Positions 1-64,000 of a stretch of DNA of 64,000 bases are shown piece by piece. Under the pieces are notes generated by a model. That model searched no databases and was not told the origin of the DNA. It saw nothing but the letters and a program-made list of their open reading frames with translations. The position numbers and the translations under genes were made by a program. Every line of letters begins with the position of its first letter. Positions within the stretch are counted from its first letter, which is position 1. The DNA comes from Cordylochernes scorpioides (Eukaryota > Arthropoda > Arachnida > Pseudoscorpiones > Chernetidae), in NCBI GenBank assembly GCA_030710605.1, contig CP092884.1, positions 21,557,483-21,621,482 on the forward strand, written 5' to 3'.

Positions 1-551
1 GAAGTCACATTTCATTATTCGAACTAATAGACGACTATTCCAAATAGCAAGAATGTGAAACCCTACCACGGGTTGAATACCCTGTAAACGAGCCACGCCT
101 GGAAGCAGCCTACTGGGAAATGAAGGGAGGTATGTCTGGGCACGTAGACTGCTGCCCATTCGGTGCAGGCCCTGCTTGATTTCCTCTCTTACATCCTTTT
201 TCAACGGAACTCTTTCCCTTCAACAAGAGGACTTTTCCATTGAATCTGACAGACCTACGGCATTCATTAAATATTTTAAAAGATTGAAATAGAAGAGAGA
301 CGAATCATAATTCCTTTAAACCCTCTATAGACACAGATATTCCAAAACACACCCAAACAATTTTTTATGTTACAGAGAATAGACGATATTGGGTAATCAA
401 GAAGACTTCTAGAATCATCTGGATAAAACCCATCAAACAGCTTCTAACATTGATTTACACAGAGAATTTTATACTAAATTCCAACAGAGATCACTGGAGA
501 GTCTATGTTGGAGGAAAACCTAATCCGTCTTTGACGGACTAGAACAACTGA
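1..551. other. AT-rich spacer, no gene seen
   Basis: No coding pattern, RNA gene or repeat boundary is recognised here. The last 11 bases (541-551) are the left target duplication of the SINE that follows. Confidence 0.5.
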
Positions 552-859
552 GGGAATCGATGGAAGGATGGTCTAAAACCGTCGATTTCCGACCGCTACG
601 ACCCGGGATCGAATCCCACTTTAGGCACTTTTTTCTAATTAAAAAAAATGCTCCAATGGCCTCCGATTCTTGCAAAAATCTAAACCCACCAGCGATGCAA
701 GTAAACAAACGGGGCTCTGGTATATTTTAAGTGCAAATTCGAACTGCTTTTCACATGTGAAGACATGTGGTGCACTTACAGTAAAAGCAGTCGCCAACTT
801 CTACCCACCATAAATATCATGGCCTGTACCAAGTGTACTAGGAATAGTAAAAAAAAAAA
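552..859 (+). mobile_element. tRNA-derived SINE, family 1
   Basis: This is a short interspersed element with a tRNA-like head and an unrelated body. The head has an A-box-like TGGTCTAAAACCG and a B-box-like GGGATCGAATCCC, the internal RNA polymerase III promoter. A conserved body follows (pieces such as CACATGTGAAGACATGTGG) and the element ends in an A-run. The flanks read AGAACAACTGA at 541-551 and AGAACAAGTGA at 860-870, a likely 11 bp target duplication with one difference. Four more copies lie at 6967, 16726, 35521 and about 48560. The family name is unknown to me. Confidence 0.85.
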
Positions 860-870
860 AGAACAAGTGA

Positions 871-1470
871 TTTAAACCTATGTAACTATCTGATATTTAC
901 ACAAAATTTTAAAAATGTATTTGAAGTTAACCAACTTCAGCATATCTTGAAGATGCGCCAAGCCTTCACCAATGGTTTTAAAATTTTGACCCGAGCGGAG
1001 TGTGCCAGCTCCTTCTGTTCGTGTTTTAACGGGGAAAATCGGACGAGCTAGTCTAATTTACATTGATAGAGGTGTTGACCCGGTTGAAAAAGGTTTGGCA
1101 AGCCTCTTTAAATGTAATTGGTTATTTTGTGATTATATAATTTTTACTTTGAGAACTAGAGAAAACTATAACAGATTTAGAGGATATGGGTGTAGAAAAC
1201 CAATCTTACATTTTTAAAAAGGTATATGAGCCACAAGCATTTATCCTTTCGTACTCAGTAAATGGCGAAATTTCTAGAGATGGCGAAAAAGTTCTCGTTT
1301 CAAAAAGTTCTTGACTTTTTGTTTCAATATCAAATGTAATCCATGTTCCATCTTCTGTTAATATATTCTAGAGCTAGGCGTCCCTTCATTGAATCCATAG
1401 AGCTAACTTGGTTTTACTTGATTTAATTATCTTTATGTATGGTATTAATCTGGAAGACAGCTTTCTGTTC
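871..1470. other. spacer, no gene seen
   Basis: The sequence is AT-rich. The only longer open frame (1002-1217) has no recognisable motif and no codon pattern, so I do not call it. Confidence 0.5.
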
Positions 1471-1632
1471 CTGTTCCAAAATAACTTTATTAGGTACCGC
1501 TCAAAAAGAGCAACCTAGCTTATGCTATTTACATGAGAAATATGAACAGGTTCCTTACAGAAAAGAGTCCAATGCGTGATTCGATCCCGGTTCATGACTG
1601 TCGGGAATCGAGAGTTTTAAACACTCGTCCAC
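1471..1632 (-). mobile_element. tRNA-derived SINE, family 2
   Basis: On the minus strand the element starts GTGGACGAGTG, like the 5' end of tRNA-Ser/Leu with its A box. It continues to a B-box-like GGGATCGAATC and then a conserved tail containing CTCTTTTTGAGCGGTACC and AATAAAG. Other copies lie at 14484-14648 (+), 47340-47513 (-) and 47653-47829 (+), with a tail fragment near 36586. It differs from family 1 in both head and tail. Confidence 0.8.
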
Positions 1633-2012
1633 AGACCTCTTTTAAGGCAGATTTCTATATTTAAAATAGTCCTGGAGTGTTTAATTAGATATTCGCAATG
1701 GATTATGAAGGATTATATATATTTTAGAGTCAATTTTACGATAGATTTTCATTTTCAGATTTGAATTTTGATATTTTCAAAGTTTTCTTTCCGAAAACTA
1801 AGTAAAAGGAAAGTAAAACCAGATATTTCGAATCCTATTTCAGACTTGATTCCCAATTTAAATTCAATAAACAGATTACACACTATTGATTCAGGATAAA
1901 ATTGTGAAAAACTTTTAAAATTACAAAATATTTCCTTACAATGAGTTTCTTTTTTTTTTTAAATGCTAATGGCACAACATGCCATCTATATATATATAAG
2001 AAAGTTCTTATA

Positions 2013-2189
2013 CAGTTAAACCTGTCTATAGCGCCCCCTCTTGGGACTCACCAAAATAAGGTGCTATAGAGAGGGGGTGCTATAGACAGGTCACTTTTGA
2101 TGTGAATCGCATCGTACTACGTATTTAAAATCGGGCACTTTTGAGAGGAAGGCGCTATTTAGAGGGGGCGCTATAGACAGGTTTAACTG
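2013..2189. mobile_element. MITE with TA target duplication
   Basis: The element has terminal inverted repeats starting CAGTTAAACCTGTCTATAGC and ending in the reverse complement, flanked on both sides by TA. An internal second inverted block (GCGCCCCCTC type) makes most of it foldable. The size and TA duplication fit a non-autonomous Tc1/mariner-class MITE. It has no coding capacity. Confidence 0.8.
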
Positions 2190-2421
2190 TATATAGACGG
2201 CACGTTATCTCCTTATAATTAATTTATGCTTAGCTGGCCTTGTACTTATTTTTTTTTTTTTTTTTTGCGGAATAGCATTGCTCGATGCAAATATTTAAAT
2301 GTAATTCTGCTGTTCTAAAAGCTTATGTCCATAGTTTTCTTGAAACCCATTTCTAATATCCTACCCTTCATTGCAGCATATATAAGCAGAATGATCCAAT
2401 ACAGTATTAGAGCTCTAAGAA

Positions 2422-2530
2422 TCGGTCTTTTAGATTAAATTGGCGAAACCGCTGGGAGGGTTCACCACTGATGAGCCAAGCCTTCCCACTATTTTCCACC
2501 ACAGTAAGTACAGTAGAAGTTTGTTTTATA
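2422..2530 (+). repeat. interspersed repeat family 3 (TGATGAGCCAAGCC type)
   Basis: This dispersed repeat has the core TTGGCGAAACC, then CTGGGAGGGTTCACCAC, then TGATGAGCCAAGCC, followed by a purine-poor tail. Related copies of varying decay lie near 14260, 17830, 35400-35520 (-), 46305, 50757, 54899, 59340 (-), 59561 and 61548. The flanks TTGGC and GCCAA are complementary. Its class is unknown. Confidence 0.7.
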
Positions 2531-2746
2531 TTTAAAAAGAAACATTCGTGCTTCAATTCTTCCATTTCTTATAAGGTACTTTCATTAAATTCCCGTAACT
2601 GTTTTAATTTTTAAACATCTGACTTTGAACCATAAAAATGGAGCACGTGTTTACAATATTCTTAGTCATTATATAAGCTTTAAAAACCACCAGCATTCTT
2701 TTCCTAGAGATATTCTTACGTTCTTATAATATAATAATTTTTAGGA

Positions 2747-3035
2747 AAGAAAAAAAAAGGCATCTCCTTATCGTGCAACTGAAAGTTTCTGATGGCTTGC
2801 GCCATCTATCGGAATAAATATCAGCTATTCGTTAATTTTTAATTATTCCAGAATTGGCCAAATACCCATTCTTGATTAATGAGTAAAGAATGGGTATTTG
2901 GCCAATTCTGGAATAATGAAAAATCAACGAATAGTTGATATTTATTCCGATAGAATGCTCATGCATGCATGCATTTTCAGTTGCGCGATAAAGAGATGCC
3001 TTTTTTTTTCTTAATTTATGCACCTTATCCCAGTA
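2747..3035. mobile_element. foldback copy of Penelope-like terminal repeat (family A2)
   Basis: Two inverted arms meet near 2880. The left arm begins GGCATCTCCTTATCGTGCAA and the right arm ends with the inverse, GCGCGATAAAGAGATGCC. Each arm carries the CGGAATAAATATCA and ATTCCAGAATTGGCC blocks also seen at 20580, 28435 and 28770. At 28435-28619 the same block runs straight into a hammerhead ribozyme, which ties this family to the HHR repeats. This copy lacks the ribozyme core. Confidence 0.7.
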
Positions 3036-3045
3036 CAATATCACA

Positions 3046-4287
3046 TTTGTACTATTTTTTCATAATCATTTTTGTTAGCTATCAGCGTGTTATCAACGAT
3101 TATCGGATACCTAAAATTTCTTAGCAACGAATATGTATTCGCTTTCGTATACAAAATTAAATTCCAATTAAAGAAACGTTAATTCTTCGAAAGACATTCG
3201 GCTAGACATGCTTAAAGAAAACCGAAGCTTATGAATGGTAGAGCCGCTTTAAAAGTGGACGAAGCTCAATAAAATATTATCCAAGAGTAGAAAAACCTCT
3301 AGAGAAGAAATTAGAAAATAAAATATAAACCAAATTACATAAAAAATGTCGAAAATAGAAAAATTGACATACAGGAACTCTTTCAAGGATAACGGGTCTT
3401 TCGATGGGATTAGCTTATTCCCTTTTATTCACGACAATCTTTCTTTGCAAATGGTAAAGAAGTTTCCCAAATTTGTCTCTAGACATCTCCCACTCGAATA
3501 GAAACAGAAGTCGAGAAACATGTGACGCCATATTTGAAACGGCGACAGCCCCGTATATAATATGAACTGTGTTTGATGGTTGATAGGGAATGGGCAGCTA
3601 TCCCTCAGAACACCATCCGCATGTTCATTGAGTCAGTACCAAGACGTGTTGCTGCCTGTATAGCCAGCCCACCGCTGTGGTCCCACAACATATTGAGTGG
3701 ACAGCGATGTCACTCAGTGCATAGATGTATTCTGTTCTAATAAAGATAATTTATTGTTAGTTACTGGTACTCTCTTTATGCAGATTTTCACAACTTTTTG
3801 CCTACTAATTCTAGGTGTTGCAAATTCAGTGTTACGTAGTGTCAGCCGCTTATTACGCCACAAACGGATGCGCCTATTTTCTCTCTTTGATATATACAAA
3901 TTCTATTCCAGACCTATCGCAGCCACCTAGAAGTCTGATATTTTATACACATTTTTTGCTTGATTAAGTTAGTGTAAAAATTTTTAGATTTTTGCGTGAT
4001 CTGGTAATATATTGAAAATTTATACCTAAAAATTTGAAAAGAAATATAAAATTAGTCCATTTCCGACAACTGAGAAGTCTTTAAATTTGAATACTTTTGT
4101 ATTGTTAGCTGGATTGAGTGAGTATACAAAATTTAAGATTTCTGTGTTGTCTGCAAGTATGTTAAAACTTGGCTAAAAATTGAAAGGAACTATAGAAATT
4201 GGTCCAGTCCATACCACCCCAACCCCTCGAAACTCATTACACCAGCGAAACGGCTGCACCTGTTTACCTTCGTTTGAAAAATATATA
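3046..4287. other. spacer, no gene seen
   Basis: Apart from AT-rich sequence I see nothing definable. Open frames at 3697-3930 on both strands carry no recognisable domain. Confidence 0.45.
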
Positions 4288-5027
4288 CAGTGGTACCTCG
4301 ACATACGAGTTTAATTCGTTCCGCAACCTTGCTCGTATCTTGAATTACTCGTATCTCGAAGCAAATTTCCCCATACAAAACAATTGAACTACCATTAATC
4401 CGTTCCAACCTCCAAAATGTCACCCCAGTTATTTTTGTTACGTGGTTTTAAATAATAAAAACGTATTTATAAATATCAAATATTTATTGCACAAAAACAA
4501 AAAAGATAATGTAAAGAAATAAATTAGATACCCTCACTGGTCTTTGCCTTTTTCGCTACATTTTTCTCGCTTTCACCTGTAGGCCGTTTAGAAAAAACAT
4601 GTCCAAGGAGGTTTGTTTCTTCCTCCCTCTCAGAATGTTCCGGAAATGAGTTAGGCAAGTGTCATTAAAAAGGTCAGATGCACGACCTGTTGCAACTTTT
4701 TCTGGGTGTTTTTTTTTTCCACGAACTGTGAAACTCTCTCCCACATTCCTAAGATCTCCTTTATCTCACTTGTAGAAATAACCTCCTCCTCTGACTCCTC
4801 AAAACCAATTACTTGCATAACCTCAGTATGCTGCTGTGACTGTAACTCTTGTATCTCCTCAGTCGTCAGTTCCTGGATGTGCGCGTGATGGCGCGACTGC
4901 GTGTTACTACCGAACCGAACTCGTATCTCGAATTTCACTCGTAACTAAAAGCAAAAAATCACTTGCTCGTCGGCTCGTATCTCGAAAAACTCGTATGTTG
5001 GGGCGCTCGTATGTCGAGGTACCACTG
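4288..5027. mobile_element. pogo/Tigger-type DNA transposon, internally deleted
   Basis: Terminal inverted repeats start CAGTGGTACCTCGACATACG at the left and close with the inverse (CGTATGTCGAGGTACCACTG) at the right. TA dinucleotides flank the element at 4286-4287 and 5028-5029. The CAGTGGTACCTCG end is typical of Tigger/pogo elements of the Tc1/mariner superfamily. At 740 bp the copy is far shorter than a full element (about 2-3 kb). It keeps only the transposase C-terminal coding part on the minus strand. Confidence 0.85.
4556..4938 (-). pseudogene. C-terminal remnant of Tigger/pogo transposase
   Basis: Two minus-strand frames together give the conserved C-terminal tail of Tigger-like transposases: EVISTSEIKEILGMWERVSQ in the upstream frame, then HPEKVATGRASDLFNDTC and RNILRGRKKQTSLD in the next. 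The frame changes near 4700 at a T-run (A-run in coding sense). The N-terminal CENP-B-like DNA-binding domain and the DDE catalytic domain are absent, so the copy cannot encode an active transposase. It lies wholly inside the inverted repeats of the element at 4288-5027. The family call rests on remembered C-terminal motifs. Confidence 0.75.
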
Positions 5028-5375
5028 TATAACCAAATTATTTTCTCTAGTCTATTCCCGACTACACCACTGCCACCAAGAAGTATGAAATTTTGTATTG
5101 TTAGTAGGAATAAAATAATAAAACACCTGAATTCTACGTGGTTTTATATTTATATTAGTATATATTTATTTTTTTTATATATATATTGGGCTTCCGCTTT
5201 GGGAACGAACTTTTGATACAGCCAGGTATATAAAGATTATTATAAATATCGTTAGTACCGCTAATCCATAGTTCCTTTTACTTGGGTGATTTTGGTGATA
5301 CCTTGGTATATATATCACATCGACCTGGCCACTTTGTGGAGAAGAACTCTCGCAGCTATCTGTGATGGAGACTTT

Positions 5376-5391
5376 CCCGCGGTGGGCGCCA
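5376..5391 (-). other. retrotransposon primer-binding site (tRNA-Lys type)
   Basis: On the minus strand this reads TGGCGCCCACCGCGGG, close to the tRNA-Lys-complementary primer-binding site of many LTR retroelements (TGGCGCCCAACGTGGG). It lies 4 bases inside a likely LTR edge, as expected just downstream of a 5' LTR. Confidence 0.6.
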
Positions 5392-5395
5392 ACAA

Positions 5396-6130
5396 TGTAG
5401 ACATTGTAAATATGTATATATAGTAATTTAAAAACCAACAACCCTATAATATAATAAGATTTTCAAGTTGTATAATAAACACTTCTGTAAATAATTATAC
5501 GCATGATTGACATGTTTCGTTAAATAATCATATGTAATGTACTTTGTACAAACTGAGGATAAATAAATAAAACTCTGCAATAGATTAAGAGTTGAGCTAA
5601 AGCAAGAGATTAAGATAGAAGTCCAACAACGTCTAAAAGATGTAGAAGATGTCAGGGCGTTGCCAGTGTACAATGATACTTCTTCCGATCCACGCCCTTA
5701 TAGCATCCGCTGAAACCAAATACTTCCTCTCGGCAAAGATATAAGCCTTCAACAGGGCCAGAAATATACAATCACTTCACCATCAGCGGGAGAACTCGTC
5801 GGTTGTGTCCAAGGTCCACCTTATCGACCATGTAGAACAGTAAGACTCTTCTATCTTCATCTTTCGCTGCTTAGCTCGACTCTTATCTGTTCACGAAACT
5901 TTCCTAGTACAACTGTGTCTTCGTTTTTGTGTATGGGCATTCCCAAGTCTTCCACTCTGCCTCGACCACGACTGCCTGTACTCTGTGAGAACTGTTAAAG
6001 GTCTTCCAAGGTGCAGAGAGGTACTGGAAAACTCCACATCCTGACTGTTCCTCTGGGTTAACACAGTATAGCGAGAGTCGACGGGATCGCACACCATAAA
6101 TTAAGTCGACTGGATACTTCACCATATATA
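5396..6130 (-). mobile_element. probable 5' LTR of a degraded LTR retrotransposon
   Basis: The region lies upstream of the primer-binding site in minus-strand sense and its inner edge ends in CA (TG at 5396 on the plus strand). It includes a TATA-like TATAAGGGCG near 5695. GC content rises over 5640-6110. The outer boundary is not certain and no gag/pol coding sequence is recognised in the adjoining 5030-5375. A second LTR was not found, so this is probably a remnant. Confidence 0.45.
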
Positions 6131-6783
6131 TTTGTTATTATTTTTTCACACATAAATATACATGTAATCAATTATATTTATATATATTCACATTTATATT
6201 CATTCACATATTTATTTATTTTGTATTTAAACCATATATAACCTTATACGAACGTTGTAATATAGTAGTTTCAATCTCAATCTCTCTCTCTCTAGTTAAC
6301 GATAGTATAGGTAGTATAGGTAAAAAAATGTACTTATTTATTCCAATAATACTGAATGAGCTGTATAAAAGCTGGACCACTGAGCCCACGCGGACTTATG
6401 TAAGTGAGAGTGCAGTCAAAATGTACAAGCTCGACAAAGTGTCATCCTCAGGTGTTGAGTCACAGGATGTATGGGGTCCAACATGTCCATTCCTCGATTG
6501 ATGGCTCGGGTTACATAGAACAAGCTGGGACTTACATTTGGATTAGATTCACCATGACGTCACCTCTTCTTCCAGAACTTCAAGGTCTCACGAACTCTGA
6601 ATCTTTACTTTCTCACTTTCAATGGCGTCGGCTCCTTTATACGGACTGTAAATAGTAACTAGATTTCCTTAGACGTCGTAAAATAGTACATTCTCGCTTT
6701 GTCTTTTTCTAAGATTCTGATTGGTTATCATTTTGATATCAAATCTGACTGGTCGCGACGCGTTCACGTCTAACTTTAAAATA
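6131..6783. other. spacer with simple repeats
   Basis: This holds TA-rich runs, a short (TC)n stretch near 6283 and otherwise unremarkable sequence. No gene is seen. Confidence 0.5.
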
Positions 6784-6958
6784 CAGTGGAACCATCATGA
6801 GAGGAAACTCTCGCTAGAAGACACATCTCTACAATGAACAGCTCTCATTGCCAAAATGACAATTTTTACTAATTAGCAGCTCTCTGGCAAGTTGAAACTT
6901 CTCGTTAATGAACACATGAGTTCTGCACCTAGGTGCCCTTTATAGAGAGGTTCTACGG
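6784..6958. mobile_element. MITE of the CAGTAGAACCTC family, diverged
   Basis: It starts CAGTGGAACC and ends GGTTCTACGG, with TA on both sides. Internal blocks (GCAAAATTACC-like, GAGAGGTTC) match the better preserved copies at 37280, 49800 and 60464. It has no coding capacity and is likely Tc1/mariner-derived. Confidence 0.65.
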
Positions 6959-6966
6959 TATCAAAT

Positions 6967-7281
6967 GGAGGGGTCCGGTGGAAGGATGGTCTAAACCGTT
7001 GGTTTTCGACAGCTACGACCCGGGTTCGATTCCCGCATCGGGCACTTTTTTTTCTGATAAAAAAAAATGCTCCAATGGCCCCCGATTCTTGCAAAAATAT
7101 AACCCCACCAGCGCGTGCAAGTAACCAAACGTGGCTCTGGCACATTTGTAAGTGCAAAGTCGAACTTCTTTTTACATGTGTAGACATATGGTGCACTTAC
7201 AGTAAAATCAGTCGCCTACTTCTACCCACCATGATTATCATGGCCTGTATCACGTGTACTAGGTTTAAGCAAAAAAAAAAA
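6967..7281 (+). mobile_element. tRNA-derived SINE, family 1
   Basis: This is the best preserved family 1 head: TGGTCTAAACCG (A box) and GGGTTCGATTCCC (B box), then the shared body and a long A-run. ACGGTATCAAAT occurs exactly at 6955-6966 and again at 7282-7293, a 12 bp target duplication. That proves retroposition, placed at the right end of the preceding MITE. Confidence 0.92.
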
Positions 7282-7293
7282 ACGGTATCAAAT

Positions 7294-7894
7294 TTCTAAA
7301 ATTTAAAATGAGCCTTTCTAGAGCGTTGCATTTTCTCTTTAAAAAAATTGAAATGCCCATAACAGGTTAGCGTACATTCTATATACTAGAATATTTTTAA
7401 GATTACCTACAAAATATTTGGAAGGGTCTCTCTTATACAAAAAAAAACGTTCAAAGGGTTTCTCTCCTAATCCCATTTTACAAACACTAGCCACCTGTAG
7501 TTTTGTAAAAAAGAGAGATCAACAAAGTATCTTTTAACTTAGCATTTAACGCTGATCAAGGTAAGCTTTTAATTTAAATGGCTTTAGATATCTTGAACTA
7601 GATGAGGAAACGAATATGCTCCATATGCTCAAAAACTTACTTTACTCATAGGTAAATGCTAAAATAGAGATACTAGCTGTACATGACATCTGTTTTTACA
7701 ATGTTTTCTTTTTTTTAACAGAAATTAATATATATGAACTCATCATTTATTTACAGCTGTGTCCTCGTGGGAAGAAACTATGCCTTAGAAAAGACTTATT
7801 GCTCAATATCTTCAAAGTAATAAATAGTGAACTGCTATAACGGTGTTAGATATCTCTTCAGTTGTGGAATTAAACATATATTTTTGCATATTAG
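7294..7894. other. spacer, no gene seen
   Basis: AT-rich sequence with no recognised element. Confidence 0.5.
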
Positions 7895-8270
7895 ACATCC
7901 CATAAATCCACAGTAAACGCCCAGTACCATGTCTGCCACCAGGGTTCCATAAGTCCACAGTAAACGCCCAGTACCATGTCTGCCGCCAGGGTCCCATAAG
8001 TCCATAGTAAACGCCCAGTACCATGTCTACCGCCAGGGTCCCATAAGTCCATAGTAAACACCCAGTGCCATGCCTGCCGCCAGGGTCCCATAAGTCCATG
8101 TACCATGCCTGCAGACAGGGTCCCATAAGTCCATAGTAAACGCCCAGTACCATGTCTGCCGCCAGGGCCCCATAAGTCCAAAGTAAACGCCCAGTACCAT
8201 GTCTGCCGCCAGGGTTCCATAATTTCATAGTAAACGCCCAGTACCATGTCTACCGCCAGGGTCCCATCAA
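7895..8270. repeat. 47 bp minisatellite, about 8 units
   Basis: The unit carries GTAAACGCCCAGTACCATGT followed by CTGCCGCCAGGGTCCCATAA and repeats every 47 bp (measured from 7913 to 7960). One unit near 8095-8125 is internally deleted. Because 47 is not a multiple of three, the two long overlapping minus-strand open frames are shifted translations of the same array and are not treated as genes. Confidence 0.9.
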
Positions 8271-8489
8271 GCGGCAGTCTAGAAGAAGAGGAAGTCCACA
8301 TCCGCTCCAAACACGGCGCGACACATCAACAGACGTCTGCTGCCAACCTTTGGTCTCAAGGACAGCCGAGCCGTGTGGAGAATTGTTCTGTCAAAGGTAG
8401 AATTACCCCTAGCTGTGAAACTCTTCAAAGTGTTTAGTCGCGGCAAGAAGAATGATTTTGTGAAAAGTACATTTCCTGACTGCTCAAAT

Positions 8490-8600
8490 GAGCATTTAAA
8501 GATGGCATGGAGACATCTATCGGAAAAAAATATAAACTAAACATTGATTTATTTTATCCCTGAGTAATATCATTTTATTCGCGATCGAACGTTTTGGTCC
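8490..8600 (+). repeat. fragment of Penelope-like repeat A
   Basis: The blocks CATCTATCGG, AATATAAACTAAAC and TTGATTTA match the terminal-repeat family seen at 15640 and 17897. It is truncated and has no ribozyme core. Confidence 0.5.
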
Positions 8601-8610
8601 ATTGTATGTA

Positions 8611-8745
8611 TTACATCCCAAACACGATGCGACGCCAGCCATCTCTGTCTTGAGCTCGATGTACCATCTCGGCGACCGTTAAGCCAGTGAGTTCCTTTAA
8701 TTGTCCATGAAGCGTGTCGGCGGGCGTCCAGGTATGTGTCGCCCA
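8611..8745 (-). pseudogene. 3' end of a LINE ORF2 (reverse transcriptase tail)
   Basis: Read on the minus strand, the sequence encodes a tail containing ELTGLTVAEMVHRAQDRDGW and RRIVFGM followed by a stop at 8611-8613. A W/F-D-x-L-KE-TGL-x-AE-x-x-x-AQDRD-xWR pattern at the extreme C-terminus is common in Jockey/CR1-type LINEs. One base is missing relative to the sister copy at 18882, shifting the frame upstream. A short 3' UTR containing CGTTCGATCG is shared by both copies. Confidence 0.65.
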
Positions 8746-9884
8746 GACATCTTTCCGGTCAATATGGTGTACTCCATCCACCTGCGTCTCGCGATGTGAC
8801 TATTCCTGAGTATTGGTCCCGAATATCCTTTCTTGATGAATTAATAAAAGCCAACCATGTACTGTGGTCGTTGACCATCATCAACGTGGTGCAGACTGTA
8901 TATTTGTATTTTCCCCAAGGAGAGTCTGAACGTTTCTTTATAAAAGAAGAAAAAAATTGTTTTAATTTTACAGATGTTTCTACATATGCAGTGAATACCA
9001 CGTCCAAGTTTATTTCATGAAACAATGTGTGCTTATAACATTTGTCCTTTTTATCCAAAAGACGGACTATTTTCCGTCAAAATCTTTCGATAAGGATAAA
9101 ATATTCTTCTGAGGGAATTAATTCTCAAATATAAAATAATTCCATTTGAAAAAAGAAAGAATAATTTTCACAGAATAGCTTCTAAGAAGCTGATACTCTA
9201 CGGACTTCTGCACTTCTTACTTAACATTTTCTTCAGCCGAACATTGCGCCCCTTATCCTAGCAGTAATCAGTCATGCTGAAGATATAAATACAATACTTA
9301 ACTCATCGTTTAGAATAATGTATGGTGTCTGACGTCCAACTTAAATAGAATGTATTCACATCATCTTCCATAATTAGTTCCCAGAACTAAGGCGAAAGAG
9401 GCAACAAGAAGACTTTTGAAAACTTTGGGCTTAAGTTTCACTTGTAGGTGTGGTGGCGGTTAGGCTACTAGTGTATGCTTGTATATGCTGTACGTCAGAG
9501 TAATAGGCCTACCATGTACCACTAAATTCTGAACTGAGGTGAAGTTCTACCGGAAATTTCAATGTTGAAGTCGAACACGTTGCCACAATATAGGTGATTT
9601 TAAGCACACTATGACGAGAGAATAGACTTCCTTTAGAATTCTAATTGTAGGTGATACTGAATCCAACTTTTAATTAGGACAGATATTCGAAACATAATAA
9701 GTTCAATTAGGTCTTTAAACATCTCACTATAATTAGAATGTAAGTTGACCCCAAGACCACAATTCGTAAAAGTAAACGGGTCATGGTATGTTTTCGCCCA
9801 GGAAGGAGAGAATTGGTAGCGATTAATTTAGACAGCGACCCATCTAGAAAGTACCTGTTATTAACCTTAAGAGACAGAACCTGG
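8746..9884. other. spacer, no gene seen
   Basis: No repeat or coding signal is supported. The overlapping open frames at 8736-9058 lack known domains. Confidence 0.45.
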
Positions 9885-10926
9885 TAGCGACCTATTCCTA
9901 GGACAAACCTTTAGCGATCCATTTCCAAGTAACAATTGTAGCGACTCATTTCCAAGTAAGACCTGTAGCGAACAATCTTCAGGCAAGAACTGTAGCGACC
10001 CGTCTTCAGGAAAGAACTGTAGTGGCCCATCTTCAAGTAAGAACTGTAACGACCCAACTTCAGGCAAGAATTGTAGAATCCCATTTTCAGGTAAGAAATG
10101 TAGCGACCCATCTTCAAAAAAGAACTGTAGCGACCCATCTTCAAAAAAAGAACTGTAGTGACCCGTCTTCAGGCAAGAACTGTAGCGACCCGTCTTCAGG
10201 CAAGAACTGTAGCGGCCCATCTTCAGGCAAGAACTGTAGCGACTCATCTCTAGGTAAGAACTGTAGCGACCCGTCTCCAGGCAAGAACTGTAGCGACTCA
10301 TCTCTAGGCAAGAACTGTAGCGACCCATCTTCAGGCAAGAACTATAGCGACCCATCATCAAGTAAGAACTATAGCGACCCATCTCCAGGTAAGAATTGTA
10401 GCAACCCATTTTCAAGTAAGAACTGTAGCGACCCATCTCTAGGTAAGAACTGTAGCAACCCATTTTCAAGTAAGAACTGTATTGACCCAACTTCAGGCAA
10501 GAACTGTAGCGACCCATCTCTAGGTAAGAACTGTAGCGACCCGTCTCCAGGCAAGAACTGTAGCGACTCATCTCTAGGCAAGAACTGTAGCGACCCATCT
10601 TCAGGCAAGAACTATAGCGACCCATCATCAAGTAAGAACTATAGCGACCCATCTCCAGGTAAGAATTGTAGCAACCCATTTTCAAGTAAGAACTGTAGCG
10701 ACCCATCTCTAGGTAAGAACTTTAGCAACCCATTTTCAAGTAAGAACTGTATTGACCCAACTTCAGGCAAGAACTGTAGCGACCCATCTTTAGGTAAGAA
10801 CTGTAGCGGCCCGTCTCCAGGCAAGAACTGTAGCGACCCATTTTCAGGCAAGAACTTTAGCGACCCATTTTCAGGCAAAAATTGCAGCGACCCATCTTCA
10901 TGCCTACCCGGTAGAGGTTCATTTTG
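9885..10926. repeat. 27 bp minisatellite with a 270 bp higher-order repeat
   Basis: The unit is AAGAACTGTAGCGACCCATC plus TTCAGGC (27 bp), repeated about 38 times. Variant units recur in the same order every 270 bp (CATCTCTAGGTAAGAA at 10245, 10515 and, as a variant, 10785). This is a ten-unit higher-order repeat copied about twice. Since 27 is divisible by three and few units carry stops, long open frames run on both strands; a 9-residue peptide repeat (KNCSDPSSG type) on the plus strand is a consequence. No promoter, signal peptide or flanking exon supports translation. Confidence 0.92.
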
Positions 10927-12265
10927 AGTCAGAGCATAGTGGCGACCCGACCAGGAAGGACATGGAAACTATCAATCCTCAATCAAGATATAGTAGTCAA
11001 TTATCCCTTCACAGGATCTGAACGCAAACCATCCCTTGGCAGAACTTAGTTGCGGCCTATCCAGATAACGACCCATTTAAAAAGAACTTGATTTTTACCT
11101 TTCCAGGCCGGACCTGATATTAGCTAATCCAGGCGGGACCTGATTTGATCATATTTGTGCAATTCTCCAATACACTATACTAGCACAAGCTATCTCCTTC
11201 GTATTACGCGTGAACTGCAATCCTCCATTCTTACAGATTCGAGTGAAACTTAAGATTGTGGGATTTACCAAAGCAATGACTAATAGCTATTGTACTTTTT
11301 TCCAGAGTTTCGGTATATGCACATTTCAAGCGTCTCTTTTTCTTAGTTGAATGACGCCATTTATATTTTTAAAAACTATCTAGTTCGCGCATCCATATTC
11401 AATTAAAAACACTCTTGAGATTCCTTCTTTTGAAACTATATATTTGTATTTTTGTAATTATATCGTGTACTTCTATTCTGTAGAACGCTGGTTCTTTATT
11501 ATCAAATATCCATATAAAAAAAAACGTATTATATTATTACTCTGGAAGAAATACATAGATAAGAAAACAATTTTATCAGCTTTTTGATAAAAGATGAGCC
11601 ATTCGCGTTTTTTCGCGATTGTTTTTTATAGCAATACTTTATTTTCCCTGTGAAATGCAGCCCACAAGTAACTACGATGTATACATTTTAAAGACCTTTA
11701 TTGACAATCAGTCAATGTTTAATGACTCTTTTAAAAGATAAACTACATTCAAAATGGTGATAATACATATTTACAACTTCTTCTGTCGGGGAGGCTTCCC
11801 CTCCAGGTGTTTGTGTTAATTTGATGCGGTCACATGGGTCACTGTTCCTTCGCCTTCACAAATTTCTATTGCGGCATCTGTTGTTGAGAGGTGTCGCCTC
11901 CAACAGTAGTGTATTTGGGCCTGTAATTCCCGTTTTTCCAATGACATCCTTCAGGTAGAACGTGTTTTGCTTGAGAATGGGTATTACTATTAGTATATAT
12001 GTAAAGTATACTTATCAAATAGCGCATCCGCTTTGCATATTTCGCAGGTGTTAAAGAACCTTTTGCTCACCTCACATATCATCTTGACCTGCCTTGTTTT
12101 AACAGCCAAAAAAAAAAACGATAATCGTATTAGATAGATTAATGTAAATGTATCTTAGGTTTTTTAAATATAATTGAGATTTAGTTACTTTATTATCTTG
12201 TAAGAGCAAGTTAAGCAGTACTGGTTATGTACTGTAGAACAGCCTCTGGTTATACGTGTTACTCT
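10927..12265. other. spacer, no gene seen
   Basis: Unremarkable AT-rich sequence. I find no repeat boundary, RNA gene or coding pattern. Confidence 0.45.
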
Positions 12266-12528
12266 AATAAACACGAATTCAAGGATAAACACGGATTCTC
12301 TAATAAATACGGATTCAATAGTAAACACGGATTCTCTAGTAAACCCGTATTCTTTAGTAAACACGGAGTCCATAGTAATGCTGGTATTCATGATAAATAT
12401 GAAGACCGTAGTGACCACGGAGAGTCCATAGTAAACACGGATTCAATATTAAACACGGATTCTCTAGTGAACACGGATTCTTTAGTAAACACGGAGTCCA
12501 TAGTAATCCTGATGTCCATAGTAAATAT
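12266..12528. repeat. 18 bp tandem array, left part
   Basis: Units of the type AAACACGGATTCTCTAGT repeat with point changes. The array is interrupted by the LTR at 12529-13033 and resumes at 13038-13092 with CCATAGTGACCACACGGAGA-type units. Confidence 0.85.
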
Positions 12529-12574
12529 TGTTACGTAAAAACGAAAAATGGCGCATTCCAGAAGAGAATGTTTT

Positions 12575-12588
12575 AGAACGTTCTAGAA
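12575..12588. promoter_or_regulatory. heat-shock-element-like site in LTR
   Basis: AGAACGTTCTAGAA matches three alternating nGAAn units (GAAnnTTCnnGAA), the binding pattern of heat shock factor. It lies about 120 bp upstream of the LTR TATA box. A further TTCCAGAA sits at 12556-12563. Confidence 0.55.
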
Positions 12589-12708
12589 AAATGTAGAAAA
12601 ATCGGAGAACAACGGATTGGCCAATCAGTAACGATTGCGCAATGCTCAAGCCTGGCGACTTTGTGATTGGCTAACCAACCATGACCGTTCTGGAAAGATC
12701 TACTCCGG

Positions 12709-12716
12709 TATATATA
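12709..12716 (+). promoter_or_regulatory. TATA box of solo LTR
   Basis: TATATATA occurs inside CTCCGGTATATATAGGG, downstream of three CCAAT-type boxes and within the U3-like part of the LTR. Confidence 0.6.
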
Positions 12717-12830
12717 GGGATGAGGAACTCATGCAAGAGGTCGAAGAACGAAGCTACGTGGTGGACTCCAAGCAAGTTGCTGTCTCAAGAGGTCGGACTG
12801 CTGCTTACCGCCGACGCCGGTGTACTTCTT

Positions 12831-12850
12831 GGAATATTCTAGAAGGTTCT
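12831..12850. promoter_or_regulatory. four-unit heat-shock-element-like site in LTR
   Basis: GGAATATTCTAGAAGGTTCT is a perfect run of four alternating 5 bp units (GAA, TTC, GAA, TTC). It is downstream of the TATA box, so it may lie in the transcribed R/U5 part. Confidence 0.5.
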
Positions 12851-13037
12851 ACGGACTTCTGTCTCCTGCTTTCCCTCACCGTGCTGCAGTTGGTGAGTTT
12901 GTAACTGCTGTTTTCTTTATTGTTGTTTTATTTTTGCACTCTTCTGTAATTATTTCATCGATTAGGCTTAAATAAAGTCCTAAAGATCCTTTGTACCCAC
13001 GGAAGTTATTCTTTGTTAACCAACAACGCAACAATTT

Positions 13038-13092
13038 GAAGACCATAGTGACCACACGGAGAGTACATAGTAACCACGGAGAGCATAGAGAG
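13038..13092. repeat. 18 bp tandem array, right part
   Basis: This continues the array at 12266-12528 after the LTR, with GACCATAGTGACCAC and AACCACGGAGAG units. Confidence 0.7.
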
Positions 13093-13234
13093 TATGTTAT
13101 AGATTGCATTAATTATGAAAAAACATAAATACATACCCCAGGTTCAATGTAAAAATACACATTAGATTTGAATACACACATTGCTTCTCTAATCTATATT
13201 TACTGAAGTTAAATATATCCTAGAAAATATAGGT

Positions 13235-13510
13235 ATGCTTGATAGTTTTACTATAACTTCTTTGGTATCTGAACCAAAAGCCTGGAGCTATTCTGGAATG
13301 TGGGATGAACAGACAGGCAGCAACCTGTATTTCCAGGCTCAAAACTGGCCATACAAGACAGCTCCTCTTCCAGACTGGTGTAAAGACCTTCCCACAATGC
13401 ACCACCTGCAGGACCAAAGAGACCTCACCAGACCACCTCTGGGAATAAATGGGAGCCTCAAGACAGAACCTATATTCCAACATTATCAAGATAGTGAATT
13501 TGATCTATGA
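13235..13510 (+). CDS. unidentified open frame, possible terminal exon
   Basis: A 91-codon frame stands out from its AT-rich surroundings by balanced base composition and diverse residues (WDEQTGSNLYFQAQNWPYKT, and a C-terminus ending SEFDL). It is not made of repeats and matches no transposon motif I know. It could be the last exon of a host gene, a captured fragment or chance. No convincing splice acceptor with a pyrimidine tract lies just upstream, and the ATG at 13235 lacks context. I assign no function. Confidence 0.25.
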   Translation: MLDSFTITSLVSEPKAWSYSGMWDEQTGSNLYFQAQNWPYKTAPLPDWCKDLPTMHHLQDQRDLTRPPLGINGSLKTEPIFQHYQDSEFDL

Positions 13511-14440
13511 ATTTAGTCTCCATGACCTTGTATAATTATACAATGGGATAATAATTTTTAAAAACTATGACTTCTGAGGGATAAAAAAGAAAAAAGATCA
13601 AAGTATGCATCGCTCTATGGGAATACAAATTAGTCTTTGTCCATTCCAGGTGGCAGCATGGGTGACATGTGCGACAGGTGGCAGGCCCATTGGTGTCCTG
13701 GATGAGTGATGAATTGGGTTGGTTTGTGTTTGGCCGCAGCATTCTTCCCTTGATGTAACCGTAGTTCGACAACTATCTCAACAATTGGAAAGCTGAACTC
13801 CACCTGTATTTACAAGATGGAATTTTTCAACGCTCTTTCTCTCAATCATATTTATTTATTTCGACTCAGAGCGCTATGTCCCACTATGGAAACTTGCGCT
13901 TGAGAGGTTAACTAAACATAGAAAGAAAAGAAAGAGAGGTCATTGGAAATATTTACAAGACTTAGTATGCAATTTAGTTAGATAAAAAAATATAAAATAT
14001 CAACACAATTAAAATATGTACAAAGAGTTGGTATGCAAATTTAGTTTAATGAATTGTAAAGTAGTGTATTCGAGGAAAACAATTTACAGATTGAAGAAAG
14101 TATATCTTCAATTAGTGAATTTAAATATCAACAATTCAAGAAGCCTCTTTCAATAGTTTCGTTAAACCTCCCAAACCAAGAATAAAATCAAATGGAAAGA
14201 CTAAAGAATAAAATGAACGATACAATTGTTTTATAGCTTAGATCTGATGGTGGATTAAATTGTAAATATCGCTGGGAAGGTTCATCACAGTAGAGATCCA
14301 AATTTTCCCAAATATTTTTAAAAATTTATTTTTAGTTCACTATAATTGTAGAAATTCTCTCTCTATGATAAAATAGCGCTGAATACTCCCATCTTCAATA
14401 TCTCCACAATCATTTTTACATATAAATTAAATTGCCTTTT
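13511..14440. other. spacer, mostly empty
   Basis: AT-rich. A decayed family 3 repeat (CGCTGGGAAGGTTCATCACA) lies near 14260-14290. Nothing else is recognised. Confidence 0.45.
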
Positions 14441-14444
14441 ATCG

Positions 14445-14838
14445 ATAAAATTTGTAACAAATAAATTACTGGCAATGTGTCTCTAAAAAGAGTTGGTGGA
14501 CGAGTGGTTAAAACCCTAGATTCCCGACAGCCATAAACCGGGATCGAAACCCACATTGTACACTTTTTTCTGTTAATATTTATCATGTAAATAACATAAG
14601 CTAGGCTGCTCTTTTTGAGCGGTACCTAATAAAGATATTTTGGGACATAATGTGTTTCTTTTCAATAATATCATCAAATATTATCTCTACAGAGGGAGTT
14701 CACTAATGATGTGCCAAGCCCTCTCATTCAATAACATATCATTCCAGTAAGGTCTGTAGAGATAATATTTGATGATATTATTGAAAAGAAACACATTGTC
14801 GGTAAATTTATTTGTTACAAGCATTTTTACAGTATACG
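14445..14838. repeat. inverted duplication interrupted by a SINE
   Basis: The left arm (about 14450-14473 plus 14649-14693) and right arm (about 14753-14836) are inverse copies, including ATAATATTTGATGATATTAT and AGAAACACATT. The left arm holds a family 2 SINE. The right arm is its empty-site counterpart, so the duplication came before the SINE. Confidence 0.8.
14484..14648 (+). mobile_element. tRNA-derived SINE, family 2
   Basis: The head GGTGGACGAGTGGTTAAAAC resembles the tRNA-Ser/Leu A-box region, with a B-box-like GGGATCGAAACCC and the shared GAGCGGTACCTAATAAAG tail. Flanks read AATGTGTCTC (14474-14483) and AATGTGTTTC (14649-14658), a 10 bp target duplication with one difference. The inverse arm of the surrounding duplication carries a single uninterrupted AATGTGTTTC. 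Confidence 0.85.
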
Positions 14839-14839
14839 G

Positions 14840-15640
14840 ATTGTATAATATTTCAACTACAGTGTTGAACATCCTTTGGGATAGACAATCTTAAAACATG
14901 GATACCCCTGGCCTCTCCTGGAGGTAGTCTTATCCTTATTGGAATTTGGATTAGGTAAAGTCATTTTGTGACTTGAAACAGTTCGTATCTCAAGAAGATT
15001 GTCGTTCAAAAGATGGCCGCTATTTAGATGTTGTAATGTATATCGTGGTGAAGCTAGTTGTTTCTTATCCCCTTGTGTAAAGATTACACGAATTCCATGA
15101 GTTCATGCTCCTCGAGTTGTTATATATCTGCGCGACGGGCGATGCAGCATGCAAATCAACATCTGATCTCATGGAATGAAGTGTAGGGGTGCAGCTTTCG
15201 TTGATCATGGCACCATGATCCAGGCACACTTGGTGAAGCTAGTGAAGCTGGATACTTACTATATGTGTGAGGTCATCAAACTAATCATTAAACTAAATAA
15301 AATTGAGTTCCACATAGTATATTCCTTTTTCACTTCTACTAATCTATTTTTTTCTGTTAATACTACTAATTATTGTTTTTTAAGAAAAGGAACTGCTTGT
15401 TCTCGATTGTTTGCATACAAGTTTATGCAAAACCCTTCCTTCTTTCCCCTATTTGATACATTGTAGATAACATTTCTGAATTCTGCATATATTGGAAAAT
15501 CTGTATAAGACCAAAAGGCCTTAATAAAGCTTTTTGTTGCTGTTACATATCAATCTACATATTGAGATCGAAAATAGATGAGACGGCGAGGCTTTAAAAT
15601 AATGGCAAATGCTATACTGGATACTCAGATGAGCAGTTTA
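14840..15640. other. spacer, no gene seen
   Basis: About 15058-15115 shares CCTTGTGTAAA and ACACGAATTCCATGAG in inverse orientation with 56090-56135, where the copy ends in an AAC-rich tail. It is probably a LINE 3' end fragment. The rest is unassigned. Confidence 0.4.
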
Positions 15641-15868
15641 AAGATAGCAGAGCGCCATCTATCGGAATAAATATAAACTAAACCATGATTTAATTTCATT
15701 CGCGAGTATTAGCCATAATTTAGTTAATTTTATTTCCTTAACGAATATGAAAAGTATTTGGCTAATTGTCAGGAATAACAAATTAAATTGACGCTTAATT
15801 GACATATATCCCGATAGATGGCGTTATGCCATTTTTAAAAATGTTTATTTGAGCGATCATGACATGCT
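15640..15868. mobile_element. foldback copy of Penelope-like repeat A
   Basis: Imperfect inverted arms share CGCCATCTATCGGAATAAAT at the left and the inverse CCGATAGATGGCG at the right. This is the same family as 8490, 17897 and 20580. No ribozyme core remains. Confidence 0.6.
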
Positions 15869-15879
15869 TTTTCAGCACT

Positions 15880-16085
15880 GATCAATGTTAAACACAGTCA
15901 CATCAAACAATAGTTTATTTTAACTACCGACCTTTCAATGACTCCCTGTCACTCGCTTCAGGGGAATGATTATTTTGAATGTAATCAAGTAATCATTCCC
16001 CTGAAGAGAGTGACAGGAAGTCCCTGAAACGTCGGGAATTAAAATAAACTATTGGTTGATGTGGCTGTGTTTTGCTTCGAATATA
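15880..16085. mobile_element. foldback repeat with hammerhead-like motif (family C)
   Basis: Inverted arms of about 90 bp (AATAGTTTATTTTAACTA at the left, AATAAACTATT at the right) enclose an ATTATTTTGAATG centre. The right arm carries a hammerhead-like motif at 15995-16039. The left arm carries a diverged counterpart on the minus strand. Confidence 0.7.
15995..16039 (+). ncRNA. hammerhead ribozyme-like motif, family C
   Basis: In order: stem I ATTCCC (15995-16000) pairing with GGGAAT (16034-16039); core CTGAAGA (16001-16007), which fits CUGANGA; a mostly paired stem II (AGTGAC with GTCCCT, one mismatch, one extra G before it); GAAA at 16026-16029; self-complementary stem III ACGT; and cleavage base C at 16033. 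The sister copy in the left arm pairs better in stem II (AGTGAC with GTCATT) but has lost core and stem I bases. Activity is doubtful because of the extra G. Confidence 0.6.
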
Positions 16086-16582
16086 CTTCCAACCAATAAA
16101 TGATCTTCAGAATTATCAATGTTAGCTATAAATTCTCATATGTGGTGGTGGTGCTTATCTTCATGGTTAAACCAATTCCTGAAGTCCACTCTAAATTTTC
16201 CGATGGTAGTTATAGTATATAGTCATATGTATTTAATCCAACTACAAAAGAACCTGTGTGACTTCATACAAGGCCACGGCGCAAAGAAACAATTTACAAT
16301 TATAGGCATATTAATAAACATGGCCGATTTGGCTTCTTGTTGTTGAGTGATTGTGAATCCAAGTATAGATATACGATGACACACTTACAATGTCAACAGA
16401 CGCCACTTTGCAGACGACAGTAACAACCCGTTACTACGAACTACCTTTAATTCGGTTCTAACCTGAATTATGTCCATTTTTTGCGGAATCTCTTGAAAAT
16501 GGAGACTATAAGGAATTCTAACTCTATAAAACGGAAACCTACCAACGGCGATTTTAGCGCTAATTTTAAAGTAATTTATAGA

Positions 16583-17110
16583 TCAATATCTTTTCGACTG
16601 ATTTCCATCTATATTTTGGCCATAGAATTGTCTAGCCACCAAACCAGCTCCTTGGCAGAATCCCTTGTGGATCTCATGAACTCTAAGCCCGTCCTGGACT
16701 AATGAAGACCATAGCCTGAAACTATAGGGTCGGTGGAAGAATGGTCTAAACCGTTGGTTTTCGACCGCTACGACCCGGGTCCGATTCCCCCGCATTGGGC
16801 ACTTTTTTTCTGATAAAAAAAAAGCGAGTGCAAGTAACCAAACGAGGCTCTGGCACATTTGTAAGTGAAAAGTCGAACTGCTTTTCACATGTGAAGACAT
16901 GTGGTGCATTTATAGTAAAAGCAGTCGCCTACTTCTACTCACCATGATTATCATGGCCTGTACCACGTGTACTAGGGATAAGCAAAAATAAAAAATAGCC
17001 CGAAACCATGGCAACGAGGTGGGCGTTCTGGTTTTTCAAAAACTTGTGTTGTGGCTTTATTCCCGACCTGATTCTTCTAGTTTGCAGAGACGGTCAATAG
17101 ATGGCGCTTA
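16583..17110 (+). mobile_element. solo hammerhead-B repeat, split by a SINE
   Basis: The part before 16726 matches the HHR-B unit of 22.6-23.7 kb in the same order: TTTCCATCTATATTTTGGCC, GTGGATCTCATG, GTCCTGGACT. The part after 16994 continues it: GCCCGAAACCATGG, then TTGTGTTGTGGCTTT and GGTCAATAGATGGCG. The core has decayed to CTAATGA and a family 1 SINE sits between stem II and stem III. Confidence 0.75.
16726..16994 (+). mobile_element. tRNA-derived SINE, family 1, inside a hammerhead motif
   Basis: The tRNA-like head (TGGTCTAAACCG, GGGTCCGATTCCC) and shared body end in an A-rich tail; the body lacks about 40 bp after the head. Flanks ATAGCCTGAAACTAT (16711-16725) and ATAGCCCGAAACCAT (16995-17009) are a 15 bp target duplication with two differences. 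Both contain the GAAA box of the host ribozyme. Confidence 0.88.
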
Positions 17111-17286
17111 GGTTTGACTGGAGAGGTAGGCTATCTTTGTATTTCGATTTCAAAGTTCAATATCCTCCCTGCATAATTTCCATCTATATAAGAAATTAGC
17201 GATTATATGAAAATATTGGATGATTAGTTTATGTAATATGTCAAGTAAGAAGTTTCAGAAGATGAGTTTCTTTTAATTGTAAAACA

Positions 17287-17321
17287 TTACAAGCTTTCGG
17301 GCAATGCCCTTCTACAGGTAA
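17287..17321 (-). ncRNA. hammerhead-like motif, family F, left arm
   Basis: Inverse copy of the motif at 17642-17676, with the same stems and the same non-canonical core CTGTAGA. Confidence 0.4.
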
Positions 17322-17641
17322 AATAAAATAAAAACAAAAATTAAAGGTAAATTAAGGCAACTAAGCAACTGAGTATTAAACAATGTAAATATATATCAGC
17401 TAACCATAGAAAAACAAAAACAAAAATAAGATATATATACACACTCGCGTGAGACTACTCGCGCGTCTGAATTTGAATGAATTAACATGAATTCAGACGC
17501 GCGAGTAGTCTCACGCGAGTGTGTATATATATCTTATTTTTGTTTTTGTTTTTCTATGGTTAGCTGATATATATTTACATTGTTTAATACTCAGTTGCTT
17601 AGTTGCCTTAATTTACCTTTAATTTTTGTTTTTATTTTATT

Positions 17642-17676
17642 TTACCTGTAGAAGGGCATTGCCCGAAAGCTTGTAA
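17642..17676 (+). ncRNA. hammerhead-like motif, family F, right arm
   Basis: Stem I TTAC/GTAA, core CTGTAGA plus A, stem II GGGC/GCCC with an ATT loop, GAAA, self-complementary stem III AGCT and cleavage base T. The layout is that of a minimal type I hammerhead. The core departs from CUGANGA (A6 replaced), so self-cleavage is not expected without rescue. Confidence 0.45.
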
Positions 17677-17824
17677 TGTTTTACAATTAAAAGAAACTCA
17701 TCTTCTGAAACTTCTTACTTGACATATCTTACTGGAAGAGTCTTTGACCTTTACTAGTTTATGTAATATTTTGAAAATATCTATATATTATATCATATAT
17801 AATATTTAATTCGAATTTAAAAAT

Positions 17825-17895
17825 TAAGAAGCGGTCTGGTAGATTAAATTGGAGAAACCTCTGGGAGGGTTCCCCACTGATGAGCCAAGCCCTCA
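17825..17895 (+). repeat. interspersed repeat family 3
   Basis: This copy reads TTGGAGAAACC, GGGAGGGTTCCCCAC, TGATGAGCCAAGCC. Confidence 0.65.
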
Positions 17896-18055
17896 CATAA
17901 GCATTTTAGATTGCAGAGCGCCATAGAGTGGAACAAAAATAAACTTAACGTTCATTTTTATTGTTTCATAATCAATGTTTAGTTGATTTTTGGTCCACTA
18001 GATGTCGCTCTGCCATATAAAATGCTCAGGTGAGCGGTCAGGAAATGCCCTTTTG
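17896..18055. mobile_element. foldback copy of Penelope-like repeat A
   Basis: Inverted arms carry GCAGAGCGCCATAGAGTGG at the left and CCACTAGATGTCGCTCTGCC at the right around a short centre. The ribozyme part is missing. Confidence 0.65.
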
Positions 18056-18289
18056 ATAAATCTTGAAAATATATGTACAGAGAGACCATATATATATATA
18101 AAGATATATATATATCTTTTTTTAATATAGAATAGGCAAATACTGTTTCAAGCAAACCAAAGCGGATATATTTATAAATTTAATAAATTAAAAGTAATTT
18201 ATCTAAAAAATAATAGAGTTTTTAAATGGCTTCTTTTTGATTACTTCACAAGGCCAACTCCACCAGTGAGTGTTAAGTAACTGAGTATA

Positions 18290-18450
18290 TACATTCGACT
18301 CTTGACAATTTGAAATTCGTTAATTTGAATCTCTCGATAATTTGAAATTTTTCCGTGTCCCTTGAAAAATACTCGATAAGTTAAATAAAATCAATATTAA
18401 TTGATCCCCTCAGTAATTTGAAGTTGAAGGAATAGTTTCTTGCAACAAAT
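18290..18450. repeat. possible pogo-type MITE fragment
   Basis: Repeated TCGATAATTTGAA-type motifs (18330-18365) and a related block in inverse orientation near 28215-28330 resemble the TCGATAATTCGAA ends of pogo-like MITEs. The boundaries cannot be fixed. Confidence 0.35.
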
Positions 18451-18881
18451 GAACATTTGTTAATAACTGTTCAAATGTTTAAAATAATAAATCGCGAATT
18501 TTGAGATTAAAGGATAAGACCCGAAAGCTCCTAATAAATGTATTACTTTAAAATTTTGAGGTAAGTTTAATCTTGTATCAACATAGTATGTATATCCTGA
18601 AACTGCTAAATTTCCGTCTATTATGTAAATTTTGTTACTTTACTTAAATATGCAAATTTTAATTGTATGAAACAGTCAGCTGGACAAATAAAACCAGTGT
18701 GTTTGTAGTCAGTCTTCGAATTGGTCGAGTTCCTTGAGTCTGTGCTCCAATTAATTAGAGTTAGGAGACTCACCTAGTCGAAGAGGGTTGATGTTGCTCA
18801 TGTAGTCAGAAGGTTTTATAAAGGATCGAACGGCTCTAATTCAAAGGTAATATTCGGCTGGTCTGGCCTATCTAGGTCCTG

Positions 18882-19004
18882 CCGACACGCTTCGTGGATC
18901 AATTAAAGGAACTCACTGGCTTAACGGTCGCCGAGATGGTACAACGAGCTCAAGACAGAGATAGCTGGCGTCGCATCGTGTTTGGATTTAATACATACCG
19001 TGGG
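18882..19004 (+). pseudogene. 3' end of a LINE ORF2
   Basis: The frame starting at 18882 encodes RFVDQLKELTGLTVAEMVQR and AQDRDSWRRIVFGF, the same C-terminal tail as the minus-strand copy at 8611-8745. The upstream reverse transcriptase is absent, as expected for a 5'-truncated LINE. The original stop has changed, and the frame runs on into the short 3' UTR. Confidence 0.65.
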
Positions 19005-19415
19005 CCACAACGTTCGATCGAAATAAAATATTACTAAATCTAGATACAGTCCACGCTCTGCCAAACTAAAACTTAAAGCACTAGCCAAGCTTATAGACAA
19101 AGAAGTGGTAAGGATTCCTAGATATCGCTGCTAGCCCCTCATCTGCTACCGCCCAGTGCATTTGGATTTACGGGAACTGATTGCCCTAAATTTGTTAGAA
19201 CCAATCTTATTTTTCGTTCTTATCCCAAACCAAAGGCAACTTATGATGGCGATAGAATTTAATCATGGGGAAAATGTATGTGTGTACCGTTGATTCAAAG
19301 AGTCTGAAGCATATACTTTGGCATTCATTATCGCAGGATTGCGGATTTCCACAAATTACAAAAAAAGCATAAGGCGCCGTATACATCTTTTTATTCACTT
19401 TATTAAAGGAAACAA

Positions 19416-19673
19416 ATGTCAGTATTTGACCCTGATGCTCTCTTTGGCAAAATAAAAGATAATTCAACGAATATAAGGAAAGATCAAATATGCGAAATAA
19501 AATCTGAGAGAATAATTACAAAAACAATAACAAGACTCAGAACGAAACATTACAAAGGAATAACAGCACATTCAGATTGCACAAGAACCCACAGGACATG
19601 TAACAACTGTCCTGGTGTGGAACTAACACCTACTCACGTATTCTCATGCAAAGCAATAGCCGCAGCTTTATAG
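19416..19673 (+). pseudogene. LINE ORF2 C-terminal fragment (zinc-knuckle after RNase H)
   Basis: The frame encodes RLRTKHYKGITAHSDCTRTH followed by a CNNC...H...C cluster (CNNCPGVELTPTHVFSC). This matches the short zinc-knuckle tail after the RNase H domain in Jockey-like LINE proteins, common in spider and other arthropod genomes. A stop at 19671-19673 breaks it. The next frame segment continues to about 19760, where an ACAACAACAAC-rich tail closes the element. The reverse transcriptase part is missing. Confidence 0.65.
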
Positions 19674-19887
19674 AAAATTGACATGGATGCAGAGTAGCAG
19701 CTTTACACACCCAAGATAGAGGACATGGTAACTGCTGTGATAGAGATGTATGGAGACATCTGAGGCTCTTCATTGGACACGACAACAACAACAAAGGAAG
19801 TTTTCAGGTAAGCCCTTTTTCAGTTAACTAAAACGTTTTAGTTAGATGAAAAAATTCTTGTTCGAAAGATTCCTTTAATCAAATAAA

Positions 19888-20035
19888 TAAAAAGAAAAGA
19901 GACCAAAGGTAAAAGCGACAAGTTTCTTTATTGAAGAGGTTTGAGCTTGACGAGCATTCCGAAAGCTCACCAATCTCAAACCTCTTCAATAAAGAAACTC
20001 GTCGCTTTACCTTTGGCCTCTTCTTAGCAATTATA
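19888..20035. mobile_element. foldback repeat with HHR-like loop
   Basis: Arms of about 60 bp (GACCAAAGGTAAAAGCGAC at the left, GTCGCTTTACCTTTGG at the right) enclose AGCTTGACGAGCATTCCGAAAG. The order GACGA then CCGAAAG is reminiscent of a hammerhead, but an extra base splits the first core box. Confidence 0.6.
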
Positions 20036-20576
20036 TCCTGAGATTCCTAATATTTTAAGTGAAAAGAGCGGCGGCTTATGCTTTTTTTTTTTTTTTTTTT
20101 TGGCATATTATGATAGGGCAGCTTAGTTTCAGATAAGGTCGCTTCTAACATGGACAACAGACACCGACCTTAATGTAGATTCTGATGCACATTTTGGTTT
20201 CTTACTTTTGACCTCATAATCTCGCCAAGTAACGTCATTGAGAATTTGTGACTTTTTATAGGACAACACAGACATGCCCACCACACTGAAGATTGGTGCC
20301 ATGATTGCTCTTTTTTCAAAATTTGCAGCTAATCACCAAATCCGATTTCCCTATCAGCCACCTAGGTCTCTATTGGTAGAATTGGTAATCCGCTTGGTAG
20401 AATTTGCTGCTCTGATTCTCTATTTCCAATTTTGAAATTGAAGAGATAGTTGTCATTTATCTATCTTTTTATAAATTCAATTTTAAACAAACAAAAATAC
20501 ACAATACTTTTGATTCACATTATAATAATCCCTTTTATAAATATTAAGGTAAATCATCAGGCTTCCAGGAATAAAT
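20036..20576. other. spacer with a T-run
   Basis: An uninterrupted run of about 22 T lies near 20080. No gene is seen. Confidence 0.5.
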
Positions 20577-20822
20577 TGAGAAAAAGGGCATTTCCTGATC
20601 GTGCAACTAAAAATTGCTGATGGCTTGCGCCATCTATCGGAATAAATATCAACTAATCGTTGATTTTTTCATTATTCCAGAATTGGCCAAATACCGTTTC
20701 TTGATATTTTGCCAATTCTGGAATTATTAAAAATCAACGATTAGTTTATATTTATTTCGATAGATTGCGCAAGCCATCAAAAACTTTTATTTGCACGATC
20801 AGGAAATGCCCTTCTTCTCAAT
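20577..20822. mobile_element. foldback copy of Penelope-like repeat A2
   Basis: The left arm holds GGGCATTTCCTGATCGTGCA and CGCCATCTATCGGAATAAAT. The right arm is the inverse, ending GCACGATCAGGAAATGCCC. The centre is at the ATTGGCC/GGCCAAT block near 20700. It matches 2747-3035. Confidence 0.7.
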
Positions 20823-20904
20823 TTATTCATCTGATCTAAGTACAAATTCACTTTTGTACTGTTTTTCACATTCCAGGGATAAGTTTCGTTTTTGAAAAAG
20901 ATAT

Positions 20905-21010
20905 TTAAATCTCTAGTTATCGAACATGAAAGTCCTTCTACAGGAGAAAATCCGATGCAATAAATAGAAGAGCTTTCATGTCCGAAAGCTATAGAGAGAG
21001 CTAAATACAT
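20905..21010. repeat. inverted repeat with degenerate ribozyme-like boxes
   Basis: ATGAAAGTCCTTCTACAGGAG and the partly inverse GAGCTTTCATGTCCGAAAGC are decayed arms of the family F foldback (minus strand CTGTAGAAGGAC; plus strand CCGAAAGCTATAG). Neither arm keeps a full core. Confidence 0.4.
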
Positions 21011-21840
21011 TTTTCAAAAAAGAGACTTATCCTTTAAAGCCGGATGATGATTTCACATTAATACTTTTGATAATTAACATGATTTTATTGACATCTTGTC
21101 AATACATGCAAAATTGCACAGTCTACACTATTTTAAAAATATAATTATGTTTTTTTTTTTTATTTCATAACTTTGCTTTTTTATTTTTTTGCTTTAATTT
21201 TACTTTATATTTTGTTGTAATACCCGCGATTTCTTAAATTATATTTTCACACATTAGTAATCACCTGTAATTAATACATACCACTTGTTTAATTATTTTT
21301 ACATTTATCACTTCAAAACGCAAAAGTATTGATACATTAAATATATAACATTTTACATGCAATAATTTAAACTTTTTAGTTTCCATTTTTTAATCTATTT
21401 TCTCATTTATTCATCCTAAATTGTTTTAACTTCCATTTTAATGCATTTTTATAAAATATTTTTTACTTTTTTATAAATCGATCTCCTAAATTTTGAAATG
21501 AATTTTTTAAATACCCACATTTTTTAAAACTTTTTATACTGTTCTTACAGTTTATTGTTTAAATCATTTTATATTTATTTTCAAATGTTTTAATTGATAC
21601 ATACATTTTTACATTTATCTCTTTATGAGTTATTAATGAATTATTTTTATGTACTTTTATTACAATCTTTTAAATATGTGATAGAACTTTTTTTTTCCTT
21701 TTATATTTTAAGATATTTTACATTTTTTATTGCATTTTTTATAATAATTTTTTCATGCACAAATTTCTCCCACCTACTCTGTATTTTAATTGATTTCAAC
21801 TGTGATATTATAACACTATGCGGCGCTGAGTTTGTGTATA
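21011..21840. other. very AT-rich spacer
   Basis: Long T-rich tracts with no feature. Open frames near 21594-21919 are low-complexity hydrophobic translations. Confidence 0.5.
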
Positions 21841-21851
21841 CAAAAATGTAA

Positions 21852-21894
21852 TGCCTCGATAAAGGTTGGCGTTCAACCAGCCGAAATATTGGCA
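21852..21894 (+). ncRNA. degenerate hammerhead-like motif, family D
   Basis: Stem I TGCC/GGCA, stem II GGTTGG/CCAGCC, GAAA, self-complementary stem III ATAT and cleavage base T are all present in order. The first core box is TCGATAA rather than CUGANGA, so the motif is probably dead. A relative with the same GAAATATTGG end sits at 47992-48033. Confidence 0.4.
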
Positions 21895-22317
21895 AAATAA
21901 ATATTTTTTTAAAATCCAATATATGCCTTTTATTATCTAATTATATATATATGCATGATACTTTATACAATGAATATGGCGCCTCTGCCACCGCTGCATA
22001 GTTTGGTGGAGAATCGATTAATACTTTTGATGTTCAGAGCATTTTTTCTGATTTTATTAAATAAAGATACATTGGCTCTCTGTATAAAAAAAACTCTTAA
22101 CTAAAATTCCTAAAATACTAATATTGAGAGATGTATACTATAGCAACTGAATTAAAAGTCGAATCTCTCATGAGTGACCCATCTTATGAGCAACCACTTG
22201 TATAAAATCAAAAATGACTTATTCTGATATATTCCAACCAAACGACTATCTCCTTATTCATTACCATTTGTTAATTAAACAATTTTAAAAAAAGTTTTCG
22301 GAGATGAGTTTCTTTTT

Positions 22318-22390
22318 ATTTCAAATACCATCTCAAACTTTCGGATATCTCTATCCTCCCTTCAACAGGGGAACATATACAATGAATAAA
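22318..22390 (-). repeat. degenerate hammerhead-like repeat, family F relative
   Basis: The minus strand reads CCCCTGTTGAAGGGAGGATA, then TATCCGAAAGTTTGAG, then AAAGAAACTCATCTCCGAAA. The last block matches the AAAGAAACTCATCTTCTGAAA next to the family F motif at 17642. Stem II (GGATA/TATCC) survives; stem I does not. Confidence 0.4.
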
Positions 22391-22469
22391 ACGCCGCCTG
22401 ATACCATTAACAATTTGGTAAAACGAAGCATGCACTCGGCAGGAACCTGGGTCATTCGGCTGGTGATAA

Positions 22470-22620
22470 CTACACTCGTAGACAAAACTTAAGGAAGTTT
22501 TACCATTAGCATATATATTGGGTTTCATACAATAACTCTGAAAGATATTACAGTGACCTTTATTGAAGACACACGAGATAATCAAGTGTGAACAATCTCT
22601 GTCTCCTTCAAAAAAAAAAA
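22470..22620 (+). mobile_element. Tc1-type MITE fragment (ACAAAACTTAAGG ends)
   Basis: It starts ACACTCGTAGACAAAACTTA and contains GAAAGATATTACAGTGACCTTTATTGAAG in pieces, shared with 51612-51789 and 57990-58315. The right end is lost. Confidence 0.6.
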
Positions 22621-22801
22621 AAAATATATATATATATGGAAATTTTTGCCGGGAGGAAAATGATCTAAAGAGACAAGGGTCGCCTCTCCCGTCAAAATAG
22701 ACGTCTAAAACAGACGCCATCTATTGACCGTCGCCGCAACTAGCGGCCTCGGGTCGGTGACAAAGCCACAACACCAGCTTTGGCAAACTGAAAAGCGTCC
22801 A

Positions 22802-22845
22802 CCTGGAGACCATGGTTTCGGGCTGATGGCCCTCGTCAGTCCAGG
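22802..22845 (-). ncRNA. hammerhead ribozyme, family B, unit 1
   Basis: Minus strand, in order: stem I CCTGGA, core CTGACGA, stem II GGGC-CATCA-GCCC, GAA, self-complementary stem III ACCATGGT, cleavage base C, stem I TCCAGG. Every invariant core position (CUGANGA, GAAA, A15.1-U16.1, H17) is present and stem I pairs perfectly over 6 bp. The predicted cut is between plus coordinates 22808 and 22807. A type I minimal layout with a palindromic stem III is known from Penelope-like elements. Confidence 0.9.
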
Positions 22846-23120
22846 GCGGACTTTATTCCATGAGATCCACACGGGATCTAAGGGAATCTTGACAATCTGC
22901 CAAAGAGGTGTTTTGCTGGCAAAGTGGCTGGGCCATATCTATGGCCAAAATATAGAAGGAAATTTTGCCGGGAGGAAAATGATCTAAAGAGACAAGGGTC
23001 GCCTCTCCCGTCAAAATAGACGTCTAAAACAGACGCCATCTATTGACCGTCGCCGCAACTAGCGGCCTCGGGTCGGTGACAAAGCCACAACACCAGCTTT
23101 GGCAAACTGAAAAGCGTCCA

Positions 23121-23164
23121 CCTGGAGACCATGGTTTCGGGCTGATGGCCCTCGTCAGTCCAGG
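23121..23164 (-). ncRNA. hammerhead ribozyme, family B, unit 2
   Basis: It has the same stems and core as the unit 1 ribozyme, and lies exactly 319 bp from it in the same orientation. Cleavage at both sites in one transcript would release a 319-nt unit. Confidence 0.9.
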
Positions 23165-23538
23165 GCGGACTTTATTCCATGAGATCCACACGGGATCTAA
23201 TGGAATCTTGACAATCTGCCAAAGAGGTGTTTTGCTGGCAAAGTGGCTGGGCCATATCTATGGCCAAAATATAGATGGAAATTTTGCCGGGAGGAAAATG
23301 ATCTAAAGAGACCCGAGGCCGCTAGTTGCGGCGACGGTCAATAGATGGCGTCTGTTTTAGACGTCTATTTTGACGGGAGAGGCGACCCTTGTCTCTTTAG
23401 ATCATTTTCCTCCCGGCAAAATTTCCATCTATATTTTGGCCATAGATATGGCCCAGCCACTTTGCCAGCAAAACACCTCTTTGGCAGATTGTCAAGATTC
23501 CATTAGATCCCGTGTGGATCTCATGGAATAAAGTCCGC

Positions 23539-23582
23539 CCTGGACTGACGAGGGCCATCAGCCCGAAACCATGGTCTCCAGG
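23539..23582 (+). ncRNA. hammerhead ribozyme, family B, inverted unit
   Basis: Plus strand: CCTGGA (23539-23544), CTGACGA (23545-23551), GGGC (23552-23555), GCCC (23561-23564), GAAA (23565-23568), ACCATGGT (23568-23575), cleavage base C at 23576, TCCAGG (23577-23582). The core and stems are intact. Confidence 0.9.
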
Positions 23583-23713
23583 TGGACGCTTTTCAGTTTG
23601 CCAAAGCTGGTGTTGTGGCTTTGTCACCGACCCGAGGCCGCTAGTTGCGGCGACGGTCAATAGATGGCGTCTGTTTTAGACGTCTATTTTGATGGGAGAG
23701 GCGACCCTTGTCT

Positions 23714-23716
<3 letters not shown>

Positions 23717-23763
<47 letters not shown>
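23717..23763. repeat. TA microsatellite
   Basis: An almost pure TA run of about 45 bp. Confidence 0.95.
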
Positions 23764-23765
<2 letters not shown>

Positions 23766-26700
23766 TATTTTTTAAAACTGTATAATAATGACACTTTTAG
23801 TATATGTCACATATCTCCCAATTAGTTAGAGGCGACGCCTTAAAATATCCTACCTTCTATTAAAATGTACACTGTTTCTATTTTCTACCACCCTCATATT
23901 TTGTATATATACTATATCTTTATTAATAATACCTGTAAACCCCTATTTGTATGTAAAACTAAAAATGTTGACGTCAAAATAAAAATCCAAAGAGAGAGCG
24001 GTCAGCTGGTGGCAGGGACAGAGGGGAGGAAAAGCCAACGCCCAGCCCATGTGGGGCTCCCAGGGACTCTTTATAGACGACCCCTGAAAACAAGACGGGT
24101 TTTGGCAGGGGGTCAGCAGATGTTCTGGAGGGTGGCCATTGACAGACGGCTGCTGTCTTTCACACACACACTCTCTCTCCATGTCTCGGTGATAAGCATC
24201 CAAGTTTGTGTCATGGCCTCTACCTCTGTCCCGTGGGCTGTCCCCGATCCCTCTATGTGCTAACATCTAGCCCTGCTTCTGCTTCTTGTTGTCCGCGTGT
24301 GGGAAGAACATCAACACTCGCCTCACGTACACGACTGCCAGTTCATCCATACGTTGGGACATTTACAACAATATTACAGAAAGTCGACAGGATAACTGAG
24401 GACAGCGACATGCAGAGGATGACAGAGGCACCGGTGGTCAACGGCGCATTCTTGTGGATGCTTCTTCTACTTGCCCTCCACCTTGACGATCCAGTAGACC
24501 ATCTCAAAGACGCCATGCGAGGACTAGCTGTACCTCGCATCGAGGAGTTCATCATCGCCCCCATCGGCAACTCCTGTGCCACAGGCACCTCGCTCCATCG
24601 ACTCGAACAAGCAGACAAGATCCATCGAGAAAGCCTCGCTACGCCCCGCTTACCAGCATCGACGATGTCCCATGGCAACCACCGCAAAAAGTGATCACCA
24701 AGCCTCATCGCAGCCCACTCCACAAGACCCATTCAAGACATCCATCTAGTAGGAGAATTTTTTTACAGAACTCTATTAATGTAACACTATCTCCGTTTTT
24801 TTCCTCCCACTAAATTAACTACTCAATCAATACCATATTTATGACAATAGCATTATTATTATATATTCATTAAGTTCTTCATTTTACCTGCCCCATTACT
24901 ATTCCAATTAATACAACTTTAGATATGTATAAAACATTTTAACATTAATCAATTATATAATTATTTATTATTATTTTGTAATTCATTTAACCATCATTAG
25001 TAATGCCGTCAGCCAACAACAACTAATTATATAGCTTTTTTTTTCTTCAAATCGTAATCTTCATCATCTCTAGGCTTATTACACACATATTATAACTTCA
25101 ACCATCTTTCTGATCATTTTTAAAACTTTTAACATATTGACAACGTCATTAATCTTTTTTAATAGTTTAAGATATTTTCGAATTTATATATTTTTTCTAT
25201 TGTTTTTTCTAATTTTATCGTTGGCGTATCCTAACCTACCCTGCCCATACATTATCATGCAGTACCCCAAAGCCTTCCTGTTCGCCAAACATTTTTTTTT
25301 CTAATTGAGTAATCCAACTGAGAAATCCTTCCTCGCTATATCATTCACAATAGTGAGTTCAGGATACCCAGCCAGATTATTTTTTCATCACCCGGCTCAT
25401 CATTACCACTCATCATTTTCTCTCTTTTTTTATTTTATTTTCATCATTCAAGCCGGGTGATATCATCATTGGCAACAGAACAACCCTTGCAACTACCTTC
25501 CCCTTCTTCATTCCCAATTTCATATATTCCCCTCAAAAGATTCTTGCTCTCCAGAATTTTTTTTTTTTTGTTAATCAAACTGGAAACATCCTTCCTCAAT
25601 AGTTAGCTCAGGATACCCAGCTAGATTCCTTTTTTTTTTCTTACTTTTTATTACCCGGTTCATCATTTTTACAATTTTATCATTTTTTCATCATACAAGC
25701 CGGGTGCCATCATTATTGGCAGCAGTACATCTCTTGCGTTCACCTCTCTCTTTCCACATTCCTCGACCTACTTATATAGTAGGGAGCTACTAATCTGAAC
25801 TGATGATGCAAACGGAATATCTTGAACGTTCTATTAATGAAAACAGTACCTCACTAACACAAGTTCGTATTGAATTGCAGAACTCATTAAGCTATTTCTT
25901 TGCAGGAACATACTCAGACATCCCATATACCCTCATCAACCCTCTGCGTCAACTTATAATCTTAGTTCAACTTAATAGCTTTATGCTTTTCTTTTAGTCA
26001 TTTTTTCATTCAATAGGTTCTCAATTTTTTTTCTATAAGTAAATTACTTTTACGGCATTTCTAATTTTATTTTGCATATTTTCTCAATTTCATCATTTAT
26101 TCTTATGTATTTTTCTTTCATCATATTCTATATCTTTTTGAGACGTCATCATTATATTATTCTCCTATTTTATACTCCTATATTTATAATAATTTTAACT
26201 AATTTGTACTCAAATTATTTCTTTTGATTTTATAATAGGTTTATAAGGTCATCATTCATGTTATTTCATTTCCCCCAAACAAACCTTCATCACCGGGGGC
26301 ACATTCTATCGTATATTTTAAAACTGTATAATAATGACACTTTTAGTATATGTCACATATCTCCCAATTAGTTAAGAGCCGATGCCTTAAAATATCCTAC
26401 CTTCTATTAAAATGTACACTGTTTCTATTTGTTACCACCCTCATATTTTGTATATATTCTATATCTTTATTAATAATACCTGTAAACCCCTATTTGTATG
26501 TAAAACTAAAAATGTTGACGTCAAAATAAAAATCCAAAGAGAGAGCGGTCAGCTGGTGGCAGGGACAGAGGGGAGGAAAAGCCAACGCCCAGCCCATGTG
26601 AAGCCCCCAGGGACTCTTTATAGACGACCCCTGAAAACAAGATAGGTTTTGGCAGGGGGTCAGCAGATGTTCTGGAGGGTGGCCATCGACAGACGGCTGC

Positions 26701-26883
26701 TGTCTTTCACACACACTCTCTCTCTCCACCTCTGTCCCGTGGGCTGTCCCCGATCCCTCTATGTGCTAACATCTAGCCCTGCCTCTGCTTCTTGTTGTCC
26801 GCGTGTGGGAAGAACATCAACACTCGCCCCACGTACACGACTGCCAGTTCATCCATACGTCGGCACATTTGCAACAATATTAT
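23761..26883 (+). mobile_element. LTR-like element with about 600 bp direct repeats, non-autonomous
   Basis: A left repeat (about 23761-24376) and right repeat (about 26307-26883) are highly similar from TATCGTAT through GGACTCTTTATAGACGACCC to CAACAATAT. The right copy lacks about 47 bp present near 24185-24230. Between them lie about 1.9 kb: a GC-rich 5' part (24377-24740) and a long AT-rich part without coding sequence. CACCGGGGGCA, polypurine-tract-like, sits just before the right repeat. This fits a non-autonomous LTR retrotransposon. Two short internal blocks (AAGCCGGGTG near 25450 and 25695) are repeated. No primer-binding site was confirmed and the TG/CA ends are unclear. Confidence 0.55.
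24410..24694 (+). CDS. unidentified GC-rich open frame inside the LTR-like element
   Basis: About 95 codons from the internal ATG at 24410 (the open frame itself starts upstream, in the left repeat) encode a leucine-rich segment (LWMLLLLALHLDD) and basic end (SHGNHRKK). It is much GC-richer than its surroundings. It lies where gag would start in an LTR element, but I see no CCHC knuckle or known gag motif. It may be a captured fragment. No function is assigned. Confidence 0.25.
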   Translation: MQRMTEAPVVNGAFLWMLLLLALHLDDPVDHLKDAMRGLAVPRIEEFIIAPIGNSCATGTSLHRLEQADKIHRESLATPRLPASTMSHGNHRKK

Positions 26884-26953
26884 ATATATATATATATTAA
26901 AAATAAAGAAGGCATCTCCTGACCACGAGCACATGTTCTTTTTAGATGGCAGA

Positions 26954-26967
26954 GCGCCATCTAGTGG
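26954..26967 (-). promoter_or_regulatory. CTCF-consensus match in repeat A
   Basis: The minus strand reads CCACTAGATGGCGC, a full match to the CTCF core CCASYAGRKGGCRS. Binding is not shown by sequence alone. Confidence 0.5.
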
Positions 26968-27048
26968 AGCAAAAATAAACTAAACGTTTATTTAGATTGC
27001 TCCGTGATATTTGGCCAACCCAATTTTTTGATAAATCAAGAAAAGCCA

Positions 27049-27090
27049 TACACGAACGCGTTTCGCGCTGTTGGCGCTCGTCAGCGTGGA
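27049..27090 (-). ncRNA. hammerhead ribozyme, family A (GCGC stem II)
   Basis: Minus strand: stem I TCCACG pairing with CGTGTA (one mismatch), core CTGACGA, stem II GCGC-CAACA-GCGC, GAAA, stem III ACGCGT, cleavage base T. Stem II differs from GGGC/GCCC of other copies by paired changes that keep the helix. Confidence 0.8.
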
Positions 27091-27125
27091 GTAGGCTGTA
27101 ACCACTGCGACCAAAAAATCTTTTA

Positions 27126-27713
27126 TACAGGCTATTCAAAAACTAAAAAGGTTAATGTGATTTTTTTTTAAATGTAAAACCAAAAAGCGTTAGTTCCAGC
27201 CGTTTACCGCTTGGCGCCGCACTGGTCGCGACGATAAATGAATTTGATTGGTTAATAATTTTACACGTAGTTTGTTAGTTTGTTTACACGTGAATGTTTT
27301 TAAAAGGTAAGATTATCCAATCGCCGTAAAACTTTAGGAAGTTATATTTACTATACTACAGGCAAGGTTTCGGGTTTGAATTTGATTTGAAATAAATATT
27401 CGTTGCAATTTTATTTGCAAATTTTCTACTTTCACTCGCAAGCAGCGCCTCTAGCGGTATCAGGTGAAATTACATTTATAAATTGTAAAAATGCTAAAAT
27501 GTGTTCCACAAGTATAATAAATATAATATTTAATTTGAGGATCTAGTAATATAATATTCCAATGACGTTGTAAAAATAACTTGGCATTTCAATATTAATA
27601 TATATTTAGAGAAAATATCTTATATAAAATTTAATGTTTTCAAAAAAAGTATGTGCTTCAAAAATATATTTAAACGCATATAACAATATTTATATACGTT
27701 TATAAATCTATAT
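27126..27713. other. spacer, no gene seen
   Basis: AT-rich with a slightly GC-richer patch at 27190-27245. No feature is recognised. Confidence 0.45.
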
Positions 27714-27759
27714 ATATGGAACGCTTCACGATTTTGCGTGTCATCCTTGCGCAGGGGCC

Positions 27760-27799
<40 letters not shown>

Positions 27800-27819
27800 A
27801 CCGCCGAACAAGCGTGTAC
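27714..27819 (-). ncRNA. U6 spliceosomal RNA copy, likely pseudogene
   Basis: The minus strand carries the near-complete U6 sequence: a 5' stem-loop closed by GTAC/GTAC, ACATATACTAAAATTGG, the ACAGAGA box with flanks (GATACAGAGAAGATTAGC), the AGC catalytic triad region and TGCGCAAGGATGACACGC. The length (106) is right for U6. Against a functional gene: the 3' end runs into CATATATATAG without the T-run that ends RNA polymerase III genes, and no TATA box lies at the usual distance (the nearest is about 5-10 bp from the 5' end). The telestem has one change (AAAATCG). U6 pairs with U4 and then U2 in the spliceosome. Confidence 0.85.
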
Positions 27820-28089
27820 ATCTATATATAGGTGGTGTTGTGGGGGTCGGTGATGCAAAAGAACAGCCAAATAAGTGATTTTATAAATACAGTATTATTA
27901 TTATATATAAGGATATATATGATGACAAAAGAATAGCAACCGCACACAGCAGTAGAACAAAGGCAGGCTTAAGACTATATACAAGAAAACGGACCGTTGA
28001 GTTGGGCCGTTCCCAATGGTCAGTTATCTTCATGCAGCACCGCCAAGCGGCGCCTGCGTACACGCTTCTCTTATCAGGTGGATTGGATG

Positions 28090-28430
28090 TTTTCTAGAAT
28101 ATTTTAACAAATGTTCGTTAGGCAAACTTTTACTCGGGTAAAAACCGGACGAAGCCGGGTACATTCGCTAAATACAGCTATTTACAAATGTTCGTTTGTG
28201 GCAAGATACTATTCCTTCAACTTCAAATTACCGAGTGGACCAATTAATATTGATTTTATTCAACTTATCGAGTATTTTTCAAGGGACCGGGAAAAAATTT
28301 CAAATTATCGAGAGTATAGACAAGTATAGATTCAGTAGGGATTGGATGTTTGCTAGAATCGTTTTAACAAATGGTCGTTAGGCAAACTTTTACTCAGGTA
28401 AAAACCGGGCGAAGCCGGAAATATATATAC
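28090..28430 (+). repeat. Helitron-like 3' end fragments and pogo-like block
   Basis: The hairpin block AAAACCGGACGAAGCCGGGT near 28140 and AACCGGGCGAAGCCGG near 28405 resembles the GC hairpin near Helitron 3' ends (compare 34153-34184). Both follow GTTAGGCAAACTTTTACTC. Between them CGAGTATTTTTCAAGGGACC and TCAAATTATCGAG repeat the block at 18310-18380 in inverse orientation. Confidence 0.45.
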
Positions 28431-28435
28431 ATTAA

Positions 28436-28660
28436 GAAAAAGGCATCTCCTTATCGTGCAACTGAAAGTTGCTGATGGCTTGCGCCATCTATCGGAATAA
28501 ATATCAACTATTCTCGTTGATTTCTAATTATTCCAGAATTGGCAAAATACCCATTCTGGATTAATCAAGAAAAGCTAACCATGGACGCGTTTCGGGCTGT
28601 TAGCCCTCATCAGCGTGGTGCAAGCTCTACCTCAATGACCAAAAAATTGATAATTCAGGC
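28436..28660 (-). mobile_element. Penelope-like terminal repeat A2 with intact hammerhead
   Basis: It begins GGCATCTCCTTATCGTGCAA, continues through CGCCATCTATCGGAATAAAT and CCAGAATTGGCAAAATACCC, and then the minus-strand ribozyme. A truncated second copy starts again at about 28780. It links the A2 foldbacks at 2747 and 20577 to the ribozyme family. Confidence 0.75.
28578..28619 (-). ncRNA. hammerhead ribozyme, family A (canonical core)
   Basis: Minus strand: stem I ACCACG, core CTGATGA (the commonest natural core), stem II GGGC-TAACA-GCCC, GAAA, stem III ACGCGT, cleavage base C, stem I CATGGT with one mismatch. The canonical CUGAUGA and GUC-type cleavage triplet make this the most textbook-like copy. 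Confidence 0.88.
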
Positions 28661-28769
28661 ATCCTGAAAAATCATGAAATGGGTAGGTAAGGCCAGAATT
28701 GCGTGAGACCGCTACACAATGTGAAAAAAAAAAATAGTACAAATGTGATATTGTACTAGGATAAGGTGC

Positions 28770-28860
28770 ATAAATTAAGAAAAAGGCATCTCCTTATCGT
28801 GCAACTGAAAGTTGCTGATGGCTTGATATTTATTCCGATAGATGGCGCAAGCCAGACAAC
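28770..28860 (+). repeat. truncated Penelope-like repeat A2
   Basis: GGCATCTCCTTATCGTGCAA, then GTTGCTGATGGCTTG joined to the inverse block CCGATAGATGGCGCAAGCC. Confidence 0.6.
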
Positions 28861-29520
28861 CCCAGACAACCAGAGAGAGAGAGAAGGAGAGAGCCGGGCG
28901 GCCGTTCGTATCGCACACAATCCTCTAACTGACTTAAAAGTCCCAAGGTGTCGACGGACAGGCCCCGTTTGCCGTCCCTTGGAATGTCGCTGCTGTCTCA
29001 AGTGACCGGACTTTACATCCCGTCTCTCTCTGGGCTGTCTCTAGGTTTGCTTTATTATTCCTGGTAGAGTATATATTATGACATATATATAGTATAGTTA
29101 TGAAAATTTTAAGATTAATAATTTTTTTATTTAATTTAAATGTGTGAGGTTTGTTTTTTTATTTTTTATTTTTTTTTGTAATAAATAATTAGTTAGATTA
29201 TATTTTTTAAAAAAAGTAACACCAGCAAAGCATCGGCAGTTACGCGTCATAGGCTGGGTGAAAAAAGGAATAAGCGAAGAGAAAGTTTTAAAGAGAAGAG
29301 CAAAGACAGAACCATGATAATAATTTTCCAAATATAAAATAAAGCTAATTAGAGAGAGAGAAGTATTTTTTGCTCTATTTTCTCTCTTGATGAAAAAAGA
29401 TAGATTTTTGTGAATTTTTTTTTTTGGGAATTTTTTTTTATAAGCTTATTTTAAAGACAATCTAGTGTAAATGTGGAGGACACGATATATGATAGTATAT
29501 TAAATTAGGAAGGATGAAAA
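28861..29520. other. spacer, no gene seen
   Basis: 28861-29030 is GC-richer with purine-rich runs; the rest is AT-rich. No domain is recognised in the open frames. Confidence 0.4.
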
Positions 29521-30775
29521 CCTTAAAGGTTAAACCAGAAACCAGGCGGGCCTCTTCAGATGAAGACCTGAGCAGCAGTTTCAGCCCTTTCTCCATTACT
29601 GCCAAACCATGCCTCTTCGACCAAATAGAAAGAAAATTTAGGTTGGAAGGGAGATAGGGTAATAGCTGAGCCTTAGATACTACATAAATCAACTAATGAA
29701 CTGAGCAAGTATCATCTTCTTCATTTTCAAACCTAACTCAAAAAATGCTTTTTTCAGTTCAGAAGTTAAATTTATTCGGTTCCCTAGACTTAATCAGATT
29801 GAAACATACTTATCCCTTAGTGTTAAACTTTAAATCATATTGTGTTTTTTTTTTAAATTCTTTTTGGGTATAAGGACTGTAAGAGACTGATAAGAAATTA
29901 GTAATACAGTTAAATGATTATTACAAATACAGGAAAATATGATCATATCCCAAGCCTTTAACAATGTGTGTCAACAAGGGAACAGGAAAATCTAACATTA
30001 AATAACATAGAAAAATAAACTTTGTCTGATGTTGGTAGGTTCAGATTATGGTCCAAATTGTGTTCATACACTCTAAATAATAGAACTGCAGGAAAATAAT
30101 AAGATATTAGAAGTACGATAGGATAAGGATTAATTGGAACTACAAGAAAGTACGATTAAATTCAAACAAGTTAAGAATGTGCGTCATACCATAAATGGAA
30201 ATATCAGCTTCATCAGACAAAGAAATAAGTCCCTTGTCTGAAGATGGTAAAAATGCTTTCCCATAATAAATCACATCATCAGTTTATTTGAATTGGTCTT
30301 AACGGTACCGTATATTCTATATGTAGTCCTATCTATACTTTTTATTTAAGTATTATATATGTGGACCAGTACCTGTTATTTCTGCTAAATAAGGAAGTTT
30401 AGGAATTTTAAGTTTTAGTGCTTCATATCAATTAGATTGAATGTTCATTCTTTATACCCCCCTTTATAAAGATTGAACAAGCATAGATAATTGTTATGTA
30501 TGCTATAAGGAGAGGAAAAAAATATTCTAAAGTTATCGTATAAATTTAAAGGATCAAACAAAGTAAGAATTAGAGAAAATACAGAAATAAAGGTATGGTA
30601 TTGGTAAGCACGGGTAATAAGACCAAATCCAAACAAATAAACAATGTGCGACATTTCGGCATCAGCGCCGTTACAATCTTCAGACAAGTCTGAAGAGGGT
30701 AACAACGCCGCTACCGAAATGCCACACACCACTCATTCACTCGGACCCGGTCCCATTACCTTGTGTTTATAATCT
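29521..30775. repeat. region of degenerate CTGAAGA-type repeats
   Basis: Three related decayed blocks occur near 29550-29620, 30180-30270 and 30600-30730, with TCAGAYRAAG/TCTGAAGA cores and the GAAATGYC or GAAAAT-like second box in the last one. The last block is a short foldback (ACATTTCGG on the left, CCGAAATG on the right). They resemble ribozyme-bearing Penelope repeats but keep no stem I. No coding sequence is seen. Confidence 0.4.
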
Positions 30776-30776
30776 A

Positions 30777-30815
30777 CTAGCCGAATGACCCGGGCAACGC
30801 CCGTGTTTTACCCGA
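30777..30815 (-). mobile_element. Helitron 3' terminus
   Basis: The minus strand ends ACGGGCGTTGCCCGGGTCAT, TCGG, CTAG: a GC hairpin 8 bases from a CTRR end, identical in layout to the Helitron at 33284-34038. The matching 5' end was not located. Confidence 0.6.
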
Positions 30816-31981
30816 TTGAATGTTTTGATTCAAATACTATTTGTTACAATTATAATTTGGCGCCTTAAATAAATGCATATGTTAGTTAATAACTATAGCC
30901 TATGTGCTTTATCTGTCTATGTACTGTTGGCTTCCGTAGGCGTCTCTTACTGGGAAAAAGAAAGAGAGGATTCCATTTGGTTATTAACTAATATATGCAT
31001 TTATTTAAGGAGCGACCCGCTCCAACACAATAGTTACAAAAACGAAAATGCGAGTGGGGGGGGGGGGGGGGGGGGCAAAGGTGGCGTGATCGTAGCCGAC
31101 CAATAGGAGGGCGCCATTAAAAAAAAAAGCAAACCGTGACAGAGTTGATTGATTAGGAGATTAGGAGATGAAGAATGACGCTCGTAACTGTATATAGAAT
31201 AATCCAAATTGTGCCTTATCAGTATGGTATTGGTGTTTCAGAATATTGAATTTAATAGTTTCTATTAGTGTAGACGGAATTTTTTTATTTTATTAATTTA
31301 AAATCTTAATTATTATTTGTTCTAAGTCCAATTAAAAGGGGTGAAGAAAAAAGGAAAACAAAAAACAAAATTTAAAAATAATAAAAATAAAAAATAAAGA
31401 AAAGGAGAGAAAGATGAGGTGGAAAAATAAAAGAAATTTTCTTTGAAAATATTTATAATAGCTTATAAATACACTCAATTAGTGTGATAGCATTCCTTAT
31501 GAATGTTATGATTTCAAGAGTATTTACCTATAATTAAATTATTTATTATCTAGATTAGCGGAATGTAGTTAGTGTTGGTGAATCAAGAGAGATAGATGAT
31601 TTGACTCTTGTTAGTTGCATCATTGTCTTCAAGTGAAAGTAGTATTTAGATTGCGCGTTCCAGTTGAAGTCAGTATTGCTGTTAACATTATTGTAGATCA
31701 TTCATTTATATGTATTGAATTACGGTTCATGTTATCAACTTAAAATTCAATATATGTATGTTACAATTAACATCACAAGCAAATTCTACTCACCCAGGGG
31801 GACACGGTTAATGTCTATAAATAAATTTTCGATTTTAAAGTTAGCGGAGAAAAACAAGTTTGAATATCCGGTCAAAAGTTAATTAAATTCTCATAGTGAA
31901 ATTTTTAAAGTCATCGAAGTTGAAATTGTAAGAAAATTTATTTTTGTGAAGATATTTTCTGATTGCTAAAATGTTAATTTT
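30816..31981. other. spacer with a long G-run
   Basis: A run of about 20 G lies at 31056-31075 and could form a G-quadruplex or be an assembly-sensitive homopolymer. The rest is AT-rich with no recognised gene. Confidence 0.5.
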
Positions 31982-32533
31982 TTAAATTGTATTTTGGCTG
32001 AATCCATTTTTTTGAAATTCCTCATTTAAGTTTTTAATTTTACTTATAAAGTTGTTTAATTTGTTGTTAATTCTGTATAATCTTAGAAATTGTCCAAAAT
32101 AGATACCTTTGGTGCAATTTTTTGATATATTTGAATCTTGTCTATTATATTTAATAATGTTGAAATCGAAATTTGATCTTTTGTCATATACTTCTATACT
32201 TTTTTCTTTTAGATTTATGTATAAATCGAGGAAGTTGACTTTTTGATTAAATTTGATTTTTTCATTATTTTTTAGATTTAGATACGGAGGATAGATTTTT
32301 TCTATTAATTTTGAAAATTTGTTATTATTGAATATAAGAATGTCATCTACGTATCGGAACAACCACCAGTTAACTTTGTTAAGAGAAAAGAATTCCCTCT
32401 CATACCAAAATAACAGGAGGTTGGCCAATAATGGACTCAATGACGTACTCATCGAGTCCATTTTTGGCCAACCTCCTGAGCACATGTGCTTTACAGAAGG
32501 CAGAGCGCCATCTGGTGGAACAGAAATCAACAA
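31982..32533 (-). pseudogene. Penelope-like reverse transcriptase fragment
   Basis: The minus-strand frame holds the C-terminal half of a reverse transcriptase. SLSPLLANLL is motif B' (usually GSPLSP.LANL). WLFRYVDDILIF is the catalytic YxDD box (residues 61-64). FLDLYI is the following conserved block, then a thumb-like YFGQFLRLYR segment. The enzyme would copy element RNA into DNA. This pattern fits Penelope-like elements, and the frame adjoins a ribozyme-family terminal repeat. The first 24 codons come from that repeat. The fingers, the first catalytic aspartate (motif A) and any GIY-YIG endonuclease are missing, so it is broken. Another reverse transcriptase class cannot be excluded. Confidence 0.65.
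32505..32518 (-). promoter_or_regulatory. CTCF-consensus match in repeat A
   Basis: The minus strand reads CCACCAGATGGCGC, a full match to CCASYAGRKGGCRS. Confidence 0.5.
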
Positions 32534-32678
32534 AACATTGATTTAGCATGTTCCCTGATATTTGGCCAACCCAATTTCTTGATAAATCAATCGTGGATCG
32601 CTTTTCTTGATTTATCAAGAAATTGGGTTGGCCAAATATCAGGGAACAGGCTAAATCAATGTTTTGTTGATTTCTGTT

Positions 32679-32692
32679 CCACCAGATGGCGC
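32679..32692 (+). promoter_or_regulatory. CTCF-consensus match in repeat A
   Basis: CCACCAGATGGCGC is a full match. It lies 160 bp from, and convergent to, the inverse site in the left arm. Confidence 0.5.
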
Positions 32693-33157
32693 TCTGCCTT
32701 CTGTAAAGCACATGTGCTCCTGGTCAGGATATGCCATTTTTATTTTTGATTTCAACACCTTATCTTTTTATCTTTTATTTTTTCTTTCGTTTTTTCATAT
32801 ATATATATATATATGTTTGTCGGCTATGCACGCCCTCAATATGTAGCTAATCTCGCTGAAATTTGAACAGGACAGAGTTAAATCTGGAAGAGTTTTTTGT
32901 GTCGCACTTTTAACCAAGAAAAATTACAATTAACCAAGTACTGAGCAACAATATTTTTTTTAGTCAGAAATGATTATGACAATATTGCTGTATCATGCCT
33001 GATTGACATAAACAAAATTCTTTAGGGGAATATTCACTAAAGCAGACCACGGGCGAAGCCTGATACTAATTTTTAGTAGGCAGGAACAAAATTCTACCAG
33101 CGAAACATTCACTTGAGCAGAAGACACACGAAGCCAGGTCACCTCTCTATATAAAAT

Positions 33158-33200
33158 ATCGTTTCTCGGCCTTTTGGCTAAGATCATGTAGTATATCTCT
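33158..33200 (+). pseudogene. U2 spliceosomal RNA 5' fragment
   Basis: ATCGTTTCTCGGCCTTTTGG followed by CTAAGATCATGTAGTAT matches the first 40 or so bases of U2 snRNA, with one substitution and a two-base deletion. This part includes the stem I loop but stops at the branch-point recognition region (GTAGTAT). The downstream sequence is unrelated, so this is a truncated pseudogene. Confidence 0.85.
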
Positions 33201-33283
33201 AGATATTTTTATTTACATATATCTTTTTAAAAATCTATTTAGTAGAGAGAGTGGATATGTTTGCTCGAAAAATATATTTTATA

Positions 33284-34038
33284 TCTATATATATAAAAAT
33301 GAATGTTTGTATGTTTGTTTGTCTGTTTGTTGGTTTGTTTGTCTACTCCTATACAAATTCGCAGTAGTTCACTAATTCAAACCAAAATTTCCATACATAG
33401 GTAAAAAATAACGAGGATGACGATAGGCTATTTTAAAATATATATAAATCATTTATTAAAACTATATATTCAAATTATTCAACTTAGCTCACGAGCAGCG
33501 CCCTCTAGAACACTCAGGCGGGCGATGGCGGCGCGCGACGATTGGCTGCCGGCGCAGCACGTGACTTCCCTGCCCCCTGCCCCCCCCCGCCTAGTAAATG
33601 AGATCTCCCGGCTGACGGCCGGTTGCGCTCACGAGCAGCGCCCTCTAGAACGCGTGACGATTTTGACGGCGCGGGGCGCTCCCAGTTGGACAGTTGCACG
33701 GGGGCAGAGTGACCTCGCGGGTGCCCTCCGGGAACTACGTCCATCTTTCATATGTAATATACATTTAATCTTGTAAACCCGGGCGTTGCCCGGGTCATTC
33801 GTCTACAAATTCGCAGTAGTTCACTAATTCAAACCAAAATTTCCATACATAGGTAAAAGAATACTGGGAAGACGATAGGCTATTTTAAAAATTTTGCTTT
33901 TTAAAAATTTTGCTGTATCATGTTTGATTATCAGATACAAAATTATTTCGGGAAAAATTCCAAAAAACAGAGACCACGGGTGAAACAGGGTACATTTAAT
34001 AGGGTAAAACCCGGGCGTTGCCCGGGTCATTCGGCTAG
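33284..34038 (+). mobile_element. non-autonomous Helitron with GC-rich cargo
   Basis: The 5' end is TCTATATATATAAAAATGAA preceded by A. The 3' end is a hairpin (CCCGGGCGTTGCCCGGG), 8 bases, then CTAG followed by T. TC...CTRR ends, a subterminal hairpin and insertion between A and T with no duplication are the signature of Helitrons. An internal copy of the 3' hairpin at 33777-33795 is followed by a repeat of the 5' subterminal block (ACAAATTCGCAGTAGTTCAC), so two elements are joined in tandem. No Rep/helicase is encoded. Confidence 0.85.
33487..33760 (+). promoter_or_regulatory. CpG-rich segment carried by the Helitron
   Basis: In a window of about one-third GC, this block is strongly GC- and CpG-rich. 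It contains GCGATGGCGGCGCGCGACGA, an inverse CCAAT box (GATTGGCTG), an E-box CACGTG, and a C-run. CTCACGAGCAGCGCCCTCTA occurs twice (33488 and 33629). This composition is that of a promoter CpG island. I infer capture of a host gene start, as Helitrons often do. The donor gene is unknown. Confidence 0.5.
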
Positions 34039-34099
34039 TATTATATAAATATATAATGTAAAGAATATTATTATCATTATTATCATAATATTCTGTGTG

Positions 34100-34184
34100 T
34101 TCCGGAATATTATTATCAATAATATTCGTTAGGCAAAGTTTCACTCGGATAAAACCCGGGCGAAGCCGAGTACACATCCGCTAG
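34100..34184 (+). mobile_element. second Helitron-like 3' terminus
   Basis: TTTCACTCGGATAAAACCCG, a GGGCGAAGCC hairpin, GAGTACACATCCG, then CTAG at 34181-34184 followed by T. It is a different subfamily from the neighbouring element (compare 28140). Confidence 0.55.
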
Positions 34185-34394
34185 TATATATATATATAGA
34201 CGATCAGTGACATCAAAATATGAAACTTTCTTAAGTTTTGTCCATGAGTGTATTTGGTTAAAGCGCAAATCACATAAAATAGAGTGAATTAGATTTTAAA
34301 ATCGATATTTCGAGTTTCTCAAATCAATTTTACATTACAAAAATTGGTCGTCTTTAAAACCAAAATACCAAATTTGATAAATATTAAAATCATA

Positions 34395-34521
34395 GAAGAC
34401 ATATCCTGACAACGAGCACAGCGCCATCTAGTGGAACAGAAATCAACTAAACGTTGATTTAGCCTGTTCCTTGATAATTCGCCAACACATTTTCTTAATA
34501 AATCAGGAAAATTCAACCACT
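34395..34521 (-). mobile_element. Penelope-like repeat A, truncated at the ribozyme site
   Basis: Plus-strand order ACATATCCTGACAACGAGCA, GCGCCATCTAGTGG, TTGATTTAGCCTGTTCC, TTCTTAATAAATCAGG, ending CAACCAC at 34520. On the minus strand it therefore starts GTGGTTG, within one base of the expected ribozyme-generated 5' end. Confidence 0.75.
34421..34434 (-). promoter_or_regulatory. CTCF-consensus match in repeat A
   Basis: The minus strand reads CCACTAGATGGCGC, a full match to CCASYAGRKGGCRS. Confidence 0.5.
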
Positions 34522-34727
34522 TAATACTCGTTTTTATTGGAAATTAAGTGTATTTTCATTTGTATGGACGATGATTCAAAACTTGAAAAAAGCTTCACTT
34601 TAAATTAATAATTATTTATAATTCCCGATTCAATACTAAATCCAACCCAAGACCACGGATATCTGATTCCTTAGGTTGGTTTAAAAAGCAATAATCGCCG
34701 ATACCTATAATATTAATTAGTTCTATA

Positions 34728-34877
34728 CAGAATGGCCCATAAGTTCCGAACCCTTTTTTTTTTATTAAAAGGCAAACTAGAGTAAAAAACTATAACTATT
34801 TTAGGTAATAGATAGATCTAGTTTGCCTTTTAATTTTTAATAAAAAATAAAAAATTTGGGACTTATGGGCCACCTTG
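34728..34877. mobile_element. mariner-type MITE
   Basis: Inverted ends CAGAATGGCCCATAAGTTCC and the inverse of CAAGGTGGCCCATAAGTCCC are flanked by TA (34726-34727 and 34878-34879). An inner inverted block (AAAGGCAAACTAGA / TCTAGTTTGCCTTTTA) makes it fold. Length 150 bp. Confidence 0.85.
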
Positions 34878-34896
34878 TATATAGGTTACACTAGAC

Positions 34897-35049
34897 CAGG
34901 AGTCGGAAAACTTTTGAGTCGGAAAAGTCAAAAATTATGATTTACAAAGTTTTTAAAGACCCACATTTTTTCTTGCCACAAATAAATAGTACACGCATAA
35001 ATAATATTTGCATATGGAACTATATAAAGCCGCAATTGGCCGACCCCTG
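34897..35049. mobile_element. hAT MITE with exact 8 bp target duplication
   Basis: It begins CAGGAGTCGG and ends CCGACCCCTG. CACTAGAC is exact at 34889-34896 and 35050-35057. An 8 bp duplication with CAGGGGTCGG-type ends is diagnostic of hAT elements. A sister copy lies at 36206. Confidence 0.9.
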
Positions 35050-35399
35050 CACTAGACGATTGATCCAAGCAATGCCTGGATTTTCCCAAAGGGCAATTTT
35101 ACCTGAGTGTATGTAGAATAAAAAAAAAAACCTTTTGCGTGGCGTTTTCAAATCAAAATTTCAAATATCAGTTTAATTATATTTTAGTTATTAGTTAACT
35201 AATCATTGTGATATGCGATATCATTATTGGTCCCACATAAATAACCAAAAGACAGAATTTTACTTTTATATCGATATATAGATAGAGGAATGTCTGTTCG
35301 ACGAACTGATTTAAAATGGCAGCGAACTAAGTTTTAAATGATTTGTCAAACATAAGTTAATAATGTGTCATTTATATCTAAGAAATAAAACCATTAATC

Positions 35400-35520
35400 A
35401 TGAATGTTTTTATTTTTCAAATAAAACAAACTTTCATTAATGCGGTGAAAATATTGGGAGGGCTTGGCTCATCAGTATTGAACCCTCCCAGCGGTTGCGC
35501 CAATTTAATCTACCAGACCG
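35400..35520 (-). repeat. interspersed repeat family 3, interrupted by a SINE
   Basis: This inverse copy carries GGAGGGCTTGGCTCATCAGT, CCCTCCCAGCGGTTGCGCC and AATTTAATCTACCAGACCG. It resumes at 35821 after the SINE. Confidence 0.7.
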
Positions 35521-35806
35521 GATGGTCTAAACCGTTGGTTTTCGACCGCTACGACCCGGGTTCGATTCCCGCATTGGGCACTTTTTTCTGATAAAAAAAG
35601 CTCCAATGGCCCCCGATTATTGCAAAAGTCCAACCCCACCAGCGAGTGCAAGTAACCAAACGGGGCTCTGGCACATTTGTAAGTGCAAAGTCGAACTGGT
35701 TTTCACATGTGTAGATATGTGGTGCACTTATAATAAAAGCAGTCGCCTACTTCTACCCACCATGATTATCATGGCCTGTACCATGTGTACTAGGGATAAG
35801 CAAAAA
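35521..35806 (+). mobile_element. tRNA-derived SINE, family 1
   Basis: It starts GATGGTCTAAACCGTTGG, slightly 5'-truncated, with B box GGGTTCGATTCCC, the shared body and an A-rich tail. AATCTACCAGACCG is exact at 35507-35520 and 35807-35820, a 14 bp target duplication within the family 3 repeat. Confidence 0.93.
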
Positions 35807-35864
35807 AATCTACCAGACCGCTTTTTAGAGAATTAATATAATATTAAAAGAATTGAAATTTTTG

Positions 35865-36011
35865 AAATGTAGACATAGGGAAAGGTACTCAGAGTGCCAT
35901 GTACATAAAGATAAAAGGACAAATATTCCAATCTTAAATGAAATTAAACCTCTATTAGATCCTAAGAATCCCAAATATGTAAACAAAGAATGGTCTACTT
36001 TGAACATATAA
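35865..36011 (+). pseudogene. unidentified open segment
   Basis: A 48-codon stretch without ATG encodes a charged peptide (CRHRERYSECHVHKDKRTN, LLDPKNPKYVNKEWSTLNI) ending in TAA. The mix of residues looks more protein-like than other frames nearby. No family is recognised. It may be a transposon coding remnant. Confidence 0.2.
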
Positions 36012-36205
36012 TAAGAGCAAATGGCTTAGAAAAGATGTTGATGTTAGAAAGAAATTGAAGAAAGAAGAAAGAGGGGAAGAAATGAGCTGGCTAGGTCTCT
36101 AGATGAGCTGTGGGTGATGGTCACTAACAGATCAGATTGGAGAATATTTGTCCATATGGTCACCAATAGTCTAATTTGACTTGAAGGACTAACGACAACC
36201 TAGTA

Positions 36206-36406
36206 CTGGGGTCGGCAAACTGCGGCTCGCGAGCCACACGCGGCTCTTGGATGTGAAGCTGCGGCTCTTTATATAGTTCCATACGCAAATACTTATTTAT
36301 GCGAGTACTTTTTATTTTTGGCAAGAAAAAAAATGTGTGGCTCTTTAAAAACTTTGATATTTTGTAAATTGTAATTTTTGACTCTTCCGACTCAAAAGTT
36401 AGCTTG
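36206..36406. mobile_element. hAT MITE with exact 8 bp target duplication
   Basis: It begins CTGGGGTCGGCAAACTGCGG. ACCTAGTA is exact at 36198-36205 and 36407-36414. It shares TATATAGTTCCATACGCAAA and the GACTCAAAAGTT block, in inverse, with 34897-35049. The right end is deleted to TTAGCTTG. Confidence 0.9.
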
Positions 36407-36585
36407 ACCTAGTATATTGGACGAATCTTCTTATACACGTGATATTGATTTGTATAAAAGTCATCATTTATTTATCATTTTCGGCTTCAGAATAACCGAA
36501 ATATATGTTAACGTCATTACATAGAAGGATTTTTAACTTTTTTCATTTATACATTTATGTGATAAAATAAATAAATAGGTTTTTT

Positions 36586-36640
36586 TACAGTTCCAAATTG
36601 GGTTTATTAGGTATCGTTCAAAAAGAGTAATCTAGATTAA
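36586..36640 (-). repeat. tail fragment of SINE family 2
   Basis: The inverse of the AGAGCGGTACCTAATAAAG-type tail (GGTATCGTTCAAAAAGAGTA). The tRNA head is missing. Confidence 0.55.
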
Positions 36641-36759
36641 AGAAGTCTGAAATATATGCAACTTTGATTTGGTATTAACCAAGGAATGGCCATCAAAAAC
36701 TAATCGTTAAATAGATATATCACACACAAACATCTTTATTAAAACATATATATTACACA

Positions 36760-37104
36760 TTGTGTAAATATATGAAATTTTTCCCATTTGGAATTCCTTT
36801 TTATTTTAGTCCAAATTTTTATAACTCACAGTTAATCACAAATCATGGTAATTTTGGAAAATTTCTGTCGAAAATCGGGGCAACGGATGATCCTAGCTGC
36901 TTCTGCGGAAAAGAAAACCAAAACTCAATACATTTATTGATAGAATGTCCAATCTTTCACAGCTAAAGAAGTAATCATTTTTATCCCATCGAAGCAATGT
37001 GCGAATTTGTATATAACAAAGACACCTATGCAAAATTCAATAATTTTTTTAAATTCATTTTAGATTTTATTTTCTGTTTGAGAAAACCTATCTTTCAGTT
37101 TTAA
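36760..37104 (+). pseudogene. LINE reverse transcriptase C-terminal fragment (R1/I-like)
   Basis: The frame to 36966 encodes NSQLITNHGNFGKFLSKIGA, then a CFC...H...C cluster (CFCGKENQNSIHLLIEC). This is the LLTGHG-x-FxxYLxRI plus zinc-knuckle tail that follows the reverse transcriptase in R1- and I-type LINEs. A TAA at 36964-36966 breaks it. The next frame continues with a plausible end (EFVYNKDTYAKFNNFFKFIL). Everything upstream is absent, so it is a dead 5'-truncated copy. Confidence 0.7.
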
Positions 37105-37279
37105 TTTTATTTTTAGTCCTGTTATTGAATTGTATATAAAATGTATTTAGGCGTAAGTATCCCAAGCTGAGATATCGCGTCCGATATGTCAAATAAATAA
37201 AATTTAAAAAAAAACATATAGTCTTGTACATTGATTCGTCACGGAGAGTCTGCGTAAGAAAATAATAAAATATATGCTA

Positions 37280-37439
37280 CAGTAGAACCTCCCTGTAAAG
37301 GACACCTAATTGCAGAGCCAAAGTGTCCTTTAGGGAGAGATGTCCTCTTACCGGAGAGTTGCTAAATAGTAAAAATGATAATTTTGCAAATGAAAACTGT
37401 CCTTTGTAGAGAGGTGTCGGCCAAAGGGAGGTTCTACTG
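37280..37439. mobile_element. MITE of the CAGTAGAACCTC family
   Basis: Ends are CAGTAGAACCTCCC and GGGAGGTTCTACTG, flanked by TA on both sides. The body matches 49800-49958 and 60464-60645. Confidence 0.88.
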
Positions 37440-37441
37440 TA

Positions 37442-38181
37442 ATTACATTTAATGATAATAATGAAAATGGCATATACACGAGAATACCTAAGACAATTAG
37501 TTTCATGTAAATGGATTTGTAAAAGTTCAAGAAAAACAAAAAGATAAAAATAATACAAAATAAAAACACGGGTATTTACATATGATATACATGCATATAT
37601 AAACTTTTTTTCAAAAGACCTTTCGTCATATATTAAAATTTCTCAACCTAATAAGGGGGACAAAAATTTAGAAACTGGACATGTAAACAGTATTTTATTT
37701 AAAACGGGATATTATTAAAATGGGGAAGTTCTTTATTTAATAAATGAGAGGGAATCACCACTAATATAAGCACCAAACGAAAAGAGTACCATATAAACAA
37801 AGATAAAAAGTCTCTGCTAAGAAGAATAAAAGAGTATTTTTTTCAATTGGTGTATGTGAGTTACCCAGCGATTATTTTCGGTGGTAAAATTAAATTTCAA
37901 ACGATTTGGTGAAAAAGGGAATCTATAGTTAAATAGGGATTCCTTCACATGTATTGTATAGCTAGAACTATAATAATAATAATCTCTAGAAATCGATTAA
38001 ATTCTTAAATCGGGGATCGATAAATCGAAAAGGTATGTTGTATTTCCTTATTTAAAAATAAAATTTGAGCCTATCGTATGTATGCATAAAGGTGTATTCT
38101 GTTGGAATAATTGTATTCATCAGATACTGGAGGGTTATGTAGAAATATCCTGGCACGTGTCACTCATGTGATCAGGACAAT
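37442..38181. other. spacer, no gene seen
   Basis: AT-rich; nothing recognised. Confidence 0.45.
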
Positions 38182-38190
38182 GATTGACGT

Positions 38191-39216
38191 GGTGAATCCC
38201 CAGAATTGGGTATATTTGGTAGGTGGCGCTGTACGTTGCCACCGCCGTACCTTAGAGGCGTTTTACACGAGTTAAAGATACCATTTCGGTGAAATACTTT
38301 TAATTTTACCAATTTAAATATAAAAAATTAAATTATAATTTTAAAAAAGATTTAACAGTTAAAAAAACATTTTTTCAAAAATAAAATATTAAACTAATTT
38401 TTCTAAAAACGAACATTATTTTTTTAATTATCTGAAACTAACCTAATTCAACTTATCTAAAACTAACCTTATTTATATTTACACTACCTTTTTAATTTCA
38501 AAATTAAATTAAAATACGTTTATAATGTTAAATAATAACATTTTTTAAAATAGACTTTCTGGTTCACACTTTTGTATCTAATCAATTATGTATTTTTTTA
38601 TTTATCTCTATTAAAAAATTCTGTATAGTTTTGATCAAAATATTTTAAGTGCCATATTTTCAAGTCATATATTTATACACAAGTTTTATATTTATTTTAC
38701 AAATATTGTATAAGATGTGATAAATAAACTTTGTAAAAAATTTTTAATACATTTTTAATAACATGACGTTATGTTATATTCTAATAGGTAAAATAGGTTA
38801 GTTTTAGACGGCTTATAAATTAGGTTAGTTTCTGATAGGTTATAAATTAGGTTATTTTAAGGTGTGTTATAAAAAGGTTAGTTTCATTAATTAAAATAGG
38901 TTAGTTTCAGATAGGTTAAATTAGGTAAGTTTAATCGCTAAATAAGGTTAGTTTTAGATAAGTTGAATTAGGTTAGTTTCAGATAATTAAAAAAATTATG
39001 TTCGTTTATAGAAAAATAAGTTTATATTTTATTTTAAAAATGTTTTTTAACTGTTAAATCTTTTTAAAAATTATATTGGTAAATTAAAACTAAATTGGTA
39101 GATTTCAAAGTATTTCACCGAAATTGTATTTTTAACTCGTGTAAAACGCCTCGAAGGTACGGCGGTGGCAACGTACAGCGCCACCTACCAAATATACCCA
39201 ATTCTGGGGATTCACC
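38191..39216. mobile_element. Mutator-like element with long inverted repeats and exact 9 bp duplication
   Basis: The termini GGTGAATCCCCAGAATTGGG and the inverse CCCAATTCTGGGGATTCACC begin inverted arms of about 280 bp (to about 38472, and from about 38935). GATTGACGT is exact at 38182-38190 and 39217-39225. Long inverted repeats with a 9 bp target duplication are characteristic of Mutator-like elements. The 460 bp centre is AT-rich and noncoding, with repeated AGGTTAGTTTYAGATA motifs. The element is non-autonomous. Foldback-type elements are the alternative. Confidence 0.8.
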
Positions 39217-39509
39217 GATTGACGTAATCAGGAATTTCCAACTTTCCACATAGTGTGTTCACTATATACAAACAGATGTGAGAGAGTTAGCTAGGGCTGT
39301 GTGAGAGGAACAAGTTGGCTCCATACCATTGGAGAATACCAGAACTGGAGCAAGGATATGAGCGGACGTTGGGAAGGGCGTGGTTGGCACGTGCCTGGAT
39401 CTTGGCAAATATTCTTATCGCTAGACGAGATCTACCTATGTTGAACCTAACGTAGACGTCTGAATTTCTTATATTTCTTCTATGGACTTAGATTGTTATC
39501 ATTCTCTTA

Positions 39510-40660
39510 TCACCGTTAAATGGGATCTATGGACATTGGACCTATGATAGACATTACCATTCCTTCCTTGGACTTGACCGGAAAACTTTTTCAACTAATA
39601 ATCGCTAAACACTCACATATAAACTACCATCGATGTACCTACAATAAACTATTCTGGAATTATATTCCTTATTTGGACAGCAAGTGCTCGCGTATCACCG
39701 CTAGATGGAATCCACTCCCGTTGGAACTTTGGTAAACGGCTAAATTCTCTTGCATTCCTTTCTTGAGTAGCAACCATTCTCTTATCGCCACTATACAAGA
39801 ACTACCTATGTTGGATATATGGTAGACATCGGGATTCCTTACATTCTTTTCTTGTACTTGGACAGTAAACATTCTATTATCATGGCTAAACGAGATATAC
39901 CTATGTTGGATCTATGGTAGATGTTGGGATTCCTTACATTTATTCTTGTACTTGGACAGTAAACATTCTATTATCATGGCTAAACGAAATCTACCTATGT
40001 TGGATCTATGGTAGATATTGAGGTTCCTTACATTTATTCTTGTACTTGGACAGTAAACATTCTATTATCATGGCTAAACGAAATCTACCTATGTTGGATC
40101 TATGGTAGATATTAGGATTCCTTACATTCCTTCTTGTACTTGGACGGTAAACATTCTATAATCATAGCTAAATGAGATATACTTATGTTGGATCTATGGT
40201 AGATATTGGGATTCCTTACATTCCTTCTTGTACTTGGACGGTAAACATTCTATAATCATAGCTAGATGAGATATACCTATGTTGGATCTATGGTAGATAT
40301 TGGGATTCCTTACATTCCTTCTTGTACTTGGACGGTAAACATTCGACAATCATGGCTAGGATGCCTAGGATGCCTTGGGATGCCTCCTTCTTGTACTTGG
40401 ACAGTAAATATTCTATGATCATGGCTAAACGAGATCTACCTATGTTGGATCTATGGTAGACATTGCGATTCCTTACATTCCTTTTTGGACGGCAAACATT
40501 CTGAAGAGATCTATGTTGAATATCTTTGGTAGATATTGGGATTCCTTACATTTATTTTTGTACTTGGGCAGTAAACATTCTATTATCATGGTTAAACGAG
40601 ATCTACCCATATTGGATCTATGGTAGAGATCTGTATATACCTTCCCTTGTCTTGTACGAG
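39510..40660. repeat. 94 bp tandem array, about 10 units
   Basis: The unit carries GGACAGTAAACATTCTATTA, TCATGGCTAAACGA and CCTATGTTGGATCTATGGTA. Spacing is 94 bp (39861, 39955, 40049). Units diverge toward both ends, and one near 40370 is rearranged. Confidence 0.88.
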
Positions 40661-42040
40661 AATCATTCGAATATCGCTGTGCAGAACTAATCCTTTTGGG
40701 CTATGGTAGAGGTCTGGAGTCAACTTTCTTTTCTTGGGTGACGAACATTATCTTAACAACGCCGAGTGGAAACTACTAACGTTTTGGGTCTACACTAGAC
40801 GTCTGAGGGCCTTCCACTATATCGTAGTCATGTCTACGTATACTAAATGAAAACTTTAGCTCTTTATAATAATTTTGGTGAAGAATCAAATTCTGGAACA
40901 TTATTCTACATTTTTGGTAGATACCCTCTATAAATCTTCAGCCACACTTCACCCCTTTTCATAATTTAAATTAATATAAATGCAACCCCAATAATACGGA
41001 TTCGGCACAATTATGATTTTAAAAATATACAAAATTTGAAAAATAATTAAGAAATTAAATAAAGTTATAGTATATTCTATTTTTTCTTGGTTAAAAAAGC
41101 CAAGCAGAAGACACTGCAAGATCCTAACATACGACTGTAACATGCAAAACTCGTTTTGTAAATATGAGGAGTTTCACGCAGTTTGAAACTGTCTTTGAAA
41201 ATATACTGCGAAAATATTTTAGATTATACAATCTTAGAATTTTGTAGTTTCTATTATGGCCATTGTGCGCTTTTGTACAGAAAAATAAGTATCTATATAA
41301 AATACATTTTAAAACGCTAAAACAATAATTTAGGAGTAGTAAAGTATATCTGGATGTATATATGAAAAAAAAGAGCAAAAATATAAAATATATCAAAATA
41401 TTTAACTCTCTCAGTTTATTAGCAATCCCTCGAAATACGTTTTCCTATCCCCAGGTATAGTTTCTTTATTATCCTTATATATATTTTAGGCATTCTTTAA
41501 ATGAAACTATTGATTCGCGTCTAAAAGATTTGTTTGAATTTAATTTTAAAATTGGAGCAGAGGCGAGATAGCGAGATGTAGCTAAGCGGTGATTTTAAAG
41601 TGCTTCTATCATATTAATGGTAACTTTTGACCATATTATCTGTCTTAGACAAAAGGCAGTTAGCTAGTTAGCTAAATAGGATGGTTATTCACAGAAGATG
41701 GCTGAAGCTGGCAGTCGTTGGTAAATGCGTCATTCAACGGCCGATGTACAGGTACAACACCTCTACACTACTGTAAGCTCTTTTCCCTGATCTCGCCAAA
41801 CCACTACAGGAACCTAACATTCTCATGGTTATCGTAATGAAAAAAAAAGTACAATGAAATACCAATTAGTAGATTTCCCCAAACCTCAAGTCCAATAGAC
41901 CGCATGCATCCATAAAGAGAGTTAGTAAAAAATAAAAAATACTTACATGAAGTGAGAGACGTATTAAAAAATGGCAGAAACTGAATATTATTCTGGAACC
42001 GGGATTTGAATCAAGTACCCAGCGCCAGAAATAATACTCA
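40661..42040. other. spacer, no gene seen
   Basis: AT-rich; no recognised feature. Confidence 0.4.
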
Positions 42041-42044
42041 AGTT

Positions 42045-42330
42045 CAGCCACGGTAGGATGGTGGATGCTTGCAGGACGATGGTTGGCCTCGCTCTAAAGT
42101 TTCAGCCGCACAGCTGGCGCGCATGTGCGAACTCTCGACCAATGAGAAGCCTCCAGCCCCGCCCACCATCCCCCATTGGTTGATTTCAACATTGCGGAAA
42201 CTATTTGTTGGGACTCAAATTTTCCCCCGGACGTGACAAGAGTTCCTGAGCGAGGGATTCTCCGTTTGAGTCCAATCCAGCAGGGACAGATGTCAACTGG
42301 CTGCAACATTCGAACACCATAAAGATGACA
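42045..42330. promoter_or_regulatory. GC-rich, promoter-like patch
   Basis: This block is clearly GC-richer than its surroundings. It contains GACCAATGAG (CCAAT), CCCCGCCCACC (GC box), CCCATTGGTTG (inverse CCAAT) and CCCCGGACGTGACAAG within about 100 bp. The two opposed CCAAT boxes around a GC box resemble a TATA-less promoter. No adjoining gene is recognised, and it may be part of an unrecognised repeat. Confidence 0.35.
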
Positions 42331-42540
42331 CACAGCTATGCAACGCCAGCTAGGATAAAACGAATTTTCAATGCCAATTTATAGAGAAAGACGCCACCTG
42401 GGTGATCTTGCTATTTTTTAAATCCGGTATTACTTCACAAATACATTAGATTCTATAAAATGTGTGGCGCTTGATCGGGTATCTTTTGGCTTCTTCATGG
42501 TGATGCAGTTGAAATTTGGTTTGAACCAAACACATTTTAG

Positions 42541-42633
42541 TTTCTCTTTCTCGTGATATATTGAAACTGTAAGTTGGTTTAACTAGCACATCTTGAATTT
42601 TGTCTCATGAGATGAGGTTGAAAGTTGGCTTAA
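42541..42633. repeat. 114 bp tandem array, left part before piggyBac
   Basis: TTTCTCGTGATATATTGAAA, TTGGTTTAACTAGCACAT and GAAAGTTGGCTTAA are diverged units of the array that resumes at 44960. Confidence 0.7.
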
Positions 42634-42966
42634 CCCTTAATTACTCGCGCTGGGTGTATTACACCCAGTAAGATACTAAACTGTAAATAATAAATATAGC
42701 AGCTTAAGTGTCTCGGTAGCTTGATTATTTGTGGTGAAGCATATATTGGCCTAATGAATTTTAAATATATACATTTAACTTTTTGGTAATCAGAAAAGCT
42801 GGGTGGTTTACACCCAGCGCGAGTGTTTACGTAACACTTTTGGCTGGCCGTGAGTGACAGCTCGCCTATATTTTTTAGCTTTCAAATTCAGTCGGATGTA
42901 TTTCTGTTGGCTTTGTTCACATATTCTTTGTTTGCTCTTTATTCCTAGCTCTCCAAAAACTATCGT

Positions 42967-44692
42967 TTGCTATTAATTTTAAAAAAATATTTCATGGATA
43001 CTTTAACTCTCTCTAATTCTGATTCCAAAAATGAAGTTGTTGGTGGCACATCGAATATATCTTCTGATGAAAATACAGAAATATATAGCTATCATGATTC
43101 TGAATCCGAGTTGGAATCTGAAAACGAAGAATTTGGTTCATCTTCAACTTCCAGTTTCTATGTGGGGAGAGACCAGACAACGCGGTGGAAGACCAGTGAA
43201 TGGCAAAGTACAAAGGAAAGAATTCGCTCTTGCAACATAATTTCTCACCTTCCTGGCCCGAAAAGAGATGGAAAGAACATTACAACAGCTGTTGGATATT
43301 ACAGAAAATTTATCACAAATAAAATAGTTGAAAAATAGTATGCAACACCAATCAATATATCTCAAGGATTCGAGGAAATTTTTCTCGAAAAAAGGATGCG
43401 AAAGATACTAATGATGTAGAAATTTGGGCTCTTATTGGACTTGATGATGGAACCGGATTCGAAATTTCCCGGTTTGTAATGAATCACGAGCGATTTCTCT
43501 TTTTACTCAGGTGATTGCGTTTCAATGATTTGCCCACACCTTAAATAAGAAAAAAATTGACAAACTAGCACCAATTAGAGAAATATTTGAAGAATTCGTT
43601 ACAAACTGCAAAACTATGTATCATCCTGGAGAATATTTGACAGTAGATGAAAATATTATTCCATTTAAAGGCCGATGTGGTTTCAAGCAGTACCTTCCCA
43701 ATAAACCCGCAAAATATGACATAAAGACTTATGTGTTATGTTGTTCCCGCAAAAGCTATGTGGTGAATCTTGAAATATACGCTGGCAAGCAACCTGAAGG
43801 CCCTTATCAAATAAGTAACTCTCCCAACAATGTTGTTGAAAGACTTTTACCTTTAATCTCCGGGTCAAAACGCAACATATCTACTGACAATTGGTATACC
43901 AGTTATCCTCTTGCAGTAGCTCTTTTGAATGACCATAAATTGACCTTTGTAGAACCACTCAAAAATAACAAAAAAAAAAGAAATACTACCTGAATTTATG
44001 TCAAATCGCACACGAAAAGTGTTTAGCTCAATTTTTGGTTTTCAAAAAAAATGTCTCCCTTGTATCATAAGTTCCTAAAAGGGGCAAAAGTGTCATTCTT
44101 TTATCTACAATTCACTCAACAGCAACAATTGATGAAATGACAAATGAAAAGAAGAAGCCAGAAATGATTACTTTTTACAAAATGACAAAAGGGTTGGACC
44201 TATTGGACCAAAAGACGTCACTCTATTCCGTGGAACGACGTACCAAAAGATGGCCCCTGTGTATCTTTTTTGAACTTTTAAATATTTCTGGAGTTATTTC
44301 CGAAATCTTTTTGATGGGAATCAACCCCAAAACATTTTCAAAAGAAGAAAGGATTTCCTAAAAGATATATCACTTGAATTGGTAACAGAGAGTATCATTA
44401 TATCAGGTCTACTACCAAATCCTTTTCGAAACCAATTCGAAGTATTGTCCGGAAACATGCTGGTCAGTCACCAGAAACTATGGTAAGTTTTATGTCAAAA
44501 TATAATTGAAAATTTTATCTATAATCGTTTTATATTTTAGGAAGAAGACATTCTAGAACCTCTTTCAAAGGCTCAGAAAAGATCCATCTTTGTTCTTATA
44601 AAAAAGATCGTAAGACCAAAACATTATGCCAGAAGTGCCAAAATAATGTTTGTAAAGAACATTCTATTATAATATGTAGGCAATGTATGTAA
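42967..44692 (+). pseudogene. piggyBac transposase, interrupted by stops and frameshifts
   Basis: The protein would cut and paste the element at TTAA. Visible pieces in order: an acidic N-terminus (42967-43338, stop TAG); EIWALIGLDDG near 43410; the DDE core from 43616; KGLDLLDQ at 44188-44211; and a Cys-rich tail (LCQKCQNNVCKEHSIIICRQ) ending TAA at 44690-44692. The three catalytic aspartates are all present: TVDEN (43646-43648), STDNW (43886-43888) and GLD (about 44197). Breaks: the stop at 43336-43338, loss of frame over 43340-43610 and in the A-run near 43970, then again near 44050-44130 and 44345. A GTAAGT...TTTTAG segment (44483-44540) could be a 58-base intron before the Cys-rich exon. 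Confidence 0.85.
44483..44540 (+). other. possible intron in piggyBac transposase
   Basis: The donor ATG|GTAAGT and acceptor TATATTTTAG|GAAGAAG are near-consensus and delimit an AT-rich 58 bp segment between the DDE core and the Cys-rich tail. Confidence 0.4.
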
Positions 44693-44959
44693 ATATTTCG
44701 AAAATTGTATCCCAAATTTAACAAAATTGATTTGGTGCTTAAATTTACATTTTAGTTTTTAAAATATTTTAAAATATAAATATCACTCAAATTATCGATT
44801 AAAATATTTCAACTGTTAATAAAATACTTATATCATTCAAAAAAAAGTTCAAAAATTATTTTGTTTTAAGTGATATTTCACCAGGTTAACACACCGGGTG
44901 TATTACACCCAGCGCGAGTAGTTACGTCACAAAAGTGAGCGCGAGTAACTAAGAGTTAA

Positions 44960-45765
44960 ACCAAGCCCTTTTTAGTATCTTTCTCGTGATATATTCAAGC
45001 TGCAAGTTGGTCTAATAACCACATACCTTTTGTTTTCTACATTATGGTGTGATGAAGTTGATGATAGTTTAATGTTTTTCTGCCTCGAGATGAAGTTGAG
45101 AAAGCTGGATTAACCAAGCCTATTTTTGATTTTGCCTTATGATTTGAAAAGTTGAAAACGGGTTTAACCAGGCACATTCTGGTGTCTGCCTCATGGTGTG
45201 ATAAAGATGAAACATGGATTAAACCAAGCGCATTGTCTCGGTTTCTGTGTTGTAATATAATGAAGTTAAAAACTAGCTTAACCAGGCACATTCTGGTGTC
45301 TGCCTCATGGTGTGATAAAGATGAAACATGGATTAAACCAAGCGCATTGTCTCGGTTTCTGTGTTGTAATATAATGAAGTTAAAAACTTGTTTAACCAGG
45401 CACATTCTGGTGTCTGCCTCATGGTGTGATAAAGATGGAATATGGATTAAACCAAGAACATTTTTTGGTGTCTGTGTTGTAATATAATGAAATTAAAAAC
45501 TAGTTTAACCAGGCACATTCTGGTGTCTACTTCATGGTGTTATAAATATGAAATATGGATTATAAAACCAAGCGCATCTGGTTTCTGTCTTGTAATATAA
45601 TGAAGTTAAAAACTAGTTTAACCAGGCACATTCTGGTGTCTGCCTCATGGTGTAATAAAGATGAAATATGGATTAAACCAAGCCCATCTGGTTTCTATCT
45701 TGTAATATAATGAAGCTAAAAACTAGCTTAACCAGGCACATTCTGGTGTCTGCCTCATCATTTGA
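44960..45765. repeat. 114 bp tandem array, right part
   Basis: About six units contain AACCAGGCACATTCTGGTGT, TGCCTCATGGTGTGATAAAG and TTCTGTGTTGTAATATAATG. The period is 114 bp (38 codons), which is why repeated peptide open frames occur on both strands. The unit drifts to about 105-110 bp at the right. Confidence 0.88.
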
Positions 45766-46300
45766 TACATTTTGAAGCTGATTAGCAAATCATGGATTCG
45801 TTTCGAACTTCTTTAAATGTAAAATTTGAATGAGGGTATCATATGACAGCTTTTTCTTTTTACATCCTCTTAATACTTAAAAAGTCAAAAAGAAAAAAAT
45901 AATAATGTTCAACATTTAAGTTAATTATGAAGCTTTTTTTCGAAATTACATTATAAAAGAATTTCGACATATTATCAAGTACCCCAAATACACTTTATAC
46001 AGTTCATTGGTGGTGTCTTGTCCATCCATGGGGTGTCATTGCCCCGTTAGTCAGCCACATTTCAAAGTTCCCTGTTCACGGTTACCGTAGAGGCTCGGAG
46101 CTCACGACACCGTACTTCGCCCTACAGAACAGTCCCTTACTTGTGCTGCTTCTCCCCACGTAGAGGAGGGATACAGTTCATTATTAAAGATAATATAAAA
46201 CGCCATCTATATGTTAAGAAGTAAATTATTCAGTGCTATTTCTTTTTATCTCATATACAATAATGGGTTTTATTGATTATTTGTTGCCTAAATAGGCTTT
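45766..46300. other. spacer, no gene seen
   Basis: 46000-46170 is somewhat GC-richer, without a recognised domain or repeat. Confidence 0.4.
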
Positions 46301-46304
46301 GTGA

Positions 46305-46370
46305 TCGTAAATTAGCAAATCGCTGAGATTCACCACTGATGAGCCAAACCTTCCAAAATCTTTTACATCT
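46305..46370 (+). repeat. interspersed repeat family 3, decayed
   Basis: AAATCGCTGAGATTCACCAC followed by TGATGAGCCAAACCTTCC. Confidence 0.6.
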
Positions 46371-46524
46371 TTAACTAATTAATTGTTGAAATTAGTTTTA
46401 TTTGATTTAAATAAATAACTCCGTCTCTATCATGTTGTCTATGATAATTATAATGGGTAGGTGTTTGTGGCTGATTATAAGTGCTCTACATATTTAAATC
46501 TTGATTTCTCAAGATTCACTCTGA

Positions 46525-46765
46525 GACCAAACATTTTTGGTCGTAGCGGTATAGCCTGCACCACGCTGACGAGGGCCAACAGCCCGAAACGCGTTCGTGG
46601 TTGGCGTTTCTTGATTTATCAAGAAAATGGGTTGGCAAAATATCAGGGAACAGGCTAAATCAGCGTTTAGTTGATTTCTGTTCCACTAGATGAGCTCTGT
46701 CATCTAAAACGCCCATGTGCTCGTGGTCAGGATTTTTGATTTTAATACCAACACCTGATCTTTTT
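46525..46765 (+). mobile_element. Penelope-like terminal repeat, hammerhead family A
   Basis: Plus-strand order: TTTTTGGTCGTAGCGG, ribozyme, TTCTTGATTTATCAAGAAAA, GGGTTGGCAAAATATCAGGG, TTGATTTCTGTTCCACTAGA, CATGTGCTCGTGGTCAGGA. It is the same unit as 26905 and 55165 in opposite orientation. The CTCF-like site is damaged here (GATGAGCTC). Confidence 0.8.
46560..46601 (+). ncRNA. hammerhead ribozyme, family A (GGGC stem II)
   Basis: Stem I ACCACG (46560-46565), core CTGACGA (46566-46572), stem II GGGC-CAACA-GCCC (46573-46585; loop included), GAAA (46586-46589), palindromic stem III ACGCGT (46589-46594), cleavage base T (46595), stem I CGTGGT (46596-46601). All helices pair without mismatch. 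The H17 base T is allowed but less usual than C. Confidence 0.88.
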
Positions 46766-47339
46766 TTATTTTTAACATTATTTTTCATATCTAAATCTAT
46801 ATGACTTTTGCCAGCGTTTTGGCTACTTACACTCACTGGTAGGATTGGAATTGAGGAGCCAATGAATCTTTTTTTTTTATCAAAAGCGCTTATTGTGGGA
46901 TTCGACCACAGAGTCGTGGTTGACGAAAATTGACAGGGTACATCATTTTGTTATTAAACCTCAAAAAGAACTTTTGAGTTTGATTGTAACGTAACTTGTC
47001 GTAAGTATAGGGATTCAAATATTTAACAAGGTATCATTTCTTCCAGATGACGAACTTTTGTTTATTAAAAGTTATTTTACTCTATAAAATAAAAGTTAGT
47101 AGAAGCCCAGCTATCCGTTGATAAATTTATAACTTCCCTCTTTTATTGCACCGACATCGGCAATGAATGTAGGCCATTGTTTAGGACTACGTAGAACAAT
47201 TCTGTCTTCCAGGTAGATAATTGTCATACATATACTGACAATATCGGTCAAATTTTACTTCTAGTAATGTATTAAAAATTATCAACAAGTTGTTTTTATT
47301 TTTTATAAATATATATAATTTTTATTATTTCTTGTTCTA

Positions 47340-47513
47340 AAATCACTTTATTATGTACCGCTCAAATAGAGCAACCTAGTTTATGATATTTGTAACAATG
47401 AATAATATGTGAAGGTTATTCACATATTAAACAAAATGTTAACGCGGGATTTGATCCCGGTTCATGACTGTCGGGAATCTAGGGTATTATCCACTCGTCC
47501 ACCTTTTTTTTTT
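47340..47513 (-). mobile_element. tRNA-derived SINE, family 2 (left palindrome arm)
   Basis: Inverse of GGTGGACGAGTGGATAATAC..., with GGGATCAAATCCCGC as B box and the GAGCGGTAC tail. It has an internal short inverted pair (GAATAATATGTGAA / TTCACATATTA). Confidence 0.8.
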
Positions 47514-47652
47514 TTTTTTTTTTTCACATTTATATATGTGAGCAATAGTTACCCAGAAATTGTTTGAAAAAAAATCAGATGAAAGGTTTCTTTTAATTTA
47601 GGATTTGCAAGCTTTCGAGCAAATATCTAATATATATACAAATATATACTTG

Positions 47653-47829
47653 TAGGTGGACGAGTGGGTCCTCGATTACCGACAGCCATGAACCGGGATT
47701 GAATCCCGCGTTAACATTTTTTGTTTAATATGTGAATAACGTTCACATATTATTCATTGTTGCAAATATCATAAACTAGGTTGCTCTTTTTGAGCGGTAC
47801 CTAATAAAGTGATTTTGGAACAAGAAATA
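47653..47829 (+). mobile_element. tRNA-derived SINE, family 2 (right palindrome arm)
   Basis: AGGTGGACGAGTGGGTCC head, GGGATTGAATCCCGC B box, GAGCGGTACCTAATAAAG tail. It is the mirror partner of the copy at 47340. Confidence 0.8.
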
Positions 47830-47849
47830 ATAAAAATTATATATATTTA

Positions 47850-48085
47850 TATGTTGAAAATCGAGCAATCCATTTTAAATACTTTGAATTATTAACGCTT
47901 ATTTTGGATCAAAATATTTATTAAAACTTCCAATATTCGATGAACCTCGCCACTCGTGCATCACGTGGATGATTTATTTACAGGGTTAGAATCCCCGAGG
48001 AAGATAGGCGAACAGCCTCATCGAAATATTGGAAGTTTTAATAAATATTTTGATACAAAATAAGCGTTAATAATTCAAAATATAT
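47850..48085. mobile_element. foldback repeat, hammerhead family D
   Basis: Arms TAATTCAAAG...CTTCCAATATTCGATG and the inverse CATCGAAATATTGGAAG...GAATTATTA enclose GCCACTCGTGCATCACG. It sits in the right arm of the large palindrome and is flanked by similar AT-rich ATATATTTATAT sequences. Confidence 0.7.
47992..48033 (+). ncRNA. degenerate hammerhead-like motif, family D
   Basis: TCC/GGA stem I, core CCGAGGA (one change from CUGANGA), stem II GATAGGC pairing with GCCTCATC (one bulge), GAAA, stem III ATAT, cleavage base T. Confidence 0.4.
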
Positions 48086-48329
48086 TTATATAAAATAAAA
48101 ACACCTTGTTGATAATTTTAATACATTAAAAGAAGTAAAATTTTTAACTTATTATATATATGGCAATTATCTACCTGGAAGATAGAATTGTCATACGTAG
48201 TCCTGAACAATGGCCTACATTCATTGCCGATGTCGGTGCAATAAAAGAGGGAAGTTATGAAATTTATCAACGAATAGCTGGGCCTCTATTAACTTTTATT
48301 TTATAGAGTAAAAGTATTTTAAAAAACAA

Positions 48330-48440
48330 AATAGACATATCCTGATCACTCACATGAGCTTTTTAAATGACAGAGAGCCATTTAAAAATGAAATTTAATA
48401 CATTGTTGTGCCTAATACATTTATTTGAAATGAAAACTTT
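48330..48440 (+). repeat. fragment of Penelope-like repeat A
   Basis: AGACATATCCTGATCACTCA, CATGAGCTTTTTAAATGACA, GAGCCAT; the rest is lost. Confidence 0.5.
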
Positions 48441-48559
48441 TAAAATTAATTTTTCTGTAGAGTATGTAATTTGAAAATATGTTAACCAATGTTAATATCT
48501 TGTTAAATTTCAGGATTTTTTCTGGCTACATCAGGGTTGAGCTTAGCTCTAGAAAGCTT

Positions 48560-48905
48560 GCCGAGGTTGGAGAAGGAGTGGTATGAACGTCGATTTTAGA
48601 CAGCAACGACCCGGGATCGAATCCCGCATTGTGTGACTACGATTCTTACAAAATTTAAACCAGTGAGTGCAAGTAACCAAAAGGGCTTTTTGGCACACTT
48701 GTAAGTTTAAAAGTCGAACTGCTTTCTGCATGTGTAGACATCATGAAGATATAGAGGCTGCCTGGCCGGCATTCATATTTCTCTAAAATTTTTAATTTCA
48801 GATTTTTTAAGAAATGTGTAGACATGCGGTGCACTTGCAGTAAAATCAAGCGATAACTACCCACCATGACTATCATGGTCTGTTTCACGTGTACTTGAAA
48901 TAATA
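48560..48905 (+). mobile_element. tRNA-derived SINE, family 1, with an internal insertion
   Basis: The decayed head (CCCGGGATCGAATCCCGC) and shared body (GTGAGTGCAAGTAACC, GTCGAACTGCTTTCTGCATG) are followed by an A-rich end. About 80 bp of unrelated sequence interrupts the body and is flanked by TGTGTAGACAT at about 48729-48739 and again at 48815-48825, so it looks like a later insertion with an 11 bp duplication. Confidence 0.75.
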
Positions 48906-49487
48906 AAAAGAAATCAGCTTTTTTATGCTTTATTTTCCAGATAATTTTAGAAGGTGTTCCTATAATCAAACCACGGGCCAAGTGGAGTAAACAGGAGGGA
49001 CATCGTGACCCGGACTCTCCTTAAACGGACCCGGATTGCGGGATCCGATATTCCGGTTTCAATTTTCTATTTCTGTACTATCGCCACTTTGTAAATATTT
49101 GCTCTCTCCGGCGAGCCTCTAAGAATTAACATTGAACATATACGTTTTCACTATTGGAGAATGTGGTATTTTATATAATTTAATTTTTTGGCAACATTCG
49201 TGGTTTCAAACTAGCATTAAACTGTTTTTCAAATATTTAAATTGCTTCAGTAGAGTCTGCAATTCTTGCAAATGTTCACATACACCAGTGAGTGCAAGTT
49301 ACCAAACGGTGAACCTTGTAAAAGTTAATAATGAACTGCACTATATACACGTGTAAAAGTGTGAGAGCTCTTACAGTCGAAGAGTAGCTATTAACCTTCT
49401 TATCTTGATTTAAAACCACTAAGAAGAGAATTTTGTGTTCTTGAATAAATAGAGAAAAACGACTCTTGAATCACTACGGTAGGAATC
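48906..49487. other. spacer with a decayed SINE piece
   Basis: Near 49280-49310 ACCAGTGAGTGCAAGTTACC matches the body of family 1 SINE. Nothing else is recognised. Confidence 0.4.
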
Positions 49488-49515
49488 TTGAGTTCGTAGA
49501 TGCTTTAAAGTCGAC

Positions 49516-49735
49516 AACCATGATCATCCAGCGGCCCCCCTATCTGTCTCTTTGGACAAAAAGATGGATGATAGCGCCAACTCTATCCTCGCTTCAACAA
49601 AGGCGTCTATCTCTTACAGACACAGCGTTATTAAGACCACCGGTCTTATACAGATTCACCAAGGAAGAAAGGAAACCTAGATGGAGCTCCTGTACTCCAG
49701 GCAGCTCAGCATCCAACAACAGCCTATTTTCCTGA
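49516..49735 (+). other. GC-balanced segment with open frames, unidentified
   Basis: Two plus-strand frames are open. The one starting at 49515 encodes DNHDHPAAPLSVSLDKKMDD, then SILASTKASISYRHSVIKTT, ending at TAG (49677-49679). This looks more protein-like than the longer frame starting at 49466. It may be a host exon or an unknown element. No splice signals are convincing and no family is recognised. Confidence 0.2.
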
Positions 49736-49799
49736 GTCTTGAGTTGATCATCTGGAGGAAGACTCGTCGGCGTTGGGAATGCCTTCTCGAATATATATG

Positions 49800-49958
49800 C
49801 AGTAGAACCTCCCTGTAAAGGGCACCTAATTGCAGAGCCAAAGTGTCCTTTAGGGAGAGATGTCCTCTTGCCGGAGAGTTTCTGTAGAGTAAAAATGGTA
49901 ATTTTGCAAATGAAAACTGTACTTTATAGAGAGGTGTCCTCTCATGGAGGTTCTACTG
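49800..49958. mobile_element. MITE of the CAGTAGAACCTC family
   Basis: Ends CAGTAGAACCTCCC and GAGGTTCTACTG. TA follows at the right (49959-49960); the left TA has become TG. It is nearly identical to 37280-37439 over most of its length. Confidence 0.88.
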
Positions 49959-49960
49959 TA

Positions 49961-50756
49961 ATTGTAAATAATCTTGTTAATAGTTTCCTATAACATATAT
50001 CTATTAACTCTATATGTATGATCTACCAATGACAGATTTCAATAAAATTGTTTAAAAAACAACTAAATCCACGGAGAGTTCGAGAAAACTATCTTTCCTT
50101 CTGGAGAAGGACTCTTTCAAGATTATGAAGGAGCAGAAGATGTATAAACATATAGAGCTATCATTATTATTTATATATTATATATTTGGCATTAATCATT
50201 CATTTTTAAAAAATCATTAACCGCTGAATGAGATCATTAAAATAATTCAAAATCAATTGTCCAAGCCCATGAAGCTACCGTAATAGACCAACAAGTAGTG
50301 CGATTGATTGAATCGTTAAACGGAAGAGAGTTTTCACATACAAACTTGATATTCTTCAACTGGCTTAGTACACAATACGTGACAATAAGGTGACATGTGT
50401 GAAGGTGTCGAAATTAGTTCTTAGAGTTGGATAGAAGTAATCTCTTTGCCATCGTCTTTTATTTGATGATATGCCCGTTGAAAAGCCGTAGTCTCGTAAG
50501 TTCTGCTCTTATGGCATGTCATTTATAAGAACATTTGAAGCTCATAAAGAATCTTCTAGCAATTTGTGTGCATCACTTGAATACATTGCTATACCCAATT
50601 TGCTTAGAATCTCGCTAAATCTGATATTTCCATACCATCGCTATCATCAGGGTTTGTTTCACTGGGATACGTAGAGGCCTGGACTCCAAAAAAGACCGCA
50701 ATAGTAAATCTACAACATTAAGTTTATTTAGGAGCAATAAAACACAATATTTCAAC
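49961..50756. other. spacer, no gene seen
   Basis: No recognised feature. Confidence 0.4.
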
Positions 50757-50880
50757 AAGGTCTGGTTGATTAAACTGGATGAACCACAGGGAGGGTTCAC
50801 CACTGATGAGCCAGGTCCTCACAATATGTTTTCGTCGCAGTAAGGAAAATTGGAATTTGTTTTAATATTTACAAAATGCG
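50757..50880 (+). repeat. interspersed repeat family 3
   Basis: CTGGATGAACCACAGGGAGG, GTTCACCACTGATGAGCCAG. The outer pair here is CTGG/CCAG where other copies have TTGG/CCAA, a paired change. Confidence 0.65.
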
Positions 50881-51611
50881 CATATTCAGTCCATATCATC
50901 TTACACCTATATATAAAATATATCTCCCTGTGTAAACACCATATCATTCAATAAACTTTAATACCTTAGGAAAACAAAAGGACAAAGCCAACTTACCCGG
51001 CACCCGGGTCAAACATTATCAAACCACCGGTGTGGAAGGAGCAAGTGTTGTCAGCTGTGATAACCAGGATCACCTGGTGATAAGATAGAGCGAGGTCTGC
51101 AGGTGAAAGTGATCTGGATAGAACCATCGTCATGGCGTTCATACAGAGTTGGACAATCACCACATTTCATTTCCTAACCACCTGTTAACCATTTGTTATC
51201 GTGAAATTGATAAGTTTCCTTGTGTGATAGATGCAAATAATGAGGCTGGCGTCTAGGTAATAATTGAAAATAAAAATAGTACTGAAAATACTAATGGAAA
51301 TTTCATCATCATGTAGTTAATTTTAAAATGACAAAGTAAGGTGCATCTCTTGAGGGATGAATTTCGATTCAACGATTCTTGATATAAGGTGGTCTATGTT
51401 TGGTGTCAATATTTTACATCGCAATAAGAACAGTTGAAGTTATGTTGTTCACATCGCGCTCAATAGTTACTTTTCTTATAAAGAGATGGCGTGCAGATGC
51501 CTTTTGTTTAACTTCTGACATTTTAGATTTATTTATTGCATAGATATTTCAATACACGAAGTACAAAAAAATAGTAATTGGGCGATATTTATGGTTTTTA
51601 TATATTACCAA
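50881..51611. other. spacer, no gene seen
   Basis: No recognised feature. Confidence 0.4.
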
Positions 51612-51789
51612 CACTCGTGGACAAAACTTAAGGAAGTTGTACCTTTTAGCATGTATATCGATATTCAGACAATAACCCTGAAAGATATTACAGTGACATT
51701 TATTGAAGACACACGAAATAAGCAATTTTAAACAAAATTACCTCTGTCTCATTAAAAAAAAAAAAGACGACTGGTTTTGTCCTTGAGTG
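51612..51789. mobile_element. Tc1-type MITE (ACAAAACTTAAGG ends)
   Basis: It begins CACTCGTGGACAAAACTTAA and ends GGTTTTGTCCTTGAGTG, followed by TA. The body (GAAAGATATTACAGTGACAT, AAGACACACGA) is shared with 22470 and 58120. Confidence 0.8.
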
Positions 51790-51791
51790 TA

Positions 51792-53160
51792 TTTTAACGA
51801 TTAATTAGATTTAAGGGATAGTTTTTGTCGATCCCCTGATAACTTTAAATATAAGTGAGAATATATTTCACCATGAAATCAGTTTTTCTTTTTAATTATT
51901 TGAAGTTATTTTATTTTTTGTCATATAGGGAACACATCAGCATTGATCGTATCACGTCAAGAAATGATCTTTAAAGTTTGAAATCTCAAGCCGTATAATG
52001 TGTGCGTAGTTCTATATTTAGCAACAATAACAATTAGCAAAAGATATTAAAAGAAAGATTTATGCCCGAATGAAATCCTAAATCCACGGACGCGATGTTG
52101 AAAATAATCAAACACTTCAAGAATCTTCTATCGAAGATAGCATTTCGATTAATCAAGAATTCAAAACCCTTTTTTCAGTATTAATATTGGAAAATGATAT
52201 GGCATTTATTGTTCTATATGTACGCTCATAATGAACTCTGAAAGTGCACCTCTATAGCTTCGCATTTTTCTCTAAAGGATTATTGTCTTATGATGGAGCA
52301 GAACAAGTCAAAAGAATTACATCTATATATGGTGAAGCTGTATAGATATAATGAATTAGAAAAACCTGCCCTTTAAGAAAAATATATGTTATGATGATGA
52401 TTTTTTTTGTTTGTTTATAATAGAGCATTAGTTGTGTTAATTTGTCTCAAACGTTTCCAAAGATATTTTCATAATCCATTCAACAACTTGGTTGTGTAGT
52501 CTATTTGCCGAGATATACTTTAAACCGCTATAGCAGATTGACATGATTCTCGATTTGTGACAATTCTATGCTAAAAGCTAATACTGCCTTTTTTCTCTCT
52601 TTTTTTTTTGCTTGATTCGTGGATATACTAAGTTTAAAACGAAAATTGGCGCTTTTCTTGTCTTGTGCTTGATTCGTAATTCTCCTAAACTTGAAGATTG
52701 AAGTGTTTCTTGATTTATTGGAAACACTTCTAAACTTGAAATTCTCGAGACGATTGTCGTGTTTCTTGCTTCGCTAGGTATTTGTTCTCTGTTATATCCA
52801 CTTAGCTCACAAGTACCAAGCTGTGAATACCAGATGCCTGCAATATATTAAGGATGATTGTTTCTATAGCAAGCCTTCAAATTAACTTCAAGGTTGAAGA
52901 AGACATTAACACACAATGATAAAATACCATCGCAAAGCGAAGTTATGGGGTAATGTCGGAATAAAAATTCTCATAAATGCGGGCAGAGTCCCGCTGGTCT
53001 AATCTTTTTTTCCAACATCTTCCACAACAACCTAGCGCTAGCCATCCTCTCTCTCCATATTATACAATTTATGTCATAAATCTTCTACATCTGAAAAGTA
53101 TACTATGATAATTAGAATTTTACTACAAAAGTGAGTGTATAACACGAATTTTAGTACAGA
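51792..53160. other. spacer, no gene seen
   Basis: AT-rich; nothing recognised apart from short homopolymers. Confidence 0.4.
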
Positions 53161-53162
53161 TT

Positions 53163-53795
53163 ATGGAGTCAGATAAGTCAGACAGGACATTACCCCGTCG
53201 CATTATGAAGTTAGATAAGTTAGCCGGAACATTAGCCCCTCGAATTATGAAGTTAGATAAGTCAGCCAGGACATTAGCCGTCGCATTTTGAAGTTAGATA
53301 GGTCAGACAGGACATTAATCCATCGCATTATGAAGTTAGATAGGTCGGCCAGGACATTAGACGTCGCATTATGAAGTTAGATAGGTCACCTAGGACATTA
53401 ACCCGTCGCACTATGAAGTTAGATAGGTCAGCCAGGACATTAGTCCGTCGCATTATGAAGTTGGGTAGATCAGCCAGGACATAAGTCCGTCGCATTATGA
53501 AGTTAGATAGGTCAGCCAGGACATTAGTACGTCGCATTATGAAGTTAGATAGGTCAGCCAGGACATTAGCCCGTCGCATTATGAATTTAGATAGGTCAGC
53601 CAGGACATTAGCCCGTCGCACTATGAAGTTAGATAGGTCAGCCAGAACATTAGCCCGTCGCAGTATGAAGTTGGGTAGATCAGCCAGGACATAAGTCCGT
53701 CGCATTATAAAGTTAGATAGGTCATCCAGGAAATTAGTACGTCGCATTATGAAGTTAGATAGGTCAGCCAGGACATTAGCCCGTCGCATTATGAC
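53163..53795. repeat. 42 bp minisatellite, about 15 units
   Basis: The unit is CGTCGCATTATGAAGTTAGA, TAGGTCAGCCAGGACATTAG, CC. Being a multiple of three, it leaves open frames on both strands with 14-residue repeats (MRRTNVLADLSNFI on the minus strand). A few units differ by one base and break the frame. No evidence supports translation. Confidence 0.9.
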
Positions 53796-54539
53796 AAAAA
53801 TATTGGAGGATATCACGGGCCACCGTCCCGAGGGCTGTATGAACCCGAGGTAAGATTTCTTGCGGCGTCCCCATCTCACCTAGGCTTACCCTTCTCCCTC
53901 TTCCTTTCCAAATTTTGCAGCCAATATTTTAATTCTATCAACTCAAGATTGAAATAATATAATAGGCAGTTTTAAATTGTGTTATTTTGGTGTCATATAA
54001 CGTTTAGTTATCACTTTACGGCCTTGCGACGCCTCCTCTGATCCCCTGTGCGACCCTGAGGATATTTACATCGAAAAAAAAAAACTATGTAAACGCTAGC
54101 TTATTATAAATATTCAATTTCCTAGATCAGGTAAGCCACTTAGATGTCTGAATACTTCATATTACAAGTATGTTTGATCCCATCAAACGCACCCTGTTCT
54201 TTCTCCTTACTGTAGAATCACTTTGTATTCGCTACCTTGTACTCGAAACTAAAACCATATAATAAACCTCTGAACCAGATCACATCTTTCAAGAAAATAA
54301 ATAGATCGATTTTTTAAAATTAAAACATATATCTAATAGTTGAATAAAAATCTCTCAAACTATAGTTTATATTTTAAAAGATACATTGCGGTCTCTGTCG
54401 CAGTGGAATACATGGCTCATCAAAATCCCTCTAAATTCCAGAATATGTGGAAACCTCAAAGACATTTCCAACATGCTTCAAGTGCAAAAACGTTAGTGCC
54501 AGTCTCCAACTTCACCTTGATTGTATGAAAAATCATTAA
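53796..54539. other. spacer, no gene seen
   Basis: No recognised feature. Confidence 0.4.
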
Positions 54540-54770
54540 AATGATTTTTGGGACAATCCAGGTAAAACATCAAACATCTGAGACATCACCAACTTATGGA
54601 GTTGTTCTCCAGTCCCCAACATCTCTTTGATTGTATCTAAGCCACAAAACAGGATCTTTGGGACAATCCAGGTAAAAACATCAAATATCTGAAACATCAC
54701 CAACTTATGGAGTTGGTCTCCAGTCTGTAACATATCCTTGATTATATCCAAGCCACAAAACAGGAATACC
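54540..54770. repeat. 119 bp tandem duplication, two units
   Basis: TTTGGGACAATCCAGGTAAA...CATCACCAACTTATGGAGTT...GATTGTATC.AAGCCACAAAACAGG occurs twice in a row with few changes. Confidence 0.8.
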
Positions 54771-54898
54771 ATTATTCACATATTTGCGCGTTCTATTGCT
54801 ACAAATGGTAACAAATTTTAAACGCTGATTCTCAGCCACCCCAATCCTATACTCCTTAAAAAGGCAGACTATATACGAAAACAAGCTCTGTATAATAG

Positions 54899-55000
54899 TA
54901 GGACGGTCTGGGGACTAAAATAGCTGGGAAGATTCACCATTAATGAACAATGTATTCCCATATTTTCAGTTTTTATCAGTGCAGTAAAACGTCTGTAGAA
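54899..55000 (+). repeat. interspersed repeat family 3, very decayed
   Basis: GGACGGTCTGGGGACTAAAA, AGCTGGGAAGATTCACCATT. Confidence 0.4.
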
Positions 55001-55206
55001 AATAGCTTTGATCATTAAAAAAGCAGCGTTAGGAATTTGTAGCAATTTCACATCTGAAGATAAATTAGATGAATTTCCTTAGAACTACTGTTTATATATA
55101 TGAAAAAACAATAGAAAAAAATAAAAGATAAGTGGGTCAGGTGTTGATATTAAAAATAAAAAAGGCATCTCCTGACCACGAGCACATGTGCTTTTTAGAT
55201 GGCAGA

Positions 55207-55220
55207 GCGCCATCTAGTGG
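55207..55220 (-). promoter_or_regulatory. CTCF-consensus match in repeat A
   Basis: The minus strand reads CCACTAGATGGCGC, a full match to CCASYAGRKGGCRS. Confidence 0.5.
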
Positions 55221-55288
55221 AGCAAAAATAAACTAAAAACTCCGTGATATTTGGCCAACCCAATTTATTGATTTATCAAGAAAAGCCA

Positions 55289-55330
55289 TCCACGAACGCG
55301 TTTCGCGCTGTTGGCGCTCGTCAGCGTGGA
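55289..55330 (-). ncRNA. hammerhead ribozyme, family A (GCGC stem II)
   Basis: Minus strand: stem I TCCACG/CGTGGA (6 perfect pairs), core CTGACGA, stem II GCGC-CAACA-GCGC, GAAA, stem III ACGCGT, cleavage base T. Together with 46560 (GGGC/GCCC) it shows a compensated stem II change. Confidence 0.9.
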
Positions 55331-55372
55331 GAAGGCTGTAACCACTACGACCAAATCTTTTTTTCGAACGTC

Positions 55373-55690
55373 TTTAATTCGAATATTTATCTTGGTCCCT
55401 AGAAAATTTCCTATAAAAATAATGTTAAAAAATCGTGGTTAATATACATTAATAGTTCAGTTTTTAACTTTTTATATTCTAAATATATACATACAATTAT
55501 TGCACATAATCTAAATATACAGTAAAAATGTAAATTTAAAACCACTAATGTTATTCTTAATAAAGTAATTGATCGAAAATGCGAGGCATTATTGTTTAAG
55601 TCTTTTATTCAAAACGTTTTTAATTCGAAATTTTGAATAATTAGATTTTTTTTTTGGTACCTTGGGCTTCGAATTATCCAAGTTAGACTG
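55373..55690. repeat. possible pogo-type MITE
   Basis: TCGAACGTCTTTAATTCGAA at the left and TTCGAATTATCCAAGTTAGACTG at the right resemble degraded inverted ends, with TA after the right end. Confidence 0.35.

Positions 55691-55735
<45 letters not shown>
55691..55735. repeat. TA microsatellite
   Basis: An almost pure TA run. Confidence 0.95.
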
Positions 55736-55740
<5 letters not shown>

Positions 55741-56530
55741 AATGTGTTTTGATCCTGTTGGATGGCTGTAGTGTGGCATGTTAGTTGCAGTCATTGTGGC
55801 CACAATGTTCAGAGCTGGTTTAGGCCTGATTGGGATTGCACAAAAGGACAAGGCATGTTGGATGTCACCACAGAGATGGCGAGAGAGTAAGTGAAGCCGA
55901 CGCCGGTCAGGGCAGGTCTCTCGAGGGGAGTCTGTCAATTATCGTGTCTCCAGAGGAACCTTTTTCCTGTACTGGCGACGGCTGTCACTCAATCGAATTT
56001 TATTTTGTCGTGCATTGCATTATGGCTGAACTGGCGATTTAAATTGTTTTTACAGTTTTGGTTATTACACTATAGCTATATTACATTTGATATCTCATGG
56101 AATTCGTGTATTTACACAAGGAGATAAGAAACAACAACAACACATTTGATATCTAAGTATATATTAGAATATATATATATACTATATGTGCTGTTCTATC
56201 TACTATAGTGTAAAGAAAGAACTCTATTTCACTTAGACTGAGACATTTTGTCTCAAATATAAAGTGTATTTCAGGAGAGTAATGTACCGGCGGCGGCACG
56301 CGGAAGAGCCAGGCAGGTCGAGCGTGGCGCGAGACAATGGGGATCCATCCGCTGACGCAGCAGGTCATTAATAAAAGGCTGTCTGATTGAAAGTATCGAC
56401 TCATTTCGTCCGGCACACATGGACGCTGAGAAATAACACACACCGACTATTTCAGTTAAGGACGCTAAGGCTATTTACCCTCATTATTAGAATTATAATC
56501 CTCTGTATCAATTAGATTAATGAAATAAAA
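55736..56530. other. GC-balanced segment and LINE-like tail
   Basis: 55740-56040 is GC-balanced without a recognised domain. GGAGATAAGAAACAACAACAAC at 56120-56141 is an AAC-rich tail of LINE type, and the preceding 40 bases match 15058-15115 in inverse. 56280-56340 is a GC-rich patch (CCGGCGGCGGCACGCGGAAG). Confidence 0.35.
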
Positions 56531-56630
56531 ATCTCCGATGATAAGCTTCTTTATTACACTATTAACAAGTTTAAAACCCGAGAGCTTGTAAACTCGTTAA
56601 TAGTGTAATAAAGAAGTTTATCATCGGAGA
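56531..56630. mobile_element. short foldback, family F relative
   Basis: TCTCCGATGATAAGCTTCTT...AACAAGTT and the inverse AACTCGTTAATAGTGTAATA...CATCGGAGA enclose ACCCGAGAGCTTG, a decayed GCCCGAAAGCTTG box. Confidence 0.65.
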
Positions 56631-56649
56631 TATATATTTGATTAATCTA

Positions 56650-57971
56650 CAAGGTGTGTCCAATAAATAATGAGACCAGTCAAAACAAAGAAAAAATGAA
56701 ATGATAATTTTTTTAAAGTCTATTAAAATAAAATAGAAAGCTTCAGCTACACTGCGGTATATCACATCACGTGATTGCGCGCGTAGTCGATAAATTGTAA
56801 GCTTGTAAAAAGAACGCCTTGCATAACAACTTCTAATTTGTAATGGATAGAAAATTCGAACAACGAATTTGTATTAAATTTTGCTACAAAATTGAGAAAT
56901 CGGCTTCAGAAACTTTAGATTTGTTGAAATTGGCATTTGGAAATGAAAATGTAAATAAGCCCACAACATTTAAATGGTTTTCACGATTTAAAAATGGAAT
57001 GGAATCGGTGAAAGATGAGAAGCGTGTTGGACGTCCAATTCTGCACAGGAACCCTGAAAAGGTGAGCCAAATTTCAAATTTGATAAAAGAAAATCCACGA
57101 ATAGGGTTACGGGACATTGAGGAAGAAACAGGGATATCAAAATCATTAGTTGGATCGATAATTAAAGAAGACTTGCAGTTAAAGAAGACACCTTCAAAAT
57201 TTGTCCCTAAAATGCTCACAATCCAACAAAAGAAGAATCGCGTTGAAATTGCCAAAAAAAAATGCTTGAAATGGTGGAAGAAAACCCTAATTGGAAGGAA
57301 AAAGAAATAACTGGAGACGAGACATGGGTTTACGGGTATGACCCGGAAACAAAACGCCAATCCATGGAGTGGAAAGGAAAAGATGAACCAAGAACGAAGA
57401 AATCCCGACTTTGCAAGTCAAAAAACAAAGTCTTATTGGTCACGTTCTTTGACATAAAGGGAATTGTGCATTATGAATATCTAGAGGAAGGTCAAACAAT
57501 CAATAAGGAGTCTTATTTAAACATTATGAGACCTGTACGTGAATCAATTCGTCTGAAAAGAAGTGAAATGTGGAGTTCCAAAAATTGGATTATCCATCAT
57601 GATAATGCACCACCACACACCGCTACATCTGTACTGACTTATTTGGCTAAACACGGCATCCAAATACTTCAACAACCTCCCTATTCCACAGACCTAGCTC
57701 CAAATGATCTTTTTCTCTTTCCAAAACTCAAAATGGCTCTAAAAGGAAGGAGATTTGACACTAGAGAGTCCATCATAGCGGATTCGAAAAAGGTCTTGAA
57801 GAACATCCCGAAAGATGCCTTTTCTAAATGTTTTAAATCATGGGAGAAGAGATGGGAATTATGTATAGATGCGGGAGGGGACTATTTTAAAAAATACTAA
57901 TAAGATTTTTTTTAATCATTCTATTTTTTCTTTATTTTTGACCAGTCTCATTATTTATTGGACACACCTTG
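56650..57971 (+). mobile_element. mariner-family transposon, nearly complete
   Basis: The 1322 bp element has inverted ends CAAGGTGTGTCCAATAAATA / inverse, flanked by TA at 56648-56649 and 57972-57973. The ends match for about 35 bp with two differences. The size, TA target and a D34D transposase identify mariner. It encodes one transposase broken by a single homopolymer shift. Confidence 0.95.
56843..57900 (+). pseudogene. mariner transposase, one frameshift
   Basis: The N-terminal half (56843-57310) has the two helix-turn-helix DNA-binding domains (GRP linker at residues 62-64, FKWFSRFKNG before it). The C-terminal half (57262-57900) has the catalytic domain: ITGDETWV with D at 57316, HHDNAPPH with D at 57601, and DLAPNDLFLFPKLK with D at 57706. 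There are 34 residues between the last two (D34D, mariner). The frame is lost in a run of nine A at about 57253-57261; one extra A or two fewer restores the reading frame. Length without the break is about 350 residues, normal for mariner. The WVPHEL linker motif is not seen intact. Confidence 0.92.
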
Positions 57972-57989
57972 TATTTACAATCATAAACA

Positions 57990-58315
57990 AAAGTTAAGGA
58001 AGTTGTACCTTTTAGCATGTATATCCGTATCTATAAAAGCATAAAATGCACAGACAAACTTCAAGAATAGGTTTGACACATATGAATAATTTAAAAATTA
58101 TCTAAATTCTTTGACAAAGAAAGTTGTACCTTTTATCATGTATATCAGGATTCAAACAATAACTCTGAAATATATTTGATACGCAGTGACCTTTATTGAA
58201 GACACACGAGATAACCAAGTGCGAACAAAATTACCTCTGTCTCTTTAAAAAGAAAAAAACGACTAGCTACATCAAAGATTTTCCACTTCCTTAAGTTTTG
58301 TCCATGGGTATATTT
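57990..58315. mobile_element. Tc1-type MITE copies, nested or tandem
   Basis: AAGTTAAGGAAGTTGTACCT at 57991 and AAAGAAAGTTGTACCTTTTA at 58120 begin two partial copies. The end CTTCCTTAAGTTTTGTCCAT near 58287 is the inverse terminus. Confidence 0.6.
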
Positions 58316-58894
58316 AATCTTATAAAACTGAACAAAAGGCCTACCGTAGATTTCGTCGTATATATGGATCCGTGGAAACGATCCGGACATCCTTTCAGCA
58401 AGAAACAACACATAAACCAAATGGAACTACAACTAACAAAATAAAGCAAAAACTCCATTCACTCAGGCTATCAAATACAAGGTGTTTCATTTTTAAAAGA
58501 ACGATTTTAATGCTTTATTAAAAATAATTTATAAATGTTTGTACAACTTATTGTTTTCTATGTGCGAACCTTGACGTTTAGCAAAAGCCTTGCATCGATG
58601 TTTCCAGGAAATAGGGCTTCGTCTTAGAATATTTTGATCAAGACCTTCCCAACAGTCCTTAACGACTTTCCAGAGACCAGGGTAGTGTCACCGGCCGCAG
58701 TACGTCATCCACGTATCGTTGGAACTATTAATTACTGCAATCGAGCATATAGTGCAGCAGGAATTGGCACACACATATTTGTGTGAACAAAAAATATTTT
58801 AAAATAAATATCATGTGAACTTGGTAATTATATGCCATTTTAGATTTTAATATACACATATATGTGTGAAAATAATTTGACAAATAGAAAAAGG
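58316..58894. other. spacer, no gene seen
   Basis: 58480-58740 carries the inverse of no recognised coding sequence. A mariner-type end (ACAAGGTGTTTCATTTTTAA) near 58479 hints at a decayed MITE. Confidence 0.35.
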
Positions 58895-59125
58895 TCAGGT
58901 GTTGATATTGAAACAAAATAGGCATATACTGACCTCTCACATGAGCTTTTTAGATGAAAGAGCGCCATCGTGATTGACTTTTCTTAATTTATCAAGAAAA
59001 TGGGTTGACGAAATATCAGGGAACAGGTTAAATCAATTTTTATTTGATTTCTGTTCCACTAGATGGTGCTCTGCCATCTAAAAAGCTCATGTGTGCGGCC
59101 AGGATATGCCTATTTTGTTTTTAAT
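58895..59125. mobile_element. foldback Penelope-like repeat A starting at the ribozyme site
   Basis: Left arm: GGCATATACTGACCTCTCAC...GAGCGCCATC. Right unit starts at 58969 with CGTGATTGACTTTTCTTAAT and runs to CATATGCC-type sequence near 59110. The right unit starts at the base that would follow ribozyme cleavage in complete copies. A near-perfect CTCF motif (CCACTAGATGGTGC, one mismatch) is at 59056-59069. Confidence 0.75.
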
Positions 59126-59339
59126 TTATATACACATTTGTACATAAATACATTAAAGCATATATATTATAGTAGCTCTGTTATCTTTACATCTCGCGTA
59201 TATTTGTGAAAGGGGAGGATTTCATCGAAAGTTTAAAAAGGTTAAAATAAAATAATTAGCGATTTAAAAAATAAAACCATTTTTAAAGCGGGAAAATAGT
59301 AATTTTCCAAATAAAACCAAACTCCCTACTGTCCACACC

Positions 59340-59425
59340 GCAATGAATAAATATTGAGAGGGCCTGGCTCATCAATGGTGAACTCTCTCTGCGGTTTCGT
59401 CAATTTAATCTACCATATCGCTTTT
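59340..59425 (-). repeat. interspersed repeat family 3
   Basis: Inverse copy: GAGAGGGCCTGGCTCATCAA, GAACTCTCTCTGCGGTTTCG, TCAATTTAATCTACCAT. Confidence 0.65.
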
Positions 59426-59554
59426 TAGAAGCTCTACTACTGTATTGGACGATTCTGTTTAAATATTTGACACGGCAGGGTGGGATAGTGATCATGGTGT
59501 TTAAACATACTATATACATAATATTTTAGGGCAGTAGAATTACATGTAGATAAG

Positions 59555-59660
59555 ATGTATGGTAGATTCAATTCACAAAACCACGGGAGGGGGGTTAAAC
59601 CTACTATTGAGCCACAAACACTCCCAATATTTTTAGCACAGTAAGGATAGTAAAATCAAA
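59555..59660 (+). repeat. interspersed repeat family 3, decayed
   Basis: GGTAGATTCAATTCACAAAA, CCACGGGAGGGGGGTTAAAC, ATTGAGCCACAAACACTCCC. Confidence 0.5.
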
Positions 59661-59711
59661 GAAAACCAAAGAAATATTTAAAAGCACAACCCAAACTCCC
59701 TATTACTTTAA

Positions 59712-59885
59712 TACATCAATGAAACGGGCCATACTACAGACTTCAATTGTACCAGAATCCTCCATAGTAATGCCATAACTAAAACCCAAAGACTCATCCT
59801 TGAAGCAATAGAAGCCATCAAGAACCCTAATGTAATAAACAAAAGTATACAGCTACCATCGCAATATCTCTTCCTTCTATCTTAA
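59712..59885 (+). pseudogene. Penelope-like GIY-YIG endonuclease C-terminal remnant
   Basis: A frame of about 58 codons without ATG, ending TAA at 59883-59885, encodes ETGHTTDFNCTRIL then RLILEAIEAIKNPNVINKS and a short LPSQYLFLL tail. The TGH-x-x-D-(W/F) block followed by EA-x-x-I-x-x-x-P-x-x-(I/L)N is the C-terminal part of the GIY-YIG nuclease that Penelope-like elements use to nick the target. The GIY-YIG motif itself and the reverse transcriptase are missing. A degenerate hammerhead-like box lies about 215 bp downstream, where the element's terminal repeat would be. Confidence 0.6.
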
Positions 59886-60100
59886 TACTTACTCTTTTGA
59901 TATATGTGTGTGTATATTGATGTTCATATCTATAACAATAATCTGTCCATTTCTCTATTCACAAAGTTCATCAACCTTTTCATAGTTTGTTCTTCAAAAA
60001 ATATCGATTATGTAAATTTTTAAATTCTTATGTTCTATATTTGCATAAATATATCTTTAATACCTTTACCATTACCTTTTTTTTTTTATGTTTTAGTTTG

Positions 60101-60122
60101 CTGAGGAAGGGCTTACCCGAAA
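60101..60122 (+). ncRNA. degenerate hammerhead-like core downstream of GIY-YIG remnant
   Basis: CTGAGGA (fits CUGANGA), AGGGCTTACCC with a 3 bp stem, then GAAA. Stem I cannot be formed convincingly. Confidence 0.35.
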
Positions 60123-60463
60123 TCTACTTTATACAATTAATAAAAAAAGAGTTGCGGCGTCAAAAGGCATGGGTAAGGTTTGTTTTATGCTTGATGGTTT
60201 TATTTCTTATACAAGTATATAGATGGCGCGTTTTTGCCTTATGTTTAGTTGTTGGCTGCACGATACTTCTACGAGTTCTATAATGGGTGAAGAAGAAGGC
60301 TCTACCTATGACTGGGTATCATATCACTTTGTGCTCTTTCTGAACCTCAGTTAGTTATAATGGTGGAGCGCAGGTGGCGCGCCGAGGGAGTGGGGAGCTT
60401 ATCACTGTGGCTGACTATACCAGGTGCGTTTCCATAGTTTTCATCTGGAGAGCAAATAAGATA

Positions 60464-60645
60464 CAGTATAGAACCTCCCTGTATATATAAAGGATACCTA
60501 ATTGCAGAGCCAAAGTGTTCTTTAGGGAGAGGTGTCCTCTTACCGGAGAGTTGTTAATTTGTGAAAATGGTAATTTTGCAAATGAAAACTGTTCTTTATG
60601 GAGAGGTGTCCGCTAGCGGAGGGTCCGCTAAAGGGAGGTTCTACT
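60464..60645. mobile_element. MITE of the CAGTAGAACCTC family
   Basis: Begins CAGTATAGAACCTCCC, ends GGGAGGTTCTACTG, with TA on both sides. A short TATATAA insertion lies near the left end and an extra AGCGGAGGGTCCGCT palindrome near the right. Confidence 0.85.
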
Positions 60646-60647
60646 GT

Positions 60648-61018
60648 ATTTTCATTTAAAGGCTCAAGGTCTTAATACTTTGAGACTTATCAATGATTGT
60701 GCACACTGCAAGCTAGGACCATAGTCTTTGATACTATCCTCATCTCTGATAGGTCTCCATGATAATCTGGAGGACGACTCTTCATCGTAGGGAGAGACTC
60801 CCGGAGGCTCTACAGTGTACATGAGAGAATTCCTAGCCTGCCAGTCCTGAAAATCTATTGAATTGTATAAATTCCTCTAAAAAGACCTTTGGGAAAACCC
60901 CAGGACTATAATAGAATTGCTGAGGCAATGGAACCTAATGGAGATCGTTTAAACGATTTGAGGAATAAACAACAATCCAAAAGTGTACATTATCTCTTCT
61001 ATATATTTCCATTAATAT
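60648..61018. other. spacer, no gene seen
   Basis: No recognised feature. Confidence 0.4.
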
Positions 61019-61159
61019 CACTGATAGACAAAACTTAAGGAAGTTGTACCTTATAGCATATATATATCGGGATTCAGAAAATATCTCTCAGAGTTATTTT
61101 TTGAATCCCGATATATATATGCTATAAGGTACAACTTCCTTAAGTTTTGTCTATCAGTG
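61019..61159. mobile_element. palindromic Tc1-type MITE
   Basis: About 60 bp arms, perfect at CACTGATAGACAAAACTTAA and its inverse, with a 20 bp centre. It carries the same GGAAGTTGTACCTTATAGCA block as 51612 and is the most recent-looking member of that family here. Confidence 0.85.
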
Positions 61160-61547
61160 TATCTTAAATTCGTGTGTATGCGCTTGCCTTTGACGCTGAT
61201 GTCAATAAACTTGTTTAAAATCTAAAATTCTATTAGTCGGAAGTGTCATGATGCCTAGAGGAACAGAAACCTGCATTTGCACTGGAATCTATTACATGTC
61301 TACAGAAGCAATTCGACTTTTTGTACTGACAAGATATAAATAATGGATAGTGCACTTTGTATGCTGTCATTTCAATGTCATTTCTTTATAATAAAAGCAT
61401 TAACTGGCCTTTGTATGCGGGAAAGCTGTGATCGAGGTAATTATTTTATAGAAGCTTATTTTCATAGTTTCTTTAAACACCATCACCAAGAATAAAAAAT
61501 AAAAACAGGCTCAAAATGAATAAATAAGAGTTGTAGTGAGTTGGTGG

Positions 61548-61640
61548 ATATAAAATGGGCCAAATCGCTGGGAAGGTTCACCACTGATGAGTCAAGCCTT
61601 CCAAATTTTTTTCGTCAGTTCACTAATTGTAGAAATTTGT
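61548..61640 (+). repeat. interspersed repeat family 3
   Basis: AAATCGCTGGGAAGGTTCAC, CACTGATGAGTCAAGCCTTCC. Confidence 0.65.
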
Positions 61641-63081
61641 CCGATATGTTGAAAATAAATGGCGTTGAAAAAATCCATCCTTAACTTACAAGATTCCAGG
61701 GCGGCAATTATTGATAGGGTAAGACATCATTTGGCAGAAGGCAAATGCAAGATGCAACCTAGTTGTCACACTAATTTCCTTCAGATTTAGAATAGCTATA
61801 CATTTGTAAGGCAATTGCAGTTAGACATGAGTGTAAAAGGCAAAATTACATATCGCAAGGATATTGATTGAGTCGAAGGCAATGGTAAAAGCATTATATT
61901 CGTTATATTTGAAAGCCTCAATAATCCTTTAAATAAAAGAGAGGCACATATTGGATAAATACGAAATTATTTTTACTCCTATATTTCGGTGCGAGAGATT
62001 CACGTTATTCTTTATCAACAACAACAAAAAGCCTTCATTAAAGACCTTCGTCCCATACAGGATTCTTCCAGATGGGTAAACAGGAGTAAATATAGCAGTT
62101 ATCTACAGAAAGTAGAGATTAAGACCGACCTTTCTTCAAGTTAGATCCATCTGTGTTGAACCTATTGTCTGTGATGTTTTCCAGAATTTGTGAAAAGATA
62201 ATGTATTGGGTTTTCTTTTTACAACTTTATCCATTAGAACATATGGTGAATTGTTTTCGTAACTAATCTTTTGACGGAGAATTTCTATCTCCTCTTCCAG
62301 TACCGGACAATAAAACGCTATCCTTTATCAAGAAAAACGATTGCTAATCATTGATCTAAGATGGTCTCTTTTTTTTTTATTATTGCGAGTATACTCGATG
62401 GATTGCGATATTATAGAAAATATCTGATATGTGCACGTAATAAATATATATATATATATATTGGAGTGTGTAGCTAACTTGGATGTTCTCAAACCCGACA
62501 ATAGAAACTGGCTCTCTCACGTGCCAGCAAACAAGCAAAGTTCTGTAGGCGGATGAGTCTAATAGGAAGTCATATTCAAGGCACGTCGATTCCATCTGCG
62601 AGATTTGCATGCAGCTCAGGTTGCGTACAGGTTTTTCTTTTCTAGAAACTTTCTGTGGATTTTTGAAACATGGAAAGGACATCAATCTACGGACATTTTA
62701 CATCTACATTATTTCGTAGAATGGAACAGAACGATGTGGAATGGAATTGTGTGTTGGCGAACCTATGTATCTCCAAGATCCTGCCACTATAATAATAAAA
62801 TGACGATGGTAATGTGAAGAGTAATGTTCCTGCTATATACAAAAATACTTTCAAATGTTTTCTAAAGCTGAAAATTGCAGCCACAGCATTTTTTTGTATA
62901 GTAGATAGAGTGTTTGTATGAAAACAGCCAAGCGAAGTTCTGTTATACTTGTACCTGGTAGTTATAAGTAACATATATTCCCTCACAATGGCTGATACAA
63001 TAGAATATCCCATGAGAAACCATTGTCCAAGGCACTAATATCCCTGGTATCTCCTGGTGTGGTGGTCTTCCATATATATAT
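61641..63081. other. spacer, no gene seen
   Basis: Unassigned sequence. The open frames at 62380-63013 lack recognisable domains. Confidence 0.4.
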
Positions 63082-63634
63082 TGTCACGTAGAAAATTAAA
63101 AAAGACAAACTTCAGAATGACACGGAAATTTATTTAAGGCAAAAACAAAATCAACATTTATAAGATACAAGATAAGCAATGAGGGAAGTTTCCAGAGTAG
63201 TAAAATATAAATAATTAATATAAATAACAAAATATTAATAATCCGTATATATAAGATATAATAAATACTATGCTACAATATTGGAAGTAGATCATAACTA
63301 ATCATTTTTGGATTTTATAAAGGTAGTCGCTTAAGGCATGGTCGCTCATCAGAAGGGTCACTCATGGGAGAATCTACTATATTTTCGAAATTTTAGCTAT
63401 AAATAAGCAAAAATTTCGATAATGGAGTGTTGTATATATATTAATTAATTGTTCCACAGAGTGTGTGTAAGCTCACAGGTAAATAGGCGCTAACCGAAAC
63501 GGAAAAAAGTTCCTTTGTTCAATATTAGTTTTCCTTTTATCTTTTGTTCTCTCTCTTGTAAATGAATAAATATAATGTTAAATTAATAATTATTGGAATC
63601 AGTTTCATTAAAAATATTCTAAGCAAAGTCAACA
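63082..63634 (+). mobile_element. 5' LTR of a Ty1/copia-type retrotransposon
   Basis: The 553 bp repeat starts TGTCACG and ends CAACA (TG...CA). It is followed after two bases by a primer-binding site and, 260 bp on, by a copia-like gag start. The second LTR lies beyond the window, so the edges rest on the TG/CA rule and the primer site. Confidence 0.75.
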
Positions 63635-63636
63635 AT

Positions 63637-63652
63637 TGGTAGCAGAGCGTGG
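63637..63652 (+). other. primer-binding site, initiator tRNA-Met type
   Basis: TGGTAGCAGAGCGTGG is complementary, apart from two bases, to the 3' end of animal initiator tRNA-Met (expected TGGTAGCAGAGGATGG). It starts two bases after the LTR. Confidence 0.75.
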
Positions 63653-63893
63653 TTGTTCAATATAAAGCTCAAAAGCGAAAATATTTAATCTGAAGATTAA
63701 GCAAGAAGTTTATTCTGATCGGTAAACTGAAGCACTTCTGAGAAGATTAAAGGTTATGTAAATATAGATTAAGTTAAATTATATCTATATATTGCATGTT
63801 TAAAAGCTACCCAATATTTAAATAAATTTCAAATATATATTTGTTTTTAAAATAAATTATATTGGTTTGTTTATATTAGCTCAAAAGGCGAAA

Positions 63894-64000
63894 ATGACTG
63901 AATATAATTTTTTATCCCAAACAAAAATTGAACCATTAACAGGAACTAATTATCAAATATGGGCGTTGAAAATCGGCGCAGTTCTGAGAGGAAGAAAATT
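63894..64000 (+). CDS. copia gag, N-terminal part, cut by the window end
   Basis: The frame from the ATG at 63894 (MTEYNFL...) stays open to the window end. It contains PLTGTNYQIWALKIGAVLR. The L-x-G-x-NY-x-x-W-x-x-K/R motif is the signature of the DUF4219/UBN2 domain that opens copia gag proteins. The product would form the particle that packages element RNA. It lies in the normal position downstream of LTR and primer site, with no frame damage visible in the 35 complete codons. Whether the element is intact cannot be seen. Confidence 0.8.
   Translation, partial: MTEYNFLSQTKIEPLTGTNYQIWALKIGAVLRGRK

What the first reader, a model, noticed from the sequence alone, without database searches (positions are those of the whole stretch)
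22637..23720. Tandem hammerhead ribozymes 319 bp apart, predicted to release a unit-length RNA
Two same-strand HHRs (22802-22845 and 23121-23164, minus) have all invariant core bases and perfect 6 bp stem I, and lie one repeat unit apart. A third sits inverted at 23539-23582. A minus-strand transcript should be cut into a 319-nt RNA with defined ends. This resembles both Penelope-like terminal repeats and retrozyme-type circular RNA systems. No protein is encoded in the unit, so it may be a non-autonomous, ribozyme-processed element.
Basis: partly seen in the sequence, partly recalled or inferred. Interest (0 to 1): 0.85.

Follow-up and report, generated by a model that had tools for sequence, protein, structure and literature searches.

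The report
Two-headed hammerhead retroelement insertions
This is a young, non-coding mobile element built from repeats of a self-cutting RNA; its insertions have a two-headed shape which suggests that one small RNA, probably a circle, was copied onto both broken chromosome ends by the enzyme of a Penelope-like retrotransposon.

Summary
Three hammerheads with complete cores lie at the stated places, two of them 319 bp apart. No Rfam hammerhead model hits them; a model built only from sister families does (E 0.0011). The inverted copy belongs to the same insertion: two arrays point outward from one junction, each ending in AT/(TA)n. Of 25 two-armed insertions read, 24 have one arm ending at unit position 145 (site A) and the other at 177 (site B); one has A and A. 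Exact searches found 1242 A-ends and 1245 B-ends. One insertion carries the same variant in all 16 units of both arms. An abundant Penelope-like element (PLE) in this genome, with GIY-YIG endonuclease and reverse transcriptase, shows outward pairs of two different ends too, and one insertion joins an arm of this element with an arm of a sister hammerhead family. Best reading: an animal-type retrozyme inserted by PLE-type priming from both DNA ends, at two start sites, on a multimeric and most likely circular RNA. Retrozymes, PLE tails and inverted PLE ends are known; PLE mobilisation of retrozymes was a hypothesis. Cleavage, circularity and the enzyme were not tested. Against a simple circle: two arrays have mixed units.

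The parts
22637..23312 (-). Left arm, 2.1 units of 319 bp, ribozyme sense on the minus strand; outer end = site B (TTTCCA joined to ATATAT)
23310..23718 (+). Right arm, 1.3 units, ribozyme sense on the plus strand; outer end = site A (GTCTCTTTA joined to TATATA)
23310..23312 (.). Head-to-head junction of the arms, 3 bp shared
22802..22845 (-). Hammerhead 1 (type I); predicted cut between 22808 and 22807
   Evidence: cut site by the known hammerhead rule, not tested
23121..23164 (-). Hammerhead 2 (type I); predicted cut between 23127 and 23126, 319 nt from the first
23539..23582 (+). Hammerhead 3, in the right arm; predicted cut between 23576 and 23577
23340..23434 (+). Region of the two start sites (unit about 83-177): predicted fold AUAGAUGG/CCAUCUAU enclosing hairpins, sites A and B 32 nt apart
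22609..22636 (.). A-run and (AT)n flank on the left
23717..23763 (.). (TA)n flank on the right

Best explanation
A non-autonomous, non-coding retroelement of the animal retrozyme kind. Transcripts of a tandem array are cut by the hammerheads into 319-nt RNAs, which are closed into circles (inferred). A PLE protein with GIY-YIG endonuclease and reverse transcriptase cuts both strands in a TA-rich tract (inferred). Each 3' end primes reverse transcription on the RNA, one at site A and the other at site B, 32 nt apart (read from the ends). Both cDNAs run round the template and hold about 0.1 to 13 units. The free cDNA ends are then joined by end joining or microhomology, giving two arrays that point away from one junction. 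Shown: architecture, start-site pairing, target, shared variants, hybrid arms, similar end pairs of a PLE in the same genome. Inferred: cleavage, circularity, and that this PLE does the work.
For: 25 two-armed insertions: 24 A/B, 1 A/A, 0 B/B; P about 8e-7 under a fair independent choice. Genome-wide exact ends: A 597+645=1242, B 666+579=1245, reversed-pattern controls 0+1 for each. On C1, 40 neighbouring ends within 10 kb (2.4 by chance): 30 outward A/B, 0 outward A/A or B/B. Variant 52C>T in 12 of 12 and 4 of 4 units of the two arms of L049 and in no other insertion tabulated. The only A/A insertion, L048, has arms with different variants. Target AT/TA-rich in all 25; L044 has an 11-bp duplication. 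PLE with N-terminal GIY-YIG (Pfam E 2e-7) and RT; its ends pair outward A'/B' in 19 of 20 neighbouring pairs. L068 has a left arm from hammerhead family F2 and a right arm from this element. PLE protein of anole extends both strands from two adjacent internal sites at AT-rich DNA (PMC11167929, parts 1-2 of 4 read).
Against: No RNA or protein was tested. Mixed units in one arm: 297G>A in 7 of 13 units (L040), 127G>A in 2 of 8 (L036), and in L047 the variants shared by both arms are in only 1 of the 2 covered units of one arm; a single monomer circle would make all units alike. 52T occurs 422 times in the genome and is a CpG change. 65 of the 95 A-ends used on C1 had no outward B partner within 10 kb under exact patterns, and several of the 30 pairs look like duplicates of one locus. 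PLE ends are unequal (A' 408, B' 134) and most listed A' ends (81 of 100) had no partner. The tail distance differs (32 nt here, about 110 nt in the C6 PLE). No sequence match between this element and the C6 PLE was established. Another PLE family may be the mover.
Confidence: 0.72

Rival explanations
1. The template is a long linear multimer transcribed from a genomic array, not a circle; both DNA ends still prime on it by the PLE mechanism.
For: Mixed units in L040, L036 and L047. In the anole PLE, hammerhead mutants still insert in vitro, so cleavage is not needed there (PMC11167929).
Against: L049 has 16 of 16 units alike in both arms, which a multimer gives only if its source array was itself uniform; a uniform array again asks for a circle or homogenisation earlier.
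Confidence: 0.3
2. Fold-back: one DNA end primes, and the growing cDNA or an antisense RNA turns back on itself, giving the head-to-head palindrome.
For: Head-to-head palindromes of rotifer PLEs were read as self-priming on an antisense template (PMC3846280, discussion read).
Against: Both outer ends are start-site ends at the target, one A and one B; fold-back predicts one. Junctions vary along the unit, some with filler bases. L048 and L068 have arms from different templates.
Confidence: 0.06
3. Ordinary satellite DNA that expanded and inverted by recombination, with a hammerhead by descent.
For: Tandem arrays with inverted copies.
Against: Dispersed insertions on many contigs, fixed outer ends in (TA)n, target duplication at L044, one A and one B end per insertion.
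Confidence: 0.02
4. The unit is the terminal repeat (pLTR) of an autonomous PLE, left behind as solo repeats.
For: PLE pLTRs carry minimal hammerheads (PMC7761336 passages).
Against: No frame in the unit; arrays of up to 13 uniform units without PLE coding sequence in the 27 loci read, apart from one 68%-identical PLE stretch near L046; the C6 PLE has other ends.
Confidence: 0.08

Closest known systems
Metazoan non-LTR retrozymes (Cervera and de la Pena 2020, PMC7229834; results parts 1-2, discussion and passages read)
   Same: [quoted passage not shown] helix III of two pairs with a palindromic tetraloop as in their second axolotl class; PLEs present in the same genome.
   Different: Here each insertion has two outward arms with fixed ends A and B in TA tracts; the terms inverted, head-to-head and microsatellite do not occur in that paper's main text. 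GC is 50.8% where the paper says below 50%.
Penelope-like elements with tail and inverted pLTRs (PMC3846280 passages and discussion; PMC11167929 parts 1-2)
   Same: Head-to-head inverted ends, an extension (tail, 31 bp or 30-40 bp) on one of them, AT-rich target, short target duplication, two adjacent start sites, both strands extended.
   Different: This element codes for nothing, is 319 nt, and forms long arrays. A strict one-A-one-B rule was not stated in what I read.
Plant LTR retrozymes (as described in PMC7229834)
   Same: Non-autonomous, hammerhead-processed, circular RNA proposed as intermediate.
   Different: Type III hammerheads in LTRs with PBS, PPT and 4-bp duplications; no LTR-retrotransposon layout here.
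L1 twin priming (recalled; listing of PMC2837659 seen)
   Same: Inverted segments from priming by both DNA ends on one RNA.
   Different: In L1 an exception with variable internal priming; here nearly every insertion, at two fixed sites, with more than one round of the template.

Membership tests
Metazoan non-LTR retrozyme | Type I hammerhead inside tandem repeats of 150-450 bp | tested here: met
   319-bp units, hammerhead in each complete unit
Metazoan non-LTR retrozyme | No protein in the unit | tested here: met
   Longest stop-free frame 92 codons in tandem units, longest from ATG 53
Metazoan non-LTR retrozyme | No LTR, PBS or PPT | not tested
   No search for PBS or PPT was made; the layout seen is not that of an LTR element
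Metazoan non-LTR retrozyme | GC below 50% | tested here: not met
   50.8%, just above. A descriptive remark of the paper, not a strict criterion
Metazoan non-LTR retrozyme | Target duplication longer than 4 bp when present | tested here: met
   11 bp at L044, read by eye; hidden by (TA)n elsewhere
Metazoan non-LTR retrozyme | Self-cleavage and circular RNA in tissue | not testable with these tools
   No RNA data, no bench
Hammerhead ribozyme (Rfam) | Match above a Rfam gathering score | tested here: not met
   No hammerhead match at the locus
Hammerhead ribozyme | Invariant core and three helices | tested here: met
Hammerhead ribozyme | Compensatory changes in the helices | tested here: inconclusive
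   In this element one stem I pair changes G-C to A-U in 3 of 7 rows, but the alignment as a whole does not beat shuffles; in sister families two pairs change on both sides, score above 499 of 500 shuffles, six distinct rows
Penelope-like element | Codes for RT (with GIY-YIG endonuclease in most) | tested here: not met
   No frame in the unit
Penelope-like element | Inverted ends, tail on one of them, AT-rich target | tested here: met
   24 of 25 two-armed insertions A/B. Hence it is inserted like a PLE without being one

The most novel reading that the evidence does not exclude
Hammerhead retrozymes are to PLEs what SINEs are to LINEs, and one RNA circle is copied at once by two reverse-transcriptase subunits: one extends one chromosome end from site A, the other extends the opposite end from site B. 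The one-A-one-B rule then records the geometry of an enzyme dimer on a single RNA. The only A/A insertion found, L048, is also one whose arms came from visibly different RNAs.
Probability: 0.45. Interest if true: 0.85.

Novelty: new variant of a known kind. Interest (0 to 1): 0.7.

Why it matters
How animal retrozymes move, whether their circles are the template, and how PLEs insert are open questions. The insertions here keep written records of start site, strand use and template identity. They turn the published guess that PLEs mobilise retrozymes into something with counted evidence, and they give an exact prediction for an in vitro assay: one DNA strand extended from site A and the other from site B of the same RNA.

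Tried and rejected
Rfam as a test of the ribozyme gave nothing at the locus; I used a descriptor with a resampling control and a model from sister families instead. ViennaRNA cannot score a 2-nt loop and on its own prefers another fold of the core. Arm lengths within an insertion are only weakly correlated (rho 0.38, P 0.10, 20 insertions), so they do not support coupled polymerases. I asked whether 52T is private to L049; it is not, 422 exact matches. Pfam on the whole 754-residue PLE frame of L063 gave no RT family at E 0.1, and RVT_1 on the window piece is below its cut-off (15.7 of 29.6 bits); the RT call rests on the YVDD motif (by eye), NCBIfam group II RT (E 4.9e-9, but 35.8 of 300 bits) and weak PDB matches to group II and telomerase RTs (E 0.035 to 0.36; the window piece alone had none at 0.1). 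That PLEs with N-terminal endonuclease belong to a Naiad/Chlamys group is recalled, not tested. In one search the junction of L042 was misread as 74 filler bases; one search corrects it to 2 shared bases. Satellite, solo pLTR and fold-back origins were considered and set below. The species was not identified.

Full report
WHAT IS THERE. The window is a stretch of contig C22 of a 2.62-Gb genome in 24 contigs; the species is not given. At 22637-23718 lies one insertion made of a 319-bp non-coding unit. In the ribozyme sense, 2.1 units run leftward (minus strand, 22637-23312) and 1.3 units run rightward (plus strand, 23310-23718) from a junction with 3 shared bases. Both outer ends abut AT microsatellite: an A-run with (AT)n on the left, (TA)n at 23717-23763 on the right. 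Each hammerhead has a complete core, a 6-bp stem I, a 4-bp stem II and a stem III whose sequence ACCAUGGU is palindromic. PMC7229834 reports that axolotl hammerheads with short, palindromic helix III work better as dimers; for this element that is inference.

IS IT MORE THAN CHANCE. A strict hammerhead descriptor finds 6 motifs in the window, against a mean of 0.025 in 40 Markov-1 resamples. Rfam does not see the three copies. A covariance model from seven sister-family hammerheads, none from this element, hits them at E 0.0011, with stem III and one side of stem I out of register; a degenerate motif at 8854-8890 scores nearly as well, E 0.0018. The sister-family motifs show two pairs changed on both sides, in stem I and stem II (six distinct rows). 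In this element an older lineage has A-U for G-C at one stem I pair (3 of 7 rows), but that alignment as a whole does not beat its shuffles.

HOW MANY AND HOW OLD. A DNA search with the unit scored 40 of 1023 candidates and reported 295 matches, of which only the best are listed, at 99-100% identity. Of 93 cut-to-cut stretches in the first 21 loci, 57 are letter-identical. Copies at 68-92% identity exist too, one in the window at 17063-17189. The family has a young layer, recently active, and an older past. The copies read in detail are biased to the youngest, because the search ranks them first. I read 26 of the 30 clusters listed outside the window, plus the window; the other four could not be fetched.

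THE ARCHITECTURE RULE. Number the unit from the predicted cut. In 20 two-armed insertions (window and 19 of L031-L050), 19 have one arm ending at 145 (site A) and the other at 177 (site B); one, L048, ends at 145 on both sides. L044 was assigned by inspection: its target is not pure TA and the alignments end at 174 and 154. L033 has a single arm ending at 177. Of six further loci, five (L065, L066, L067, L069, L070) are two-armed and A/B; L068 is composite. In total 24 of 25 are A/B, 1 is A/A and 0 are B/B; P is about 8e-7 for 24 or more under a fair independent choice. A is on the left in 12 and B on the left in 12. In all 25 the arms point outward. Exact patterns for the two ends joined to TA occur 1242 times (A) and 1245 times (B), with reversed-pattern controls of 1 each. 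These are ends, not insertions, and include duplicates. Only the first 100 places of each are listed, all on C1; I used 95 A-ends and 100 B-ends, dropping five A-ends beyond the last B. Forty neighbouring ends lie within 10 kb (2.4 by chance): 30 outward A/B pairs, no outward A/A or B/B pair. The other ten are four A/A in the same direction about 9 kb apart, three inward B/A, and three same-direction pairs (B/A, A/A, A/B). Five of the 30 have the same spacing of 179 and two the same of 161, so some are probably duplicated loci. The remaining 65 A-ends have no such partner under exact patterns; long arrays, decayed ends or single-arm insertions would all give that.

TARGET AND JUNCTION. All 25 lie in AT- or TA-rich tracts. 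L044 shows an 11-bp duplication, ATATATTACTC, read by eye. Inner junctions vary along the unit, with about 0-9 shared bases (4 to 19 in L040, depending on how the hairpin there is aligned) or 1-65 filler bases: the look of end joining.

ONE TEMPLATE FOR BOTH ARMS. In L049, 52C>T is in all 12 covered units of one arm and all 4 of the other, and in no other insertion tabulated. In L047, 249G>T with 252C>A occurs in both arms, but in only one of the two units that cover it in the longer arm. In L048, the A/A exception, the arms differ: one carries four variants in the single unit where they are seen, the other none in 3.9 units. Against one monomer circle: 297G>A in L040 is in 7 of 13 units of one arm and absent from the single covered unit of the other; 127G>A in L036 is in 2 of 8 units of one arm. 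52T lies at a CpG and occurs 422 times in the genome, so the template of L049 may come from an older copy. I read this as good evidence that one RNA lineage fed both arms in L049, moderate evidence for a circle, and a hint of template changes or later conversion elsewhere.

WHO MOVES IT. The genome holds very many PLEs: 151 matches from 150 scored of 43,639 candidates, seven of the listed rows with open frames of 810-831 codons. The copy on C6 has GIY-YIG at the N-terminus (Pfam E 2e-7, above its cut-off) and an RT region recognised only weakly. On C6 a short inverted left end stops at ...CTATAC and the right end runs about 110 nt further, both to TA. Exact patterns of these two ends occur 408 (A') and 134 times (B'; this pattern was taken from one copy, and the unequal numbers do not match the near-equality of A and B). 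Of the first 100 A' and 34 B' places over the same stretch of C1-C4, 20 neighbouring pairs lie within 15 kb (0.5 by chance): 19 outward A'/B', one inward B'/B', none outward alike; 81 A' and 15 B' ends are not in an outward pair. Two PLE loci show head-to-head coding sequence (L052, L056). L068 links hammerhead families physically: an insertion with a left arm of family F2 and a right arm of this element ending at A, and beside it an arm in which this element continues as F2 (by eye). In the genome search with F2, 9 of 39 listed clusters have both strands, all with minus left of plus; the rest are single. Palindromic F2- and F3-like copies in the window point outward too.

WHY PLE-TYPE PRIMING. 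PMC11167929 (parts 1 and 2 of 4 read) reports that a purified anole PLE cuts and extends both strands of AT-rich DNA and starts at two adjacent internal sites that correspond to the 30-40-bp tail; it saw no difference in start site between the strands, so the one-each rule is not in that paper's in vitro data. It also found that hammerhead mutants still insert. PMC3846280 (passages and discussion) describes a 31-bp tail on one of two inverted repeats and duplications of 8, 9 and 10 bp, and explained head-to-head copies by self-priming on antisense RNA. The data here fit priming by both DNA ends better, because both outer ends are start sites. PMC7229834 (results parts 1-2 and discussion) and PMC7761336 (passages) name PLEs as likely movers of retrozymes, as a hypothesis.

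THE RNA AROUND THE START SITES. Sites A and B lie in a predicted fold in which AUAGAUGG pairs with CCAUCUAU around hairpins. Over eight copies, 88% of cells stay paired, with 7 pairs changed on both sides (3.2 in shuffles, reached by 3 of 500; slid controls 0-2); the number of further pair types does not exceed shuffles. The fold comes from one of the rows, which favours it. By eye, F2 and F3 share UAGAUGGCG and GGAGAUGCC before their ends; no such match to the C6 PLE was established.

NOVELTY. Retrozymes, PLE tails and inverted PLE ends are in print. Nine searches of the open library listed no paper that I could recognise as reporting two-armed retrozyme insertions or the A/B rule; I read only the papers named, and subscription papers and preprints are not held. 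I rate it a new variant of a known kind. The gain is mechanistic.

LIMITS. One genome, the youngest copies, no RNA, no protein assay; array lengths depend on the assembly.

Noticed in passing
window 27049-27090 (-), 28578-28619 (-), 46560-46601 (+), 55289-55330 (-): Four more hammerheads of two sister families (F2, F3) with stem II GCGC/GCGC or GGGC/GCCC and a palindromic ACGCGU stem III; copies spaced about 340-350 bp in places suggest that they are retrozyme families too.
   Followed up: partly
window 29090-32452 (-): Truncated PLE with 88-93% identity to the C6 copy, interrupted between 30776 and 31199; its 3' end lies in a TA tract.
   Followed up: partly
window 32440-32740, 20569-20828, 2757-3010: Palindromic outward pairs of F2/F3-like sequence; Rfam reports them and other inverted repeats as microRNA precursors below cut-off.
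   Followed up: partly
L063 3040-3120, 3500-3560, 4140-4220: Three hairpins with CTGA-GA motifs in the 3' part of the PLE, faintly like permuted hammerhead cores.
   Followed up: no
L068 1-2200: Chimeric arms of F2 and the 319-bp element beside an older 84-95% copy of the latter that also has one B and one A end.
   Followed up: partly
G000:C1:39421314-39457641: Five A-ends in the same direction about every 9.1 kb: probably a local tandem duplication that carries the element.
   Followed up: no
window 17063-17189 (+): Old, 68% identical relative of the start-site region.
   Followed up: partly
window 8854-8890 (-): Degenerate hammerhead-like match to the sister-family model (E 0.0018).
   Followed up: no
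window 27710-27819 (-): U6 snRNA gene or copy (Rfam 108 bits, above cut-off).
   Followed up: no
window 56837-57900 (+): Mariner-like transposase frames (Pfam HTH_48 above cut-off in the first).
   Followed up: no
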